Source: Emydura subglobosa (lineage: Eukaryota > Chordata > Testudines > Chelidae). From it: a stretch of 64,000 nt of DNA. The stretch is taken from the NCBI GenBank assembly GCA_007922225.1, contig ML679960.1:7728844-7792843 (forward strand). Direction: 5' to 3'. The notes below the pieces were generated by a model. That model had not been told where the DNA came from, did not search any database, and was given only the letters and a program-made list of their open reading frames with translations. This document shows, one piece after another, positions 1 through 64,000 of this stretch (within the stretch, counting starts at the first letter, position 1; the number at the start of each line of letters is the position of its first letter). Position numbers and translations under genes: made by a program.

Positions 1-62
1 TGGGCATGATGCACAGTAGTCTTTGACCTCGCTGTGTACCCCCAGCCAGGAAAATCTGAGGA

Positions 63-790
63 TTACCCTTTCAAGGATTTTATGTGGAATTTCTTTGGGA
101 CTAGCATTGGTACTTGTAACTTCCCTGGTTTGGGAATCTTTTGTAACCCGGTATAGTTTTCTCTTCCCTGTATTTGAAGCGGGGCCAGTGCTTCATCAGT
201 TGCAAGTATACCCACACAGACTAATATCTTGGCCAGGCCTCTTTTTGTAGCCTGGTTATCTACTTCCCATGCCCATTTGTAGAAGCAATCCAGGAAGGGG
301 CAGATGTGGAAGAAATGACCCCATTGCCTGCACATAAAACAAGTCCCAACTGAGGGCTTTTTCCCCACCCCTTTAGGGGGGAAATGGGTTACACATGGGG
401 AGTCTTTCTTTGAGACCCGTTTCCTGTCCTGCCCTTTTTTCCCCTTGGAATAAGGCTTCTAGGCTTTGTCATGGCTGTGGATCATCCAGAGGCCAGACTT
501 GGCATTTGATCCCGTTGATTGCCCCCCTCAGTGAGTCTGGATTTCTGCAATGACTGCTCCTCTACGGCAAGCATCTTTGGTTTTTGGTGTCACTGTCATT
601 TGGCCTGTGGCTGTTAAATAATCTTCTGTCAACCTGGTTGCCTCAGCAACGTCTCAGGCTAATGTCGCAGAACCCACTTTTGTGCCCCCAGCTGGAAGAA
701 CCTGTGAAAACTGTTCCAGTGCCTCTTCTTTGGCGACTGGCTCCTCTGTCCATTTGTCAGACTGGAGCCACCACCAACAGTTTTCCTTAA
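63..790 (-). pseudogene. Gypsy-like gag remnant: SCAN-like segment and zinc knuckle
   Basis: On the minus strand, 300-341 encodes a CCHC zinc knuckle, CFMCRQWGHFFHIC, with exact CX2CX4HX4C spacing, typical of retroelement nucleocapsid. Upstream in the same orientation (about 790-620) a different frame gives WLQSDKWTEE then LEQFSQVLPAGG and later EATRLTEDYL. This resembles the C-terminal capsid of Gmr1-like Gypsy elements, the group related to vertebrate SCAN domains. Stops and frame changes separate the two parts, so the gene is dead. Protease and pol would lie beyond the left window edge. A retroviral gag cannot be excluded. Confidence 0.5.
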
Positions 791-1128
791 AGCTCTGGGA
801 CACTGCACGAGGTTAGGCCCCCATCTTTCCTGACAGAAGCGTTATCGGTGGGTTTTTGCCATGACACTGAAGGTGACTGCCCATAATCTCCACCACATTA
901 TGATGGTTGGCATTTGTTGGAAGAGTATTCTAGTGGCTGGGGCAGGGGGGAATCAGTTCCTCTTAAATGCAGAGGGGGGTTAGTATGAGAACCTGGGCCC
1001 TCCCACTCCACCGGGTCACCAAAGGCCACTCAAGAGCACTTTGTGGCTGCGCTCCTTCGGCCACTTCTTACCACCCACTCTATAGTCCAAGCTTTGCAGT
1101 CTGAAGCAAGAGTTACTGAAGAAAAGGT

Positions 1129-1266
1129 GAAAAATTCCAGAGCGGTAGCCGTGTTAGTCTGTATACAGCAAAAACAACTCAAATCCTGTAGCACCTTAAA
1201 GATTAACAAATTTCTGCAGGCATAAGCTTTCGTGGGCTGCAACCCACTTCATCAGACTCTTTTTTT
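1129..1266 (-). mobile_element. Short hammerhead-bearing unit, probably Penelope-derived
   Basis: A 138-bp block is flanked by a 12-bp direct repeat, tgaagaaaaggt, at 1117-1128 and 1267-1278, so it was inserted into older sequence. On the minus strand it begins with an A-run, then a hammerhead-like fold (1220-1259), then a body ending in ctaacacggctacc. Blocks of this sequence are very common in turtle and crocodilian genomes. The fold has the same layout as the one at the end of the Penelope-like element at 43244-43283, which is why I assign it to that group. Two open frames across it are chance. Confidence 0.6.
1220..1259 (-). ncRNA. Hammerhead-ribozyme-like motif (probably inactive copy)
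   Basis: Minus strand: CTGATGA (1255-1249), one extra A, stem II GTGGG/CCCAC with a six-base loop, GAAA (1231-1228), GCTT, then ATGC (1223-1220). These are the conserved CUGANGA and GAAA boxes of a hammerhead around a perfect stem II. Stem I is weak: GAGT opposite ATGC has one Watson-Crick pair, one wobble, one mismatch and one pair. The self-complementary AGCT after GAA would give a very short stem III. Confidence 0.5.
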
Positions 1267-1278
1267 TGAAGAAAAGGT

Positions 1279-3213
1279 ATTAACTGCACCTTTAGTCTTT
1301 CTGAGTTTAGCAGATAGGCTTCTCTTTTCCCAGAGGAATTGCTACAGCATCCTTTTTCAAGAGCTCCCAGCGCATATCCTTCTTTACGGCCTTGCCAGCC
1401 CTTTCTGAGCTGTTTGGCTTCCTTTCAAGATCCACCTTCATCTGGAGTATGCTCTACAGGTTTGGCTGGGCGAGGTCATCATAATGTGGGCTTTACACAT
1501 TCTGTCACAGGGAGTAAGCATCTTGCAAGTCAAGAGTTGTGAACCAATCTAGGGGATTCTATGGATGGGATTATGGAAGCGAAAATACTCAGCTAGAACC
1601 TGAGATGACAAATGAACTTGTTGAGTAACCTGAGATCAGAATAGGACATCAACCTCCTTTTCTCTTTGGAATTAGGAATTACAGAGAAGAAAATCCTCTG
1701 CCGCAGAATTTAGGGCCTCTATCTCATCCAGATGCAGCAGAGAGTTCACTTCTTGTTGTAGCAGATTCTTATAAAAGCGGTCCCTGAAATGTGATAGGAG
1801 TGAAGGGGTGAGGTAGAGGCAAAGACTGAGATAGCCCTTTTGAAATGAATTCAAGAATCAGTTTTGTTATTCCAGTCAACGAAAAGGAGTTTGAGCACCT
1901 TGCTGTTATGTGACCAAATGGGCCATGTGTCAGCCCCCACTCCAACTAAGCAGAATTTTTAAGGAAGCTATTGCTTTGAGGGAAGGATGTGGTTTCTCCA
2001 CATTATATGGTGATGCCACAATAGAAAGAGGCTGGAAACACTGTGGCTGTCACTGCTCTTCTCTTTCCACTGCTCCTGCTGCCTAGCAAATATCAGATAT
2101 TTTTGTGTAACATGATGCAGTTTTCAAGCCATAGAGCTAGTTTCTATTAATTTCTGAGCAGATTCCTTGAAGAATTGGAAGAATAATATGAAACCCCACA
2201 GGCTCTGCTTTAGCTGATGCTCTCTGATCTCAAGGTCCCTTTAAGGGGCTTGGAAAAGTGGGGATAATGCTGTGAGGTGGCTGAAAACCATTTCCATCTA
2301 GGTGTGGGAACAGCCTCACAAAGCAAGAGTTTCAGCACTTGGATTGCCAAAAGGCAATCAGGCCTGTAGGTGGCTTTGCACTGAATTCTATGGTGGTTAA
2401 AGCTGAAACAACATGTTCTCTCAGTTTTCCTCCGAGACATGGGAAAGGAGAAAGTATTTACTATTTTGAGTTTCTGGAGGATTACTGATCTTAAAATGAA
2501 TACATTTGATGCAGTTTGACATTTTCATTTGAAGTCAATGGGAGCTATGCATGTGCATCTGGGGACAGACATGGCCCATGGTTAGTAAAATTATCCAGCG
2601 TGAAGCTGAGTACGGTAAATATTCTCTCTGAGATTTTACTTTTTAAATTAAAGCATTTGAGCCCTATGTTCTTTGAAATGGTGCCACTTGAAATCCACAA
2701 CTTACTTTCTAAACAGTAGATATTCCTGACATTTTCATTCTAATTTGTATTATTCATGGGGACTTGCCTGACTCCGGAATGATTTGAGTTCTACCCCTCC
2801 CTGTCTTTTTCCTACTGTGGCTGTAATGAATTTTATATAGTTAGTTTTCTGTGGGTGGCTGATTATGGAATTGATGCTATTATTCTTTTAATTATATTGA
2901 AGGATCAACATAGCGTATTTTGGGGTAGCTGAGTGCCATATGTTATAGGCACTATTTCTAAACAAGTTATTTTGAGCCATTTGTGTGTTATGTTCAGAAG
3001 TGTATTTCTTTAGTGATGCAGACTGCTTTGAGGATATACCTTTTGATCTTTGTAGAGAAATAGGGGGAAAATATACTGTTCACATCTATGGGAAACAAAA
3101 CAAAAACAAACCTCCAGGCACAAAAATAGAATTTTCACTTTTTAGGCAGCTTTTCTTGTGCCTAATTCCCAGATGGTCAAGGATCCAAGGGAAATGTCTC
3201 AGCTCCCAGAAGT
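1279..3213. other. Unassigned intronic sequence
   Basis: No gene seen. The part to about 1560 may be more of the gag-bearing element, since the 12-bp duplication at 1267-1278 shows the short unit landed in pre-existing sequence. Around 2527-2560 is a short ttgaagtcaatgggagc motif of a kind that recurs across the window. The rest is AT-rich and unrecognised. Confidence 0.5.
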
Positions 3214-3399
3214 CTATGGCTATGTTCAGACTGATGGTGGCAAAATCGCCCCTGCCAGATCCATCATTTTTTGATCGACTGAGCAGTCAGTGAGAGCTGC
3301 ATAGTTCACATCTGCGTAGACTCTGCGTAGTTTGCGTAATTCACGTCGAATGCCGTCGACTGCCACCGAATTGCGCGGTAAGTGTGAACCAGCCCTAAG
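3214..3399. mobile_element. Foldback DNA transposon, family A copy
   Basis: The left end ctatggctatgttcagact matches the reverse complement of the right end (cttagggctggttcacact) at most positions. The interior has the ggtggcaaaatcgcc and gatcgactgagcag blocks shared with 37796-37896 and 50549-50856. It has no coding capacity, so it is a non-autonomous element. The target duplication is unclear (agaag on both sides is the best candidate). Confidence 0.6.
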
Positions 3400-3750
3400 A
3401 GAAGAATTATTTATGTATGCAATCGAAGGTATGTCAGGCTTTTTTTTTTTTTTTATAAACACTCCACACTTACATTCTTTCTGTTTAAAAAATGTAAAGC
3501 ACCATTAGCATGTTAAATGCCATAAGCAACCACTACGCCTTGTACAAGTCTAAAATAAAGGCAGTCTCCCATGCTTATCACATGGAAGTCACTGAGAGTT
3601 TTACCAGTGAATTCAATGGGAGCTGGTTTGGGCCCTTCATTGCTCCATCTCCTTACTCTTAGCTCCTCTAATTTTCCCTATTCATTTCAAATTAATCAAT
3701 TCTAAACATAGTTAATACCTTAAATATTTTAAAACAAAAAAGGAGCCAAA

Positions 3751-4109
3751 TGACATTGGGTGGCTGGCCAACTCACTGGGGCAGGGGTGGAGCTGGTTTG
3801 GGCAGATGCAGGTGGATGCTGGTTTAGGGCCAGCTAGCAAGAACAGACTCAAAACCTGAGTCAGGGACAGGAACAAGCTGGAAGCCCGGGCAGTCTGTAA
3901 CATAACAAGGCAGAGGGAGAGTTCCCAGCTGAGTGATGACGTTGCACAGACTGGCTTACTAGTCTTTCTGTGGGAATAAATAATTGCTCCTGGAGATCAT
4001 ATGACCTGGTCCTGGCTTGTAGATTGGGTGCTGAAGCACTCCTTGAGAAATAGTCATCACAGGCTGAGGGATGCATCATTGCAGGCTCTGTGTGATGAAT
4101 CATCTCACA
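3751..4109 (-). repeat. 3' LTR of the chromovirus-type element
   Basis: This 359-bp block aligns along its length with 6606-6971, sharing for example gtttgggcagatgcaggtgg and ctttctgtgggaataaat. On the minus strand it starts TGTGAG and ends CA. The sequence just upstream (4110-4140) is a degraded purine-rich run, GGTGGTGGTGTAT, where the polypurine tract should be. Confidence 0.85.
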
Positions 4110-4159
4110 ATACACCACCACCTTGAGAGCACCTCCCATATATCTTTGAATGGGACTTG

Positions 4160-4265
4160 TCTGAGTGATAGAACTTGTGGAGCAGATCAGGAGCATGGAC
4201 CTTATTAGCTGGTTCCCGGGAGTGTTCTTCAGGTCTATATCCTTCCCAGTCAATGAGGTATAGGA
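4160..4265 (-). pseudogene. Chromodomain remnant at the pol C-terminus
   Basis: Minus-strand codons just below 4265 read LIDWEGYRPEEHSREPAN, followed by PDLLHKFYHSDKSH. This is the typical end of a chromovirus chromodomain (LVDWEGYGPEE-like, then a short PDLI.EFH tail). It lies between integrase and the 3' LTR, as expected. Such domains direct integration to marked chromatin. Reading through needs frame changes, so the gene is dead. Confidence 0.7.
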
Positions 4266-4599
4266 GCTTTCCCCAAAGGATCTTAGAATCGAAGTTTTGC
4301 CTTATAAGGTATTCCTCCTATCCCTGCATCCCTCCTCCCTGGAGGAGATTGTGTTTGTCCAGAAAGGGAGTTGGGTGTGTGTTTCTTCAAAAGAGAGATA
4401 TGAAACAAAAGGTGCACTCACATTGTGGGGGTAGCTGAAGATGGGAGGCAACCAGATTAATTTGTCAAGTGACCAACAATTTGTTGAGGGACCGAAGTAC
4501 CAACAATCAAGTTTGCAGGAAGGAAGGAAGTGTACAAATGTCGTGTAGAGTCATACTTTGTCTTGACAGTGACTGGAGGATCAACCTGATTATAGCAGT

Positions 4600-5480
4600 C
4601 AGCAAAGGGTCTATAGCCTCTTTGGCGACATCCAACTAGGACTTCAGTTCCTTCTGGACATGGTGGAGGTGGTTAACCAGGTCAGAGGCTGCTGGGATGT
4701 GGGAAGTCAGTGGTATGGTGGAACAGGGTGTGAAAGCCATAGTTAGAAAAGAAAGGGCTATAGTGGATAGGTTTGGGATTGAAGTTGTAAGAGAATTCTG
4801 CAAAGGGTAAAAATTTGACCCAGGTGGAAATTAATAAAACAGGTACTGCTCCAAAATTTGATTAGCCTATTCTGACTGACTAACCATTTGAGGATGATAT
4901 GATGTGGAAAGGAGTACGTCAGCTCTACGAGGCAGAATAACTCTTGCCAGAAATGGAAGATGAACTGCAGACCATGGTCAGCTGTGATGCTGGAGGGTAA
5001 TCCATGAATCATGATCAAATAACAAATGCCATTCCCAATGCGGAGATCTTCTGACAGGACATGAAACGGAACATCTTAGACAGCAGATCCATGATGACTA
5101 ATACGGCTGAGTGACCCTGGGAACTAGGGAAGTCTATAATTAATTCCATGGAGATGGACTCCCAGGGCTGGGAAGGAGTAGGTAGTGGGACCAAGGCATC
5201 CAGAGGTTTAGTGTGAGGGACCTTTGTCTGGCAAAGTACCTTGAAAAAGGTAGTGTGGGACCTAATGGAAGCGTGTAGTCTTGGCCACCAGAAATGCCAC
5301 AAAATCAGTTTCATCATCTTCTGTTGCCCAAAGTGTCTGGCTAAGGGTTAATCCTAGCACAGTCGGAGCATCATGAGATGAGAAGAGATGAGGCAGATCA
5401 TCTGGGACATAAACACAATCTCTGAACAAGAGTACCCCATTTTTAACGGAGAAGTTCAGGCTGAAGTTGGCACTGCGCAA
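4600..5480 (-). pseudogene. Gypsy integrase, degenerate
   Basis: The N-terminal part (5480-5262) holds LLFRDCVYVPDDL and then, after a frame change, KLILWHFWWPRL, the zinc-binding region. The core follows with PHTKPLDALVPLPTPSQPW, then SMELIIDFPSSQGH with the first catalytic Asp (about 5150), and GLPSSITADHGLQF with the second (about 4990). The Glu region survives as HPQMVSQSE near 4875 but is followed by a stop. The C-terminal linker, with HVQKEL, runs to about 4640. Family and order are clear; the enzyme cannot be made. Confidence 0.8.
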
Positions 5481-5619
5481 CGTCTTTTTTACTGCAAAAG
5501 TGTCATTAGGTAGCGATTATCTCACAAGAGCTATGAGGTCCATGTTCACAAGCATACTAGCAAAGTGGTGGGGCTTCAAGATAATGGAGGGTTCTGACGG
5601 TCCTTCTCTGCTGTTGAAG

Positions 5620-5755
5620 TACTTCCCTTTGTGGGAGAATGCATCAGGTTTGCCATTGCAGTCCCCAAGCAATGGTTTTCCAGCATGCTGTCTGGTCTGG
5701 ACTCGAGGGGGCACCCTGAGGTAAAATGGCCACACCTTTCACAGTACAGACAAAG
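5620..5755 (-). pseudogene. Gag zinc knuckle joined to RNase H tail
   Basis: Minus strand 5752-5711 encodes CLYCERCGHFTSGC, an exact CX2CX4HX4C knuckle. Less than 50 bp further on (5665-5622) the frame reads NGKPDAFSHKG, which matches the end of Gypsy RNase H (NGKPDALSR-like). Protease, all of reverse transcriptase and most of RNase H should lie between them, so a deletion of roughly 2 kb has fused gag to the pol tail. Confidence 0.7.
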
Positions 5756-6600
5756 GCCATTCCAGTACCAGAGCTCGTTCTCTCAGTCTGTGAGGCACCT
5801 TTGAATGACATTCATTTGCATGGGCTATGGTCCGGGACTGGGCAGAGTGCATGCTTGGGGGGTTGTAATGCTAGGCCGGGGTTCCGTGTAAGCCCTCCTC
5901 TTCCCCAGGCATCACTTGAGCAGCCAGTTATTGATTCAGATACATAGTTCAATGCAGAATGGCGACAACTCAGTGTGTGTGTGGGGGGTCAACTCAGGCC
6001 AGTTGATCCTTTATGGCATGATTCAGCCCTCAATGAAAGTGATATCTCAATGCTATTTCATTGCAGGTGGTATTGGTGGCCAGGTGTCGGAAGTGGGCTA
6101 CATAGGCTGAGATGGACCGTGAACCCTGTGTGAGGAACTGTGGGGTGGCTTTGATGAGCCGGGCTCAGTTACAGTAATCAAATCTGAGTGAGAAGAAGGA
6201 TAGATTCTTTGAAATGGTCCAGAATTGGGCCTGCATGGTCCAGAAGGGGTGTCACCCAATACAAGACTCTTCTGTTAGTAAGCTGATGATTGGCCCAATC
6301 TTTGTTTGGGTACACGGCTGGGTGCATCGTGAACAGCATGTGGCCTTGGTTAATGAACCCTTGAAACTTTGGGCAGCCACTATCAAACTGCTCTGTAACA
6401 GGACTTTTGAGCTGCACCCTGGGGTTGCCATTGCAGGCGATCCCAGGAGACCCAGCATGGCCTGGACCTGTGATGGAGGAAGGAATTTTCCAGCTGCAGC
6501 TGGGCAATCTGATTCTGGAGGTTTTGGGAAATGGTCACTGTCTCCAGAGCTGAAACACCTAGGAGTTCCACCTAGGATCCAAAGCTGTGTGATGCTCTGT
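5756..6600 (-). pseudogene. Gag capsid remnant of the chromovirus-type element
   Basis: The best-preserved stretch (6400-6200, minus) reads KFQGFINQGHMLFTMHPAVYP and then LTNRRVLYWVTPLLDHAGP. This is the Gypsy gag motif also seen in domesticated vertebrate gag genes (QGFINQC.LLF.. and LTG.AL.WASPLLE). An earlier segment has a heptad-like NLQNQIAQLQLENSF, a plausible coiled coil. Several stops follow between 6180 and 5760. Confidence 0.7.
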
Positions 6601-6605
6601 GCAAA

Positions 6606-6971
6606 TGGTCAGGGAGTCACTGGGCAACTCACCGAAGTAGAGATGAAGCCAGTTTGGGCAGATGCAGGTGGATGCTAGTGTAAGGCCAGCTGGTGAGAGC
6701 AGACGGGAAGCCTGAGAAAAGGATAGGAACAGGAGCAGGCTGGAACCCGGGCAATTTGTAACACCATGAGGCAGAGGAAGAGTTCCCAGCCCTGTAGTTA
6801 TATTGCACAGACTGGCTTGCTACTCTTTCTGTGGGAATAAATAGCTGCCCTTGGGGTGTCACCTGAACCAGTCCTGGCTTGTGGATTGGCTGCTGCAGCA
6901 AACCTGAAGAATAAAGCATCACAGGCTGAGCGATGAGTCAAGGCAGGCTCTGGCTAAGGGATTACCTCACA
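6606..6971 (-). repeat. 5' LTR of the chromovirus-type element
   Basis: 366 bp, paired with 3751-4109. The minus strand starts TGTGAG at 6971 and ends CA at 6606. The high-coordinate flank is ccaaa, identical to the flank of the other LTR. The primer site just inside (minus, from 6605) was not recognised. Confidence 0.85.
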
Positions 6972-6976
6972 CCAAA

Positions 6977-9900
6977 ATTCCTTCAGTTCCAAAAAAACAG
7001 AGATCTATATCTTTTATTATTCAAATGTTTGCTTATATATGTTCCAAGAGTGATAGAACTATCCTGCTACAAATGTTTTTCTTTGCATTTATATCTCATT
7101 CTATTATTCACATTCCAGCAAATTTTAATGACCACATTCTGATCCCCTTATTCATGTCAGATAGCAATTTACTCCCCAGGAAGTCATTGATTTTCAGTGA
7201 CTCTATTCAAGGAGTAAGCGATTGTCTTCCACATGAGTAAGAGAATCTGAATCTGGCCCTAAATAATGGAAAAAAGGACTCCAATGAGGAGATCATTCAG
7301 TTTAGATTCTCTGTCAAATCCAAATAAAAAAGCAATTTGAAGGAAGGCACGACAATACATTAATCTCAGAAACCTGTCTTAAGTCCATTATTACTTGCCA
7401 TGTCATTTAAGAAAAAAGATGAGAGATCTACAGTGCTACATTTAGATCTCAGGCAAATACAAGCACATCAAATCTTAATGCAATTTACATTCCCACTGCC
7501 TGTTCTAAATGTAGTGTACATGAGTCTCTGAGAAAGGGAAAAGTACTACAGTGTCATATTGACCTCTAATTTTCTCAGGAACAGGTTCCATCGTCTGATA
7601 CATTTCCTCATCCTACAGAAATTTTTATAAATGCCGTCAAAGAGGAAGCCTGACCATTAACTCCAACAGACTTTTATTTGAAGCAGTTCCATGATACATC
7701 TCACCGGAATTTTAATATTATCCTTTATGTTAATGCCCCAACTGGGTGACTCCATACAGGTATATCTTTCTGTCATTCCCCCTTCAATTTTGGACAAATG
7801 CAATGTAATGTCAGATAAACCAACCTTCGGTCTCTTTATATATACACAACTGAGTAGACATTAAAATGATATATTACTATGGTGAACAATAATGAAAGGA
7901 AAACAACTTTTCCATTTCGTGTGCTTCTCTGTTAAAATACTTTCATGCAGCATCACAGCAATAATTCAGTTTTTAAATAGTACTGGCTCTTTTACTAGTT
8001 AGTTTAAAAGTGATTCCCATAACATTTTAAAATTCCTGTCTTGTCTCTATACCATATTTTGCTTACTTTTTTCAAAGTGGCTCTTATTGACACATACAAT
8101 GCACACCCACACAAGACCCCCCTGCTTCTTAACAGTATCTCAGTGTATGCTATTATTTTGCTCCCATTAAACTAAAGAACCCCATTTTCAGTCACATTGA
8201 AGATGCCATTTGTTTCCAAAAGGTCAGCTAATACATACATCTTTTGTGAAAAGGGGAATGCATCTTTGGTGACATGGGAATTGTAAGCAGAATGTCTTGC
8301 AAGAAAATGTTTTATTTTATGACAGTCCCAGAAGGTAGGTATATAATTTCCTATATCAGTTGAGCATCTATAGTAAAGGTTATTTTCTTATAGTCCTAGC
8401 TACATTCTTGTTATTTACTAATCCACTGTCCCACTAGTTTCACTGCTCCCTTTTGGCCAGAACTGTGAACCCCTTACTCACATTGGAATTAGTAGAAGTA
8501 ACTGCTCACCACTGTAGCAGAGCCAGAATCTGAACCTATATTTCAAAATCTCTCTTTCTAAAACAAAAAACCACTCAATCAACCTTGTCTTTACTACACA
8601 CTGCTTTTTGATCTTTTAATCTCAAAGTTTTTGACCACCGACTCGTCATCCTTTTCACTCCCCCAAGACCAAAAGTTCAAAACTTTTCTGCCACTCTCAG
8701 TCTCTTCCTCGCCATTGTCTTTCATTTACACTGTTGTTAAATCTCTTGACTCTACTCTGCTTTCTTTTACTAATCATCTCTCATTGAAAAATTCATCTCA
8801 CTAACCGTCAACAATATTTTCACATAGTAAATGTTTCTCTTTGTGTATTATTTTAAAATGTTTACAAACAGAAGCTAAACTACTACTTACTCCAGCCTGT
8901 GGTGCTATGGTTGCTATGTTGAGTCAGAGGTGGATGAGGTGACAGAAGGAGACTGGAAGGAAACATGGAGGGACGGAGCATGGAGAGAAGGATGGGGACC
9001 ATGAGGGCCATAAACTGAAGGAACACTGAGGAGTGGCATAAAGTCATGTTTCCCAAGGATTGTGGGAGGAGGGGGGAGTCAGGAAGAAGGGATTTTGGAA
9101 AGGAAAGCATAGAGGAATGTGCAGAGGACATGGAAGAGGGGACTGGAAAAGGTGAAGTGTTATTTACATGGGTGGGGTGTGGAAGTAAATTGGGATAATA
9201 GTAAGTAATGAATGATTCTGTGGGTTTAAGAAACTGGATTGATCTGTTAACTTTCCTTCTCTAGACTTTCTAACTTCATTTCCCCACTCCCCTTTAGAAG
9301 TTGTAGACATTTTAAAAAGAAAGTATAAAGGGTTTGGAATGTTACTTGGATGTCATTAAAACACATTTTCAGCCTTAACACTTTTGTAACGAAGTTACTT
9401 TGGTTTGGGAATGGAGAGTAACTTAAAATCAATTAGTTAGGACCTTTTGTTTCTATCCGCTTTTCCTTATTGCACCAATGGTAACTGAAACTTCATTTGT
9501 ATTTTGTAACCTACATTACTACCTCCTGTTGATACACAGTGAAGAAGCACATATTAATATTTCATAACATTCTACAACTGTCTGGGTCATTGGCATTGCT
9601 CCCTCTCATTCTCTCAGAAGCCGATAAATTTTCATGAAATAGGCAACTACTTTATTCAGAACATATTTAATAAAAGGTATTTCTTTTTTTGCCAACATGT
9701 GTATATTGACAACAGCTCAAATCCAGTCACCTTAAATAATGCCCAAGATTTAGCCACACGACTTTCCTAAATGCTGTCACAAGCTACTTATTTCCTTTTT
9801 TCACTGTGCAGGGTAAATTCTGTTTTGCATTTCTCTGGAAGATATTAGATAGGGCTAGTTTAATTCTACTGGATTGTATTCACATCATTGGTTAATTTTT

Positions 9901-10680
9901 TCATCTCTACTCATTCCATGGGTAGCCTCGAGAATCTAAGCTTCTGTTTCAAGCTGATCAAAAACCACTGGCTCAACCAAGTGCTAACACAGTTCAAAAG
10001 GAGAAGCCTTGTTTCATGAGTTTACTGACAGGGTAGATTCAATGAACTTTTGTTCATTATTCTCATCCAATGAACCTTTTGAAAAGGGGGTTCTCAATCT
10101 CAATACTTTTGAAGAATGTTTTCCAGACCCAGCAGCTGCTCAAGCTTGAGAGCATCCCTACAATCAGTGCTTAAACTCCACGTTATCTGACAACTCTTTG
10201 TATACTACTGCAATTCTTGTTGCATAAAAGCATGTTTTTTTGGTAGTGGACTTTGATATTGCCATATGTTTAAATGTGATTACCAAACTGAAAGATAATG
10301 GAAAAATTGTGGCCAGAGAAAAGTACAATAAATGGAAACCATTTCTTGTGGAATTGAGGCTACTTTCATTGAAGGCAATGACATAATTCCCATTAACTTA
10401 AATAGTACAGGATCAAGCCTTGAGAGAGTAGCTATCTTCATCCTGATTTTCAGCTGACCAGACTTTGTATGGTTTTGCTTGGCTATGAGGCAAGTTACCT
10501 AACATGAGATCAAATCTGGCCCTTTCACTGTGCACCCAATCTGATGCCAAGATTATACTAACATGCCTCCAAACACCCATATTTTAAATGACAGGGGAAG
10601 CTCCCTTAACTGTTTATGCTTTCTCTCAGCTGCTCCATGGCCCATAAATATATTCACTAATAATAATAAAATAATATTAT
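6977..10680. other. Unassigned intronic sequence
   Basis: No gene or clear transposon seen. Open frames here are short and of skewed composition; the one at 8883-9131 (minus) lies in purine-rich DNA. Around 10370-10415 is a degenerate ttgaaggcaatgacat / cccattaacttaaat pair, like the motif that recurs elsewhere in the window. Confidence 0.5.
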
Positions 10681-10689
10681 AAGCATGTA

Positions 10690-11410
10690 TAATACACACT
10701 GTGAGGTAGTGTAGCAGGCCCTTTGTGGCCCCCTGCTGGAGGAGGCCCCAGGATCCTACTATACCCCACAGTTCCACTACACCCCACACCAGGAAAGGAG
10801 CAGCAAAGTTCGGTCCTCCAGGTCTGCCCAGAGAGGCTGCACAGAAGCAGTCAATCAAAGTCTGTCATGTTCAGATAAAAGGAGCTGAAGTGGCTTAGCA
10901 AATCAGTGCCTGGCAGGTCCTGGTATGACACAAAGGAACAACCAGAGTTTGGTTCTGGCTGCGTTTGCTTAAACTGGGGGAGAGAAAACCTAACATCTTT
11001 AACCTTTAGCTAAGGGTGAAAATAAAGGGGCTGGGTGGTAAGAGGCCCAGGAAAGTAGCAACAATAAGTTGAAGGGAGTAATATGTGGCTGCTGTTTATT
11101 GGGTCCCAGGGTTAGAACCCAGAGTAGTGGGTATGCACAGGTTCCCTTGCCGGGTTTATGCTTGTCGGGAGCATAAACCATGAGAAGGGTGACAAGGCTT
11201 GTTGGGAAGCTCAAGCAAAAGGTTGAATTTAAAAGGCCCAGAGCTGGGGCTGAAGACTATGGGGAGGATAGACAGATAATTTTGTTGGACTCTTAGCTGC
11301 TTCAGATGAGGTTCATTTGGACTTTGTGATTTGGCTACAGGGTCAAGCCATGGAAGACCAACCTGCAGGGGGCACCAAGGGTGCAAAAGGGACTGCAGTA
11401 CCTCATGCAG
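10690..11410. repeat. Possible unclassified interspersed repeat (GC-richer block)
   Basis: This block is less AT-rich than its surroundings and contains an LTR-promoter-like stretch, agataaaaggagctgaagtg near 10875, after a cctgctggaggaggcccc segment. No terminal repeats or target duplication were found. It could be an old LTR or DNA transposon, or only a GC-rich patch. Confidence 0.25.
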
Positions 11411-11604
11411 CCACTAAAAGGTGCTCAAGAGGCAAGTTCCCTGTTACCCACACACACACATATGTTGGGAATACATGATGGAGTGGTGGAGTACAAAAGT
11501 TTTAATGGTATGCGTGGCCAAGGTGTACGTTTTATGGTATGCACATCCCATTAAGACTCCCACTGTACAAATATTAATACAACATGACAAAGCCGTGGCT
11601 GGGA

Positions 11605-11690
11605 TGATTTAGTTGGGATTGGTCAGGAGGTTGGACTAGATGACCTCCTGAGGTCCCTTCCAACTCTAACCTTCTATGATTCTATGAACT
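11605..11690 (+). mobile_element. CR1 LINE 3' end (5'-truncated)
   Basis: Contains ggactagatgacctcctgag, then ggtcccttccaactctaacc, and ends in tatgattctatga, the octamer-type tail of CR1 elements. Only the last part of the 3' UTR is present, as usual for CR1. Confidence 0.85.
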
Positions 11691-11844
11691 TCTATTGCAC
11701 AGCACACTCTCACATTTTCTGAATGGCATGTGTTACAGAAAAAATATTTCAGCAATGTTTTATAGAGTTTACATTTTTTAAATTGAAGGTATTTATCGTA
11801 TCCCTGTGCCTGTAAAGCCATGTGTCTTAGTTACTATGGTTATA

Positions 11845-11866
11845 GTGTGTGTGTGTGTGTGTGTGT
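11845..11866. repeat. (TG)n microsatellite
   Basis: About 11 TG units, followed by AT-rich DNA that leads into the inverted repeat at 11897-11944. Confidence 0.95.
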
Positions 11867-11896
11867 TTATTATAAATATATGTATCATATAACCTG

Positions 11897-11944
11897 TATG
11901 ATTGGTAACTATATATATATATAGTTACTTAGTTACCAATCATA
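11897..11944. repeat. Perfect inverted repeat around (AT)n
   Basis: The arm tatgattggtaact (11897-11910) is the exact reverse complement of agttaccaatcata (11931-11944). The 20-base spacer is mostly alternating AT. It could extrude as a cruciform. Confidence 0.9.
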
Positions 11945-12268
11945 TAGGGGTCAAGGGAGCTTGAAAACCTCTAAATATAACCTAACACTAGCTTTTTTAT
12001 ACCTTCAAATCTATTAACTTTAAAGACTTGGACCCTTCAAAAAACAGAAGCAAGTTTTGGGTCCTGTTGAGAAACAGGATTCTCTCCTTCAAAATGCAAT
12101 GAAATTCCCATGTGTAACCCAGTAGGAATGCACAAAAACGGGCTGTAGCTATAGCATTTTGTGCACAGAAAAGCTGTTATTGGTTCAGGCCTCCATATCA
12201 CCAGTCCTGGGCCTCAGACCAGTGTAAACTTTAAGGAAGAAGGAAATATTTCTGTAGGCTTATTGATT

Positions 12269-12299
12269 AAAAAAAAAAAAAAAAAAAAGAAGAAGAAGA
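12269..12299. repeat. A20 run followed by (GAA)n
   Basis: Twenty A residues, then gaagaagaag. It looks like a retroposon tail or simple repeat; no element body was recognised upstream. Confidence 0.85.
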
Positions 12300-12913
12300 T
12301 GGATGAAGTTTATCAGGGGCTCTGTGTGATAGAATAAGTGTGGTGGGAGACTTATTAGCAGGCAGAGGGTAGGCGAGGCTGTCAGAGGTGCAAAATACCC
12401 AGACTCTCACTGAGCATTGCATTGAACACTTACAACCTATACAAATGCCATAAATAATTTTCCTCCTTCCTTCCACAGAAAACTGTATCTTATTACCTGT
12501 TTTTTTACCTTTCACAAGTAAGTTAGTGCCAACTTTACTTGATTCATTATTTTAGGTGTCTGTCTTACACCATTTATCATTGGTTTCTGCAAGCAGAAAA
12601 TTAGGAGAATTAAGTGAGAAATCACATTGAACTAACATTAGAAGAGACCCCTTGAGAATTAGACAGAAAGCGAGGGAGCTTTGGAGGTGAGATACAGCTA
12701 AGGGAGAGAGAGAGAATCAAGCAAATTTATTTTGTGATACAAGGAGAAGTAACAGGAAAGAAGCAAAGGCCAAATGTTCGCAGTGGTCTCAAGCCTACCT
12801 CTTAATTTACACTTGCAAACTACTATGCATTAAAACCAAGTAATAGACTGGCAGGTTGTTAGATATCTACTTAAATAAATTCCTGGAAAAAAGGATGTGA
12901 CCAATAGGGTTAT

Positions 12914-13994
12914 TGTGACATTGTCTGGATTAGGGAGACCTTTTAGAATATGATTTAATATTAATATTGCAAAATTACAATAATTCATACAAGATATGCC
13001 ATATCAGGTATCATTAGAAAGATTATAAATTGCCTAATATGATTATATTGTTTGTGTGTATGTGTCATATTTGTAATGTAGGTTATAAATATGTATGGCA
13101 TATCTGTATTTCAACTTGTGCTGTGTTTCTGGGTGATACACCAGACAGGATGGCAGCAGCAATAGACCTGCTTGATGGCCCACCAAGGAAACTCACAGGT
13201 GCAATGAGCCCAGGAAGGGAAGCCAGAGCTACACCTTATGAGTCACCAGTCATGACATGCCCTAGGGACAGGCTTTTCCGTGCCATGTGCTGAGGGCTTG
13301 TGTTTGAAACAAGCCACATGGCAATCCACTATAAAAAGGAGCTGCACCACATCGATATTGTCTTCAGTCTTCATTCCTGCTTCCTACCTCTGGATCAATT
13401 TATCTGCAACTGAAGCTGTGAAACAAAGGACTGAGACCCTTCCAGGTACTGGATGTATGCCAGAGGGACTGTACAAGCCTGCAAACTCCACAATTCTGCT
13501 GAGAATTTGATTATATATGGACTTTCAAATCATTTGTATGTATGAATTGTACGTATTGCTTTGACCAAGTTAACATCTCTTATTTGTTTCTTTCCTTTTA
13601 TAATCAATCTTTATAGTTTTAGTTACTAAAGGATTGGCTGGCAGCATGGTATTTGGGTAAGATCCAAACTTATATTGATCTGGTAATGTGGCTGACCTTT
13701 TGGGGTCAGGAGAAATTTTTGGTTAAGAGCATAGAGTTTTAATAACTTATCTCTTTACTGGACATAGTGGCTGATTGGGAACCAGAGACTGAAATGCAAT
13801 AAAGGGAGCCGTGTATATTTTGTTTTAGCTGCTTGATAACCAATATGGGGAATTAGAAGCACTGTTTGTGGTTGATTTGGGAGTCTAACTTCAGTGTTAC
13901 CCACCAGTGCTGGGAGAATCTGCTCTCCCCCTTTTGCAGCCTGCCCTGACCTTGGCATTTTCAGGTGGCCTACCCTAGGCATGGATGGGTCACA
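12914..13994 (+). mobile_element. Solo LTR, ERV-type, with 5-bp target duplication
   Basis: 1081 bp, starting tgtgacattg and ending gggtcaca, flanked by a perfect gttat duplication (12909-12913 and 13995-13999). A TATA box, ctataaaaagg, lies at 13328-13338 and AATAAA at 13798-13803, so both promoter and polyadenylation parts are visible. The segment aggattggctggcagcatgg is nearly identical to 45361-45380, so 44589-45679 is the same family; 31593-32738 is a more distant relative. There is no internal coding region, so it is a solo LTR. It is antisense to the host gene. Confidence 0.85.
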
Positions 13995-13999
13995 GTTAT

Positions 14000-16900
14000 A
14001 TAGAAAATAAAATGTTTGATGCAGAATTATTCTAGAATAGAATGGGCTTATGTCCATAATTTAATTTAATAAAAATTCTTTTAAAATTTTGTAGAAAGCA
14101 GAATTATGTACTTGAAACTACATGCATTGAAGTCAACAGCAAAGCTATCTTTGACTTCTTCACCCCTTCTCTAAAATTCTGCAGGATGGTTTAAAAATCC
14201 CACATATGGGGTTATAATTGCCTTTTAAATTCTGAGACTTTTGGATAAGAAAATCCACAAATTCACTTTGAAGGTATCTGTTTTCCCTACTCTGTATTGT
14301 TGTTAACAGTTGTGCAAGTGAAATATTTTCTCAATAAAGTTCATAGAAAGGGAAAGTAATGAACGTGTGTGACAATAGAAGTGTTCACATATGCCAGACA
14401 TGTTCGCACAACCATCCTGAAAACTCTTGTAGGATCTATCACAGAGGACAAACAATACCATGTAATTTAGTTGAGCAATCACACTGTCCAAACAATGAAG
14501 TATGTACACTGAACACTCTGAGCAAGTCACAGCAAGTAGTTCCTGAGCAATCTAAAAACTGAAATAAGTTTACATAAAACTTTGTCAAATAATTGCAGAT
14601 AATGACGAAAAAAACCCCAGTGGATTATTTCTGGATAATATGTGAACAAAAAATGGGGTTATATTTGTTGAAAACATCATTTATTGCAATTAGTTTGACC
14701 AGCTGAATGTGAAACCCAAGGAATCTCCTGCAGTACAAAAAGCAAGTACCAAGGAATTTCCTGCAATACAAATCATATGTACCCTTGATTTAAAAATTCA
14801 GAACATATGGGCAGAGATTGTATATTTGAAAATCAAGACTTCAAATCATGTTGCTTTAAAGGGATATTTTAATGGTATTTTACTAAATATATTTTTGTTT
14901 TTACCTTGATTACCATTTCAGGAAAAGTTTTATGAGGGGATCTTTGTCTCTGAGAGCTAGGTGTTTTGTGTGTTTGTCTCAGTCTTGTCTAAGGCACCTA
15001 TCATTGGATTATCCAAGCACTTACTTTCAGAATTGTCTAGATAGGATTTGGGTTTTATTGTTTATAGTACAATATTATTAAATTGAAAAGACAATAATGA
15101 GAAACATACACTGGCTATGTGGTTGCAGGGAGGGAGGGCTGTGTGCGGCTTCATGTTTTTCTCTTCAGTGTTCCTGTGCCTCTCATTTTGTCATGTTCCC
15201 GCTATGCTGTCTTTCATTTATGCAGTTTTATTCTATTTGCTTTTCGTTCTTGATGAATTCTGGTTTGCCTATGCTAACTTTTTTAGCATTCTTTTTTTTA
15301 GGATTTTTTTAAATCGATTTTCTTCCCTTCGGTCTCTTTTAATGGAGTGCTCTGTGCTCTTGTATCTGCCTTTATGTATCTCGGTCTTCAATTTTTTTTT
15401 TTTTAATTCTTTTTCCTCTCTAGGTCTTTTCACCTTTGAAACCCCTTAGTATTCTAAGTAGTTTAGGGAAAAAACCACCCAACCAGCCCTGGGATAGAAG
15501 GCTTTATTTAGATTATTTATCCAGTCAATAACTCCACATAGCAATAAGAATCTTTTGAAAAACAAGCACTTTGATTAACTATTACTGGAACGGTAATGCT
15601 GACCTGTGGTCATCCTGCAGTAAGTGCTTATTGGCTAGAGGGGCTGGGTCTCTGCTAACCTATAATTGCTCCTGATTGACTCCATTTTTGATCTTTTTGG
15701 GTTGCCAGCAGTGTAGCAACTTTCAAATATAGTATCAGGCTGGCCAACAGAAAAGCTGGGAAGCTGAGCAGTGTGTAGAATAAGTGAAACCAAAGAAATG
15801 CAAAGACGTCTGCTAGGAATGAAAGTTACGTGGGATAATTCCCAGGACCCCATATATGTTAGAAGATCTCTCCCTGATGAAACGGAGGGCTGTATTTCAT
15901 TTTTTCTTTATACAGCATTAAGAACATTGGTAATAGTTCTCTAGTTCTTCTGCACATACCATCTTTGTCCTATCTTTATTGAATTGCCTCTGTACATGCA
16001 CTACAGTCAAATATGCACGACAGTCAGAGTGGAGAAAGGAAGTAGTACCATAGGAAGCACCACAGGAAGATAGACCTGGAATTCCCAGAGGAACATTATC
16101 AATGCTCAAACTCATGGTTAGGTTTGGGAGGAAGCACTTGAGCACACAATTTCTGAGCTGGTTAAATTTTTAAAAAAGTAACTCTTCAGTGGATATAAAG
16201 AAAGAATAAGCAGGAGGCAAGATAGGGATAAGATAGCTAGTGCTCATATGAGCTTAGAACTTGCTAATTTCATGAAGGAACAGGATCATCTTGAAAGACG
16301 TTTGCAAGGAAAGCATGCACATTGGATTTCAAATCAGTATGGAGTTAAGGCATCCAGGAATGCAACTTACTTCAGAACAGCACAGGCCTCCCCACCTGTA
16401 TTCTCTCGTTTAGTGCTTCCCTCTTTTGTGCATTTCTCCTCCTTCTGCTGCACTGTGTTGTAGCTCCTCATGTCCCCTTCCTGATGTTCTATATTTTTCC
16501 AATCCCTTCTATTGCCTCCTGCCCTATGTTGTGACTCAGTATTTCCTATTCTGTAATCTCATTGTGTTTCCTTCTTCCCTATCCAGTCCTGCCTTCCTTC
16601 TGTGTTTTCTCTTTCTTTCTTTCTCTTTCCCGCCCTCTCTCCCTAGTACTCTTCGGTCCACAAGATTTCTAATGCACTGATCACTGTCATATCAAGACAT
16701 GTTCTCCATTGTGCTCTTTGGAATGTGGCCAAAAGCAAATTCGAATAACTAGAATCCTGTCATGACAGGCATATTTTACTTTACTGCCAGATTAACTCTC
16801 CCATTAGATGCCAGAAGAATGTTTCATTTTTGGCTGGCTATACTGGTGCTAATATGAATCATTACTGAGCCTCAACAGGGACATCCTGTGCTTTCTGTGA

Positions 16901-19900
16901 CCGAGTGTCATGGTGTCCATGATGAATCAATATGATGGTTGTGGTTTCCATTAATCAGTTTAAACTACTGAATAATATCCATGGTTTCTGTGTCATTGTG
17001 GAATGAAACCATGACAAATTACAATTTCATATGGCAATCTGATTTCCATGGAAATGGGCAAATCCTTTGTCTCAGCACAAAAAGAGGGTCAGGTTGGCCC
17101 TTTTCACAATTACTGACAATTGTGTATTTCGGTCTAACTTAGGTTTTTCTATAATGTCCATCACCATAGTAGGTGAGTCTTGCATAAATCAATTAGACTG
17201 GCATAGGGTCCATGGAGCCTTCAATTTTTTTTCTTCCCATGTTATAGGAATTTCTGCTTTTTTCCCCTCTAATTATCACCCACTCATATTATTCTGGTTA
17301 TAGCTGCAAAGTCTGATCAAAAGATGCGCCTTGAAGTGTACAGAAAAATATCTAAAAAGGACAGAATGTGGATAAGCAAGAGAGATGTAGCCTTTAAGTG
17401 TATTTTCTTCAATATTTTTTTAAGGTCATAAAAGAGACCAGTTAACTCCAAATTATTTCTGTGAAGCTAGTTTTAAATAACAGGGTTTTAAATTGCCTGG
17501 AGAATTCTGAAGTCCCATCAGAACAACAAACTGATGAAATGTTAGATTTTTTTTTTTTTTTAAACAGCCAGTTTTTTCTTTGATTCTTACATGAAGGTGC
17601 ATAAGGTTTAATGCAGAGGGTGTTGGAGGCATAAAGAATCCACCTCTAAAGATATAATTCACCTCAGGACCAATTTCTCCTTCAGTCACACATCCAGTAT
17701 TAGTTCAGCAGCATTGACTATGCATTGCATATTCACTAAAGCTTCAGAAGTGAGATATATCCGGAGAGTTATAACCAGTCATTTGTGTCTGCACTACTTT
17801 AAAAATAGAATCAATAACTTTAGCTTTGTGAAGAGCACCTTCAAATTTTACTTAAGATGCCAAATAATGTGATTTTAAGATAGCCATAATTTACTGATTT
17901 TTTTTTTTTTAATTGGACCTGAAACTTGTTTGAACATTGATCCCTGTGGGATTGTGTTACTATTCTTGGGGTTGAGTCCTACATCAGCACTGCTGTCTTG
18001 ATGACCAGGTTTCCCACTGTATTATAAGCACTCAGGATTCTTTAACAAGAGAAATGGGATTTTCTTGTTCATTGTGGAACTACGCACCTAGTGTTTCACA
18101 AGCAGCAAATATTTCTTCTGCAATAAGTTTACATTAGCAATATTACCTATATTCTAAATGTTAGGATTTGGTAATTTCAGCATTCCAAAATACTGCTGGA
18201 AATGAGGCTTGGATGTGGTCTCAGTTTTAAGGTTCTCTTGTATAATCAAAATATGCATACTAGTGCCAATGAATATTAGATCACTGAAAACTGTGTCTGA
18301 TAAATTAATGATGCTTTTATAAATTTCTCACCCTATGATCTCACTTCCTTTAAGACACCAACAAAGTCCCATAATAACATTCTATAAAGTTAGACTATAG
18401 ATTGCATTCTGATATCAGAAGTAAACAGAGACAAAGTACAGTTAATGCTAAATGATTAGTATTAAGGAACAAGATCAAAATGGAGAAACAGTAAATATCA
18501 GAAAATAATTACTTACAGGAAAGCACACACGCTGCCAGTTGGCCATCTGCACTTGGTACAACTGGAATAGCATCATAAAGCCTTGTTGTGCATATAACAT
18601 ATTTGTATATAATAGGATTAAAATATTATTTGGTAAGGTAAAATAACTTCCTTCTAAAAAATAAGATACTGAAATTAATCATAGCTTAGATCTTGGCACT
18701 TATTCGTTGGAATTAGTACCCTTGACTTCAAGGGGAAGGGTCCAGCTTCGCAGAGCAAGTGGCAGAATTGGGGTCTAAATTCCTAGCCCTTTTTGAAGTT
18801 TGTCTCTTCCTTCACAATTTCCAAAGCTTCGACCTGTATGTGTGGGTGCAGCTCCAATGACTGGCTCTTCCAGAGTGGCACAAAGCAGTTACAAATATAC
18901 CGTGCCATAAAAAAAGTAACATTTTTTAAAAAAATAACTAAATTGCTTCAATTTGCTATAGTAATTTTTTATCACTTTTTTAAAATGACTATGAAATAGA
19001 TTAAGATAAATGTTTTTGGTATACTTGAAATATGGCGCTTTGACAAATACAGGCTTCATTATCATACTTAATTTTCAATAAGGTATGTGCTGTTCTTTCT
19101 CCTAACTTCAATAAACACCATATTTAACACACTCGTAAACTAACTCTCTTAATCAGAAAAACCAGTCCTTAAGCAGTCATGATATTTTTTTTCCAGAAGA
19201 AAACCAATCAACACGGGTGACAGCAAAGGTGTAATTCTATAACTGTAACAGTCTCCAGACATTACATCAGCCACCACAGACACCGATACTATAGATACAG
19301 TACAAACAACAGCACTACCCAACTCGGAAGTTGCTTAATAGACTCACACCATAACTAAGTCACTTGCTACTTTATGCTTTCTTTTTAATCGATTATTTTG
19401 GTTCATTTGATAGCACTTCCTACCTTTGAGAGAATAGGTTTGACTTCATAACCCTTTACTTAAATATCGTGGCCAACTTTCTGTCTTACAAGTTAAATTA
19501 TACCTGTATAGAAGTTATTGGCTCTTACAGTTTTAGATCAGATAATTTTAAGAGCACACACCATCAGAAGCTCACTCCTAACTATTTTGGTGATGCAATC
19601 ACAGCCCTGTAAAGTCAGTATTCCCCAGGTGGAATATTATATTTATTCAGCTACACCCAAGGATTGCCAGGACCCAACCACAGGAATTAACTAGCTGAAG
19701 CAACTTGGGCAGTGAAGGCTGGAGGACTTGATCACCAGACTGGGGAAAACAATCACCCAGTTCAGTTTATAGCCCTAACTTCAGTGCTCTGTTTATTCTC
19801 CAAAGTAAAAGAAAGGAAACACAGAACAACCAAATAATAGTCCTGTCCCCACCTATCTTCTGGGGCCATTTGGCCTTTGGCAGCTTAACACAGTCAGGAC

Positions 19901-20505
19901 TTTTCTCAATCCAGTGGGGTCTCCAGGGCCTACTTGCCCCTTTTCAATCCTTTGCTGCAGCTACAGGAGAGTGTATTCCTAGCCCTATCCCGGTCCTAGA
20001 CTCCCTCATTGATCTACGACCCTTTATATTCCCCAGCTTGGAACTGTGGGACCTGATCACTTGCTGCCATCCAGCTGGGTTGGCTGATTCCCAGCATCTG
20101 CTGGGCTCCTATCCTGAACAGGACAGGCTGCTTCTTGGCCCATAAAGTGGTAAACTGCTTTGTTACAGGAAGTACCCAAAAAGCAAAGGCTGGATCTGAG
20201 AAACCAAGCCTCATACCCGTGCAAGCAAAACAAGTGTGCATGTTGAAATCTATAGAAAGATAAAAGAGAGATTTGGTAATAGTTAAAGTTTCATTACTAT
20301 ACTTCCCAGTTTACTTAAAAAAATAGTATGTTGTGATTTCATCTCCCACTCTCGTTATCTCTCCCTTTTTCTGCAAAGTACATTATCTCCACTCCCCCTC
20401 AGTTTGTATTCATTTGTAGTGCAAGGAAACAGAGATGTACAGCTACTGACATGTCTTTAAAAGGATAAGTGAAACAAAAAAATCAAACATTACATATGTC
20501 TACAT
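14000..20505. other. Unassigned intronic sequence
   Basis: No gene seen. Contents noted: a 33-bp doublet at 14717-14782; pyrimidine-rich DNA at about 15100-15440 and 16380-16660, which produces long spurious frames; T-runs near 15393, 17548 and 17900. None of the open frames resembles a known protein. Confidence 0.5.
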
Positions 20506-20511
20506 CCACTC

Positions 20512-20578
20512 TTAAGAGGATGGACTTGATGAACTAGAAGGTGTTCCATTTCTAATTACTCAATCTTATGGTCTCATA
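20512..20578 (+). mobile_element. Old CR1-like 3' end
   Basis: The run ggatggacttgatgaactag, then aaggtgttcc and caatcttatggtct, looks like a decayed CR1 3' end (ggactagatgacct... tail). Too short and diverged to be sure. Confidence 0.4.
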
Positions 20579-20579
20579 A

Positions 20580-22640
20580 CTCAACAGACAAAAGTACACT
20601 GTCGAGATGAATATATTTTAGATTTAGACTCAGTTTTAGCAATGACATTCTTAATAGTTTTGGAGGGACACACCTCTATTATGGATTGCCAGAGTATTTT
20701 CACATCTCTGGTATGGATTACCAGAGTGTTTCTGTGCAAGAATCTCAGGTAGAAAACAAGCCATAGAAAATCTCTTTTGCCCTCTTTTTTAACATATGAA
20801 ATATAAATAAATATAGAATGTAAAGACACACACCTAGAGTCAATAACAAAGCAGCATGGACTGTGCTAAAAAAGAAACCCACCTTTGGTAAGTTTGGAGC
20901 AAGCAGCAAGTATACCTGTACATTCTATTCACTGTGCAGTGAATTAATCTGAGACCATCACACTATTGCCACACAGGTGGTGGTGTGAACCCAAAAGCTT
21001 TTTAACATTAGGTGTATCTACAAAAAGGGTGAAGAACAAAGAAGAGGAACTACTGAAGGAGATCAACTACGCAGTAATAGAAAAGGGAGACTGAAGAGAT
21101 TTGGAAGCCCTGAGGTGAGAGCATTTAGAGAAGAAGGAAGTAGTCCCCAGAGTAGAAGACAGCAGAGAAGATAAGGAGAAAATGAACAGAAAAGAGGTCC
21201 AGTTACCTTTGACACAGGAAAGATCATTAGTTACATTAGTAAGGCCACTTTCAGTTTAGTAGAAAGGATGGAATTCAGACTGACCTAGGCCAAGGGAAGT
21301 TAAAGGAAATGAAATGAAAGTAGTTCAAGAAAGTTGAAAAAGGTAAAATAAATTAGGTGAAGGAGAGAGACATGAGGCTACAAAAAGAATAGTGTGGTTG
21401 AAAACAAGGGCTCTAAATAAGGCAGTTGGTGATGAATGACAGAAGGGGAGGCAGTTAGAGAGGGCATCAAGGGGACAGGTCCAAGGGTTGAAGCCAAAAA
21501 ACAAGTGGGGGACTCTGGCCTTGGACATCAGGGGAATAAGGAGGACAGGAGAACAGATGCAGGAGAGGATAAACAAGTGAATGGGGAACTCCTGCCAGAC
21601 ATCACTGATGTTAACTTTGAAAGAAAGTTGCAAGATCCTGAGAAAAGAGGTAAAAGGAGCTGAAAATGGTTGGAGATGAGGATGTGAACAGGAAAAATTA
21701 GAGAACAGCTGAAATGGATTAAGGGCCAGGAAGTGCATAAAAGTTGGATTTCTTGATGAGGAACAGGGAAGAAATGAGCAAATGTATAGTGGAGGAAGTT
21801 GTAGGACTTCCCTCAGAGGTGCTCAGCAGAGAGGCAGCAGAAACAGAGATAAAGATGATGGGAGAGGCAAGGCTTTGGACACATAATATGCACATATACC
21901 CTGAAAGGCAGCTCTGGGTCTCTGTGACTGTCAATATATATTTCTACATGTTTTGTTTGGTACAACTGAACCAATGCTTTTGATACAAAGTAGAGGAGCA
22001 CACAGAAGCACTGGAATGATGGGGAGCACAACCCCTTGGTATCAAAGCTGGCACTGATTTAAAAAAAAAAGAAAAGAAAAGAGAGATCCTCTGGGTAAGC
22101 AACTATCTGGACTGGCTTGGTCCATCTCAATTTATAATCTGACTGGTATGACACCACAAGGACTTGGACTCCTTGTACTTTGTGTTCTACTTTGATGTAT
22201 AGAGAACGCATGAGGTACCAAACATTCTGTTGATAAAGTGCACTGTGGACAAAAAGATGAAGGAATTCTAATGACTGATCCTCAGATAAAAAGAATCAAT
22301 GAAAAATATCCAGCTGTGCTAAAATGGCTTCAAATTACCATTTATGCAGCTGATGCATGCAATAGGTGTCTCTTGGTATTGGAAAGGAAAAGAAAATAAT
22401 TATGAAACAGCAGTCTTCTTGGCAACATACCAATGAAGTGCACTTTTCAATCATAAGGAACATGTAGGACTGTGGAAATAATGCCAATTAGAAGAAAATA
22501 TATGCTATTGAAAATTCTCAGCACTATTACTAGAAGACTATCAACCAGATTTACAAGCCCACAGAGGAAAGATTTTTTTAAAATTAATCAGTGACTACAA
22601 AAAAGCAATTTTATATATATTGCATAGTTGTTTGAAGTTT
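20580..22640. other. Unassigned intronic sequence
   Basis: No gene seen. A 32-bp doublet sits at 20680-20743. The stretch 21000-21760 is purine-rich on the plus strand and gives spurious frames on both strands. Confidence 0.5.
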
Positions 22641-22641
22641 A

Positions 22642-22787
22642 TATAATACATATATATTTTTTTATATTTTGTGGGGGTAATATAACAATTGATATATGCA
22701 ATTATTTATATATATTTTTATATAATATATATTTATATTATTTTTTATATTTTGTGGGGGTAATATAACAATTGATATATGCAATAT
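22642..22787. repeat. AT-rich tandem duplication, period about 83 bp
   Basis: The segment gtgggggtaatataacaatt, with tgatatatgcaat after it, occurs at 22671 and again at 22754, inside long TA-rich DNA. About 46 bp are near-identical between the two units. Confidence 0.85.
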
Positions 22788-23369
22788 ACCAAATATATAA
22801 TAATATAGAGATAGTTATATTATTGAGTTATCAGTAGGGGTCAGGATTCCACTGAAATCTGTACTTAAAGCAGGACTTAAATCCTACTTTCCACACTTGA
22901 ATGACTTAATTTAGTCCCCATATTCAGCTCAACAACCCTTTAGCGGACAAGTGAATTTTTAATGCAAATTTTAAGTAAACTATTTACTCTTGTTGCAGAG
23001 GAAATATCTTTAAGTGTTTCTTCTTTCCAAAATTTTGCTCTGTTTTTTTCTTCATATTTCTTTGATTTTCTCTAGCTAAACAAACTAGAGTCTCCACAAA
23101 CACAGATGCATTCAGTTAACATCTTGGACATGTAACAGTCAGAACACACAGAATTATTTCCCTTGTCCAAGACAACAAGGTTGAGTGTCACCGAGATTAG
23201 CAGTTCTTATCTGATTTGTTAGTTACTTTCGTTCTTTAGCCCTGCCAACTTGCACTCTAGACTCATTGGCGCTATTCTTCACAGAGGACACAGGAAGGCA
23301 GGCTGCACAGCAGCGGTTGGGGGAGGAGGGAGGTGGACAGAGGAGACAAAACAATAGCACTTGGGGAGC

Positions 23370-23642
23370 CCTTCAAGGAACTCCTTGCCAGAGGATGTTG
23401 TGAAAGCCAAGGCTATAATGGGGTTAAAAAAAAAGCTAGATAAGTGGAGGATAGGTCCATCAGTTCCTACTTGCCAGGATAGGCAGGGGTGCTGTTTGCC
23501 AGAGGCTGGGAATGGCTGATGGGACGGATCACTTGATGATTACCTGTTCCGTTCATTCCCTCAAAGCACCTGGCATTGGCCACTTTTGGAAGACAGGATA
23601 CTGGCCTAGATGGTCTGACTCATTATGGCCATTCTTATACTG
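23370..23642 (+). mobile_element. CR1 LINE 3' end with ORF2 tail
   Basis: Begins in ORF2 C-terminal sequence (NELPEDVVKAK-like, from gaactccttgccagaggatg), continues with gataggtccatcag and atcacttgatgattacctg, and ends ggtctgactcattatggcc, attcttata. This is a typical reptilian CR1 3' end, 5'-truncated. Confidence 0.85.
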
Positions 23643-24020
23643 TTGCCATTTCACAGATACATTTGTCCCCACCTCCACAGGATTCTCCCACCAAATACCT
23701 CTTTGAACTCAGCCTCTCATCCAGACTCAGTCACTTGCCTGTCCCACTGCACCACAGCTCAACCCTCGTATATCCTTTTTTGCACTGAAGCTGCTAAGCA
23801 GGGATGGTTGGGGAGCTTTTGGGGGGTAAGCTATGCCATGGTTAAAAGTGGCTTCAGGAGCGGTGCTGCTTGTTCTGTTCTTGAGGCAACTTCAGGTACA
23901 AGTTTCCTTGTCTTACTAGGGACAGGGAGATGAAAAGACTTACACCTGAAGATGCTTCAGGAGTGGAACTAGCAGTACAACTTCTTAGGCCCATCTATCT
24001 ATTATAAACCTACAGTGGAC

Positions 24021-24190
24021 AGGGGTGCTGGAACAATTTTTATAATGGGGGTGCTGAGAGCCATTGAACCAAACTGTAAGCCCTGTATAGGATGAAAGCC
24101 ACTTCAAGCTGGGGGAGCAACAGCACCCCCCACACTCCTGGTTCCAGCACCTATCAGCACCCGCTGCACCTCTAGTTCCAGTACCCATGA
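24021..24190. mobile_element. Small DNA transposon with GGTGCTGGAAC ends
   Basis: The left end aggggtgctggaac is mirrored by gttccagcacct at 24141-24152. A second, diverged right end (gttccagtacc) follows at about 24174-24184, so the right terminus appears duplicated. The interior gagagccattgaaccaaact belongs to a repeat I recognise as common in turtles. Confidence 0.6.
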
Positions 24191-27100
24191 CAGTGGAGAT
24201 TCCAGACAGAAAGACAGACCTAAATAGGTCTGTCACAGCAGGACTACAGCTAGGAAAAATGAATAATCCTCTAATCTGGGGCCATACACCACAGACACTA
24301 GTTTGCACTAATTCATAATTTTAATTTAAAACCCCACTTTCTCACATTGTCCCTGAATACCGAGTTTATTTTAAATACATTAAAAAATAGATCTCCTGTT
24401 TTGGATTTCTCAGGGCATTTCCATCTTCTAAATGTCCATCTATTAAGAACATAAGCTTCAAATCAGAAGTTGTCTTTTTGTGTTCAGATTCAAGTGAATT
24501 GCTGATGCTAAACAAGTTGTAAACACATATTAATTGCTTCCACAGTAGCTAATACGCTAAGGAGGACAGAAGGTGTGTAGACTAAAAGAGAACAATATCC
24601 CTGCAAATAAGCAATGGTGTGAGGATGTCATAAAGTTATTACTGCCACTTGTTTGTGCTAACCAGTATTCATAAGTGGTAGAGCCACTAGTGAGTCATGC
24701 AGGGTCTCCCTGAACCAAGCAAATGAAAATTTGTACAGTGCCCTATATGAGTTTATATGTCCAGCATACCAGGGGCCAAATTACAAACTTTCAAGCCACT
24801 CTTATGCATGCACAGGAATGAATGAATGAAGTACAAGCAGCAGGGAAGGAAGCATTATGCCTATATAAGACTAATTTCCACCAGCAAGTGCAGTCAACAA
24901 TGGCTGATAAATCTTGCAGAAGTTGTAGCCAGGGCTTTCCAAGAGTTGTAGCCAGACCTTTCCACTGCACAGCCCTGCTGACGCATGCTGGTTCATTAGA
25001 TAGTAGGACCTTGGCCACATACCTCTAGGTATTAAACATTTGAAACAGAGTTAGCTTCTCCACATCCACCTCACAGCTTGGTACCTGACCACAATTGTGT
25101 CTGGTGCAGGTGCATTTGGGAAAGAGCTTCCTGTGCATTTCTCCCCAGTCTCCAGCACACCTGTTCTGGGCTAGCTATAATTTAGCCCTATATACAGAGC
25201 AGAAGTGGAAACTTGAATGTTACATTTCCAAGGGATTTTAAAGTTGTCAAATTTGATGCTACTCACTACTTCAGTATGTAAAACTGGGCAGGGCGTTGAT
25301 GCATTTGGGTGTCTGAGTGCTGCAACAAATCCATGACAAACATTCAAAGTGTAATGTTCCAGTAGGAAAGGGGGGAGGGGTTTTTTCAATCATCCGGAGT
25401 TGGAATTTTCAGATGACTAGCCCTGTTATTAAAATAAATGTTGGAGGTGAGGGGGAAGGTGTACAAATAAATACATAAATCTAACTGGCAGAAATCTAGC
25501 AAAACCATACAAACACAAGTTTTTATTATGCAGTTATTTAAAACCCCATACCTCAAACAGCAAGGGTGATAAATTGTAAAGGCCTAGCCCAACACATTTT
25601 CAATTAAATGACTAAATTAATGTAGAGACATTTAATTAAAGTTACACTACTTTTTCCAAATGTTAATTAAGATGCTATCTAAAATTAAATCTCTCCAAAA
25701 CCCCTTTTATATTTCAGCTGCTCATCTGATACAGATATAATTAAAATTCTGGAGGTTCACCTAACCAAATACTGGAGAAAAAAAAAAAAAAAAGAAAAAA
25801 AACCCTGCAGCAATTTGAAAGACTGCTGTTTTAATGGCAATCCTACAATTTTTGAAGTAGGAAGACAGCACAAAAACAGTCCCACAAACAAATCTAGCCT
25901 TTCATACTTGCACAGATTTATTCATTCAGCATTGTGGGTCATGAAGCTTTTAAAGATTTTCTTCTAGTAGAGGATAAGTGATCAACAAGACTAGGAAACA
26001 GATGGCTAAGTCCTGTTCACCTTTATATGAGCTTTACATTGAAGTAAACACAACTTCTTTCATGAGTCAGGCAAGCAGATTTTGGTTCTAAATCCAGAAG
26101 CCGAATATGGAAGGAACAGTTTAGCAGTGGGGCAGTTTTCCTCATCACGATTGGAATCTCTTCCTGGCAGCCGAAAACACCCTTTCTTCTTGTTCTTTTA
26201 TATCTTTGGTAGGACAGGCCCGAATTGGGCTGAACTGATGGTGTGGACATGTGCGAAATTTTATCCCACGACAGAGGGAATAAAATCATCAGACTCATTT
26301 TATTTGACAGAACAAGTGAACATAAACAGGTGCCAGATAGTGGTGGGTGCCAGATACTGATTGATCCAGAAACAGAAGCATTTGATTGTGAAGATCTCTA
26401 GCTTTTACTGAATTATTTATGGCCAACGATTGTTCTTCTAAGAGTTACTCCTTGGGAAAAACTAATCAAATGGAATATTAATTGAAATACAGTGCAAGAC
26501 TAATTTTTAAATGACAAAACAAAAACAATTTCTAAATGAGGACTAGTATAGCCACAAAATTTAGATCCAGACTTGGAACATTACAAAGCATGGGAGGTAC
26601 TCAGCTGTGTGATTTTGTTTTTGTCCCTCTCTAACAGTAACCAGTATACTCATGTGCTTGCTAGATCGCCAATATACAAAGATAGAAAACATTTTCTTCC
26701 TTATGTGCCTGCGTTCCAGAAACTCAAATAATTTTAAAAGTAATTGAGTATGTGGAGAATAACACTGCCTTCTGAGGGTAATGTCAAAGAACCAAAAAGA
26801 AAAGGAAAGGGTGTAACAATTTCTAGAATAATATGTATTTTATTTCTTTGTAAGCATCAGTACATGGAATCAAAAACCAATCAAATCTTCCATAATTTTG
26901 TTTGCAAAAGACAGAGAAATGAATTCTGCTCCACTGGAGTTGCAAGTACTTATACCTGGTGTGGCCTGAACTCAGCTCTCCATGCCCACAAATACGTCCA
27001 CATCTTTTGCTTTGTTTCCAGTACTCAAACCACAACTACGAACTTGAAGGTAAAAACACCCCACTCCTATCATTTTTCTGTAGAATTCACACAGAAAGGG

Positions 27101-28520
27101 TTGGAAATGCAGAGGTATACATAGAGTTATTTTTTCTTCTGCAGAAATTATGAACTGAAGGCATGCCAACCGGCATAATATAATTAAGGTCACTTCAGGA
27201 TTTGAAATCTGGGCAAACATCTAGATCCAAAGTTCATCTATAATGGTCCAAACTAAATCACTGCATCTGAACTATCTCCAACTTTAGCTGAGAAGGGATT
27301 CAAAATTTGGACTTGACCTATAAATCTCAATTTTGTGGCATGGCTCATCGCTATTTTAAACACATTTTCATATCTTAAAGAGCATGTAAAAATACAGAGT
27401 TGAATATGGTCATGCAAGGTGTGGAATTAAATTATTATACCATTTTATTTGTAAATGTGCAAAGTGGAAAAGCAAACCTAAAACCTCTGGAATTAAAAAA
27501 ATTATGTCCTGTGTATTCCCTGTCTTTGTCACATGATAGAGGGGCAAACTTGCTTGCAAAATTCCATGGAATTTGGATTACAGAATATGAAGGCCTTTCT
27601 CCTCTTGTGTGAAAAGGTCAAGAGGTTAAACAGAAGTTATAGGGCAAATAATATGACAAATGCATAGAGTCTGGGAATCTGATGAACTCAACATAGTCAG
27701 CATGTAATGGCTGTGCTTCTGTGACTTCCTATCTCCCCCACAGCTGTGTCAAGTACAATACCATATGGCCATCATCTCCTTTACTGTAAAATTTTTATCT
27801 ATGAAGGCTAAGTGGCCTGGAATTCATGGAAGGAAAGTTAATGTTGCAATATCCATTCTACTAGCTAAACGCTTACAGTAAATATATAAAAGGTTTGACT
27901 GTATCAAAGAACCTAATCATCTTGAAAAGATTACATTCCAAAAAGTTAAATTTGTGACAACAACTAAAACAAACATCAGAGCTTCTATGGCCTTGCTTAT
28001 TGTCCAGCTGTATCTTGCACGAATCTGACCCTAAAGGATTGCCAGTGTGAAAGAAGTTGTAATTCAACAGTATTGCCACCACTAAAAGCTGGCCTCTGTT
28101 GGGTGTGTCACTCCCTCACCTCTGCTTTCTCCTGAAGGAAGGAAAGATTGTTTTTGGGTTTTTCTAGTTTTTGGTTTCTGAATGGTTTTAGTTCTCTTTT
28201 TTAAATACTGGTGTCATTGCAGAAGGAGAATGAGACAAGAAGAAACTGGCAGGAGGAGAAAAGAAGGACGCTTTGGGGAAAAGGATAAGGAAGCTTCAAG
28301 GAGACTGGAAGGAGGGAAAGGTAAAAATGAAACGAAGAGAACTGTTAATAAGAGCAAGAAGGAATTCAGTGGCTGCCATTACAAACATGCCAATTGTTCT
28401 TTAGATAACTCAACATTTGCGGTATGCCCTATAATTCCCGATATTTACCACGATATACCTATGTACACCTTTTACTACTTAAATATTGCGTGTGACAGAT
28501 ATGGCAATTTCCTGACATAT
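24191..28520. other. Unassigned intronic sequence
   Basis: No gene seen. An A-run lies at about 25781-25800 and a tandem agttgtagccag doublet at about 24920-24970. The open frame at 26744-27124 has no recognisable domain. Confidence 0.5.
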
Positions 28521-28990
28521 CCTTGGGAGACCTAATTGAATTAAGTTTACATATCTTTGGGGTCCATTGTATTAAATGAATGGCTTATGTATATTGTGGG
28601 ATGGGACTGTAAGTAACCTCTATAGGAGGAAGATGTGATGGGAGGCCTGGATAATCTAAGGACTATGTTGAACAATGTATAGATAAGAATGGACAATAAA
28701 TGTGAAGTGGATTTCCTGGGAAATAGCTAAAGGGGAGGTTAATGCAAATTCCCTACCTCTGGTTATGTAAAAACAGCTATGCCAGGAGGAGAGGGGTCTT
28801 TCACTGCTGACTACCTGTTCCCAGAGATTGGATGTCAGAGGCCAGAGTTGTATAAAGAAATGGATGAACTACTTAGTTGGAGACAGTTAGAAACTTGTAA
28901 GCACAAGGAAAAAGCCACTTGCGCATTTTGATGAACTGAAGTAACTCCAGCAATTGCCAAGAATTTTGTTTAAAAGGTGACCTTCTGTAG
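28520..28990 (+). repeat. Possible old LTR-like interspersed repeat
   Basis: Contains ggaggaagatgtgatgggag, then ctaaggactatgttgaacaa and a TATA-like gttgtataaag near 28846. These pieces look like a reptilian LTR, but no ends or target duplication could be fixed. Confidence 0.3.
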
Positions 28991-28999
28991 TTCTCCTCC

Positions 29000-31542
29000 T
29001 TTTCACTTTCAGAAGGAATTAAACATGAAATAAATTATGTAAAAATGCTATATAGTTACAACAGACATTCTGCACCACTACCAAGATCAGAAGGAAGCCA
29101 AAAAAAAAAAAAAATTAAAAAATTAAGGAGGGAACTTTTAAATATTGGTTTCCTTTGAATCACTAAAATTCTCTGGGACAAAACTATCTCCCCAAGGGGT
29201 ATGAGAGGGCAGTGGAGGGGGCAATGCATATATATATTTGCAAGTCACTGAATAGTTGCAGACAAATCTTGTAAAGTGCTGTGCAATAGGATTGCATTAG
29301 CTTGTGGGTCATTGGAGAAGCTTAGGCATCTTGGGTTTTTAATGACTGTCTAATGCATGTTCACTTATGCTTGTATAGAAAATATATTTTTGAAAATGGA
29401 TCAAACAATTACTTGAATTGGAAATATAATTAAGCCAACGCCAGTTGGTGTGTTTCATTAAGGTAGATTTTTGTTACCGCCAGATTCCTGATTTCTTATA
29501 GCCTTTAAAAATATTATACCCTAAACTACAGCTATTGCTGGATGAATGCATACCTGAGAGGATAATTCATGCTTCAGATGAATCTTTGTTCTTTACAATG
29601 TTGTTAATTCTTCATCTGGGATATTAAAAACTGTAATATAAATCTAAACTATAAACAATTACATAAGATACTGTATGTGTGGAGGGCAAAACGGGGGAAG
29701 AAAAGAGAAGAGCACTGGCGTTTGATTTTAAACACAAAGCACATAATTTCCAAAGGTTTCTCATTTAATTCTAATAAAAAAAGAAATGTCCCTAAGTAAT
29801 TCATCTTCATCCTCTAGGTATGTGAATGACATTTTGTTCCGATGTGCTTATAAGAAACAAAATCCCTCAGTGATGAGGTCTTAAAATATTTCTTTTTATG
29901 ATGTTCCGAGCTTGACAAACCTTGGTAGAAAATAGAATACTCTTTAATTATGAATAAATTAACTAAATTAGTAACATGAGATGGATATGCAATTAAAAGA
30001 CTGTTAATTGAAACTGGAAACACAGCTGTATACAGCTTAAAGATGAGTCACACCAGTAATGACGCAGATGTTTATAGAATGTGATTATGTTTAGGAGGAG
30101 CACACTACTGCAGCTCCCCAGCCCATTCCTATATTGTGTCATTGAAATGGTTTTTAAACCTATGAACGCTCAGGGATCAAGATCTCGGGGACAGCAAATT
30201 AGGCTCCCTGGATATGTGAATTAGTGTTGTCTAAATGTCCGCAATTTAATTCTCCAGCTTTCAAAGAATGTAGACACAGAGCCAATAGCAAACATCTGTT
30301 AGTTATATGGTTGTCAAGAAAGAAAAAAAAAATCATTGCTGGCAAGCCAGATCCTGCCTGAATCTGAGAAAGACAGTAAAGTATAGTATCTGTAAACAGT
30401 AACATTGCTGTGTGAATGTACAAAACATGTAAATATCACAGCCTGGGGCAGCACTCTGTAAAGTTTGTGTACATATGCAAATAGAACCTCTGCTGGCTTA
30501 TTCTTTAAAACAACACATCTTACGGAGAGGGAAACAAAGAGGATTCCTGACAAAGTTTTTAAAATGTTTGCATTTTTTGCGATTCTTGTGTTTCTTCATT
30601 TTTCATTTTCTTCCCAGCATACATACTGTTAGACCCCATACACCATGTTTCTTCAGTCTCAGAGAAATTAGAAAGCACAAATTTTCTCTCTGGACATATT
30701 AGGGGAGTTATGTGGACTATGTATTAAACTACAGTCAATAAAGTTCTGCAAGCTGCCAGAGTAGCCAAAGCCTACCGCCCTAAATTAATGTACATAACTC
30801 CATGACATCAGTCTAAAGTCTGCTTTAGACCTTCAGCTTTCATTTAGCATAAGCACAGCTTCATAAGAGAGTCTGTTTAAATATCAGTAAACCATTTTAC
30901 AGATAAAGATTGTTCTGACAGCTTTAGAGACTATCAATCAAACATTATATTAAGTCCTGGTTGTATTTTCTCTCTCTCTCTCTCACTCACTCACACAATT
31001 GTGGAGATTATTGAGAGCAGTGTAGGTATGTAAGGGTACAGTAGCAGGAGGGAAGAAAAACTGGATTTGTCTCTGCCCTTCAGCAGCCATATTGTGAAAA
31101 CATGACACTCTTATTGACTGCCCTCGTCATGAAGGAACAGGATTAAATTTAGACTTTTTTTAAAGAGGAAGACTGCATAATTTTGTGACTGAGCAGTGTT
31201 AATCTGACAATAATTAATGTGACATACATAGCTGAATAAAGTTCTGAAGGAATGACAAGAAAATATAAGCCCTTTAGCTCTAAAAGGCAAACAGAGTTGG
31301 CTTCAGGGCTACATTTAGTAATTTTGACACCTTTTGCCTGGCTAAGGTTCAGGTAAGGTCAAAAATGGTATTTAAAATGCTCTAGTTTGAGAGAAGAAAT
31401 CAGGGTGAGAGACTACACAGGGGACAAGAGTTACTTTATGAGAGAACAGAGACTTTTCCACTTATCTTTCAGAAAGTACACCTAATCAAATATTGCACTG
31501 CTGAAACACTAACCTCAATCTGCACGGCAGGCATAACAATGA
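29000..31542. other. Unassigned intronic sequence with (TC)n
   Basis: No gene seen. A (TC)n tract passing into (TCAC)n lies at about 30969-30994, and an A-run at 29100-29114. Confidence 0.5.
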
Positions 31543-31592
31543 GTTCTGTCACACTTTAAATATCAAATATGGTCACAGACTAAACGATTGGG
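31543..31592 (+). repeat. Left copy of a 50-bp direct repeat
   Basis: The 50 bp ending aaacgattggg match 32739-32788 with about five differences. It directly abuts the first base of the LTR at 31593. Confidence 0.85.
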
Positions 31593-32738
31593 TGCAACAC
31601 TCTGTACCACAAAGTAACACCCTGGACGCCCCTGCTCCCCCACTCACCACTGTGATATGATTATATGTTTTGTACAATGCATGCCTGGCGAGGTATCATT
31701 TGAAAAGCCTTGATCTGTTGAACATTAATATACCGTTGGATTGCATGTACTATCATTGTATGAGAAGTTATGAAGTATTGCTATATATGTTACTGAAATA
31801 TGTTATGAGGCTGGGAGACTCTGACAGCCAACCTTTCAATTGTAGCAAAGGACTAGCCAGACATGTGCTAATGGCTCATTACAGGGAATCCACCCTCCCA
31901 GCTGCCATCCCAGAGACTTCTCAGAGAGAGAACATCTAGGCAATGGAGACTGCCTGACCAATGTGGGCTGCCTGACTCCCATATCTCAGGCAGGATCTTT
32001 CTAGCAAGCTGGAAGCAGGTATAAAGAGAGAGACAGTGACATCATGACTCTCTCCCCATGCCTCTCTCCCCTGCCATCTCAACACCTGGAAGGAGGTCTG
32101 GAAGAAAAAGACTTTGAACTGAGGGAGTTTGGTATTGAGCACTGTGCACTGAAGAACTGTAGTCAGGGTGAGACATTGTTTGATTCAACTCTTGCTTAGA
32201 CTAGGATTAGATTTAGACTTAGATTTCAGGATTTAGAATGCATGTTTACTTTTTCTTTTCTTAAAATAACAATCTGACCTTTATGCCTATCACTTATATT
32301 CACTTAAAATCTATATTTCCATAGTTAGAAATCTTTTTTATATTTTACCTAAAACAGTTTGATTGAAGTGCTTGGGAAATCTCAGTTTAGGTTAACAAGG
32401 GCAGTTGCATGTCCACTATCCTTTTGTTGGCATGGCAAACTAGGTTTACACTGGCCAGGCTTCTGACCAGTACAAGGTGGTACAGATCTGGAGTGCAAGA
32501 CTGGGGAGCTGGGGGGAATTGGCTGGAGCCTCTCTTTTGATGGTTCATGAGTGACTGGGAAATCATTTATGTAACTCAGTTGGGTGGGTCCATGACTGTG
32601 GATGTCTGCATAAGTGCAGTGCCTCTCAGAGGTATATAGCTTGACATCAGCATCACAATGTCAGAGGCAGCCCAGGTTGATGCATCTGGAGGGCTCAGCG
32701 GTCCCACAATCCAGGTTGCACCTCAGGGACCCGTCACA
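31593..32738 (+). mobile_element. Solo LTR, ERV-type, flanked by a 50-bp duplication
   Basis: About 1146 bp, starting tgcaacac and ending cccgtcaca. A TATA box, ggtataaagag, lies at 32019-32029. The segment ggtatcatttgaaaagcc and the later ttactgaaatatg region resemble the LTRs at 12914-13994 and 44589-45679, with similar length and the same orientation. Instead of a 4-6-bp target duplication it is bounded exactly by the 50-bp direct repeat. No internal genes are present. Confidence 0.7.
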
Positions 32739-32788
32739 ATTTTGTCACACCTTAAATATCAAATATGCTCACAGACTAAAAGATTGGG
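32739..32788 (+). repeat. Right copy of the 50-bp direct repeat
   Basis: Begins at the base after the LTR end and finishes aaaagattggg. It differs from 31543-31592 at about five of 50 positions. Confidence 0.85.
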
Positions 32789-33239
32789 ACACTAGAGATG
32801 GGGGGCAAAAGGGGAAATGATACATAACACCTGAGACTAGACAGCACATCCTTGACATGCTGCCAGTGTAAAGAGGCAACGGGAAGGAAGCCATAAGCTG
32901 GAATACAGTAGATGCATTCTCTAGAAATGTATGATTTTGCTTCTTTTCATGTAGTTAACAAGAATGGCACTTACACTATTTAGGTTAGGTTTTACACAAT
33001 TTAATGCATACCACCGATTTTGTCGTTCTTTCTCATTCTCTCACTAGACACACTACAATCTCTCGGATTGTAGATTGAGGATTTCACAAAGAAATGAACC
33101 AGCTTTCGACATATAAGAAGACAATGAACTACACATGCCTGGAGCCTACAGAAGTAAAGAGTTTTTCCCAAAAGGTATGCCATGCACGTGGCTAGGATCC
33201 TCCAGCTGCAAAAGAAATGCCTAAGGAACATGAATGAAA

Positions 33240-33400
33240 ACAGACTGTAAGCAGTTTAGGGCAAAGACTGTAATTTAATGTACATATCTGTACAGCACCT
33301 AGCACAGTGAGGCTCCAACTTGGCTGAAGCCTCTAGACACAACTGCAATATAAATGTTAAATAATAACAATAGTAAATAATAATTAAGAGGGCAGGATCA
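33240..33400 (+). mobile_element. Ancient CORE-SINE/L2-like 3' end
   Basis: Contains tttagggcaaagactgtaat, then tctgtacagcacctagcaca and caatataaatg, ending in ATAA-rich DNA. This is a widespread amniote repeat end. Confidence 0.55.
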
Positions 33401-33839
33401 AATGAGAAATTTATTCATCCATTAATTCATAAATCATTCATTAATACACTAAAGACTGTATAACTAGAGCAGTTAACACAAAGTTGGAAAGCACAGAATG
33501 CTTTTAAATAAATAGGCAGCATTTAAATGAAAAGAAAGCTACAACACAAGCTATTACCAAATGAAAGATGCCAGACACATGATTTGTGTGTGTCTACCTG
33601 ATACTCCCTAATCAGCCTCTTAGCTGTATTCTCACTCAGCAATTCTGCCCAATGTTAGTTCCAACAAGCCCCTCTTGTCCCATAATTTTGGGATCAATTA
33701 GCATGGTCAGTTAAAGGGTGAGGTGCATCACTGCCCCCTTTCCGATTTCTCTTACAGCCCACTTCTCAGGGATTAAGCCTGTGTCAGGCAGAATCTTGCA
33801 ATCCCTTTCACTTCTAGGATATAACACTGCAGCTGGAGG

Positions 33840-34087
33840 TGTGATTTGCAGCTTGTATAGACATGCCCACACTAGCTGTACTCTAGTTAGCTCACTAAAA
33901 ATAGCAGTGATGATGCAACGGAGTGGGCTTCAGCACAGGCTGAACAAACAAGTATGTACCCAGGTAGACTTGTGTAGCCTGTGCTGAAGGTCGCATCATG
34001 GCATCCTCACTGCTTTTTTTTGTGGCAAGCTAGCTAGAGTACAGCTAAGGCAAGCACGTCTACACTAGCTGCAAATTATGTCTCATG
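33840..34087. mobile_element. Foldback (hAT-like) element with 8-bp target duplication
   Basis: Two arms of roughly 100 bp (33844-33942 and 33974-34075) are inverted copies: tttgcagcttgtatagacat against the reverse complement of the right arm, tttgcagctagtgtagacgt. An 8-bp direct repeat, gctggagg, flanks it (33832-33839 and 34088-34095), as expected for hAT-type transposition. No coding capacity. The left tip looks a few bases shorter than the right. Confidence 0.7.
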
Positions 34088-34290
34088 GCTGGAGGGTAGA
34101 TGTATCCTCATACTGGGACCAAGTGCACTGTCCCATACATGCCAACTGCTTATTACCATGCAGGTCCAATTGATTTTGGACACTAGTATTTCTTCCCTCT
34201 GAGAACCTGTGACCAGTGATAATATTAAGTGACCACCGTGAAACACCTCCTTCTTACTGTCTGGTTTGTCCCAGATGGTCCCCTACTGGT

Positions 34291-34498
34291 TGTAGAGATA
34301 TGCTTGTAGAAGATTGTGATTTAGAGACACTCCCTAGCATTGGACAGTGCTGTGTGAATTGGGAGATGTGCCCCCCATCAGATCTAACACGGCTGCTCTC
34401 AGCTGCACACCTGGAAATCACTCCTGTCTGGGTTATTAAAGTTCTATTCCTTACTCATTCAATAGTGTGGTCTTTAATGAACTCTGAAGACCTTTACA
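34291..34498 (+). repeat. 5' LTR of the Mag/SURL-type element
   Basis: 208 bp, starting tgtagagatatgcttg and ending tttaca. It matches 37918-38125 closely, for example ggttattaaagttctattcc against gattattaaagttctattcc. Confidence 0.92.
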
Positions 34499-34643
34499 CG
34501 ACGTCAGAAGTTGTGAATGAGTTCAGAAACTACAAGAATTTGGAGGAAAACTCCTGTGTTTGCAACCGAAAACAGACAAACGCAGGGAATCTCTGAAAAC
34601 AAAGACAAAGGAAGCCTTCAGCAAATAAGTGAAAGCTCTAAGA

Positions 34644-34860
34644 ATGGATGTTTTACAACCTCCTTCCACTCTGCAAATGTCAAGTAATGTTGCAAAGAAC
34701 TGGATAAAGTTTAAGCAGCGATTTCTGTTGTATTTGTCTGCCATCAGGACGGTCATGTGGCAAGTGTGGATCACGGCATGGCCCCAAACAGTGTCTTGCC
34801 TATGGAAAACTCTGTCATAACTGTGGGAAATTTAATCATTTTGAAAACTGCTTCAGATCC
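34644..34860 (+). pseudogene. Gag remnant: N-terminus fused to zinc knuckles
   Basis: Codons from 34644 read MDVLQPPSTLQMSSNV and KNWIKFKQRFLLYL, the start of Mag-type gag. After a frame change, 34756-34851 encodes two knuckles, CGKCGSRHGPKQC and CHNCGKFNHFENC; both deviate slightly from CX2CX4HX4C. The capsid region that should separate the two parts (a few hundred residues) is missing, so gag is internally deleted. Confidence 0.7.
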
Positions 34861-34962
34861 CAAAGGCAGAAAAGTCAAGTGCATTTAGTTATTGACAACG
34901 TGACTGAGGAGTTTTTTGTAGATATACTGAGATTAAGCAAGCCTAATGAGAGGGACTAGACA

Positions 34963-35220
34963 CTGCCTATGACAGTGAATGGAACAGTCATTCCACTGAA
35001 ACTGGACACAGGAGCTCAGGTTAATATTCTATCTGCACAAGATTATGAGAGACAAACATAAATGTAACTGGGTCTTCTGGAACAAATATACCAGTACAGG
35101 GATGATGCTTTGCTAGCGTTAACCATAAAAACACCATATACAGGCTCCCTTTCATTGTAGTGCCACAGGAGGTGACACCAATTTTGGGCCTGGCTGCATG
35201 TGAGAAACTCAATCAGGTAT
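34963..35220 (+). pseudogene. Aspartic protease remnant
   Basis: Reads MTVNGTVIPLKLDTGAQVNI, with the catalytic DTG triad, followed after a frame change and stops by a decayed body. The position between gag and reverse transcriptase is as expected. Confidence 0.7.
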
Positions 35221-35329
35221 AAAGGGTGCTCTCACTACAAGATTATACTGCACCTGGCTATTAGGCACTCTTTCAGGATTATTAGGACCTGTTCCAGGGA
35301 TTGGGTTGCTTCCAGGGTGAATATACAAT

Positions 35330-36150
35330 CCGGATAAACAAGCAGGTCCCTCCAGTTATTCATCCATGTAGAAAGGTGCTATTTGCACTCCTTGATAAAC
35401 TCAAGGCTGAGCTTGCAACGATGGAGGTTATGCATGTAATACAAAAAGTAGAGGAGCCAAGAGAATAGGTGAGATCCTTAATCACTGTGGAAAAAAGCAC
35501 CAGCCAGCTATGCATATGCTTAGATCCCAGAGATCTCAACAAGGCTTTGCAAAGAGAACATTTCAAACTACCAACCAGAGAAGAGATTATGGCTGAGTTT
35601 GCAAATGCTCAATATTTCAGTAAATTGGATGCAAATTGGATCCTCAGGGTTTTGGCAGCTAAAATTAATGGAGGAAAACTCAAAATTATGGACATTTAAC
35701 ACTCCATTCAGAAGATACAGATTTTAACATTTACCCTTCGGTATAGCTTCAGCACCAGAACTATACCACAAAACCATACACTATGAACATATCAGCACTA
35801 TGGACACCTCCATAGATGAAATTATCATCTGGGGCTCACCGAAAGAGGAGCATGATCGTTGACTTCGGCAAGTGCTGGATGCATCTAGAGCTGCAAACCT
35901 CAAACTAAATAGGGACAAATGTGTCTTAGGAGTTAGTGAATTCACTTTTGTAAAGGACATTATTTCTCATGAAGGTGTAACTGATAAACCTGATAGGAGG
36001 AAGATTTCAGCCATTGAAATGATGCCACATCCCCAATCAAAGAAAGATGTCCAACGGTTCCTGGGAATGGTTAAATATCTTGGAAAATTCATACCCAATC
36101 TTTCTGCCAAAGCAGTGGCGTTGAGACAACTCTTAGAGGTCAGAAATAAA
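35330..36150 (+). pseudogene. Reverse transcriptase remnant
   Basis: An N-terminal part (35337-35465, VIHPCRKVLFALLDKLKAEL) ends at a stop. The finger/palm region follows from 35469 (CLDPRDLNKAL, FSKLDAN). The catalytic YXDD box is altered to SIDE at 35809-35820, followed by IIIWGS. The connection (35872-36153) has LGVSEFTF and MVKYLGKFIPNLS. Loss of the second Asp and several stops make it inactive. Confidence 0.8.
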
Positions 36151-36235
36151 TGATGTTCGGGTGCTGCACAGGAGCAATCATGGGAAGGTTTAAAACAACA
36201 CCTTATACAAGAACCAGTACTGAAATTCTATGCCC

Positions 36236-36560
36236 CAATAGGCTCTATGGCCTATTAAGATTTCAGCAGATGCATCACAGTGTGGGTTGGGTGCAGTGAT
36301 TTTACAGAAGCCTGAGTATTGCCAGCAACCAGTGGCATATGCAACCAAATCACTGACTTACACAGAACTCGATACGCACAGATTGAGAGGAGCTTTTAGG
36401 AATCTTGTTGCCTGTGAGAGAGTCAATCAGTATATTTATGAACAGACAGTGAAAGTTGAAACGGACCACTAGCCCCTGATTGCATTATTTAGCAAACCGC
36501 TAAATGACTGTACCTTAAGAATTCAAAGAATGATGATAAAGTTGCAGAACTATAATTTGC
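36236..36560 (+). pseudogene. RNase H remnant
   Basis: SADASQCGLGAVILQK carries the catalytic DAS segment; PVAYATKSLTYTEL follows. The frame closes at a stop in VETDH*PL, where the family has a TDHKPL motif. Positions and order fit Gypsy pol. Confidence 0.75.
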
Positions 36561-36879
36561 TACATGCCTGGTAAATTTATGTTCACAGCAGATGCACCCA
36601 TGGCACCCGAGAAGACACTGGAGACAGAAGTGCAAGCCTATGTAAATCTGATTGTGAGGTTGATTCCCATAGTTAGCAGGAGACTGCAACAAATAAGAGA
36701 GGAGACTGAGAAAGATGACTCATTGGGAATCCTTAAAGAAGTGATAATTAAAGGGTGGCCTGAACTAATAAGCAGTTGCTGTCTAAGTATAAGAGACTAT
36801 TGGAACTGCAGACATGAACTGACCGTGATAGATGGGGTGATTTTCAAGGTCATAATTCCTCTGAGCCTCTGAAAAGAAA

Positions 36880-37775
36880 TACTACAGAAGATCCACGAGG
36901 GTCATTTAGAAATTGAGACATGCAAAGAATGAACACAAGAGGTTCTACATTGGCCACGGATCAATTGCAACATCACTAATGTGGTAAGAAACTGCTTTTC
37001 ATGCTTGAAATACAAGCCATGCCAACAGGCAGAGCCACTGAGACCCCATCCTGTTCCACAAAGGCCTTATGAGAAGGTAGGCGCTGATTTATTTACCTGG
37101 CATTCAAAGGAAAACTTAATAGTCATTGATTATTACTCTCTGTATCCAGAAATTTGCACACTGCACGGTACTAATAGTAAGTCAATAATCACTGACATGA
37201 AAGGAATTTTTTCTAGACATGGAATTCCAGTTGAGGTCTTCAGCGATAATGGGCCACAATTTTCCAGTGCAGAGTTTAGGCAATTTGCCTCAGATTGGGA
37301 TTTTCATCACAAAACAAATTACCCCACTCAAATGGACTGGTGGAAAGGTCTATACAGATGGTAAAGAACCTGATGAAAAATACTTTTGACAGTGGGGGCA
37401 ATATGTATAAAGCCTTACTAGTCTACAGAAGTACACTCCTGAAGAATGGCTTTTCTCCAGCTCAGCTGTTAATGGGAAGAAGGATCAGATCTAATTTACC
37501 TATCACTGATAACTGGCTGCGATCTCAGAACAATGCCACCGTTCGGAAGGCGAAAGAAAATCAGAAATGGAAGCAGAAATATTATTTTGACAGAAGGGCC
37601 CATGATCTTCCATCTCTTAACCCAGGTGATAGTGTGTGTCTGAGAAATCACCTCTGGGGCAAAAGGGTACCATTAAAGAACAGCTGCATCCACAGTCTTA
37701 TGTGGTCCAGACAGACCAAGGGGACACATTTAGACAGAAAAAGCGTTCCCGTCAGCTCAGTGCTACGCTAGTTGA
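36880..37775 (+). pseudogene. Integrase remnant
   Basis: A zinc-binding region with HEGHLEIE and NCFSCLKYKP (HHCC) is broken by a stop near 36926. The core has KVGADLF (first Asp near 37085) and EVFSDNGPQF (second Asp at 37245). The Glu in GLVERSIQMVK is at 37343, in another frame; the Asp-Glu spacing is about 10 bases short of the DD35E distance, so a 10-base deletion broke the gene. The C-terminal part runs to 37771 with LLMGRRIRSNLP. Confidence 0.8.
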
Positions 37776-37795
37776 GGAGATGGACTTATTAAGTT

Positions 37796-37896
37796 GACTC
37801 TCTCATCGATTGAACGGGTCTCACTGACCTCTCAATCGATCATGAAAGATCGATCTGGTGGCGGCGATTTTGCCGCCACCAGTGTAAACATAGCCT
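37796..37896 (-). mobile_element. Half copy of foldback family A inside the Gypsy element
   Basis: On the minus strand this starts GGCTATGTTTACACTGG and carries GCGGCAAAATCGCCGCC and a GATCGATTGAGAGGTCAGTG block, all shared with the element at 3214-3399. Only one half is present. It contains a perfect 9-bp hairpin (37857-37865 with 37872-37880). Confidence 0.6.
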
Positions 37897-37917
37897 TGTT
37901 TTCCTTAGGAGGGGAGA

Positions 37918-38125
37918 CATAGGGATATGCTTGTAGAAGATTGTGATTTAGAAACACTCCCTAGCATGGGACAGTGTTGTGTGAATTGGGAGATGTGCCT
38001 TACATCAGATCTAACATAGCTGCTTCCAGCTGCACACCTGGGAATCACTCCTGTCTGGATTATTAAAGTTCTATTCCTTACTCATTCAATAGTGTGGTCT
38101 TTAATGAACCCTCAAGATCGTTACA
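37918..38125 (+). repeat. 3' LTR of the Mag/SURL-type element
   Basis: 208 bp, equal in length to the 5' LTR, preceded by the purine tract and followed by ctggg. The first two bases are ca instead of tg, a likely later mutation. Confidence 0.92.
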
Positions 38126-39105
38126 CTGGGAAGCACTTTCTCAAAAATATTCATACAAAAAATACCAAGCTAATGGCAGGCCAACATGCAGTATTCTTAT
38201 ACAAGAGGACAACATTCAGTTCTATTTAAGAGATGTAATGAAAATTATGGTACTAGTTTTATAGAGTACACTGTATAAATATACTTTTCTTAATATGGCA
38301 TGGCAAATTCTTCACTGCAAGGACTGGTTTTAATAGGCTGTGACAATGTCATTCTGCCCAATTTCTTTTCAGCACCGTGAACCCTATTGTTAACTCTGTA
38401 AACTCTGAAATGGAAGGATGTCTTGCTCAGGTTAAAAACTTACAGAATGAGTTTAAATTATACTTCATAATAATACATGGCCTAGAGACTAGAAAAAACT
38501 TTTCCTTAACCCCAAGCAGATAATATGTAACTTAAAATACCTGTACTGACATAATGTAGAATTTAACGTGCCTTCAGAAAGGCATAAAATGATCCAATCC
38601 ACAAAAAAAAAAAAAAAACAAACCCTCCCACCCCAACTTTAACCTCTTGGCCTGAAATTTTGCATGAGAGTTCTCTGCGTCAGGCTTTGTTTCTTCTTAA
38701 ATAAAGTTTCCATTAAAAACGGTTAGTGTTTCTGAGAAAAATTGGGGCAAATACATTGTTTTGCCAGTGTTACAGTATCATAATTACTTCTTTGTGAAGC
38801 TCTAGTACCTTCATGCTTTGGTGTAGGGACTTGAAATTTGTCAGGGAGGTACCTTTTACTGCCTCCAAAAATTTCTCTGAGATTTTTGACAAGTTATAAG
38901 CCTCTGAACATCACTTTTTGCACAAGATTGATAGAGAATTTAGAGGACATCTGCTAAAGTCTGAGTATTCCATCTGGTCTGAGTACACTCCATCTCCCAC
39001 AGAGCTCTGAGCCAATTGCACTGGGCATGCTTCACCTTTACAGTGCTTACTAGGTATACTCAGCCTCACTGACCTTCATTTCCAGTAAAAGCACACTCCA
39101 CACTG
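38126..39105. other. Unassigned intronic sequence
   Basis: No gene or clear repeat seen apart from an A-run at about 38603-38618. Confidence 0.5.
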
Positions 39106-39108
39106 GTA

Positions 39109-39560
39109 TTGAGAACCAGTGGTGGGAAGGAAGCCAGATCTGATGAGAAGCTGGGGTGTGGGAGGCAGAGCTGGGACTGGCTGTACAAAGAGATTGGGAC
39201 AAGGACCCAGGGGAAGGGGGACAATGAGATTGCACAGGGAGCCAAGAGAAGGAGATTGGACTGGGAAGTCAGTGGGGATGAAGAATGTGGGCAGGGCAGA
39301 GCTGATGGAGGCCAGAGGAGGGGGAGAGAGTCAGATCAGATGAGAAGCTAGGAGAGGGAGACTGGGGACTGACTGGACAGGAGAGTCAGACTGAGATGGG
39401 GAGTAGACTAGAACAGGGATGAGAAGCTTGAGGAGTGGAGACTAGGACTGATTAGGTGAGAAGAATGGAACGGGAGAAGGTGCTAGAGTGAACAGACATG
39501 ACTGGAACAGGGCCAGGTTGGATAGGACAGGGAAAAAAAGGTGGCAAGCGTGGGTGGAAC
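39109..39560. repeat. Decayed G-rich minisatellite-like block
   Basis: Purine-rich on the plus strand, with loose repeats of gatgagaagctgggg..ggagactgggactga near 39137, 39337 and 39418. Spacing is irregular. The long frames across it come from skewed composition. Confidence 0.5.
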
Positions 39561-39902
39561 AGGCAGAAAAGTCTGAGGACACTGCCCTCCAGAGCCTGGC
39601 ACGGAACCCAAGATTCCTGAGTCTCATCCTTCCTCCACTGTCAGCAAACATCTGTGAAACCCACTGGCAAAGTATTGCATTATCCTTTAGTGCTGGTCCA
39701 CACAGGTATGACCACATACTGCTGCTCTGTTACTTCTGTAGTTCAAGTGGCAGAGATTTGTGCAATAGTTCTAAAGGTTTAAAACCCTGATTACAGTGTC
39801 AATATGACGGCACATTGTGAAATTTTTGCTGTTCAAGTTTGCTTTTTCAAAACCTGGATAATTACACTCTCAAAAATTACATTAAAAGAACATTATTAAG
39901 GT

Positions 39903-40440
39903 TACAAATAGAGCCAGTTGTGAATTTTCCATCAATTATTTTCCAGTGCAAAAATGAAGTTTCTGTAAAATCAAAATTATTTGCAGGAAAATTTCAGTTT
40001 TGCCAATAAATGTTGATTTTCATCAAGAACACTTCAGTGAAAGCGTCCAGGCTCCCTGGGATCCCTATCAGCTGATGAGCTTGGAAACTGAGCTCCCCAA
40101 ACTCTCTCTCAGCCTGATCTTCTATTCTACCAGCTCCACAGCAGTCTATTTGCAGAGGACTGCATGGGAGCCTTGGCTCACAGGCTCCCTCACCTCCTCA
40201 GGCTGCCTGCCTCCAGGAACAGCTGGCTCCGTGGGCTCTCTGGGCAGACAGTTCCCCCTTGGCTGCCCAATTCCCCAAAACCCTTGTGCAGATGGCTCCC
40301 TAGCTTCTTCCACTGCCACGGCTGCCTGACTCCTGGGCTGCTGGCTGCATAGGCAGTCAGGCAGCCTGAGGAGAAAGCTGAAGAATTTAGTTTAAGTGCT
40401 CCTGAAACGGAATTTGTTTTTAGACTTAGTAACATTTTCA
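39903..40440. mobile_element. Unclassified repeat with ggctgcctg-rich core
   Basis: It starts atagagccagttgtgaa, resembling the left end of the foldback element at 49097. From about 40170 to 40390 there is a degenerate array of ggctccct / ggctgcctg words. The right end was not found. Confidence 0.35.
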
Positions 40441-40577
40441 CAGATGATCAATAATTAGGTATTCCTCGTTTTCTGGGTCACTACCTTGAGACATTTGGAA
40501 CTTGATTTTAAGAAGTCCTGAGCATACATAAATGCAAATGAAGTCAGTGGCAACTCAGCAGATCTGGCACTAAGCAC

Positions 40578-40800
40578 TGTGGTCTGATGGAATGAAAGCA
40601 AGATTGGAGTCAAGAAGTCCTGAGTTCTTCACACACTGTGTGTTACTTTGCTGTTCTGTCTCCATTTTCACATCTCTAAAATGGGATCATATTTATTCAC
40701 CTACCCCTTAATTCGGAGAGGATGAATTAATTTCTGTCTGTAAAGTGCTTTGAACATAAACAAAAATCTAAAAATATGAAGCACACTGAAAAATCAGGCC
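40578..40800 (+). mobile_element. CORE-SINE (MIR-like)
   Basis: Head agattggagtcaagaagtcc, middle cattttcacatctctaaaat followed by gggatcat, and tail gtaaagtgctttgaac. This is the order of an amniote CORE-SINE. Confidence 0.65.
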
Positions 40801-40854
40801 CTATGTTTCAGTTTTGGTAATCAAAATTAGTGGACACGTTTACAGTTTATGGCT

Positions 40855-40990
40855 TTAATTTTCCAGTTCTTCATGTGTAAAATGGGAATTCAAATACGTT
40901 CCTTGCCCACAAGGGAGTTGTCATTAATATTTCTGTGGTGCTCAGATATTATGGAAATGAGAACCATAGAAAAAATCATGAGTCAATGAA
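40855..40990 (+). mobile_element. Second CORE-SINE-like fragment
   Basis: Contains tgtaaaatgggaattcaaat and ggtgctcagatattatgg with gagaaccatagaaa, again a MIR-like 3' half in the same orientation as the copy just before it. Confidence 0.55.
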
Positions 40991-40999
40991 CAATTCCAT

Positions 41000-41599
41000 G
41001 TTCAGTGCACGCTTTGGATGTTGTGCAATAAATAAGGTATGGGACTATATGCTGAATGATGTAAGTAACATATTGAACAGTTGCCTCATTCCCTAAATGC
41101 CATTTATCCTATGCTCTGAATAAGGCAGAGATCTTGTGGGGAAAAAAGCACTATGTAAGTAAAGACCATCAGAATGAATATGCACCAAAGTGCAGAATTA
41201 AGATTGCAGAGGCAACCTTAATTTTTTTGGTATTTCTATACTTTTCAGTGCTTGATTTTGTAATATTAACAACATTATTTTTAAGTGAGCTTTTCTTTAA
41301 TATTTTGTGTGTGTGTGCTTCTGACAAGAGAATGTAAGAAAGACAAATTACTGTTCTGTATGAATTCTTAAGTCTTTAAACAGAGGAACATGCCAGCAAA
41401 AAAAAAGAAGTAAATAAAAGTAATAGACTGCTACAATGAATGTATCTTGCATTTCAAAGAACCCTTATACTTTTGAGAAACGAAAGTTCATCATACGGAA
41501 CAATCATGTCATTAATATGACTACCTGACATTCATCAGATCCATGTCTCTCTCTACTAGCATAGTCTCCTGAAGATAATCACTGCTGCATTATTTTACA
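41000..41599. other. Unassigned intronic sequence
   Basis: No gene or recognised repeat; AT-rich, with an A-run near 41399. Confidence 0.5.
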
Positions 41600-41915
41600 T
41601 ATCTTTCATTTACTCTCCCAAATATTCGACAAGAACAATGAGGACTTACTCCTGATTTACCCAGGAATCTTTTCAATTTTCTGAAATGTAATTCACTATC
41701 AAGGTAACTTAATCCCACATTCAGATAGCCATGCTTCTCCTTCCCCCTTTGAATTTTTAAAACATGGCCTTTAGACAGTATGTGTAATTCTAGTAGATTG
41801 GTGAGGCATGATTTCCCTTTACAAACCCCATGTTTACTCTTCCCCAACAAATCGTTTTCATCTGTGTCTGATAATTCTGTTCTTTACTACAGTTTCAACC
41901 AATTTGCCACAGAAC
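41600..41915 (-). mobile_element. CR1 fragment, minus strand
   Basis: Plus-strand reading ggtgaggcatgatttccctt, then ccccatgtttactcttcccc and gtttcaaccaatttgcca, is the complement of an upstream CR1 segment I recognise from reptile CR1 elements. It stops abruptly where Penelope-type sequence begins. Confidence 0.6.
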
Positions 41916-42493
41916 CAGGAACCACCCTAGACATAACAAGAAATTTGTTATCTACAGGTAAGTACTAAGACACCACAGCATATACTCCAGGGAGAAAGTT
42001 CAGGATATGCACCTTAACGCACTTAAAACTGCCTTCACCAAACAAGGACACTCCACCAGAGAAGTAGATTGCATCATGGAAGGGGCCACCCTAATTCCCC
42101 AAGACAACTTGCTTTAATACAGGGGGGAAAAAGAACTCTAAAAAAACAATGATTGCATATCCCTAGTTGTCACCTACCACACTCATACAAGTTGTCACTG
42201 GAACCCACACAAGATATCAAACAATTATTATAACCTATACTTGATGGGAACCATATCCTGAAAGAAATCTTTCCTGAGCCCCCTCTTTTGGCCTTCAAAC
42301 CACCCCCCTCACCAAGTTCATCATTAGAAGCAAGCTCCTCACACCAGAACCCACTAACTCAAAGCAGTATCGAACCATAAGAGCAGTTGCAAAACTTGCA
42401 GACATAGCTTCACTCCTACAATGATCAATACCACTCCACACAACACTGCAACACACCTTTCAAAATCCATGCATCTTACTCATGTCTATCACA

Positions 42494-42828
42494 ACATGTG
42501 GTGTAGTATACCTCATTCAGTGCATCAAACGTCCCCCCAACAATTATGTGGGTGAAACAAGGCAATCACTACGCTTTCGAATGAACTCACAGAAAAATGA
42601 CAAAAGACAAAAACATCTTATCATCTGTGGGTGAACACTTTTCACAGAACCATCATTCCATATCTGACCTCTCAATCCTTATCCTAACAGGAAACCTGCA
42701 GAACCCTTTCAAAAGGCAAGCCTGGGAACTTAAATTCATAACTCTGCTAGACACCAAAAATCATGGACACAATAGAAACACTCATAAAACACTGGTTTTA
42801 TGTCTCATTACAACAATCTGTAATCCAC
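42494..42828 (+). pseudogene. GIY-YIG endonuclease domain of the Penelope-like element
   Basis: Starts CGVVYLIQCIK (the GIY position, here GVV-Y) and continues NNYVGETRQSLRFRMNS (the YIG position, YVG). A frame change near 42587-42596 leads to MTKDKNILSSVGEHFSQN and then FKRQAWELKFITLLDTKNHG, which carries the conserved Glu region. This nuclease nicks target DNA to prime reverse transcription in Penelope elements. Frameshifts make it inactive. Confidence 0.8.
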
Positions 42829-42831
42829 TAA

Positions 42832-43106
42832 GGCCTTGTCTACACTAGCTGGCAAAATTTTTGGCGCTCAGTGGTGTGAAAAAAAAATACTCCCCTGAAC
42901 ACCAAATGTTTTGCTGGCATAAGCACTTGTGTGGATAGTGCAGTGTCTCCTGCCGACATAGCTACCACCCCTCATTTAGGTGGTTTTATTATGTTGGTGG
43001 GAAAGCTGTCTTCTGCCAACATAACACGGCTACAGAAGCGCTTTTACAGCGGCACAGCTGTACTGATACAGCTATGCTGTAGTAAGTTTTAAATGTAGAC
43101 TAGCCC
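42832..43106. mobile_element. Foldback DNA transposon family B, nested in the Penelope-like element
   Basis: Left end ggccttgtctacact; the reverse complement of the right end is gggctagtctacatt. Both flanks are TAA (42829-42831 and 43107-43109), a 3-bp target duplication of the TWA type used by PIF/Harbinger elements. Penelope sequence resumes directly after it (ctctcctttgtcctatgact). Confidence 0.7.
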
Positions 43107-43243
43107 TAACTCTCCTTTGTCCTATGACTGCAGAGGTGTTAATTACCCACTTCATTTTGAATGGTTTCTTACATGTGTTAATTCTGTATGCCTAGCAATC
43201 CGTTCCACCCTGTATTTAGCTGTAACACTCTGATACCTTCCCC

Positions 43244-43283
43244 AGACCTGAGGAAGAGCTCTGTGAAGCTTGAAAGCTTGTCT
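43244..43283 (+). ncRNA. Minimal hammerhead-ribozyme-like motif with intact core
   Basis: Stem I AGAC (43244-43247) pairs with GTCT (43280-43283). Between them lie CTGAGGA (43248-43254, fits CUGANGA), one extra A, stem II GAGCT (43256-43260) with AGCTT (43267-43271, one G-U pair), GAAA (43272-43275) and GCTT. AGCT after GAA is self-complementary, as in minimal hammerheads that need two molecules to form stem III; cleavage would fall after 43279. Penelope elements are known to carry such ribozymes. The extra A before stem II is unusual. Confidence 0.55.
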
Positions 43284-43969
43284 CTTTCACCAACAGAAGT
43301 TGGTCCTATAGAAGATATTACGTCACCCACCATGTGTCTCATTAAAAAAATTAATCAAATATTCAAAGAAAATAGTTTGCTGTATTCCACATATTCTCAA
43401 CACTATTCTTTGGTGTTCTGGACTTACTGGGCCTGATTCTCCATTGTTCTGATCTTGGTGCAGTGATTTACATGTGAGTATTAAAACGCTGCTTTGGTAG
43501 CATTTTTGACCCACTGTGCACTCAGTTTGCACAGGGATATATGACTACACAAGAAGCAGGACAAGGTTTTGCATGCATACTAATAAAATGTACAATGTAG
43601 ACTCTACATAAGATTTTAAATTAAATGGGAACTAGACTATCTGAGATTTTTTCTATGGCTTTATAAAAATCCCTGTGTTAACAAAGCAGAAAATAAAGTA
43701 TAATTTTCACTCTTAGTTTATTAAAAATGTCTAGGATTAGATGTTCCCAAATCTCCCCATAAGACTAGCTCTCATTATTACTTCAGATCAGGTTAGCTTT
43801 GTGCACCTCACTTGTTCATATAAAGAAAGGGATATCCACCTTGTGAGGATACCAGAAAAGCCACTATTCATTTAGTATTTTTACACAATATATTGTGGGA
43901 GATGGGAACAGATGTTTCATCCTTATTTCACCTGATGGCAAGACAGCGAGAAAAACCACAGCAATATCA

Positions 43970-44240
43970 AACTGGGAGGGAAAAAAAAGAAAGAGAAAAG
44001 GAGCTAGAGAAGAAAACAAGATAAGAATGAGAAGAAAGAAAAAACAGAATGGGGAGAAAGAAGAGAAAATGGACAGAGAAGAATACAGACAAAGAGAAAG
44101 AGAGCAATAAAAAGATAAAAAAAAATAGGCACCACTTCTTGAAAAATGAGTAAAAAAGAAGCGAAAGAGAATAAGAACAACATAAAAGGAGGAAATACAA
44201 AAAGAAATAGAATGAAAATATGCACAGAAAAAATAATAAA
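43970..44240. repeat. Purine-rich (GA) tract
   Basis: About 270 bp of almost uninterrupted A and G on the plus strand. It explains the long hydrophobic open frames on the minus strand (43864-44345), which are poly-Phe/Leu/Ser and not genes. Confidence 0.9.
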
Positions 44241-44588
44241 AGGCAGAGATGACCAAAGAAGTAGGGAAACACCGAGTGACCCTAGTGCAAGAAAGACATC
44301 TATGGAAAAAATTAGAAGGAGATAGAGAACTGTAAAAACTGACAATTAGTTGAAAGTCAAAAGCTCAACAAAGATTAGGAAACTGTCCTATTAGAATGAT
44401 TTAGAAGGAAGCAGCATTTTACTTGTTGCATTCTTTGTTTGAGTTAAATTTTTATGCTGCATTGGCAGAAGTTGTGATTCTTTCAGGACTATTTTCAGCT
44501 GTTTACAGACTTTACTGAAGGTACTGATCATGGAAATAAAGAGTCCAATCCTAAAATGGACCAATGTAGGAAATGTACTAGAAAGTGT

Positions 44589-45679
44589 TGTGATGCAGTA
44601 TGAAAAGGAAGATGACCATTTTCCATTGTTGCTACCACTGTTGCACAATTACACTAAATTTGATACAAAGTGTATCATGTAAAGTGTCAATGGAAAAGTT
44701 ACAATCAGCCAAGTATGATTATCCTGCTTAAATACATGCATCATCACCGTATCTGAAGTTATTAATATTGGCTATGCATTTGTATCTTACATTTATTTGT
44801 TCTTAGGGTGACCCCCACAAGGTAGTTTACATCTGGTCTCCCCAGCCCATTGTGAATGGACTGTTCAAACTTGATGGGCCATTAAGAAGATTCAACACTT
44901 CAGGTAGCTCTTCCTGAGAATGTCTCAGACAACAAGGAGCCAATGGCCCCTCTTGTGATTCAGCAAAATATGTAAGGGCTTGTGATGTGGACATGTGACC
45001 TTGTACTCCATCTTTGTCAGTAATTTTCCATACGCTGGGGTTTTGGGTTTTGTTTGGGATAGTAAATTTCCATGCACATGGCAGAGGATATAAAAGACAC
45101 CTTAGACATTTCCATTTTGCCTCATTCCTGCTCCAATTCTTTGAACTGTGGATTTAAAACTAAAAGTATTTTGAACAATGGACTGAGCACCTTCCAATCT
45201 TTTGGAAGTTACCAAAGAGACATTTGCAAGCCAGCAGTCCATTCCGTCACTTAAACAAACCGGATATGAGGACTTCACATTCATTCGTATGTATATGATC
45301 TATTAGCCATTTCTATCTCTCTTCTTTCCTTTTATTAATAAATCTTTAGTTAGTTTACTAAGGATTGGCTGACAGCATGATATTTGGGTAAGATCTGAGA
45401 TACATATTGACCTGGAGGTAAGTGTCTGATCCTTTGGGGTTAGTAGAACCTCACATATGGTGAATTAGGTTTTCAGTAATTGCTCATTATATTAGACCTG
45501 TTTGTCTGGGTGGGAGCCAGGAGCTGGAATGCCTAAAGGGGAATGTGTTAGGCTTCTTGTTAACAAGTGTGGTGTTTCTGGTTAGGTTAATCTATTTATA
45601 GAATAAGCCACCAGTTTAGGGGATTTTCTGCCCTGAGGTGGCATTCTCAGTGTGGTCCATTCTAGGCACCCCAGTCACA
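44589..45679 (+). mobile_element. Solo LTR, ERV-type, same family as 12914-13994
   Basis: 1091 bp, starting tgtgatgcag and ending ccagtcaca, flanked by agtgt / agtgc (4 of 5 matching). TATA box tataaaag at 45089-45096. The segment aaggattggctgacagcatg and what follows match the copy at 12914-13994. No internal region. Antisense to the host gene. Confidence 0.8.
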
Positions 45680-48600
45680 AGTGCCATTCAGGTATAAATT
45701 TGGTGCAGACAATTACTGATCAATGGTACAGACTGCTTAAATATAAGCAGATTGGTCTCTGTCTCTCGACCCAGCACCCTTTTATTTTTAAAAAAGAATA
45801 TATTATACCAACAGTCATCGATGCCATTTCCCCCTCCACTCTCCCCAGTCATATCCTGATTCCTTTGAGATGGGTAATGTTCTTAGGTTCTTCCTTCAAG
45901 ACATGTTTATAGATATGCTGGAATGTTTTTACCTCTGTTCTTCAGTTATCAAAATGCCTTCCACACACAATCATACTTATTTCGGTAAGTATGAAAAAGA
46001 TATAAACAACTATATTACCACTCTGACTCATTTGTTCTGTCTGCGCCAACATCTCAGCCTGACACTTTGCTCACATAGTCAGATTAGATGAAACAGGTGA
46101 CTTTCCAAACATGCTAATTACATAAATAAGGACAATAATTCATAACTAAGGATGACTTTATGTCCTCTAAACTGTGACACAAAGGAACATGTTATGGAGG
46201 TCCTTAAAGATGTGCTGCAGTACACCCCAGTACTGGAAGAAGTATTTAATGTTTCACACTTTCTATGAATTTCCTGCATTTTGTTTTTGATCAAAAGCAA
46301 CTTTTTGAAAAAGTATGTGAACAGGTGCCTTGCCATACCTGCTTTACATCAAAGTCCACAAACTGTGCAGAGTCAAAACTTACTCATAGGGACTTGACAC
46401 AAATAATTAATGATAACAAAATGTTTCTCTCAAGCTTTTTCCCCAGATTTGGCTGCTCCAGTCTCAAGACTGCTCAGCATATATCATACATCCTCTCTCT
46501 AAAAAGCCACTCCCATCTCCCTTATGTCTGGATGGGGCAATGAGCCAGCTGTTTCAGGTTTCAGAATGAATGATTTTTTTTCTGTGGGATAACCACCTAC
46601 TAAGCATGGTGGGATTTTTCAGGCAAACATTGCCAGCATGTTAAATGTTTTATTTAGTAATGGATTTTTATTTAATTGTGCTTTTGAAAGAAAGGAAAGG
46701 AAAGGAAAGGAAAGGAAAGGAAAGATTCTCATATAAAATATATTCAAAGTGGATTAGTTTCCATCAAAATGTTCTGAACATCAGATACAATAAGTTTCGA
46801 TGTTCTTTTCCCTATCCCTGAAATGCATCTGCCTCACCCCTATGTTCAGTCCATGGAGAATATGGAGGGCACAACTTCCTTTGTTCTGTCATTTCATCTT
46901 CTGGTTGTCTGCTTTAATAATGTCTCCTGTGCTCCATAATCAGGGTCTGGCAGGATGTGGAACTGTTGGGTTTGGTTCAAGATCCAGTACTATTAATATT
47001 TTATCTGAACTAGCATGTTCATTGCAACTCTTGATGCAAACAAGCTTTTTTCTGTTAACATTCAAAGAAGATGCAGCAAATGTACCTTTGTGATATCTAT
47101 ATCCAACTATTTAGATGCACTGAAGTTTTCCAAATGAACAATTTTTTGCCTGTGCACCTACACTACATGGAATGTAATTAGGAAGTGGTTCTGATTGCCC
47201 CTAACCTATTCAATAAGGCACGTATGTGAGAGGTTTGGCTACACCAGGCATCTCCTCAGCTGGATTGGAAACCATGTCTGGCTATCAGGCGTACCAAGTA
47301 TTTACTTTTCTGTGATGGAAGGAAATCTACAGGGCAGTCTAGGAGGGAGATATGGCTACCGGAAGGGCTCATAGGATCAGTAGGAATGGAGCATGTGGCT
47401 AAGAATGAGCCAGCAAGAGAAGCATATAGGAAGTTGCAGGGCTTGGAGGGGCAGCTAGCAAAGAGCAAGGAAAGAATTCCTGAAGGAGGAAAAGTTGCTT
47501 TCAGGAGAACATGCCATGGATTGAAGAAGAGATCTGTATCTAGGATCTCTTGTGGGGACCATAGCAGCAATCAGATAACCTGACAGGCATCCTGGTTGAA
47601 TAGTATGATGACACAGGTGCACTGACATGAAATATCCATGTTGGTCAGAGTAGCACAGAGGACATGGGTATAAAAAGAGGGAAGGTGGTTTATTCTTGTC
47701 CATGTGAATTCTTATGATAAGCATCAGCACTTTGTATTATTGAATCCAATTCCAGGCTTTTCCCTGCATTTCCTACTTACATATTTTAGGTTGTCCCTAT
47801 TAAAGTCAATACACTGACTATTGTTTCTCACAGACTTTGGGATGTAACACGTTTCCATACATCTGTGCAGGCACACATACAAGTCTCCCATTAATCCAAG
47901 CTGGGGATCACAGGCATAAAGTAAAAGAAATTCTGTAATACATGCAAGCTAGATGGTTTTGATGGAAGATAATGAAGAATAACTATAAACTTAAGTGGAT
48001 GTACATCTCTGTAAAAAATCGTGTTCTATAATCTTTTCAATTTTTGTTTTCATTTAAATTTGATATTCGTTCTGCTGTAATAAACTATTTTAATACTTTT
48101 TCAGCTTTAAAAGCAAACTCATAAAATCCACTTTTTTGATTACTTTAATAGCATTACTGAATTCTGCCAATGACTAATGAATATAATGCTTTGTAATTTT
48201 ATATTTGATTTCACAGATGTGATTTTAATGGATGTAGTGCACAGGATCACTAAGCTGCTTGTACAGGAAAGTGTTTAAAATTAATGTCCTTGTTAAACAG
48301 AAGTTGTGAAAATAAACTCTCTAAAGTCACTCTCTATGTCTCAATCTCAAAGTCTATGCAGTACAAAAGAACCGTAAAGACTGAATACACCAAACCATAC
48401 TAAACTGTCATATGATATACATGGTAGTATAAATTGCAGTAAATGCACATCTGTCTGTGTTTATAACTGTTTTAAGGTGATTTTTAAAAACAAATGTCTA
48501 TTTCTGAAAAGAGAATTTTAAGCAACCAGTTAGAAGCATCTTTTAATTACACATGGGCTATGTGCTAATTACCTAAAATTCATAGGGTTAGCCCACTCAT

Positions 48601-48850
48601 CATGTTCTTGAGAAACTGTGAATCAGGTGTTCAGAAAGCTATGAAGAAAACCATTTATAAAAATCAGCCTATTTCTTTCTTTTTTAAAAAAAATAGATAT
48701 GCACACTGTAATTTGCATAACAACAATTTTCTCTCAACTCATCATTCACTATATTTTCATTTCTCATCAACCAGGAGAAAAAACAAAACACAACAAAAAA
48801 ACAATTTAGCTGAAATGATTAACATGTTCAAAAATGAGCAAGACAATTTT
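45680..48850. other. Unassigned intronic sequence with (GGAAA)n
   Basis: No gene or assignable transposon. A pentanucleotide (GGAAA)n array of about seven to eight units lies at 46686-46724. Just before the exon (48680-48830) the DNA is A/T-rich. Confidence 0.5.
46686..46724. repeat. (GGAAA)n microsatellite
   Basis: Pure run of the five-base unit, preceded by gaaag. Confidence 0.95.
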
Positions 48851-48852
48851 AC

Positions 48853-48999
48853 CTGTAGAAGCTTCCACCTGGTATTCAAGTCTTCCAGACAGTTGAGATT
48901 ATATGGAGAAAGCTGTATATCCGAGGAGGTGAACTGCTGAGCAAGGTCATTGACGTGATTCACATTTTCTTTAATGGGTGCGATTTCTGCTCGATAAAC
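48853..48999 (-). CDS. DMD: Dystrophin-type exon (exon 60 equivalent), spectrin-like repeat
   Basis: The minus strand reads open for exactly 147 bp (49 codons), from VYRAEIAP to NTRWKLLQ. It is bounded by an acceptor AG (49000-49001, after TTTCAATCACACAG) and a donor GT (48851-48852, CTACAG/GTAAAA). The peptide has the segments KENVNHVNDLA, IQLSPYNL and LEDLNTRWKLLQ, which are characteristic of dystrophin just before hinge 4 and the WW domain. Human DMD exon 60 is also 147 bp and ends at the same RWKLLQ. Dystrophin links cortical actin to the dystroglycan complex under the muscle membrane; this exon is part of the last triple-helical spectrin-like repeat of the rod. Utrophin is the main alternative but is a poorer fit in the SPYNL block. 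The segment QQFTSSD differs from the mammalian sequence I remember. The open frame runs past both splice sites by chance, so a simple ORF call overextends it. Confidence 0.88.
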
Positions 49000-49096
49000 C
49001 TGTGTGATTGAAACATAAACAATATGTTTAGATAAGCAATAATATCCAAAGTTATGGCCTCTATTGCTTAATAACTGACCATGAAAAGGGTTCTGA

Positions 49097-49442
49097 ATAG
49101 AGCTGGGTGACTTTTTTGGATAATTTTTTTTAACTGAAAAATGCAGATTCAGGTCAACAGAAACATTTTGCAAGTTCTTGTTGAATTCACTGAATTGTTT
49201 CAGATTGGGGAAAAACAAAAATGTTGTGTTTTGATATTTTTTAAATGAAACATTTTGATCATTTTTATTTGAAATGATTATTTTGAATTTTACCTTAACT
49301 GTGTTTTCTAAAAGGTGAAACATCCTTAAAAATGAAACTGAGTGTTTCATTCAGTCCCAAATTACTTCTATCTTTTTTTTTTTTAAAGCACATTTTCAGT
49401 TTAGCTAGAGAACTGAAAAATCAGTTATTCACACAGCTCTAT
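49097..49442. mobile_element. Foldback element with TA-flanked ends, close to the exon
   Basis: Left end atagagctgggtgact; the reverse complement of the right end is atagagctgtgtgaat. TA lies at both outer ends, as for Tc1/mariner-type insertion. The interior is T-rich then A-rich with gaaacattttg-like words, so it could fold on itself. It lies 98 bp upstream of the exon acceptor. Confidence 0.6.
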
Positions 49443-50545
49443 TTCGGCATCACAGACTGACAGGAAGGGGCATATTGATCATAAATATCCACATTCTTTC
49501 TGTATTTTATTGTACCTTTGGGCACAATCTTGCATTTGATTGGTTGCATGTACAGTGGGATCATCAAGGAAAATTTTGGCCAACTTAACCATGTTTTCTT
49601 GTAGGGCTCTCAATAGAACATCCACTACAGGAGCTGTTTCCTGACTCTTTAAATATGCGTTGCATTTGTTCTCTATCATGCTTGGTCAGTACATTTCAGT
49701 CATAGTCCTCTGGAGATGATAGTGCTGCCAGTGATACTGACACAGAGCAACAGCTCTGTTCCCTAGACATACGGGGTAAAATCTTGGCCACACTGAAGTC
49801 AATGGCAAAACTCCTACTGACTTCAACATCCAATGTACCTGGAGCATGTGTGTGAATGTAAGGGGATGAGGATATATATGCAGGGCCAGTCACAATGTGG
49901 GCCTTACTTTTTGTAGTGAGTTGTACATTTTCCATATTTCATTTAAAAAAAATAAATCTTAGAAGGTCATCTCAAAGAACTATGCACAACAATATTAACA
50001 TTTTAATAATTTCAATATCAACATCATCATTTTAATAATTTCAATAATATTTAAATGCTTTTAAAAATAATTTATATCAAAGCCAAACCTCCCCCAAACA
50101 AAAAACAAAAAAACCCCAAAACAAAACAAAAAAACTCCCAAGCCCCACAAAGAAACCAAAAACCTTCTAAGTGATCTTATTTCAAACGATGCAATAACAA
50201 TTTGAGAATGATCCTATGACACATCTCAGCCATGTTGACCTCAGATACAAAGTCTTATGACAATAAGACGTATTTCTATGCAGATCTTTGAGCTATTACA
50301 GTGTTTCATCTCTGTATTTACTAAGAAGACATTTATGGATCTTTAACATGATACATTGTGACAAAATGTACCGATGAACCATTTCTAAGGGACAAATTCT
50401 GTCATTTTCAGGAGCAGTTTGGGTAATGGGATGTCTGTGCATAAGGGCAGGATAATTTACATGGTAAATTAGCCTTGCTTTCTGTCTCCAAGTAGGAGAT
50501 CTCTCTCTGTTCATTTTGCTACATAAACCATACATGACCTGTAAC
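49443..50545. other. Unassigned intronic sequence with A/C-rich tract
   Basis: Around 49795-49835 is the motif actgaagtcaatggcaaaac and tactgacttcaac. At 50090-50165 there is an A/C-rich low-complexity tract (cccaaacaaaaaacaaaa style). Two copies of cattttaataatttcaata lie about 30 bp apart near 50000-50050. Confidence 0.55.
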
Positions 50546-50548
50546 TTA

Positions 50549-50856
50549 GAGTATGTCTATATTGACAGCAGCACTGTTGGCCCTGCCGGATTGATTTTGT
50601 GGGATCGACTGAGCAGCAGTGGAGACCCGCTCAATTGATCTGGAAGTCAATGCCATTAATCCACCTCTGCAAAAAGAGTAATGCTGTGTTGACGGGAGGG
50701 CATAGCCCGTCAGCACAGAGTAGTGGGGACTAGATAGAAGTTAGGAAGTGGGTAGAAATTAGGAAGTCGACAGGACATACGCAAGCTTCTCTACATATCT
50801 CTATGTAGCTTGTGTATCTCCTGTCGCTGAATTTCGCCAGCTGTCTAGACCAAGCC
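50549..50856. mobile_element. Foldback family A copy
   Basis: Left end gagtatgtctatatt; the reverse complement of the right end is ggcttggtctagacag. The interior gatcgactgagcagcagtgg matches the copy at 3214-3399. Confidence 0.6.
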
Positions 50857-53389
50857 TTTTGGATTTATTAAAATACTGAAATGACCTTCTAGAAATTTCT
50901 TTACCTGCGTTAGCTGTGAACATTATTCCATGAATAATCAATATCTGACTGAAACTTGAGAGTGCTTGCAGCTTAACATTATTCAAAACATTCTTAGATA
51001 CTTGAAAGGTTAAATGCCACTAGTTGAAAATAGGACAAATCTCCTAAATATTGTCCATGACTCTCAATCAAAAGTTAGCATAATTAATTGAGTCAGAATG
51101 TAAGTAAAACCTCACAACATGAGTAGTCCCAGTGACTTCAGCAGGGTTTCTATGCTTATGAGTTAGCAGGACTGCATTTAGCAAGAATTTAAGTGGTTAG
51201 GTAATGCCTGCCTGCCTCCCCCACCAGCATACAGTGAAATGCTTCTTAATGGCCCACTGAAACAAGCATGCAAAACAAAGATTTCAAATAGCATTTATTC
51301 TGAAAGGTAAGTAGGGAGACTAATTTAAGTGCCTTGAAAGCAAAAATCACAAGTTAAATTAGACACAAGGAATGTTATTTATGTAACCCATTTACAAGTT
51401 TGACACCAGTGAAATTCAGAATTTGGCACTTGGAGTAAGACATGCAAAGGCTTATATATTTGCTTAACTTAAGCATGTGAGAAAAAACTGAGCTCAATAA
51501 GGTTTTAAGTAAAATAGTCAAGTTTTTGTAGAATCAATCTTACTGAACATAGACAGAGTGAATACTGGCATACCAATTATTGGATGTGCAGTAAATTATA
51601 AATAACTATCTTACCTGTTTCATTTTGTTACTGATAAAAATAACACGCCTATTTTTTACATATTTGTTTTCCAACTCCACATAATATTTTATATAAGAAA
51701 TATTCTTAAAACAAATGCCCTCCCACCAACATCCAGAAAATAAATTCAATGCTAGCTACTTGACAATCTTAGGAAACACTCTTATCAATTTAAAATGGGG
51801 ATGGGAGGAAAAAAGGTTGATAAAAAAAGAAATTCAATTTCAAGCTGAATATTACAATCAACTAGGAAAATTTGAAATACAACTCTGAAAAATACTTTTA
51901 GGGTATCCTTTCAAAACTTCAGAGGTTCAAGATAATATAATCTGGGCTAATGCCATGCTATGTTCATGCACTCAAGAGGATGATGCTGAATTAGTTGCTT
52001 TGTCTGTGTGAATATTCCTAAAGGAAGATAGTTATAGATTTCATTTTCTACTTTTATTTGCATGGTTTTTCATTATTCGCTGGACTGAACTTTTTACTTT
52101 TTTCCCTCCATTTTACTACTCTACAGGTAAAATTCAGGCCATTTCATTGACCAAACAGAAAAGAGAACTAGAGTGAATGGAAGCATGGGCACATAATTGA
52201 AATGAGCACATCTATTTCAAGTTTGTTAATACCAATTTGAAATGCAACTTGGAAAAAAAAAATTCTCTATTCCTGCCAACACATTCCAGACATCCCTTGG
52301 TAAGCGACTAAAAGCCATTTTAGTCTAAAATCCTTGAAGCCATGTTTGGGCCTTCCAAATTACATTGCTTATACTGAAAAACTCCAGCTTTTATCCAAAC
52401 CGCTATTTATCCAACTTAAATCTGTGTCCCCTATTCCATTCAGTTAAATGGGGTTCTACTCTGGGTTACTGTGAATAAGTTACAACTTCAGTTAGGACAG
52501 GAAAAAAGAATTACCATTATAAGTGTTCAGGACTGAATTAAATGGGAAATCTGGATCATTGACTCACAATTTAAGAACTTTATTCTTCTCTGCATCAAAA
52601 TCCTGCCACATCCATTGTAGCCAATTCAGCATCCCTCAGGATCGAAAACATACCTAACTAATCTATCATCATAAAACAGTCCAATACCCATTTTAATGGA
52701 TGCCTTATGTATGCAGAAATGTATATAGACAAAACATAAAAATTCTCATATGTCATGTTTTTGTAAAAAGTAAGACACAGTAAATTAAGTCTGATTTACT
52801 TAAAAAGTAAGTAGATAATAGTCCACAATGTTTGCACACAGGGTACAAACTAGAGATATACCTTTGGCTCTGTAGTCTTTTATAATCTATATTTTAGTTA
52901 ATCTTATGTATATGTTTGTGCAGCATTAATGGAAATAGTAATTGAAAAATATCAGCACCATAAATTGCCTCTAGATTCCCTGTGGCATAAAAGATCCTAC
53001 ACTATTAAAGACAATGGGATTTTTGCCATTATATTTAATGGCAGAAGGATCAGGCCTTAACTGAAGACAGTAATTAGGCAATCCACTTAAGTATGTTTTA
53101 ATTTTAAGCATGTGCTTAAATCCCAACTTGACTTGAGAACATGTTTCAGTGCTTTGCTACCCTGGGGCATTATTGGATGTCAGATATTTAGATATTGCTC
53201 TTTAATTCTGTATGTGCAAAAATGCACTTGTAATTATTTGCCTCTAAAATTTTGGCTCAGAAATACTGGGCCCAATTGAAAATGATATAAAATGCTCACA
53301 TTGGGTTTGTCTAGATTAAGAAGAGGTTGAGGAAATGTTGTGATTAATTAGCATGGTTTTGTGACTACCTATGATCGCTTATCTTATAG
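50857..53389. other. Unassigned intronic sequence
   Basis: No gene seen. A motif gagtagtcccagtgacttca occurs at about 51121-51140. Otherwise AT-rich and unrecognised. Confidence 0.5.
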
Positions 53390-54055
53390 AATCATAGAAG
53401 ATTAGGGTTGGAAAGGACCTCAGTAGATCATCTAGTCCAACCCCCTTGTCAAAGCAGAACCAACCTCAACTAAATCATCCCTGCCAGGGCTTTGTCAAGT
53501 AACACCTTAAAAACCTCAAAGGATGGAGATTCCACCACTTCCTTAGGTAACCCATTCCAGGGCTTCACCACAATCCTAGTGAATGAGTTTTTCCTAACAT
53601 CAAACCTAGACCTCACTCACTGCAACATGAGACCATTGCTCCTTGTTCTGTCATCTGCCACCACTGAGAACAGCCTAGTTCCATACTCCCTGAAATCCCC
53701 TTCAGGTAGTTAAAGCTACTATCAAATCCCCCTTCACTGTGCTTTTCTGCAGACTTAACAAGCCCTATTTCCCTCCGCCTCTCCTCATATGTCATGTGCT
53801 CCAGCCCCTTAATCATTTTTGTTGTCCCTCTGCTGGACACTCTCCAATTTGTCCACATCCTTCCTGTAGAGGGGGGCCCAAAACTGGACACCATTCCCTC
53901 CATTCTAAGACTCTGCATTTGTCCTTCTTGAACCTTGTTGATTTCTTTTTGCCCAGTTCTTCAATTTGTCTAGGTCACTCTGTACCCTATCCTTACCCTC
54001 CAGTGTATCTACCACTCCCCCCCAGCTTAGTGTCATCTGCAAACTTGCTGTTTAT
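53390..54055 (-). mobile_element. CR1 LINE 3' region, minus strand
   Basis: The plus strand starts atagaatcatagaagattag and gggttggaaaggacctcagt, the complement of a CR1 tail, and continues with cattccagggcttcacca, ctgctggacactctccaatt and aactggacaccattccctcc. This is the long 3' UTR of a reptilian CR1, about 665 bp, truncated at its 5' side. The frames here are not genes. Sense to the host gene. Confidence 0.85.
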
Positions 54056-54676
54056 CTAGACAAACCAGTTGATAAGATGAAATAAGCATAAGAAAGTGGG
54101 TTTTTTAAAAAATTGTTGAAATACCTGAAGTATGGATGTGTAGCCGGAAAAGCAACCAAGGCATAAAGAGAATGTAAAATGGCGTAAGATAAACCATATC
54201 TACCCCCTTCTTCCCTGCACACAGTTTATTTTACATTTCACCCTCTTATTAGTGCTTTTCCTGCTACAACCCTCATTTTTCTTCATGTGAATTACACTGA
54301 TTTATGCTTACTTATGCTGATTTTCCAACATGTAAATTATACCAGCATTTATCCCATCTCTGAATATGGCTCTCTGAGTTAAATTATTAATGTAGTATTT
54401 TTGTTAAAATTTCTATTAACTTTATACACACACAGCAACTTAAAACAAAAAAAAAAATACCCTCTTATTCAATGCTCTACTGATATATAATTAATTCAAA
54501 TAATTTTGAAAGTAAAAAGTAAAGAGAGAAAAAGAAAATTTTGTCCATATTAACAGCTGACCTCCCTATGACATTGTATGATTTAAAAAGTTAGCTACTA
54601 AAAGACCAAGTTAAGCAAGAGACATTATTAGCGATAACTTGTTTACCTCTCTCAAAGCACATAAACCCACAACTAA
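54056..54676. other. Unassigned AT-rich sequence
   Basis: Nothing recognised. Confidence 0.5.
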
Positions 54677-54935
54677 GGGCTTGTCTATGCTATAGACTCT
54701 ACAGTGGCACATCCAAAGCAGTGAAGCTGTGCCATTGTAGCACCATAATGTAGACACTAGTAAAAGAAGGGGTTTTTTTGCCTCTGTAGTTAATCCACCC
54801 CACTGAGAGGCAGAAGCTAAGTTGATGGAAGAATTCTTCCGTTGACCTAGTGGGGTTTATACTGGGAGTTAGGTCAACTTAACTATGTCTCTTAGGGATA
54901 GCTAGGTCAACCTAAATTTTAGGTGTAGACCAGGC
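54677..54935. mobile_element. Foldback family B copy
   Basis: Left end gggcttgtctatgct after TAA; the reverse complement of the right end is ggcctggtctacacct. Interior ctacagtggcacatc and aattcttccgttgacctag are shared in type with 61672-61940 and 42832-43106. Confidence 0.6.
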
Positions 54936-55689
54936 CAGAGAGCTTTTAGCTGTGGAGTGAGAGGAAGTTAGCTCTAATTCTGTTTTATTTAAAAGAATTA
55001 TTTCTTAAAGATTAGTTTTTTTTAAATTGGGCCTACTTTTGTAACTATCACACTTACATATATATGCTGATAAACATGTCCTCGCTCCAAATTTGGTATC
55101 CTTTACTTATAAAATATTTTTCATCAGCTATACCATACTTCAAAGAGACAGCCCAATGAAGAAGGAACTTCAGTATGATGGAAGTTGATATAATTGCAAT
55201 TAAATTTTGAATAATAAATTCCCTTCAGTTTTCTCACGTCTTCATATTTCTTTCATTTACTATTTCCCCTTTAATTAAAAAAAAAAGGAAGTGTATATAT
55301 TTTTATAGCAGAATGATTTAAAGAATTGTAAAAAGTTCCTTGTTTAAAAAAAAAGAAGAAATCTTAGGGCCCTCTGACATACATATAGGTATGTTGAGCA
55401 GTATTATACTACACAAATAGTCCCAATGAAATCAGCGAAACTACTCAAAATGTCAATTACTCTTCAATGTGAGCAAAGATGGGAAAATCAGGCCCCAAGT
55501 TATTTTCATTATGAATGGTCTCATGCAACTACAGTTTGAACTATATCTGACACTCCGGACTATATATTTGGAAGAGTGGATTTTACGCGATCTATATAGT
55601 TTTGTTAGAATTGTTTTTAAAACTCCTTGAGAATCAGCAGGCATGTCTCAATGGGGAGAGAGAGGGGATCAGAGCCCATATGGCCACAC

Positions 55690-55788
55690 TACAATATCTA
55701 GCCCTGCAGCCTGAGCTCCCACAAGCCAGAGTCAGCTGACGCTCGGTGCCATAGGATTTTGTTTTTTATCAAAGTATAGACGTACCCA
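55690..55788 (-). mobile_element. Half copy of foldback family C
   Basis: On the minus strand it starts TGGGTACGTCTATACTTTG and continues with GTCAGCTGACTCTGGCTTGT, like the left half of the element at 59779-60055. Confidence 0.5.
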
Positions 55789-58599
55789 AAGACAAAAGAC
55801 ACATAAGTGATATTGCCTTGCCAAATATTGGAACCAATTACTTGAAGTCTATGGCTCTTTGCAGGATCTAGCACAAAATGTAATTTATATGTTCAACACG
55901 AAGAGCCATAAGTTTTCCTTCTACCAAAAACAACTCAGAAGAGGAGAGAACTTAGTCAAAAGTATCCGCAGCTTAAAAGGTCAGTTTTGCAGCAACATCG
56001 CACTATCAGAGCAGGATGAATGCTGCTGTTGTGTATGTCATCCAAATGTCAAGCCAAGAATCTGCAAGTAAAACTGCCAAAACCTTGCAGATTTCTGGCC
56101 ATACAATGGACACGTCATTACCAACACACAGCTCTGGGCTTTCTGCCATGTAGAGGAAGCATACAGTAGCTGACTTCCTTGTCAAAAGACTATTATAAAC
56201 CATAAACCACCCGTAGTTACTTCTGTTTAGCCTCTCTGACAGGATGACTAGTATAGGTTAATACCATTATGAGTAATGCCTGTTCAGAATTAAGTTGAAT
56301 GAAAAAATCAGCCAGCTCTATGATACTTTTCAAAGGCAATTTAGCCTGTTTCCTTAATCACAGCTCCGTATAAATGACCATACAGTATTTAAGAAGTTAG
56401 ATATGAGAATGCAACCAATGCTTTTGATGGTCTGTCTAGGGTAGCTGATAGGAACACAGCTTCCTAAAAAGGCACAAGTAGGTGCAAGCACTGGCACTTC
56501 TAGCTACAATTAACAAGACAAGTTCACTATGCTGTATGTAATATGAGGACTCTACTGATCGCACATGTGTAGGTATGAATCTTGCCAAGTAAACAACACT
56601 TCACAGTGTGGCTTGTACAAGATTATAATTTTGTATTTGTACAGCTCCTTTAACCCAAAGGATCCCAAAGTACTTTAGAAACTCAACACCTGTTTATACA
56701 AACTGTACAAAGAAATCATCCACTGCAGCCATCTTGGGGGGTGAAATGCAAGAGCAGTGTAACATTGCATAACATTTCTACACAATACCTTAGGACGGGA
56801 AGGTGAGAAACAACTGTCAAAACAGGGAGAATTATAGAAGGCTGAGTACAACATGGGTGATTTGGAACAGAGGTGGGACACTAAAATTAGCACCACTATT
56901 CTGGGTTAGAATACCTGCAAATGGTTAGCATTATGATTTTACACTTCACCTGAAGGATGGTGTTTCTAGTAGCACAGCACCCACCACTGTTCAATACCAT
57001 TCATGGTTCTGCAGTACTAACAAAGTGCAACTTACTAAATCATAAACACTCTACTTCTTACAGCCCCCTAAAAAAAGATCTAATTATTTGTTTTTCTTTG
57101 GAAGCCTCCCATCCAAGTACAGTATTAGTCAAACCCTGCTTCAGTATTAGGTATGTTTACATATCTTCTGGGTCATCTTTATTATGTTTCTAGTACAAAG
57201 TACCCGGTACTCTCCAAACAGTAGGAAGGGATGATCACTTCCCTGAGAAGCTGACAATATAAAAACTGAAACACACACAAGCATATGGCGGTGTAGGGAA
57301 GAAGAGAGCAACACATACTGTTATGTTAAACACACACACACACAACTAAAATAGGACAAGTAAATTACATACAAATTACCCCTTAAACTTGGCATTGCCT
57401 ATCACCATAACAGATATCTGAATTAAGTCCTGAGAGTCGTGTAATTTTGTAATGAGCTCATGCTGTGGGTTGGAGTATGGACGATGAATCTCACCTTTAC
57501 AATGGTATTTATTACACATTGTTACTGTATCTGCAAGATGTTATACAGCACTTTTCAAATCTCATGTTTTCTGCACATCTTACAGATGAAATTGCTTTTG
57601 CTTTGACTATCCCTTTGCAAACTAGTGAGCAACTCACCAAGTATTTTTCAGAAAAACAAACCTGTCAATAAAAATGCCACGATTTGTTGAAAAACAAACA
57701 CAGGATTTTTAAAATTCTCTTTCCCCCATCACCACTATGTTCCATGTGCTGTGTTCTGCTTGATTTTATTTAGTGGTCCATAAAATACCGAAGAACACTG
57801 CACTCTTCTCTGGAGCACTGCCCAATATTCAGCGGGCAGTCAAATATAAAGACCTAGATCCCCTGAAGGGAGTTGGCATTTATTGACTACATAAAAAGAA
57901 TATTTTTGTCCATGTTTCATGAATGAGTTTTTTGAAATTTGAAAAGAAATTCATGAGTCAGTTGGGTGGGAGTGAAAATAACTAGTAAATGAGCTTATTT
58001 CAATAAGAATAGATTCATTATATAGTTTGCCAGCTTCAGGGAGCTTCCATCATGAAACCCTTGAGTGGAAATGCAGGAAGTAATAGTAACTAAACAATTC
58101 ATGTTTTCAATTTCTTAACCCCTCTTTCCCTCAGCCACATGTGCATCAACTTGATAACAAATCAAATACAGCATTCATGAATCTAACTCAAACTATACAG
58201 ACAAGTTCCATTGTAACTTTTGATTCACTAGTGTTAATGGAATTGTGTAGCTAAATCCCCATGTTATTTTGAAAATAAAACCTGAAGAGAAGTTATGGCA
58301 TCTTCTCCAAAGAATGCTTGTTCCTCATATAGAGCAATATTAAAATAAAATGTTACCCTTGATACCTATCGAAAGGATAATTTTTTCTGCTATCGTGCAT
58401 GGTCAATGCTATGTTAAAAATTGTTTGCCTCTTATTTTAGGCACCAATTCAGGAAAGCATTCTTATTCAGGACAACATCCATAATGTGCTTCAGAGCTGC
58501 CTTGAATAGGGAGGTTTAAGTGCTTCCTCAAAGTAGGGCCCAAAATATCCAATTTTGCAGTTGGCATGGAACTATCAAGTCTAATGCTCTGTATAGTTG
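55789..58599. other. Unassigned intronic sequence with small repeats
   Basis: No gene seen. At about 56630-56700, cagctcctttaacccaaagg and atcccaaagtactttagaaa resemble an ancient SINE end. (CA)n lies at 57331-57345. Confidence 0.45.
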
Positions 58600-59427
58600 T
58601 GTTACCGACAGGTAAAGGGATCCCCTGATTACCAAGCACCACACTGAGAAAACAGTTTCTTAACTATTTATAAGTTTATTTGGGGCCAAGGGGATGTGGG
58701 GTTTTATGAGGGTAAAAAGAACAATACATATAACAGAACTATCTACTTTCCTTAACGGGGGGATTTAAGCCGATTAGAAGAAGAACAATAGACACACAAT
58801 ACACTACTGTTTATATGAATTTCAAAATTATAATAAACTTAATAATAATAATACCTGAAAACTCTAACAAGAGTACTATTTAAAATCTTACCACCACGAG
58901 GAACAGGGTCATGAAGCCTGACCAATGAGGGACACGAGAAAAGCTCGGGTTCAAAACTCGGACCGGTTACACTCGACTCGACTCTCGCCCAGCAGAAGAC
59001 TCAGAGGCGGGAAGAGGTAGCAGCTCCAGGTGATCAGTCTGGCGGGACGACAGCTCTTCTGCCAGACCCGCCGAAATGCAGCAGTATTATACACTTGGGC
59101 TATGCTTTGTTCATGAGAGGCGTGCAATATTCGGAACAGCCAATGGCTGCCCTTGTTTGTGAGAGATGTGCAGTATTCGGAACGGTTGATGGCTGCCCTT
59201 GGCTTTTTGCAACATCCCATTGTTTGCCATTTCAGACGTGCTATCTTAGGTGTGTCAGTAAAGGTCCCGATAAGGTCAGGCCTCGGGTTTACTGTAATTG
59301 CCGAGCGGGAGGGGGAAGGGGCAAACGGGGCAAGTGCCGGTCACTAGATGTTATACTGTTGCCACAAGTTGCACAAAAAAATGGTAATGGCAGGCACTTG
59401 TTAAGCTCTCACACACACCTGTAACCA
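58600..59427 (-). mobile_element. GC-rich solo LTR, minus strand
   Basis: About 828 bp. The minus strand begins TGGTTACAGGTGTG (59427) and ends CTGTCGGTAACA (58600). A 47-bp tandem repeat with cggaacagccaatggctgcc lies in the U3 position (about 59114-59207). A TATA box GTGTATAATACT (about 59085-59096, minus) follows, then a GC-rich leader and, near the end, CAAATAAAC as polyadenylation signal. No matching target duplication was found. No coding region. Sense to the host gene. Its GC content and CpG number set it apart from the neighbours. Confidence 0.65.
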
Positions 59428-59778
59428 TCACTGATTATTAGTCATTATTTAAACTTTAATACACTATTACTTATTCATAAAGTGAGTGGAAATGCAATCT
59501 TAGAAGAAAAGTTTGGATTTTTTTAGTTAAAAGAAACTAAGCTTTCCCATTATTATTTTTAACATCAGTTGCTGAAGACATACATAATTATCTCTTACTT
59601 TCTGGCAAGCTTTTGGAAAAGAAAAATATCTAGGGTCCAATTCATCTCTAGTGTAACTCCATTGAAGTCAGGAATTAATTTAGCCCCTAGTGTATTTTTA
59701 TATTGTGGCTTTGCTTAAGCTCACAAATTTAGTAGACCCCTGCAAGATCTCATGGCAGTCATGATTTAAGTAGCTCAT
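59428..59778. other. Unassigned AT-rich sequence
   Basis: Nothing recognised except gtgtaactccattgaagtca at 59651-59670, one of the recurring motifs. Confidence 0.5.
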
Positions 59779-60055
59779 AGGGTACTTCTACACTGCAATA
59801 AAACCTGATTCAAGACTATGGCTAGCCTGGCTCAGCTGACTGGGGCTCATGGGACTGAGTGGCTAAAAATTGCAGTGTAGATATTTGGGCTCAGGCTGGT
59901 GTCCAGACTCTGAAACCCTGATAGTAGGGAAGCTCTCAGAGCCTGGGCTCCAGCCTGACCCCGAATGTCTACATTCCAATTTTTAGCTTTTTGCCTGAGC
60001 CCCGTGAGCCTGAGTCAACTGATCTGGGCCCTTTAGTGCAACGTAGATGTACCCA
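59779..60055. mobile_element. Full-length foldback element, family C
   Basis: Left end agggtacttctacactgc; the reverse complement of the right end is tgggtacatctacgttgc. The inverted similarity extends inward over about 120 bp on each side (cagctgactggggctcatgg against the inverse of the right half), so nearly the whole 277 bp folds into one hairpin. The target duplication is not evident. Confidence 0.7.
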
Positions 60056-61671
60056 CAGTGTCCCCTTTCTGCTGAATATTTGCTGTATGATCATGAACCC
60101 TCTTGAGCCAATGGCAAAGCTCCTATTGAGTCAAAATGGAGGATCAGCTGCTATTCTCATCCACCTGCTCAAGAAGACACATGTGAAACATAAATATGTA
60201 GGTAGATATGGAGCAATAGCTGCTCCTCATGCCTCAATCTCATACTATCCGTAATGTGTATCAGATTTCCCCCACCAGCTCTGGGAAATGCAGCTCTCTC
60301 TATATCTGGATTTCGGCTATGGCTGAGGGAAATTGCCAATCTATTAATCATTTAAACATTTTAAAATACCTGAATCTAAATACATTGTGGATTAATCTGC
60401 TTTTGCCTCAGTTTTATACTGCACCAATTGCTCCAGCTATTATATTATGGGTTTTCTTTAAAACTATGTAATTGGACCCTGAAAAACAGAGAATTAATCA
60501 CAAAGCAAAGGCTTGTATTTATAGCAACAGGCTACACAAATGTTAGGAGATACTCTCCATTCCAGGGGAACTTATTTCCACCACTCAACAGACTCCAAAC
60601 AATCCTACTCTCTTCCTAATTAACTCCCTCAAAACAAAACAAAACCCCACCCCTTAAATATACAAGAAACATTTGCAGACCCCTACAAACCTTCTCTAGC
60701 TTTCTAGCAATGGTATTAAGCATTTAGACAGTTCATAACTGAGCTTTACACATGGGTCTTTAAACATTCATGTAGAACTAAGCTAAATACTGTGCTATGA
60801 TTTGAAATGATTTATGCTCACCAATAAACCTTTCAAAAAGCACCAGCTAGAGGCCCCTATGATGACTAAAGACCAGATTGTACAACTCTTACTTTTACTG
60901 ATGAACACTTACTCTCACAAGAGGTCTTATATACTCATTTGAGTAAGTGCTCCGCAATGTGAGGAAAAGTTGCACAACCTAGTCCTACAGGAATAGTCTG
61001 TCTTTCCAGTCACAGAACTCTGAATTGCCTGTGATAAAATACATAGTGAATATGAAGATAAGAGAATCAAATGGCAATTAAAAAGAGAGAAAAAGATTAA
61101 TGGTTAATCATAAATTAGCAAGCAGTTGCTACTTTGACTCTGTGGAAATGTTCAGAGATTAATCACATTTTTTGTGGGTGGGTAATGTAGCTTTATATTA
61201 CTCATGGATTTGTAGACACATTATCATTTCATAATCCATGTTACATAATTATACTATGATAAGTAAGGTTATTTACACTTCCACCTTAACCATACATGTG
61301 TGAACACAATGCTTACCTTTATAAGATCACTTTGCTTTCTTTTACAGTAATAATTCAGGGCCTGATTCTGCAATTTCTATAGAGGAGCTAAGTCTTATTA
61401 CTCACATGAATTGGCAGTACTCATACATATTCCCCTGGGACTGCTTGCAAGGACTATTCATGTGAATAAGGGTTCAGGAGGGCACTTCAAGAAATGGGGC
61501 CAGATTCTCTGGTTCAAGTTCCTTATACTAGCCAGAGACTCCCAGTGGAGAATTAACTTTGTGTAAGTGAAATCTTTGTCAGACAGCTCCCTTTAGCAAC
61601 CACCCTCCCCATCCTCCTTGAAAGAGAGAGAAGGGGGCAGGGATCTTATGCCAGCAACACAAGGAACTAAA
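60056..61671. other. Unassigned intronic sequence
   Basis: No gene seen; an aaaacaaaacaaaaccccacc stretch near 60632 is low complexity. Confidence 0.5.
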
Positions 61672-61940
61672 AAGCTATGTCTACACTTAAAATGCTACAG
61701 TGGCACAGCTGCCTCACAGTGGTGTTTCAGCATAGACAATCACTACAATGATAAGAGGGGTTCTCCCGGGACAGTAGTTAATCCGTCTCCCTGAGAGGTT
61801 AATGAAATAATTTTTCCACTGACTTAATGCTGTCTGCATCTGGGGTTAGGTTGGCATAGCCATGTCTCTCAGGGGTGTGGATTTTTCACACCCGAGATAC
61901 GTAGCTATGCCAATGTAAATGTTCATTGTAGAACAGCCCT
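61672..61940. mobile_element. Foldback family B copy
   Basis: Left end aagctatgtctacactt; the right end ttgtagaacagccct is its diverged inverse. Interior ctacagtggcacagctgcc and ggggtgtggatttttcacac are shared in type with 54677-54935. Confidence 0.55.
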
Positions 61941-64000
61941 GAGATGCAGCAGGACCCCTTCTGTCTAATAATTGATGCGAAGGATAGGCGTCCCAGAATC
62001 AGGGAGCTGCAACCGATTCCCTACACACGCTCTCAGACATAGTGGAGAGGCAGAGTCACGCTCTTCAAACAGGGTAGTATCCCCAGCTTTGAAGTCAGTA
62101 TCCCTCTTGACTCTTTCTCAAGTGTTGCTCTTTTTCAACCTGAGCGGCTAGTCAAATTTCATGGCAGTGGGGATGTTCCAATTGGAAATAGAAAGAGGTG
62201 ACAGTCTGGTATTTTCTTTGATGCAATTGTGTCTCTGAACACAGAAGAAACCAAGAACAAAAGCAGCAATTTCTTAGCTTACAGCCCCCAAACCTCTTTA
62301 GGCAACAGAGATGCAAAAGCTCTCTCTCTTGCTTTTTCTGGGGTCACACCGTGCTTACAGGTTCCTGCTTGGCTTTCCCCTCTTTCCCTCTGTCTTTTTT
62401 TTTTTTTTTTAGATTCTGAGGGTTCTCTCTCTCCTCCCTACACCATCTACCTAAAACTATATTCAGCTAAAAGCTCCTGGGCATGTTCACAGAACCCTTT
62501 TGTCTTAGGTGAGGGTTTATGCGTACAATAATATTAAGTGAAAAGTGAGTTCACACTTATCAATATCAATGGGGTTTCACCCAGCTCATAACAATATTTG
62601 AAAGTGGAAAATGGAGAATGAAATGCATTGTTGTGTTCCATCTGTGACGAAGTTTTGCAACTCTCCATTTTTCATTAAAACTGAGTGTTATTTCTGATAT
62701 ATTTAGTATCTAATAATTCAATTCTCCGAATATCTTGAGTCATTGAGAAATCTGGGACTGTCAGCTTCCTGTGCAATATGCTACTCTTAGCTTCCTTTTA
62801 AACGGGGCACAGTATATTTATTTGATTCTAGTGCTACTGGGGACAGGTACTGTTAAAACAAAATGGATTTTAGCTGATTTAATTTTCCATCCTATATACT
62901 GTTATAAACTCAGAAATGATAAAGCAGAAATGCACAAGAGATAAATATAAATCCCCTTTTGTGAACTGGGATAAAAATAGTTCAGATGGAAAATAGCTGA
63001 GAAGATGGCAAAATGCCTTTTAGTAGTTCCTTCTCCTTTCAGATTTCTGTAGTTAATGAAATATTTTTAAGTCTTCTCTGATGCTCTTTTGTTTCTAAAG
63101 ATGCGAAAAATTACACTAAATATTTACCTAAATGTGTGTTTCTGGAATGTAAACTGTTCAAATGTATAAATGCGATGAGTATGTTAGTTCCTCACATTCA
63201 TTTTCATCTCCCTTCTCTCATTCGCCAAAGAAGAAGAAAAGGCAAGATTTGGAGTGGTGTGAAATTTAGAAGAAAAAATGGATTTGCTGGTTACAATGAC
63301 AAATGTTTATAAGAAGCACATTAATAGGGGTATATAGCTTGAAATACATCTCACTTTGAGAGCACCATAGCTATTATAAATCTCTTGGCATTTTTGATCA
63401 AGACTTGATATGCAATTCTGCATTCCCCCGTCTCCCCGCATGCATACAGTCTATGCTACTGCCAAATAATTATTCTAACATATTTGGGCACATCCATGCA
63501 GAAAAAAAATCGAACCACATTCAGCTCATATCTCATCCTGTTATGACAACTACAGCCATGAAATGGCCAAGGTTAGAGCTGTTTTAATAATAGAGAATAG
63601 CTTCTTACTCATTTATCCAGATAAATCAAAATGCCATTGCTGTTTGTTTGATCAAGAAGCCAGCCAAATGAGGAAAGATGAAGGCACCAAGAATTTCAAG
63701 TAATTTACCAGTAATTTGAAAATTTAGCTAGAAAGTTTACATATAGATATGCCAGACACATACAAGAAATACCGGAATCTTTCCAAAGGCAACTTTTCCT
63801 ATATAGGAGCTTCATTTCATTAAAATGACTAGGAAGTTTTCCATTGACGTGAATGGGAGCAGGATCAAGCTCAAAGCCTAAATCAAACTTATCTGTTTTA
63901 TTTTATTAATACAAATGGTTTCTTTTCAACAACTAATTGGTGTGGTTGGTACATGCATTAAACATATAACAATGCATATTTAATATATGCAAACATAAAA
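61941..64000. other. Unassigned intronic sequence
   Basis: No gene seen. A T-run lies at about 62397-62413, and ttccattgacgtgaatggga at 63839-63858. Confidence 0.5.

Follow-up and report, generated by a model that had tools for sequence, protein, structure and literature searches.

Penelope-like elements (PLEs) are described as carrying minimal hammerhead ribozymes, which number in the thousands across many animal genomes (PMC7761336). In those parts of the literature on which we draw, stem III is absent from such hammerheads, which may cleave in dimeric form (PMC7761336, PMC6155905), and double hammerheads are said to form only where the stem III loop is palindromic and, in eukaryotes, the copies stand in tandem (PMC6466107). 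For the PLE of an anole, the sections of PMC11167929 used here report that the ribozyme cut only upon addition of the PLE protein, that ribozyme mutants still inserted, that no reads began or ended at the cut site, and that insertion in vitro proceeded from unprocessed RNA; the same authors had earlier seen PLE hammerheads self-cut at 3-25 mM magnesium. Excerpts from PMC3846280 and PMC11167929 list 5' truncation, inverted pLTR pieces, and an optional tail of 30-40 bp as PLE traits, the tail being ascribed to two RT start sites (PMC11167929). The role of the PLE hammerheads was termed a mystery in a 2020 review, as far as the portion consulted goes (PMC7761336).

We analyzed a 64,000-nucleotide stretch of Emydura subglobosa DNA (the window) and found support for the view that a PLE in it carries a minimal type I hammerhead at its 3' end (Table 1). 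The plus strand at 43244-43283 reads AGAC-CUGAGGA-A-GAGCU-(CUGUGA)-AGCUU-GAA-AGCU-U^GUCU, with the parts in the order of a type I hammerhead; all those named in the original prediction (CUGANGA, a 5-bp stem II, GAAA, AGCT, and AGAC/GUCU) are present at these positions and in that order. The conserved core CUGANGA ... GAA is accompanied by A15.1, U16.1, and H17, every catalytic letter is intact, and all 9 stem pairs are able to form. Stem III is missing in cis and is replaced by the palindrome AGCU, which is nearly constant in both PLE families described below, and the motif lies in the pLTR of an RT/GIY-YIG element. When both strands were scanned, the strict arrangement of the motif occurred at this single site in the window, and no convincing second hammerhead that could serve as a tandem partner was found on the same strand within the window. 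A covariance model whose 72 rows include the window copy and its relatives scored this copy at 60 bits (E 2.2e-12). A third match of that model in the window, at 58278, has an E value of 0.89 and looks like chance. The kind is already known: minimal hammerheads with a palindrome in place of stem III are as published for PLEs in the parts of PMC6155905, PMC7761336, and PMC6466107 available to us, the original prediction having pointed to minimal Penelope hammerheads with too short a stem III, and the window copy is a good example rather than a new thing.

Table 1. Coordinates of the two hammerhead loci and their host elements in the window
Feature	Position	Strand	Basis or remark
Stem I, 5' strand, AGAC	43244-43247	+	Sequence; between-family covariation
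Catalytic core CUGANGA, here CUGAGGA	43248-43254	+	Sequence, family copies
Extra A, position 9.1, before stem II	43255	+	Family trait
Stem II, GAGCU (43256-43260) / AGCUU (43267-43271), 5 pairs, loop CUGUGA	43256-43271	+	Closing pair G-U
GAA (43272-43274), self-complementary AGCU (43275-43278) replacing stem III, U17 (43279)	43272-43279	+	Sequence
Stem I, 3' strand, GUCU	43280-43283	+	Sequence
Predicted cut	between 43279 and 43280	+	From hammerhead numbering
Possible hairpin ACCAAC-AGAA-GUUGGU, directly 3' of the ribozyme	43289-43304	+	Common to family copies; sequence and alignment by eye
PLE ORF, 3' part (after the RT core, GIY-YIG endonuclease), 5'-truncated, frame-broken	41908-42831	+	DNA homology to other copies
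Later insertion splitting the PLE copy, MITE-like	42832-43105		Possible TIRs GGCCTTGTCTACAC.. / ..GTAGACTAGCCC and possible TAA duplication, by eye
Remaining PLE 3' UTR and 3' pLTR, ending ...CCACCATGTGTCTC, no-tail class	43106-43340	+	Alignment with 39 copies
Fragment of second PLE family	1129-1266	-	Own hammerhead at 1220-1259
12-bp target duplication ACCTTTTCTTCA flanking the second-family fragment	1267-1278 and 1117-1128	-	Sequence

The original prediction had placed the motif at the end of a PLE, just after a GIY-YIG nuclease. The host is indeed a PLE, truncated and with its frame broken, and the motif is located in its 3' pLTR; a GIY-YIG fragment (42425-42631) is found upstream, and about 275 bp of other DNA (42832-43105) stand between that fragment and the ribozyme. 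Among the 39 other copies compared, 11 have no upstream match, and a gap of such length is absent in all 28 that match both sides. The window copy has stops in all three frames. Its GIY-YIG fragment shows similarity to the endonuclease (EN) part of RT/GIY-YIG proteins (at best 56% over 34 aa, E 5.6e-7), as judged against 120 proteins that the RT-to-EN part of another copy, L057, had retrieved. That part of L057 has 187 homologous proteins at E <= 0.001, and by our own count of precomputed Pfam annotations 19 of the 120 listed carry both RVT_1 and GIY-YIG. A Pfam scan of four homologues returned RVT_1 with GIY-YIG in one (RVT_1 below the curated cut-off), RVT_1 alone in two, and GIY-YIG alone in one. 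One ORF with RT and GIY-YIG is found among the homologues, and the window copy keeps only its broken 3' part. Pfam gave a single weak match, to RVT_1 (E 0.011), for a set of four short pieces, of which three came from L057 and one from the window, and the PDB search yielded nothing beyond two matches at E 0.64, both for one L057 piece. For the copy at 41908-43340, a search for target duplications of at least 10 bases came back empty. We assign the element to the PLEs because of the GIY-YIG fragment, the 5' truncation, the adjacent inverted pLTR pieces, and the optional tail. Downstream of it, at about 43935-44190, runs a long purine-rich (GA-rich) tract.

The source genome (1.93 Gb) contains 39 further copies of this family (family 1) at 80-84% identity; 40 copies including that of the window were scored out of 3,084 first-look candidates, and the 39 were fetched and aligned. 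By our own reading of their 3' ends, 14 of the 39 continue into a tail, 24 extend no further than the end of the pLTR, and one (L017) is intermediate, a pattern that agrees with the optional tail of 30-40 bp.

The fragment on the minus strand near the start of the window represents a second family (family 2), with 39 other scored copies at 89-94% identity; a blastn comparison of this fragment with 43107-43400 gave nothing better than E 7.7. The 5' strand of stem I in its hammerhead pairs poorly and seems to be flanking DNA, and an A-rich stretch, AAAAAAAGAG, lies between the target duplication and the ribozyme. Five family 2 copies were fetched with upstream DNA. One (L129) has a frame that matches PLE proteins from after the RT core through GIY-YIG and ends about 160 bases before the ribozyme; in L133 the endonuclease part occupies the corresponding position, in L131 a piece of this kind is inverted, and the upstream DNA of L130 and L132 shows no PLE reading-frame piece. 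The endonuclease pieces of the window and of L129 share 43-45% protein identity, and a family 2 reading frame shares 77% identity over 137 aa with a protein of the side-necked turtle Emydura macquarii.

A genome-wide search with the core pattern CTGANGAAGN{8,16}CGAAAGCTT gave 5,922 matches, against 0 for the reversed pattern, and the patterns of both families had 0 matches in viral contigs. Among 42 ribozymes, stem II takes the forms GUGGG/CCCAC, GUGAG/CUCAC, GAGAG/CUCUC, and GAGCU/GGCUC, with GAGAU/AUCUC once, and stem I is mainly GCAU/AUGC or AGAC/GUCU. Two hammerheads in the same orientation occur at L058 and at L164; those of L164 are complete, in tandem on one strand, and 45 bases apart, making this locus a candidate for a natural cis-dimer. 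At L158 and L160, two hammerheads stand head to head in inverted pLTR pairs. Several family 2 copies have inverted pLTR junctions near the 5' edge of the ribozyme, where the stem I strand AUGCAU is itself palindromic.

The expectation of covariation within one family was rejected: dead copies drift one by one, so only the comparison between families is informative. Between PLE families, covariation in stems I and II, which the original prediction had proposed as a check, is seen in two alignments. The first (A1) holds 72 sequences, 65 of them distinct, from two families; family 1 copies had to agree with the locator at 29 places or more over their best 40 bases, which excluded eight, and at loci with two copies the better-matching stretch was used, whichever copy it came from. 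In A1, 91.8% of cells pair versus 67.2% in shuffles, and the covariation score of 0.640 (shuffled, 0.263) was reached by none of 500 shuffles; two weaker measures were reached by 30 and 90 of the 500. Changes on both sides occur at 3 of 4 stem I pairs and at all 5 stem II pairs; two of the stem II pairs owe this to a single sequence each.

The second alignment (A2) was sampled from 40 regions picked partly for diversity from the listed pattern matches, all on contig C1, with one locus (L152) dropped. Its 39 rows comprise the 33 ribozymes of standard length among the 42, nine with other loop lengths being left out, and six others. Here 92.6% of cells pair versus 72.8% in shuffles, and the score is 0.527 versus 0.195, a value that none of 500 shuffles reached and that sliding the partners destroys; two of the five measures are not above shuffles, which reached them 406 and 481 times in 500. 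Both sides change at 6 of 9 pairs (3 of 4 in stem I and 3 of 5 in stem II). The core and the pair that closes stem II are prescribed by the search pattern, so that only the other pairs count as evidence. When stem I partners were swapped among the 42 ribozymes, 31 true combinations had at least 4 pairs, compared with a mean of 25.2 and a maximum of 32 in 1,000 swaps, an excess that is small because most copies share one stem I. Judged from these alignments, the covariation supports stems I and II, through many copies and few independent events.

The core, the extra A, and AGCU hardly vary between families, although in A2 they are partly pattern-selected. The extra A had been flagged as a deviation from the textbook core. 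It is indeed present and departs from that core, but it is no defect of the window copy: 37 of 40 family 1 copies have it, as do at least 90% of the A1 sequences and all 39 A2 rows, 33 of which were pattern-selected for it.

We consider it highly likely that this hammerhead belongs to the 3' pLTR of an ancient, now defunct PLE, that its ancestors would have cut as pairs of RNAs, and that the window copy is now most likely inert. The motif and its relatives, the location within a PLE, and the stem changes between families are observed directly; the dimer mode, any help from protein, and cutting itself would follow by analogy with the published elements. In live ancestors, two RNA copies, within a tandem transcript or as two molecules, would have paired via their AGCU stretches, and this pairing would have supplied the missing stem III and formed two back-to-back active sites cutting 3' of U17. 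Such cutting may have needed the PLE protein, as in the anole element. The window copy seems to have drifted neutrally since its insertion and most likely does nothing now.

Nearest-neighbor folding, which is blind to tertiary contacts and protein, puts the hammerhead fold of the window RNA at -7.8 kcal/mol versus -9.8 for its best fold, with a probability of ∼10% for the hammerhead stems. These stems fare no better (0.09) in a family 1 copy that retains the C before G12 (L162) and reach probabilities of 0.85 and 0.93 in a family 2 copy (L089). The predicted MFE dimer of the window RNA is not a hammerhead dimer.

One alternative gives the ribozyme a part in transposition: it would have trimmed the template in life, with new copies beginning at the cut site. 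The near full-length copy L057, which begins ∼3 nt before that site, speaks for this, but the wider samples of both families do not bear out L057 as proof of ribozyme-made 5' ends, and we reject it as such. In family 2, 38 of the 39 other scored copies match from the first base of the query, one matches from the third, and none begins at the cut; the query started 5 bases before the cut, so that a copy beginning there would lose 5 matches, a slight bias against such copies. Among 50 mapped family 2 copies, 39 of which came from a query favoring long copies, 24 extend more than 20 bases upstream of C3 and 26 begin between -20 and +20, with no boundary between +21 and +37 (the cut is at +32). 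At 30 family 1 loci, 10 of the 5' ends lie more than 20 bases upstream, 4 at -9 to +4, and 8 at +54 to +64; 5 loci, among them L057 and L073, begin at other downstream points, and 3 (L076, L080, and L084) have no scorable 5' part. Only 2 of the 30 begin within 5 nt of the cut, L057 (+29), which is the query copy itself, and L073 (+37). The ends at 54 to 64 bases after C3 (L071, L074, L075, L079, L083, L085, L087, and L088) cluster at CCAATAAAAGATATTACC. In the family 1 and family 2 samples, the 5' ends of inserted copies are not set by the ribozyme cut; together with the insertion of anole ribozyme mutants, reported in the part of PMC11167929 drawn on here, this makes template trimming very improbable.

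A ribozyme still active, or with a host role, at the window locus is very improbable, even though its catalytic letters are intact and 9 of 9 stem pairs are possible. The ribozyme is not more conserved than its flanks among copies: mean identity to the plurality across the 40 family 1 copies is 0.901 for the ribozyme, 0.915 for the flanks, and 0.920 for the catalytic positions, and the core is intact in 13 of the 40 (window included). The original prediction of an intact core holds for the core letters; stem II is weakened, since a U rather than a C precedes G12 and closes the stem in a G-U pair. At the dinucleotide formed by G12 and its preceding base, the 40 copies have TG in 18 cases, CA in 15, CG in 4, and TA in 2, with a gap in 1, a pattern resembling that of a CpG that has decayed on one strand or the other. 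By these counts, the ancestor very probably had CG at this place, and the window copy lost the C, leaving the G-U pair, and kept GAAA. The G-U pair, a competing hairpin, and the want of a convincing same-strand partner in the window all speak against activity, and the window copy looks like a neutral fossil.

That the motif is a chance match within an unrelated repeat is hardly conceivable, for although Rfam gives no match and the window RNA prefers another fold, the strict arrangement occurred in 0 of 400 simulated windows (first-order Markov, 64 kb each; the looser motif, with any stem III accepted, matched 8 times across the same 400), and a second family, with endonuclease pieces of 43-45% protein identity, has the same architecture with other, still-pairing stems; the covariation between families contradicts a chance match.

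The 5,922 core-pattern matches in several stem classes make the question of the role of PLE hammerheads countable, in terms of pairs kept, copies intact, and agreement of inserted ends with the cut site. As in the anole work, the ends of the inserted copies argue against trimming of the template. We tentatively suggest, as a possibility short of an even chance, that several PLE families in one genome keep the ribozyme by compensatory change while inserts rarely begin at the cut, that its role would then be other than shaping the 5' end of the template (e.g., a role after insertion, or in the destruction or separation of tandem mRNAs), and that the extra A would be a constant feature defining a hammerhead subclass of its own.

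Rfam release 15 recognized none of the loci submitted to it as a hammerhead: neither the two window copies nor 20 related loci matched a hammerhead family at E <= 10, so that the covariance-model search proposed in the original prediction came back negative for the Rfam hammerheads, and the locus falls outside canonical Rfam membership. Matches below the gathering score were mostly to microRNA families on inverted pLTR pairs (L146, L089, L158, and L160), probably because long hairpins tend to give them. A weak hairpin-ribozyme match beside the second window copy, likewise below the gathering score, was set aside. A literature search, which stopped short of Cervera 2014 and Lunse 2017, turned up no report on Penelope-like hammerheads of turtles.

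Compared with the canonical type I hammerhead of Rfam, the window motif has the same core letters and order of parts and differs in lacking stem III in cis, in its extra A, and in the absence of an Rfam match. Metazoan retrozymes also carry type I hammerheads and, according to the part of PMC7229834 consulted, include vertebrate members with a weak stem III that cut better as dimers, which we count as a likeness; retrozymes are, however, small nonautonomous repeats, whereas here what is left of a PLE reading frame precedes the ribozyme. The anole Poseidon element PAc, by its description in the portion of PMC11167929 used, combines a hammerhead in a PLE with an optional tail, as here; its start codon lies at stem II, whereas the six family 1 copies examined showed no clear frame crossing the ribozyme into the ORF. 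Among the closest are the minimal PLE hammerheads (Cervera and de la Pena 2014; Lunse, Weinberg and Breaker 2017), likened here via parts of PMC7761336, PMC6155905, and PMC6466107, with which the window copy shares the type I core, the lack of a usable stem III, the palindrome in its place, and the location in a pLTR.
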